From positions 1 to 8,171 of the forward strand of contig WRNK01000048.1 of NCBI GenBank assembly GCA_009776675.1: DNA of 8,171 nt, in the 5' to 3' direction. A program made the translations under genes and the position numbers. The notes beneath the pieces are model-generated. The model did not search any database. It had not been told where the DNA came from and saw only the letters and a program-made list of their open reading frames with translations. Below are positions 1 to 8,171 of this stretch, piece after piece. Position 1 is the stretch's first letter, and the number at the start of each line of letters is the position of its first letter. This DNA comes from Methanimicrococcus sp. Lineage in GTDB: Archaea; Halobacteriota; Methanosarcinia; Methanosarcinales; Methanosarcinaceae.

Positions 1-442
1 CTACTTTTAGAAGCGTATCAACCGGAGTATCAGGAGGTGTATCATCTATTCTGCTGCCGTTACTTTCGGGCGGCATGGGTTCTTCTTGTGTGTCTTCCTG
101 GACTGGAACAATGGTTGCGTTACCGAAACCTGAACCGGATGTTCTCACTGCAATATAAACACTCAAGATGTCGCCATCGTTCATTTGCACCGGAAGAGCC
201 GGTGATGTTGACTGTATTCTGTAGCCTGACGGGACCGGAATATTGGCTTCATAAACCATAATTGCCCCGACACTAATGTTTGTATCAAGGGTCGGGTCAT
301 GGGTATTGTTGATGTAATATTGCACATGTATGGTAATTGTTCCGCCGGGAGCCATGATCAGATCAACACCTGTCATGTTGCTTGTCACATTGAAGGGTGC
401 AGGGATTGTATCCTCAATGTATCCTGCCAAGACAACGCTCAC
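1..442 (-). CDS. Partial exported/surface protein, Pro/Thr-rich, 3' end outside the window
   Basis: An open frame of 147 codons runs from a possible GTG at 442 off the left edge. After a short hydrophobic stretch (SVVLAGY, residues 2-8) comes a beta-rich-looking segment (about residues 15-113) with several Asn-X-Ser/Thr sites. An acidic Pro/Thr linker follows (about residues 114-143, including DDTPPDTP). This suggests a secreted or cell-surface protein; I do not recognise the family. The GTG has no Shine-Dalgarno site and would give too short a signal peptide. Reading upstream in the same frame gives MNSIYQLFF from an ATG at 484, then TAA (455-457), then CITFVSVVLAGY, which together would make a normal signal peptide. 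The gene may therefore be a pseudogene interrupted near its start, or it may start in a way I cannot resolve. The open frame is clear, the function unknown. Confidence 0.55.
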   Translation of the reverse strand, partial: MSVVLAGYIEDTIPAPFNVTSNMTGVDLIMAPGGTITIHVQYYINNTHDPTLDTNISVGAIMVYEANIPVPSGYRIQSTSPALPVQMNDGDILSVYIAVRTSGSGFGNATIVPVQEDTQEEPMPPESNGSRIDDTPPDTPVDTLLKV

Positions 443-528
443 AAAGGTTATACATTAGAAAAACAATTGATATATTGAATTCATTATTTATTGCAAATAT
501 GATTAAAAAGTAGGAAAACTTAAAAACC

Positions 529-591
529 AAAAAAAGACACAAAAAAACAAGAGTTTTATCATTATTTCAAAGGTTGTGAATGGAAAAAAAA
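529..591 (-). terminator. Minus-strand oligo-T tracts downstream of the zinc-ribbon gene
   Basis: On the minus strand this AT-rich stretch has a T8 run (584-591) and two T7 runs (541-547 and 529-535). Archaeal transcription often ends at such tracts without a strong hairpin. They lie about 140-200 bases past the zinc-ribbon stop and before the exported-protein frame, so they could separate the two transcripts. The rest of 485-727 shows no convincing gene; it is A/T-rich with many TATA-like words. Confidence 0.3.
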
Positions 592-727
592 GTGAAGAAG
601 GAAAGTTATATCAAAAAATAATTTAAAACATATAATTATTATATATTTGATTAACTTCGATAAAATTGGATTTATTATAAATTTTGGGTGTATAAAATTT
701 TAAAAATCGCAGATATGATAATATTTC

Positions 728-907
728 TTAGAATTTCCCTGTTTCTGCTTTTTTTCCTTCTTTGATGCTTTTTGCCATTTCTTCATCGCCTTCAATAACA
801 AAAGTACCGACGTAAGTGCATTTTTTACAGTGATAAATACCACCCATGATGCCGCCGGATTCAATATACATATCCGCACTGCCACATTGAGGACAAATGG
901 ATTTCAT
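728..907 (-). CDS. Small zinc-ribbon protein, 59 residues
   Basis: The product is a 59-residue protein beginning MKSICPQCGS. Two CxxC knuckles, Cys5/Cys8 (CPQC) and Cys27/Cys30 (CKKC), are separated by a Gly-rich loop (ESGGIMGG) and should bind one zinc ion as a rubredoxin-like zinc ribbon. The C-terminal third is acidic then lysine-rich. Such one-domain ribbons are common in archaea and are usually guessed to bind nucleic acid or protein; no specific function can be assigned. The start at 907 is chosen because GGAGGT lies 7 bases upstream and the first Cys knuckle follows directly. A longer frame from 970 would add 21 residues but has no ribosome site. The stop is TAA. The gene is divergent from mutS. 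Confidence 0.8.
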   Translation of the reverse strand: MKSICPQCGSADMYIESGGIMGGIYHCKKCTYVGTFVIEGDEEMAKSIKEGKKAETGKF

Positions 908-914
908 ATCTAAA

Positions 915-920
915 ACCTCC
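915..920 (-). promoter_or_regulatory. Ribosome binding site that sets the zinc-ribbon start
   Basis: The minus strand reads GGAGGT, then 7 bases (TTTAGAT), then ATG at 907. It is the strongest Shine-Dalgarno match in the window and rules in favour of the 59-residue form over the upstream ATG at 970. Confidence 0.75.
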
Positions 921-970
921 ATCAAACTTTTAAGAAAAATGTTAGAAATTTTATCATTCTTTTGATGCAT

Positions 971-1016
971 TTTAAAATATTTAAACCGTCTTAAATCACT
1001 TTAAAATATATTTAAA
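971..1016. promoter_or_regulatory. Divergent promoter region with two near-palindromic AT boxes
   Basis: TTTAAAATATTTAAA (971-985) and TTTAAAATATATTTAAA (1000-1016) are similar near-palindromes 29 bases apart, each followed by A(C/T)CG. A third partial copy (TTAAATCAC) lies between them. They resemble archaeal TATA boxes and could work in either direction. The left box lies about 65 bases before the zinc-ribbon start and the right box about 77 bases before mutS. Regulation by a shared factor is conjecture. Confidence 0.4.
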
Positions 1017-1092
1017 TCGCTTTTTAATTTAATTTCACACGAAGGTAAAAATAAGAATAAAGTATTCGTAATCGACAATATTTTGTGATAAT

Positions 1093-3954
1093 ATGACGGA
1101 TCAATCTACCCCCGCAATGCGCCAGTATTATGAGGCCAAAGAAGAGTGTCCTGACGCTCTCGTTTTTTTCAGAATGGGGGACTTTTATGAGTCTTTTGGT
1201 GAGGATGCCAAATTGATTGCAAAAGAATTAGAAATTACACTGACAACCCGAGGCAAATCCAAAGATGGAAAGGATATGCCGCTTGCGGGGATTCCGTACC
1301 ATGCCATTGATACATATCTGCCGCGTCTGATTAAAAAGGGATATAAAGTTGCCATTTGTGAGCAATTGGAAAACCCCAAAAATGCAAAAGGCGTTGTTAA
1401 AAGAGGGGTTGTTCGTGTTGTAACACCGGGAACGGCAATTGATTCATCGATTATTACGGATGCTTCCAACAATTATTTGATGGCATTGGCAAGCTCTTAT
1501 AATCATGAAAACGAATCTTTTTCTAAAATTAAAAGAGCAAAAAATGCCGAAGAAGGAAATGAAACATTTGGCATTGCTTTTTTAGATATTTCAACCGGCG
1601 AATTTTTAGCAACACAATTTGAAGACGCGCCCCCTTATGAAAAAGTCGTCAGTGAAATTGCCAGATTCCGCCCAAGCGAATGTATTATTCAATCAGACTT
1701 AACTCAAAACGAGATGCTGATGAATCGGCTGACGGAAAACAGAGTGAAAACAGAAGCTTTTGAAACCGGAAAAAATGTTTCTGCAGATGTTAAAAAATAT
1801 GAAAGCGGTTTAATAAAACAATTCAAAACCGCCACATTAGAAGGGCTTGGCTTAAATGAAAAAGATTATGCGATTTTAGCCTGCGGAAAAACATTAGAGT
1901 ATGCTTTAAAAACGCAAATGAGAGCGTTGGATCAAATCCGTTCGGTTCAGTTTTATTCAATGTCAAAGCATTTGATATTGGACTCTATGACACTCAAAAA
2001 TTTGGAAATTATCAAAAATGTCAAAGACGATGGGAAAAATTATTCACTCATTTATGTTTTGGATCAAACAAAAACACCGATGGGAATGCGCCTGATTCGA
2101 AATTGGCTGCTTCGCCCGCTGGTTTATCCAAATGATATTAATCGGCGTTTAAATGCCGTTTCTGCACTCAAAGAAGACAATTTGCTTCGCTATGATTTAA
2201 GACGGCACCTTTCTGAAATTTCAGATTTAGAAAGACTGATCAGCCGTATGATTTATGGAAACTCTAATGCCAGAGATCTCATTTCAATGCGCAATTCTCT
2301 GGCAGAATTGCCGCAGCTGGTTAGTGTTTTAGCAGAATTGTGCGAAAATTCAAACTTGAATCCAAATGCAAATTCAAACCAAAATTCAAATCCAAATGCA
2401 AATTCAAACCTAAATGCAAACCAAAATGCAAACCAAAATTCAAATCAAAATTCAAATGCAAAATCGTTACTTTTAAACATTTGCGAAGAACTTTCGGATT
2501 GTGAATTCGCCGGCGAATTGACAGAATTGATTTCAAAAGCAATTGTCGATGACCCGCCGATTACCGTTCGAGAAGGTAAAATGATTCAATCGGGATATCG
2601 AGACGATTTGGATAAACTCCGAAACGCTTCCGGAGACAGCAAAGATTGGATGGCAAATTTTCAAACACAAGAGCGTGAAAAAACGGGTATCAAAAATTTA
2701 AAAGTCAGTTACAATAAAGTTTTCGGATACTTCATTGAAATCACAAACGCGAACAAAAACATGGTTCCCGATAACTACATCCGAAAACAAACAATCGCAA
2801 ATGGAGAGCGCTATTACACACCGGAATTAAAAGAGCGCGAGAATTTAATTTTAACAGCAGATGACGAATCTGTGGCATTAGAATATGAAATATTCAAAGA
2901 TGTGACAAATTGTGCCATTGCCTATGCCAAAGAAATTCAAAAAGCAGCTCAATTAATCGCTCAAATCGATGTTTTATGCAGTTTTGCAGAAGTTGCGGGA
3001 GAAAACAATTATATCTGCCCTCTTGTGGATGACAGTTTAGACATTCTGATCCGTGACGGGCGCCACCCTGTTGTTGAAAAAGCAACAAATGAAGCATTTA
3101 TTCCAAATGATACGGAAATGGATGCTGAAGAAAATCAATTTTTCCTAATCACCGGACCCAACATGGCCGGCAAATCCACATATATGCGTCAGATTGCAAT
3201 GATTGTCATTATGGCACAGGCCGGAAGCTTCGTGCCGGCCGCATATGCAAAAATCGGATCAGTGGATAGAATATTTACAAGAATTGGCGCTCACGATGAT
3301 TTGTCCGGCGGAAAAAGCACATTCATGGTTGAAATGGTGGAGCTTGCCAACATTTTAAACAACTCGGGAGAAAGAAACTTAATCCTTTTAGATGAAATCG
3401 GACGCGGAACCAGTACTTATGATGGTTACAGCATTGCAAAAGCTGCTGTTGAATATATTCACAATAAAGATAAAAGGGGTGTTCGGGCGCTTTTTGCAAC
3501 ACATTATCACCAATTAACAATCCTTGAAAACAAATTAAAGCGCCTTAAAAATTATCATATTGCGGTTCGTGAAACCGGAAACGATTTGGTTTTTTTAAGA
3601 AAAATCGTTCCGGGCGCTACCGATAAAAGTTACGGGATACATGTCGCAAAATTAGCCGGCGTTCCTGAAAAAGTGAATGACAGAGCCGCTGAAATCTTAA
3701 AAGAAATTGAGAATGAAAGTTTCACGGAAGAAGATGAAAAAGGCGGTAAAAAAAGAACATCGGCCCGTTATACGCAATTGCTGCTGTTTGATCCTGACGG
3801 GTCCGGCGAAGAACGTGTTGTTGAAAAATATATTGAAAATCCGATCATTGTTGAATTGAAATCGGAATTCAAAGACTTGGATGTCAATCAAATGACGCCG
3901 CTTCAAGCACTTTTGAAGCTGGAAGAAATCAAACAAAAATTACTTGAAAATTAA
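1093..3954 (+). CDS. mutS: DNA mismatch repair protein MutS
   Basis: MutS recognises mismatches and small loops in DNA as a dimer, then switches to an ATP-bound clamp that starts repair. The mismatch-reading Phe-X-Glu motif is F31-Y-E33 in MGDFYESFGEDA. The ATPase domain has Walker A TGPNMAGKST (687-696), the composite-site motif DDLSGGKSTFM (735-745) and Walker B LLDEIGRGTSTYDG with D767/E768. The C-terminal helical end (DLDVNQMTPLQALLKLEEIKQKL) is typical of MutS1. At 953 residues it is longer than E. coli MutS (853). Part of the excess is an (Asn-X)x19 insertion at residues 419-456 in the lever region, and there is a smaller extension near residues 140-158. The ATG at 1093 fits the family N-terminus; GTGAT (1085-1089) matches the distal part of the Shine-Dalgarno consensus. 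The stop is TAA. Bacterial-type MutS in mesophilic archaea is generally attributed to transfer. No mutL is adjacent. Confidence 0.97.
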   Translation: MTDQSTPAMRQYYEAKEECPDALVFFRMGDFYESFGEDAKLIAKELEITLTTRGKSKDGKDMPLAGIPYHAIDTYLPRLIKKGYKVAICEQLENPKNAKGVVKRGVVRVVTPGTAIDSSIITDASNNYLMALASSYNHENESFSKIKRAKNAEEGNETFGIAFLDISTGEFLATQFEDAPPYEKVVSEIARFRPSECIIQSDLTQNEMLMNRLTENRVKTEAFETGKNVSADVKKYESGLIKQFKTATLEGLGLNEKDYAILACGKTLEYALKTQMRALDQIRSVQFYSMSKHLILDSMTLKNLEIIKNVKDDGKNYSLIYVLDQTKTPMGMRLIRNWLLRPLVYPNDINRRLNAVSALKEDNLLRYDLRRHLSEISDLERLISRMIYGNSNARDLISMRNSLAELPQLVSVLAELCENSNLNPNANSNQNSNPNANSNLNANQNANQNSNQNSNAKSLLLNICEELSDCEFAGELTELISKAIVDDPPITVREGKMIQSGYRDDLDKLRNASGDSKDWMANFQTQEREKTGIKNLKVSYNKVFGYFIEITNANKNMVPDNYIRKQTIANGERYYTPELKERENLILTADDESVALEYEIFKDVTNCAIAYAKEIQKAAQLIAQIDVLCSFAEVAGENNYICPLVDDSLDILIRDGRHPVVEKATNEAFIPNDTEMDAEENQFFLITGPNMAGKSTYMRQIAMIVIMAQAGSFVPAAYAKIGSVDRIFTRIGAHDDLSGGKSTFMVEMVELANILNNSGERNLILLDEIGRGTSTYDGYSIAKAAVEYIHNKDKRGVRALFATHYHQLTILENKLKRLKNYHIAVRETGNDLVFLRKIVPGATDKSYGIHVAKLAGVPEKVNDRAAEILKEIENESFTEEDEKGGKKRTSARYTQLLLFDPDGSGEERVVEKYIENPIIVELKSEFKDLDVNQMTPLQALLKLEEIKQKLLEN
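2347..2460 (+). repeat. Hexanucleotide repeat encoding (Asn-X)x19 within mutS
   Basis: Nineteen consecutive hexamers each begin AAT or AAC, so every second residue from 419 to 455 is Asn. The alternate residues are Ser, Ala, Gln, Pro or Leu, all encoded by codons such as TCA, GCA, CCA and CAA. Common hexamers are AATTCA, AATGCA, AATCCA and AACCAA. The length is a multiple of 3 and the frame is kept. The tract lies in the lever part of MutS, after the ISDLERLISRM helix and before DDPPITVREG, where E. coli MutS has only a short connection. Confidence 0.9.
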
Positions 3955-3971
3955 AAACGAGAACAATAAAA

Positions 3972-4049
3972 AGAATTGTGGCATCAGTTATAGAGTTTTC
4001 TTCATCCTTTGCTCAAGATGGGGTAACTTTCATCATACGCCACGATTTT
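3972..4049 (+). other. Predicted structured RNA between mutS and cofE
   Basis: AGAATTGTGGC (3972-3982) can pair with GCCACGATTTT (4039-4049) over 11 positions with two G-U pairs. Inside it AGTTA (3986-3990) pairs with TAACT (4024-4028), and CTTCATC (4000-4006) pairs with GATGGGG (4017-4023) with two G-U pairs. The inner 3' strand is continuous. All four wobble pairs would be A-C mismatches on the opposite strand, so any RNA would be plus-strand. It could be a mutS 3' end, a cofE leader or a small RNA. This is a hand-made fold with no energy calculation. Confidence 0.3.
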
Positions 4050-4060
4050 GTTTATGACTT

Positions 4061-4102
4061 TGTCTTATTTATGTCTTATTTATGTCTTATTTATCTTATT
4101 TA
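4061..4102 (+). repeat. 11-bp tandem repeat just upstream of cofE
   Basis: TGTCTTATTTA occurs three times in a row (4061-4071, 4072-4082, 4083-4093), followed by a 9-base partial copy TCTTATTTA (4094-4102). The array ends 10 bases before the cofE ATG. Each unit contains a TATA-like TTATTTAT, so the array overlaps where a cofE promoter or leader should lie. No clear Shine-Dalgarno site follows it. Confidence 0.85.
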
Positions 4103-4112
4103 TGAATTGTAA

Positions 4113-4916
4113 ATGAAACAAAAACATTTGGAGACATTGAAATTGGTGTTGATTTTAAAAGCCGTTGAAAACATCCCTTTGATTCAAAAGGGGGACAATT
4201 TAGCGGAATTGATTTGTGCAAATACAAAAATTTCGGATAAAGATATTATTGTCATTGCATCCACGGTTGTTTCAAAAATGATCGGTTTGGCATTTTATGA
4301 AAAAGAAATCATTCCAACGCCTGAAGCGGAAGATATCGCCAAATTAAACGGAAAAAATCCTCAGTTTGTCCAAGCGGTTTTGGACGAAAGCATTGAAGTT
4401 TTAACCAAAACCCCGTTTCTACTTGTTCGAAACAAAAACGGACATATATGCATCAATGCCGGAATTGACGGGTCAAACGTCGGCGGCGGAAAACTCCTTA
4501 GGTTGCCGCAAAACCCCGATAAATATGCTGCTGAAATCGGCCAAAACATTGAAGAAAAAACCGGTAAAAAAATCAGTGTCATTATTACAGATACAAATGG
4601 CCGTGCCTTTAAAAACGGGCAAACGAATGTTGCTATTGGTCTTTACAACATCAACCCGATTAAAAAATGGATCGGTGAAAAAGATCTCTACGGAAAAGTT
4701 TTGGAAATTTCCGAAGAGGCTGTTGTTGATGAAATTGCCGGCGCCGCCAATTTGATAATGGGGGAAGGCGATCACGGATATCCCGTTGTTGTTGTCAGCG
4801 GCTTAGATCTTTATACAGCTGAACAAACGGGCATCAAAGAAATGTATCGAGATAAAAAAACAGATGTGATTGTTCAATCACTTTTGAATTCAAAAGAAAA
4901 AAACAATGATGCATGA
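4113..4916 (+). CDS. cofE: Coenzyme F420-0:L-glutamate ligase (CofE)
   Basis: CofE is a cytoplasmic, GTP- and metal-dependent enzyme that adds L-glutamates to F420-0, giving the polyglutamate tail of coenzyme F420, the hydride carrier of methanogens. Family landmarks are the N-terminal IPLIQKGDNLAELI (21-34), VIASTVVSKMIG (47-58), NAGIDGSN (115-122), VIITDTNGRAFKNGQ (156-170) and the Gly/Ala-rich EIAGAANLIMGEGD (207-220). The length of 267 is slightly above the usual ~250. The ATG at 4113 directly follows an in-frame TAA and has no Shine-Dalgarno site. GGAG at 4130-4133 could instead serve a TTG at 4143 or GTG at 4146, which would align better with shorter homologues, so the first 10-11 residues are uncertain. 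The stop is TGA. Its spacing from mutS (158 bases) suggests its own promoter. Confidence 0.93.
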   Translation: MKQKHLETLKLVLILKAVENIPLIQKGDNLAELICANTKISDKDIIVIASTVVSKMIGLAFYEKEIIPTPEAEDIAKLNGKNPQFVQAVLDESIEVLTKTPFLLVRNKNGHICINAGIDGSNVGGGKLLRLPQNPDKYAAEIGQNIEEKTGKKISVIITDTNGRAFKNGQTNVAIGLYNINPIKKWIGEKDLYGKVLEISEEAVVDEIAGAANLIMGEGDHGYPVVVVSGLDLYTAEQTGIKEMYRDKKTDVIVQSLLNSKEKNNDA

Positions 4917-4939
4917 AGGGAAAACTCTGCTTCTTAAAA

Positions 4940-4948
4940 TTTTTTTTT
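4940..4948 (+). terminator. Oligo-T terminator of cofE
   Basis: An uninterrupted T9 run begins 24 bases after the cofE stop, as expected for a factor-independent archaeal terminator. A short inverted repeat, TTCATA (4965-4970) and TATGAA (4979-4984), follows. Confidence 0.6.
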
Positions 4949-5015
4949 AATAAGAGCAAAAACTTTCATATTTTAGAGTATGAATTTTCACTTCCTTAAC
5001 AGGAAATATAGTTTG

Positions 5016-5061
5016 AGTCATGATAAGAACAACGAAGCAATTTGATGTTCCAATCATGACT
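5016..5061. other. Long inverted repeat (hairpin) in the cofE/pylD convergent spacer
   Basis: AGTCATGAT (5016-5024) is a perfect 9-base inverted match to ATCATGACT (5053-5061). A second pairing, GAACA (5027-5031) with TGTTC (5046-5050), lies inside it across a symmetric 2x2 internal loop, leaving a 14-base loop. The right arm belongs to the tandem repeat that follows, so a second right arm at 5081-5089 could compete. It may be a bidirectional 3'-end structure or the trace of a small element. Confidence 0.45.
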
Positions 5062-5107
5062 GCAACTGAAAAAATATTCAATCATGACTGCAACTGAAAA
5101 AAATATT
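5051..5107. repeat. Two tandem copies of a 28/29-bp repeat
   Basis: The segment 5051-5078 (28 bases, starting CAATCATGACTGCAACTG) is repeated directly at 5079-5107. The only difference is one extra A in the A-run. The sequence then continues CAATTCATT, the start of a possible third unit. Confidence 0.9.
5069..5103 (-). terminator. Duplicated oligo-T terminator of pylD
   Basis: On the minus strand the tandem repeat places T7 (5103-5097) and T6 (5074-5069) runs 20 and 49 bases past the pylD stop. Each follows GAATA. The duplication therefore gives pylD two successive archaeal-type terminators. Confidence 0.5.
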
Positions 5108-5122
5108 CAATTCATTCGTTTC

Positions 5123-5920
5123 TTATTTTTTCAAATCATCAAAAACCGCATACAACATGCTTAATGTTCCAATACCGAGTGGCTCTTGAACAATCTTGAT
5201 GTTGTATTTGTTTTGAAGCTCTTTTGAAAGACAACACGGGATTCCGGGTGTTGATAATAAAGAGCCTTGTCTCAAACAGTTTTCCGGAACTGTATCCGGA
5301 CACGGTGTGGCTTCAAAAATTTTGAAAAATACTTTTTTATCGGACGGATGATACGTCAAAACCGGATATTTTGAAACAATTTCTTCAATGCGTTTTGTGT
5401 CCACATCATAAACATGAACTTTTTTGCCGGCTTTTAAAAATGTTTCGAGTGCAGGTGTTCCGACTTTACCAAGACCAATGAGCAAAATATCATTTTCTTC
5501 CGGATAATCTTTGGCATGGCACAATATTTCGGCATAAATGCGACCGGTACTGATTTGATTGTGAGCAATTTTGCCGTTTTTCAGATTGTGGGCGACATAA
5601 GCCAAATCGTCTGCCATTAAAATGATATCTGCACCGTTTTTGACGGCTTCGTAATAGCCGGCAACATCTGTGTTTTTTGTAATAAAACCATCCATTCCGA
5701 ATTGTTGAACTGTAAAAAGCAAAGATTCCGAAAAGCGACCAATAATGCCGCCGCCGGCTGTAATCGGAATGATCGCAATCTTTTCATTCTTTTTTTCCGT
5801 GCCGTAAATGAGACGGCACAATTCATCCAGTGACAAACCGGTTAATTTCGAAATCAAACGGTCGTTTTCAACCAAACAGTTTCTCATATTCGCCAAATCT
5901 TCAGGCGTTAAAAGAGCCAT
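5123..5920 (-). CDS. pylD: Pyrrolysine synthase / 3-methylornithyl-N6-L-lysine dehydrogenase PylD
   Basis: PylD performs the last step of pyrrolysine biosynthesis: NAD-dependent oxidation of 3-methylornithyl-lysine, followed by ring closure. The 265-residue product is close to Methanosarcina PylD (about 259) and shares, from memory, the N-terminus MALLTPEDL, IIGRFSESL (59-67), DVAGYYEAVKNGADIILMADD (85-105) and AHNLKNGKIA (110-119). The Rossmann dinucleotide loop is GLGKVG (149-154), with the following strand ending YDVD (171-174). LSTPGIPC (222-229) and EPLGIGT (246-252) near the C-terminus are also family-typical. The ATG at 5920 is supported by GGGGAT upstream. The stop is TAA and the frame has no internal TAG. 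It lies 243 bases downstream of pylC on the same strand, separated by the 35-bp array. Confidence 0.97.
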   Translation of the reverse strand: MALLTPEDLANMRNCLVENDRLISKLTGLSLDELCRLIYGTEKKNEKIAIIPITAGGGIIGRFSESLLFTVQQFGMDGFITKNTDVAGYYEAVKNGADIILMADDLAYVAHNLKNGKIAHNQISTGRIYAEILCHAKDYPEENDILLIGLGKVGTPALETFLKAGKKVHVYDVDTKRIEEIVSKYPVLTYHPSDKKVFFKIFEATPCPDTVPENCLRQGSLLSTPGIPCCLSKELQNKYNIKIVQEPLGIGTLSMLYAVFDDLKK

Positions 5921-5926
5921 AATTAC

Positions 5927-5932
5927 ATCCCC
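5927..5932 (-). promoter_or_regulatory. Ribosome binding site of pylD
   Basis: On the minus strand AAAAGGGGAT precedes the pylD ATG at 5920 with a 6-base spacer. It is G-rich but not a perfect Shine-Dalgarno match, and it supports the MALLTPEDL start. Confidence 0.5.
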
Positions 5933-5940
5933 TTTTATTA

Positions 5941-6185
5941 TTGATCATATTGATCATTGTTGTTTTTTATAATTTATGATCGTCGTGATCATAATCGTTT
6001 TTTATAATTTATGGTCGCAGCGATCATAATCGTTTTTGATGATTTGTGATCGTATTGATCATAATCGTTTTTGATGATTTGTGATCATAGTGATCATAAT
6101 CGTTTTTTATAATTTATGATCATAGCGACCATAATCTTTTTTTATAATTTGTAATCGTAGTGATCATTGTCGTTTCTTATAATTC
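5941..6185 (-). repeat. Seven-unit 35-bp tandem array between pylC and pylD
   Basis: Seven units of exactly 35 bases lie at 5941, 5976, 6011, 6046, 6081, 6116 and 6151 (each start to +34). The typical plus-strand pattern is (A/G)TGATC, 5 variable bases, GATCATAATC, G, T5-6, (A/G)ATAATTT or a close variant. Each unit therefore has an inverted repeat around GATC-N5-GATC plus an A/T tract. The unit nearest pylC (6151-6185) overlaps its last six sense codons and stop (NYKKRQ-TGA). Read on the minus strand, the other units contain versions of the same codons, such as AAT TAT AAA AAA CGA TTA TGA. The edge units share CATTGT where inner units have CATAAT. Confidence 0.95.
5965..5972 (-). promoter_or_regulatory. 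TATA-like box upstream of pylD, repeated through the array
   Basis: The minus strand reads AATTATAAAAAAC, with TTATAAAA at 5972-5965 ending 44 bases before the pylD ATG. That position would place a start about 25 bases downstream with a short leader. Equivalent TTATAAAA words occur in the units starting at 5976, 6081 and 6116. In the 6011 and 6046 units the word has become TCATCAAAA, and in the 6151 unit it is TTATAAGA. Promoter function is inferred. Confidence 0.4.
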
Positions 6186-7378
6186 AAAATGATGGATTCC
6201 GCTGTTTTCTTTTTATATTCAGCTTCCTGTTGTGTTTTTGCATAACTGATAACCGTGTAAGCGCAATAATTATCATCTCCTGTGCACTCAAAAATTTCAA
6301 TACCGGATTCAAGGTTTGTTTGAATCGGGTAAAAATTGCTGCCGGCAGAAATCAGGTGTTCGCCACCTGAAATGAGTCTGTCATCCTTTAAAAGAAAATG
6401 TTCGAAAATACAATAAGAATCAATATATTTTGGATTGGTCACTTTGTGAAGGGAAGCTGTCGGTTCAAATGCCGGATGAAAGGACTCGACCAGCAAAAGA
6501 AGCAAGTTGACGCCGCACGAAAAATAAACACAAATGGGTGTTTGGCTTGGAAAACGTGCATCGATTTCAAGGACTTTCCAGCCTTTTTGGCTTGCAACAG
6601 CTTCAACATCCATCAATCCTTTCAGCGATAAACCCTTTGCCAAACGATAAGCAATGTCTCGATAACTTTCATCATATTGGAGCGGGGTGACTTTGAAACA
6701 ATCATAAACGTCGTCAATGTGAATGTGCGTCTCTTTAACAACAGCGTATTCTCTGCCGTTTCCGACAATTTCAAGAGAAACAACCGGACCCGTTAGATAT
6801 TCTTCAATCAGGTAATCACTTGGAACGGTTTTTAATTCGGCGTCCGTTTCAATGATTTGAGCACCGATGCTGCCGCTTTCTGACGGCGGTTTGACAAAAT
6901 ATGGCGGCTCAATTGGATGATCATCGGGCGTCGGGACATTAATTTTTCGGAAATAATTTTTAGATATTGTTTTGTTGCAGCTGACACGATAAGCATCGAA
7001 ATCAAAAAGAAGCGTACACTGAATTTCTTTTTGGACCGATTCCAAAAAAGCGATTGTTTCTTCGTTTTCATTGGTTGGAATCATATAATCGACTTTTTTT
7101 GAAAGCGTAATAAAACGATCTTTTTCTTTTGTGACATCAAAACAATGAAAGTCGTCACAAATGTTTTTCACAAGAGCGTTGGAATTTTTATCAATCAAAA
7201 TAACATGCATTCCGGCTTTTTTGGCAAGGTATGCCGCTTCTGAGCCTTGAAGTTTTCCGCCGATTAAACAAATACGCTTTCCGGCATAATCGTTTGGAAA
7301 ATCTGAATCAATTGAATGATTGACTAAATCTGAATCAATTGCATGATTGATTGAAGATGCCTTTTTTTCGTCTGTCAT
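6164..7378 (-). CDS. pylC: 3-methylornithine--L-lysine ligase PylC
   Basis: PylC is an ATP-grasp enzyme joining (3R)-3-methyl-D-ornithine (made by PylB) to the epsilon-amine of lysine. PylD uses the product. From the ATG the protein has 404 residues. Landmarks are ICLIGGKLQGSEAAYL (36-51), LFDFDAYRVS (124-133), PPYFVKPPSESGSIGA (158-173, ATP-binding Lys163), YLIEEYLTG (189-197), KGLMDVEA (253-260) and VLEIDARFPSQTP (269-281), all as in Methanosarcina PylC (about 363 residues). The extra length is mostly an N-terminal extension of about 33 residues containing a tandem 9-residue repeat. The ATG at 7378 has AAAGGA 6 bases upstream. A GTG at 7393 would add MKGII but has GGGAG directly abutting it. 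The stop is TGA. The last six sense codons lie inside the 35-bp repeat array. pylB is not upstream; pheA is. Confidence 0.96.
   Translation of the reverse strand: MTDEKKASSINHAIDSDLVNHSIDSDFPNDYAGKRICLIGGKLQGSEAAYLAKKAGMHVILIDKNSNALVKNICDDFHCFDVTKEKDRFITLSKKVDYMIPTNENEETIAFLESVQKEIQCTLLFDFDAYRVSCNKTISKNYFRKINVPTPDDHPIEPPYFVKPPSESGSIGAQIIETDAELKTVPSDYLIEEYLTGPVVSLEIVGNGREYAVVKETHIHIDDVYDCFKVTPLQYDESYRDIAYRLAKGLSLKGLMDVEAVASQKGWKVLEIDARFPSQTPICVYFSCGVNLLLLLVESFHPAFEPTASLHKVTNPKYIDSYCIFEHFLLKDDRLISGGEHLISAGSNFYPIQTNLESGIEIFECTGDDNYCAYTVISYAKTQQEAEYKKKTAESIILNYKKRQ
7298..7351 (-). repeat. 27-bp tandem duplication in the pylC 5' end
   Basis: The segments 7298-7324 and 7325-7351 are identical at 24 of 27 positions. 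They encode two 9-residue units, INHAIDSDL and VNHSIDSDF (PylC residues 10-27). The frame is preserved. The tract lies wholly in the N-terminal extension, before the ATP-grasp fold begins. Confidence 0.9.
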
Positions 7379-7384
7379 AATTAT

Positions 7385-7397
7385 TCCTTTCACTCCC
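7385..7397 (-). promoter_or_regulatory. Ribosome binding region that sets the pylC start
   Basis: The minus strand reads GGGAGTGAAAGGA, then ATAATT, then ATG at 7378. Both GGGAG (7397-7393) and AAAGGA (7390-7385) are usable for the ATG. For the GTG at 7393 the only purine block overlaps the codon, so the ATG is preferred. Confidence 0.6.
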
Positions 7398-7420
7398 TTT
7401 TAATGAACCGATTGATTGCG

Positions 7421-7427
7421 TTTTAAA
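7421..7427 (-). promoter_or_regulatory. Possible TATA box for pylC
   Basis: The minus strand has GCATTTAAAACGC, with TTTAAAA at 7427-7421, about 43 bases before the pylC ATG. It lies in the 106-base gap after pheA and would allow pylC to be transcribed separately. It is a weak match in AT-rich DNA. Confidence 0.3.
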
Positions 7428-7478
7428 TGCATTTCAAACTCTTTTTCTTTTTGGCTTTCGAGCTGTATCCCGTTTCTT

Positions 7479-7496
7479 TCTGCTGATAAAAGCAGA
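7479..7496. other. Short hairpin after pheA
   Basis: TCTGCT (7479-7484) and AGCAGA (7491-7496) form a 6-bp stem with a 6-base loop, 3 bases past the pheA stop on the minus strand. No T-tract follows, so it may be a weak 3'-end or processing structure and not a proven terminator. Confidence 0.3.
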
Positions 7497-7499
7497 TCA

Positions 7500-8171
7500 T
7501 TAAACATCAATCGTATGATAAGATCCTAAGTTTTTGAAGAAACTCGTTTTTCTTTTAATCATCGTAAGCGCATCGGAAACATCGGAAATATTCTCGTATC
7601 CCGAAATTTCAACGAAGAACGCATATTCCCCATGCCTGTTTTTTGTCGGACGCGATAGGATCTTCGTCATATTCAGATCCCATATGGCAAAGATGTCCAA
7701 GATCTTGTAAAGCTCCCCCGGTTTATCCTCTGTTGAGAATACGATGGATGTGCTGCATCCGGTCTTTGGCAACGATGTATCGGCTTTCGTCAGCAAAATG
7801 AACTGGGTTGTATTGTTCTTGTTGTTTTGGATATTTTCATGGATGATCTTAAGACCATAGACTTCGGCAGAATTCTTTGAGCCGATCGCCGCAATGATCT
7901 CTTCACTTCCCGGTTCGCAGCCGGCGGTGATCCTTGCTGCCTCCGCTGTTGAATTGACAATTTCAACAACCGCGCCCGGATAGGATTTGTTTAAAAATTT
8001 TCGGCATTGTGCCAACGCCTGAGGGTGTGACAAGATCTTTGTGATCTTGCTGCCGGCATTCTTTTCGTTGATCATCAGATTTTGCTCAATCGGCATCGTC
8101 AGTTGTTTCAAAATAAAAAGCTTGGAATCAAAAATCAGCGTGTCAATTGTTGTGTTCACTGCTCCTTCGAT
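7500..8171 (-). CDS. pheA: Prephenate dehydratase, partial (5' end outside the window)
   Basis: This enzyme converts prephenate to phenylpyruvate, the committed step to phenylalanine. The visible 223 residues start at IEGAVNTTID, the family NSIEGAVN motif, so the frame continues past the right edge. The in-frame GTG at 8159 is Val in this motif and not a start. Next come the family motif SHPQALAQCRKFL (48-60) and NNTTQF (119-124), matching the catalytic N-x-T-R-F motif with Arg replaced by Gln. A regulatory ACT domain occupies about residues 141-215 (SIVFSTEDKPGELYKIL). Its phenylalanine-binding motifs are altered: GALV reads GELY and ESRP reads LSRP. Roughly the first 75-80 residues are missing. 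The stop is TAA. Codon use seems to favour AAG and ATC more than pylC and pylD do. It is monofunctional, with no chorismate mutase domain after the ACT domain. Confidence 0.93.
   Translation of the reverse strand: MEGAVNTTIDTLIFDSKLFILKQLTMPIEQNLMINEKNAGSKITKILSHPQALAQCRKFLNKSYPGAVVEIVNSTAEAARITAGCEPGSEEIIAAIGSKNSAEVYGLKIIHENIQNNKNNTTQFILLTKADTSLPKTGCSTSIVFSTEDKPGELYKILDIFAIWDLNMTKILSRPTKNRHGEYAFFVEISGYENISDVSDALTMIKRKTSFFKNLGSYHTIDV

What the first reader, a model, noticed from the sequence alone, without database searches (positions are those of the whole stretch)
5941..6185. 35-bp x7 array that appears to have grown out of the 3' end of pylC
The array has no length variation and its first unit overlaps the last six sense codons and stop of pylC. 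Read on the minus strand, the unit at 6151 encodes NYKKRQ-stop. The 5976 and 6081 units encode NYKKRL-stop, the 6011 and 6046 units NHQKRL-stop, and the 5941 unit NYKKQQ-stop. The 6116 unit encodes NYKKRLW, having lost its stop (TGG). The simplest reading is repeated duplication of the gene's tail plus a short spacer, pushing pylD away from pylC, to which it is normally close. The expansion is inferred; the repeat and its overlap with the coding end are seen directly.
Basis: partly seen in the sequence, partly recalled or inferred. Interest (0 to 1): 0.72.

Follow-up and report, generated by a model that had tools for sequence, protein, structure and literature searches.

The report
Tandem array grown from pylC tail
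A gut methanogen carries seven copies of a 35-letter DNA unit between two pyrrolysine genes; the copies most likely grew by duplication of the first gene's end, in a lineage rich in such repeats, so the case is mostly ordinary.

Summary
The array is real: window 5941-6185, period 35, seven units, no indels, with the first unit covering the last six sense codons and TGA stop of pylC. The window is Methanimicrococcus-like. Local growth from the pylC tail is the best reading. Three close PylC orthologues end SIILNYKKQI, SIILNYKK and SIILNGKK, so the coding part of the unit looks like native gene tail. The unit was found nowhere else in the window and as no array in 111 family genomes (at most 7 candidates scored per genome). 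Of six other Methanimicrococcus genomes, two have their own unrelated arrays in this spacer and four have spacers of 13-44 bp. The array is not special: sampled Methanimicrococcus sequence holds 1.0-10.9 tandem arrays per 10 kb against 0.31 in Methanolobus and kin, and arrays cross stop codons about as often as random placement predicts. Methanosarcina is already known as satellite-rich (PMC6749651). One curiosity is an unbroken chain of ATGA-linked mini-ORFs from pylC into pylD, which could relay ribosomes; controls do not show selection for it. The window's own genome and sister strains could not be examined.

The parts
5941..6185 (-). 35-bp x7 tandem array between pylC and pylD (units u1 6151-6185, u2 6116-6150, u3 6081-6115, u4 6046-6080, u5 6011-6045, u6 5976-6010, u7 5941-5975)
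   Evidence: TRF, the repeat finder, unit table and lag analysis
6164..7378 (-). pylC (3-methylornithine--L-lysine ligase), TGA stop at 6164-6166 inside u1
   Evidence: NCBIfam TIGR03909, E 3.4e-126; ORF list
6151..6185 (-). u1: last six sense codons NYKKRQ, stop, and the first copy of the spacer part
   Evidence: orthologue tails
5123..5920 (-). pylD (3-methylornithyl-N6-L-lysine dehydrogenase), start ATG at 5920
   Evidence: NCBIfam TIGR03911, E 3e-82
5901..6167 (-). Chain of seven mini-ORFs linked by ATGA overlaps: 6167-6120, 6123-6094, 6097-6059, 6062-6024, 6027-5989, 5992-5954, 5957-5901; the last overlaps the pylD start by 20 nt
   Evidence: chain complete with restarts of at most 4 nt; controls do not show selection

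Best explanation
The array is a locally born minisatellite. A stretch of about 35 bp holding the last codons and TGA stop of pylC plus a short spacer, itself containing a doubled 9-bp piece, was duplicated in tandem several times, probably by replication slippage or unequal recombination. The copies then drifted apart. pylC stays intact because its own tail is the first unit, and pylD keeps a purine-rich stretch (AAAAGGGGATG) that may bind the ribosome and its ATG after the last unit, so the growth probably cost little and was tolerated. The only shown effect is to put 243 bp between pylC and pylD. Shown: the array, its overlap with a pylC tail shared by orthologues, no further array of the unit in the sequences searched, and unrelated arrays in the same spacer of relatives. 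Inferred: the duplication mechanism, the direction from tail to array, and near-neutrality.
For: (1) Orthologue tails suggest NYKK is native PylC. (2) In 111 family genomes two matches reach E 0.001, short ones of 34 and 24 bp (at most 7 candidates scored per genome); TRF finds no array where they lie. A third short match (E 0.0023) in G005, where all candidates were scored, also lies in no array. No exact match of a 24-base pattern in viral contigs and no plasmid or phage match. (3) The orthologous spacer is 13, 18, 18 and 44 bp in four Methanimicrococcus genomes; it carries an unrelated 19-bp array of 5.3 copies in L002 (spacer 130 bp) and a 12-bp array of 3.8 copies in G007 (spacer 64 bp). 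(4) Ten of 19 pylC-pylD spacers of at least 40 nt are tandem-repetitive at z>3, against 22 of 72 other co-directional spacers in the loci of Methanimicrococcus, Methanosarcina and near relatives (Fisher p=0.10, so no proven hotspot) and 1 of 28 sampled of 82 in the remaining loci. (5) Arrays per 10 kb: G002 10.9, G001 6.4, window 6.1, G007 5.9, G004 5.2, Methanosarcina-type loci 4.7, G005 1.7, G003 1.0, Methanolobus and kin 0.31. (6) Intergenic arrays in six Methanimicrococcus genomes have periods spread over mod 3 classes 0, 1, 2 as 106, 86, 92, while coding arrays are mostly class 0 (136 of 190), as expected if intergenic ones are little constrained. (7) Substitutions between units fall at mini-ORF codon positions 1, 2, 3 as 10, 9, 2, so no conserved peptide is seen.
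Against: Unit u6 holds an 8-bp perfect stem that only 6 of 1000 shuffled units reach, and the RNA of either strand folds better than all 200 shuffles (z -5.3 and -5.6). The ATGA chain is unbroken, which 272 of 4964 randomly substituted arrays manage, or 482 of 5000 if u1 is held fixed. Either could mean some selected role. The array's state in the closest relatives is unknown, and the orthologue tails were seen as predicted proteins only.
Confidence: 0.8

Rival explanations
1. Translational relay. Each unit carries ATGATC or ATGG, so the pylC stop overlaps a start codon by 4 nt (ATGA). The mini-ORF from that start ends in a later ATGA, and so on until the last mini-ORF ends 20 nt inside pylD. 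Ribosomes leaving pylC would restart seven times and arrive at pylD, keeping translational coupling across 243 nt.
For: Chain complete with all seven restarts at -4 nt. In Haloferax volcanii and E. coli gene pairs, coupling is strongest at short overlaps and nearly gone at intergenic distances of about 20 nt (PMC10666635, passages). Few random units give a complete chain with restarts of at most 4 nt: 14 of 2988 column-permuted units, 30 of 2960 shuffled units, 49 of 2000 shuffled spacers.
Against: Given the real tail, a complete chain is not rare (p 0.18). Over 29 stop-spanning arrays, the window's included, covered length is not clearly above controls (p 0.35 at 4 nt, 0.07 at 8 nt). If the last step of 20 nt is counted, 238 of 1000 shuffled spacers do as well, and three of 18 other pylC-pylD spacers (L010, L015, L045; largest step 18, 18, 13 nt) match or beat it without standing out from shuffles; none of the 18 has a chain of steps of 4 nt or less reaching pylD. 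The L002 array gives a single link. Intergenic periods show no preference for 2 mod 3. Seven successive restarts would each be expected to lose ribosomes.
Confidence: 0.1
2. A selected regulatory array: each unit is a palindromic DNA-binding site or an RNA hairpin that tunes pylD expression or mRNA stability.
For: 8-bp stem in u6, reached by 6 of 1000 shuffled units; RNA fold z -5.3 on the sense strand; 11 GATC sites in 245 bp against 31 in the other 7926 bp; two of nine stem positions show a paired change on both sides, in one unit each.
Against: Stem pairs are broken in 11 of 63 cells and only one of seven units (u2) is fully paired, with G-T pairs. The palindrome follows partly from doubling a piece with self-complementary TGATCA. 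No array of the unit in relatives. No Rfam match at gathering thresholds. The shuffles do not keep the repetition, so the fold z-scores are inflated.
Confidence: 0.07
3. A dispersed or mobile repeat family that landed at the pylC end.
For: None found; the own genome could not be searched.
Against: No array of the unit in 111 family genomes (at most 7 candidates scored per genome), no match in viral contigs, plasmids or phages, none elsewhere in the window; the unit contains codons shared with orthologous pylC tails.
Confidence: 0.03

Closest known systems
Satellites (tandem repeats) of Methanosarcina, PMC6749651 (passages and section 8 seen)
   Same: Many head-to-tail arrays over the chromosome, in the same family
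   Different: In that paper most Methanosarcina satellites have units under 30 nt. This one has a 35-bp unit, lies in a Methanimicrococcus-like genome (no such genome in the table rows that I saw), and its first unit is a gene tail
Tandem repeat regions of Borg elements, PMC9879509 (passages seen)
   Same: Fast-arising, independent arrays; [quoted passage not shown] A-enriched
   Different: Borgs are extrachromosomal elements, with units largely described as perfect or nearly perfect in the passages seen; here the units have drifted to 24-32 of 35 identity and sit beside ordinary chromosomal genes
Termination-reinitiation at ATGA overlaps in archaea, PMC6728339 (listing and abstract start) and PMC10666635 (passages)
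   Same: Every link of the mini-ORF chain is the -4 nt ATGA overlap that supports coupling
   Different: The cases in the passages seen are pairs of real genes; a chain of seven non-coding mini-ORFs is not described there, and nothing here shows that it is translated

Membership tests
Prokaryotic minisatellite / satellite | Head-to-tail copies without spacers | tested here: met
   Period 35, 0% indels
Prokaryotic minisatellite / satellite | Unit private to the locus | tested here: inconclusive
   No other array in 111 family genomes (at most 7 candidates scored per genome) or in the window; own genome not held
Prokaryotic minisatellite / satellite | Copy number varies between strains | not testable with these tools
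Prokaryotic minisatellite / satellite | Lineage rich in independent arrays | tested here: met
   1.0-10.9 arrays per 10 kb in sampled stretches of six Methanimicrococcus genomes
CRISPR array | Repeats separated by unique spacers | tested here: not met
   Units are contiguous and repeat over their full 35 bp
Dispersed palindromic repeat (REP/MITE type) | Copies at many unrelated sites | tested here: inconclusive
   No convincing copy in relatives; own genome not held
Termination-reinitiation coupling | Stop and start overlap by 4 or 1 nt, or lie within about 20 nt | tested here: met
   Seven -4 nt overlaps; the last step to pylD is a 20-nt overlap
Termination-reinitiation coupling | Downstream translation depends on upstream translation | not testable with these tools
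   Needs reporter or ribosome-profiling data

The most novel reading that the evidence does not exclude
The minisatellite keeps pylC and pylD translationally coupled by acting as a ribosome relay: seven ATGA-linked mini-ORFs hand terminating ribosomes across 243 nt. A tandem duplication with period 2 mod 3 of a tail ending in ATGA would then be self-rescuing, because it lengthens a spacer without uncoupling the genes.
Probability: 0.1. Interest if true: 0.65.

Novelty: new member of a known kind. Interest (0 to 1): 0.22.

Why it matters
It shows how operon spacers can lengthen in archaea: tandem growth that takes in a gene's stop codon and leaves both genes readable, with unrelated arrays in the same pyrrolysine-gene spacer of several species. 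The wider point is that gut Methanimicrococcus, a genus discussed in print for genome reduction (PMC11362671), can hold up to about 10% of sampled bases in tandem arrays (G002). If the relay were real, spacer growth need not break translational coupling.

Tried and rejected
Own-genome search and relatives around the window: no genome is held. Mobile or viral origin: no matches. Known RNA family: none at gathering thresholds. Conserved peptide in the units: not seen, substitutions by codon position 10, 9, 2. Conserved hairpin: weak, 11 of 63 stem cells broken. Selected ribosome relay: not supported by controls. pylC-pylD as a special hotspot: 10 of 19 against 22 of 72, p=0.10; the 19 leave out spacers under 40 nt and the G007 spacer. 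Gene ends as preferred birthplaces: 39 arrays cross a stop against 43.7 expected over six Methanimicrococcus genomes; 19 cross a start against 43.5 expected, so starts look avoided. Gene calling was a simple ORF rule that takes the most upstream start, so the start figure is rough. Hit in G005: at L057 1501-1535, read, overlapped only by ORFs of 62 aa or less and in no array; taken as chance. Hits in G104 and G101: TRF on L083 and L084 shows no array at the match. TGA stops are over-represented among stop-spanning arrays, 20 of 29 against 173 of 384 (p=0.02), one of several comparisons and not pursued. In one search, 56 loci were examined; L046 had no pylC in the stretch and drops out, and negative spacers for L048, L050 and L052 partly reflect alignment limits. 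In one search the third control group was sampled (28 of 82). One search looked for neighbouring genes in ten chosen loci of 56. One search listed the best 120 of 1430 PylC relatives, of which 36 were aligned.

Full report
What is there. The 8171-base window reads mutS, cofE, pylD, pylC and prephenate dehydratase. Between pylC (stop ending at 6164) and pylD (start at 5920) lie 243 bases, nearly all occupied by 35-bp units without indels, seven in all. The first unit begins inside pylC.

Anatomy. On the sense (minus) strand the consensus unit is AAATTATAAAAAACGATTATGATCACTACGATCAC: 17 bp followed by two 9-bp near-copies. Units agree in 24-32 of 35 positions. First and last units share ACAATGATC where the others have ATTATGATC or ATTATGGTC, as if the inner units expanded later (inference). 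The doubled TATGATCAC also makes an imperfect palindrome. Its best perfect stem, 8 bp in u6, is reached by 6 of 1000 shuffled units, but 11 of 63 stem cells are broken across the seven units, and two of nine positions show a paired change on both sides, each in one unit. RNA of both strands folds better than all 200 shuffles, which repetition of a palindromic unit would give by itself.

Origin. Three PylC proteins of 86-88% identity end in SIILNYKKQI, SIILNYKK and SIILNGKK; among more distant ones some end in ILNQK or ILSQK. NYKK therefore looks like an old gene end and not like sequence brought in by an array. These are predicted proteins, and their DNA could not be fetched. The unit was sought in six genomes reached through loci L001-L006, in the six genomes held for the genus and in 111 of the family; these sets overlap, and in the family search at most 7 candidates per genome were scored. 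The best match in the first two searches is one 35-bp stretch in G005 at E 0.0023, in no array; one search also listed weaker short matches at chance level in all six genomes. In the family search two genomes have short matches (34 bp at 89%, 24 bp at 96%), neither in an array. Plasmids, phages and viral contigs gave nothing.

Comparison of the spacer. The spacer is 13 bp in L003, 18 in M. blatticola (L004) and in L005, 44 in L001, 130 in Ca. M. labiotermitis (L002), and 64 in G007. L002 carries 5.3 copies of an unrelated 19-bp unit beginning six bases after the pylC stop. G007 carries a 12-bp repeat at the pylC end (3.8 copies) and another that begins inside the end of pylB (PylB by NCBIfam TIGR03910). 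In loci titled Methanosarcina spacers run from 27 to 198 bp, several with their own repeats; in Methanolobus, Methanohalophilus, Methanococcoides and kin they mostly run from 1 bp of overlap to 19 bp apart.

How ordinary. With one TRF setting (score 50, period 9 or more), sampled Methanimicrococcus sequence holds 1.0 to 10.9 arrays per 10 kb; in G002, 283 arrays amount to 9.8% of 260 kb. Methanosarcina-type loci have 4.7 and the Methanolobus group 0.31. Over the six Methanimicrococcus genomes, 39 arrays cross a stop codon, against 43.7 expected if the arrays were placed at random with their intergenic or coding preference kept. Overlap with a gene end is therefore what a repeat-rich genome gives. 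Tandem-repeat richness is in print for Methanosarcina (PMC6749651, passages and section 8). Arrays whose first unit lies partly in a gene end are in print for Borgs (PMC9879509, passages). A search for papers with both 'Methanimicrococcus' and 'tandem repeat' returned none in the held library, and two genome papers of the genus do not use 'tandem repeat' in their main text (PMC11362671, PMC9723798; term look-ups).

The ribosome-relay idea. The pylC stop reads AATGA, so a start codon overlaps it by four bases. The mini-ORF from there and each later one end in another ATGA; u2 has lost one stop, but a second ATGA three codons on takes over. The last ends 20 bases inside pylD. Coupling by termination-reinitiation in H. 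volcanii and E. coli is strongest at such overlaps and nearly gone at gaps of about 20 nt (PMC10666635, passages). With restarts of at most 4 nt the chain is rare for random units (14 of 2988 and 30 of 2960) and shuffled spacers (49 of 2000), and survives in 272 of 4964 randomly substituted arrays, or 482 of 5000 with u1 held fixed. However, a chain follows easily once a tail ending in ATGA is duplicated with a period of 2 mod 3. With the tail fixed the chance is 0.18, and across 29 stop-spanning arrays, the window's included, there is no clear excess (p 0.35 or 0.07). Counting the last 20-nt step, 238 of 1000 shuffled spacers do as well. None of 18 other pylC-pylD spacers of at least 40 nt has a chain of steps of 4 nt or less reaching pylD; three (L010, L015, L045) can be crossed with steps of at most 18 nt, no better than shuffles. 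Intergenic periods show no frame preference. I keep it as the most novel reading, at 10%.

Verdict. The feature is a new member of a known kind. The more useful lesson is genus-wide: gut Methanimicrococcus chromosomes grow tandem arrays in many spacers, and the pylC-pylD spacer holds unrelated ones in at least three of seven Methanimicrococcus-type genomes looked at, the window included.

Noticed in passing
window 7379-8171; compare L002-L006, L008, L011, L022: pylB lies directly upstream of pylC in eight of ten loci checked (the other two are cut off too early), but in the window prephenate dehydratase stands there and no pylB is found in the 8 kb: the pyl genes have been rearranged in this lineage.
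   Followed up: partly
window 2346-2462: In-frame Asn-rich repeat (12/30 bp) inside mutS, within the MutS domain III match: a repeat insertion in a mismatch-repair gene of a repeat-rich lineage.
   Followed up: no
window 7299-7350: 27-bp in-frame duplication in the PylC N-terminus; relative P0124 has a longer repetitive N-terminal extension.
   Followed up: no
window 4061-4104 and 5051-5111: Two further small tandem arrays: 11 bp x4 just before cofE, 28 bp x2 in the gap between the convergent ends of cofE and pylD.
   Followed up: no
L110-L122 (G002): 283 tandem arrays of period 9 or more in 260 kb, 9.8% of bases, about 35 times the density in Methanolobus and kin.
   Followed up: partly
L003, L005, L110-L147: Arrays crossing a start codon look avoided: 19 against 43.5 expected over six Methanimicrococcus genomes, with rough gene starts.
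   Followed up: no
L003 3921-3984: PylC of this locus has an extra C-terminal tail (ending SFQVRPAASRRPDLENKN) not seen in the other aligned relatives.
   Followed up: no
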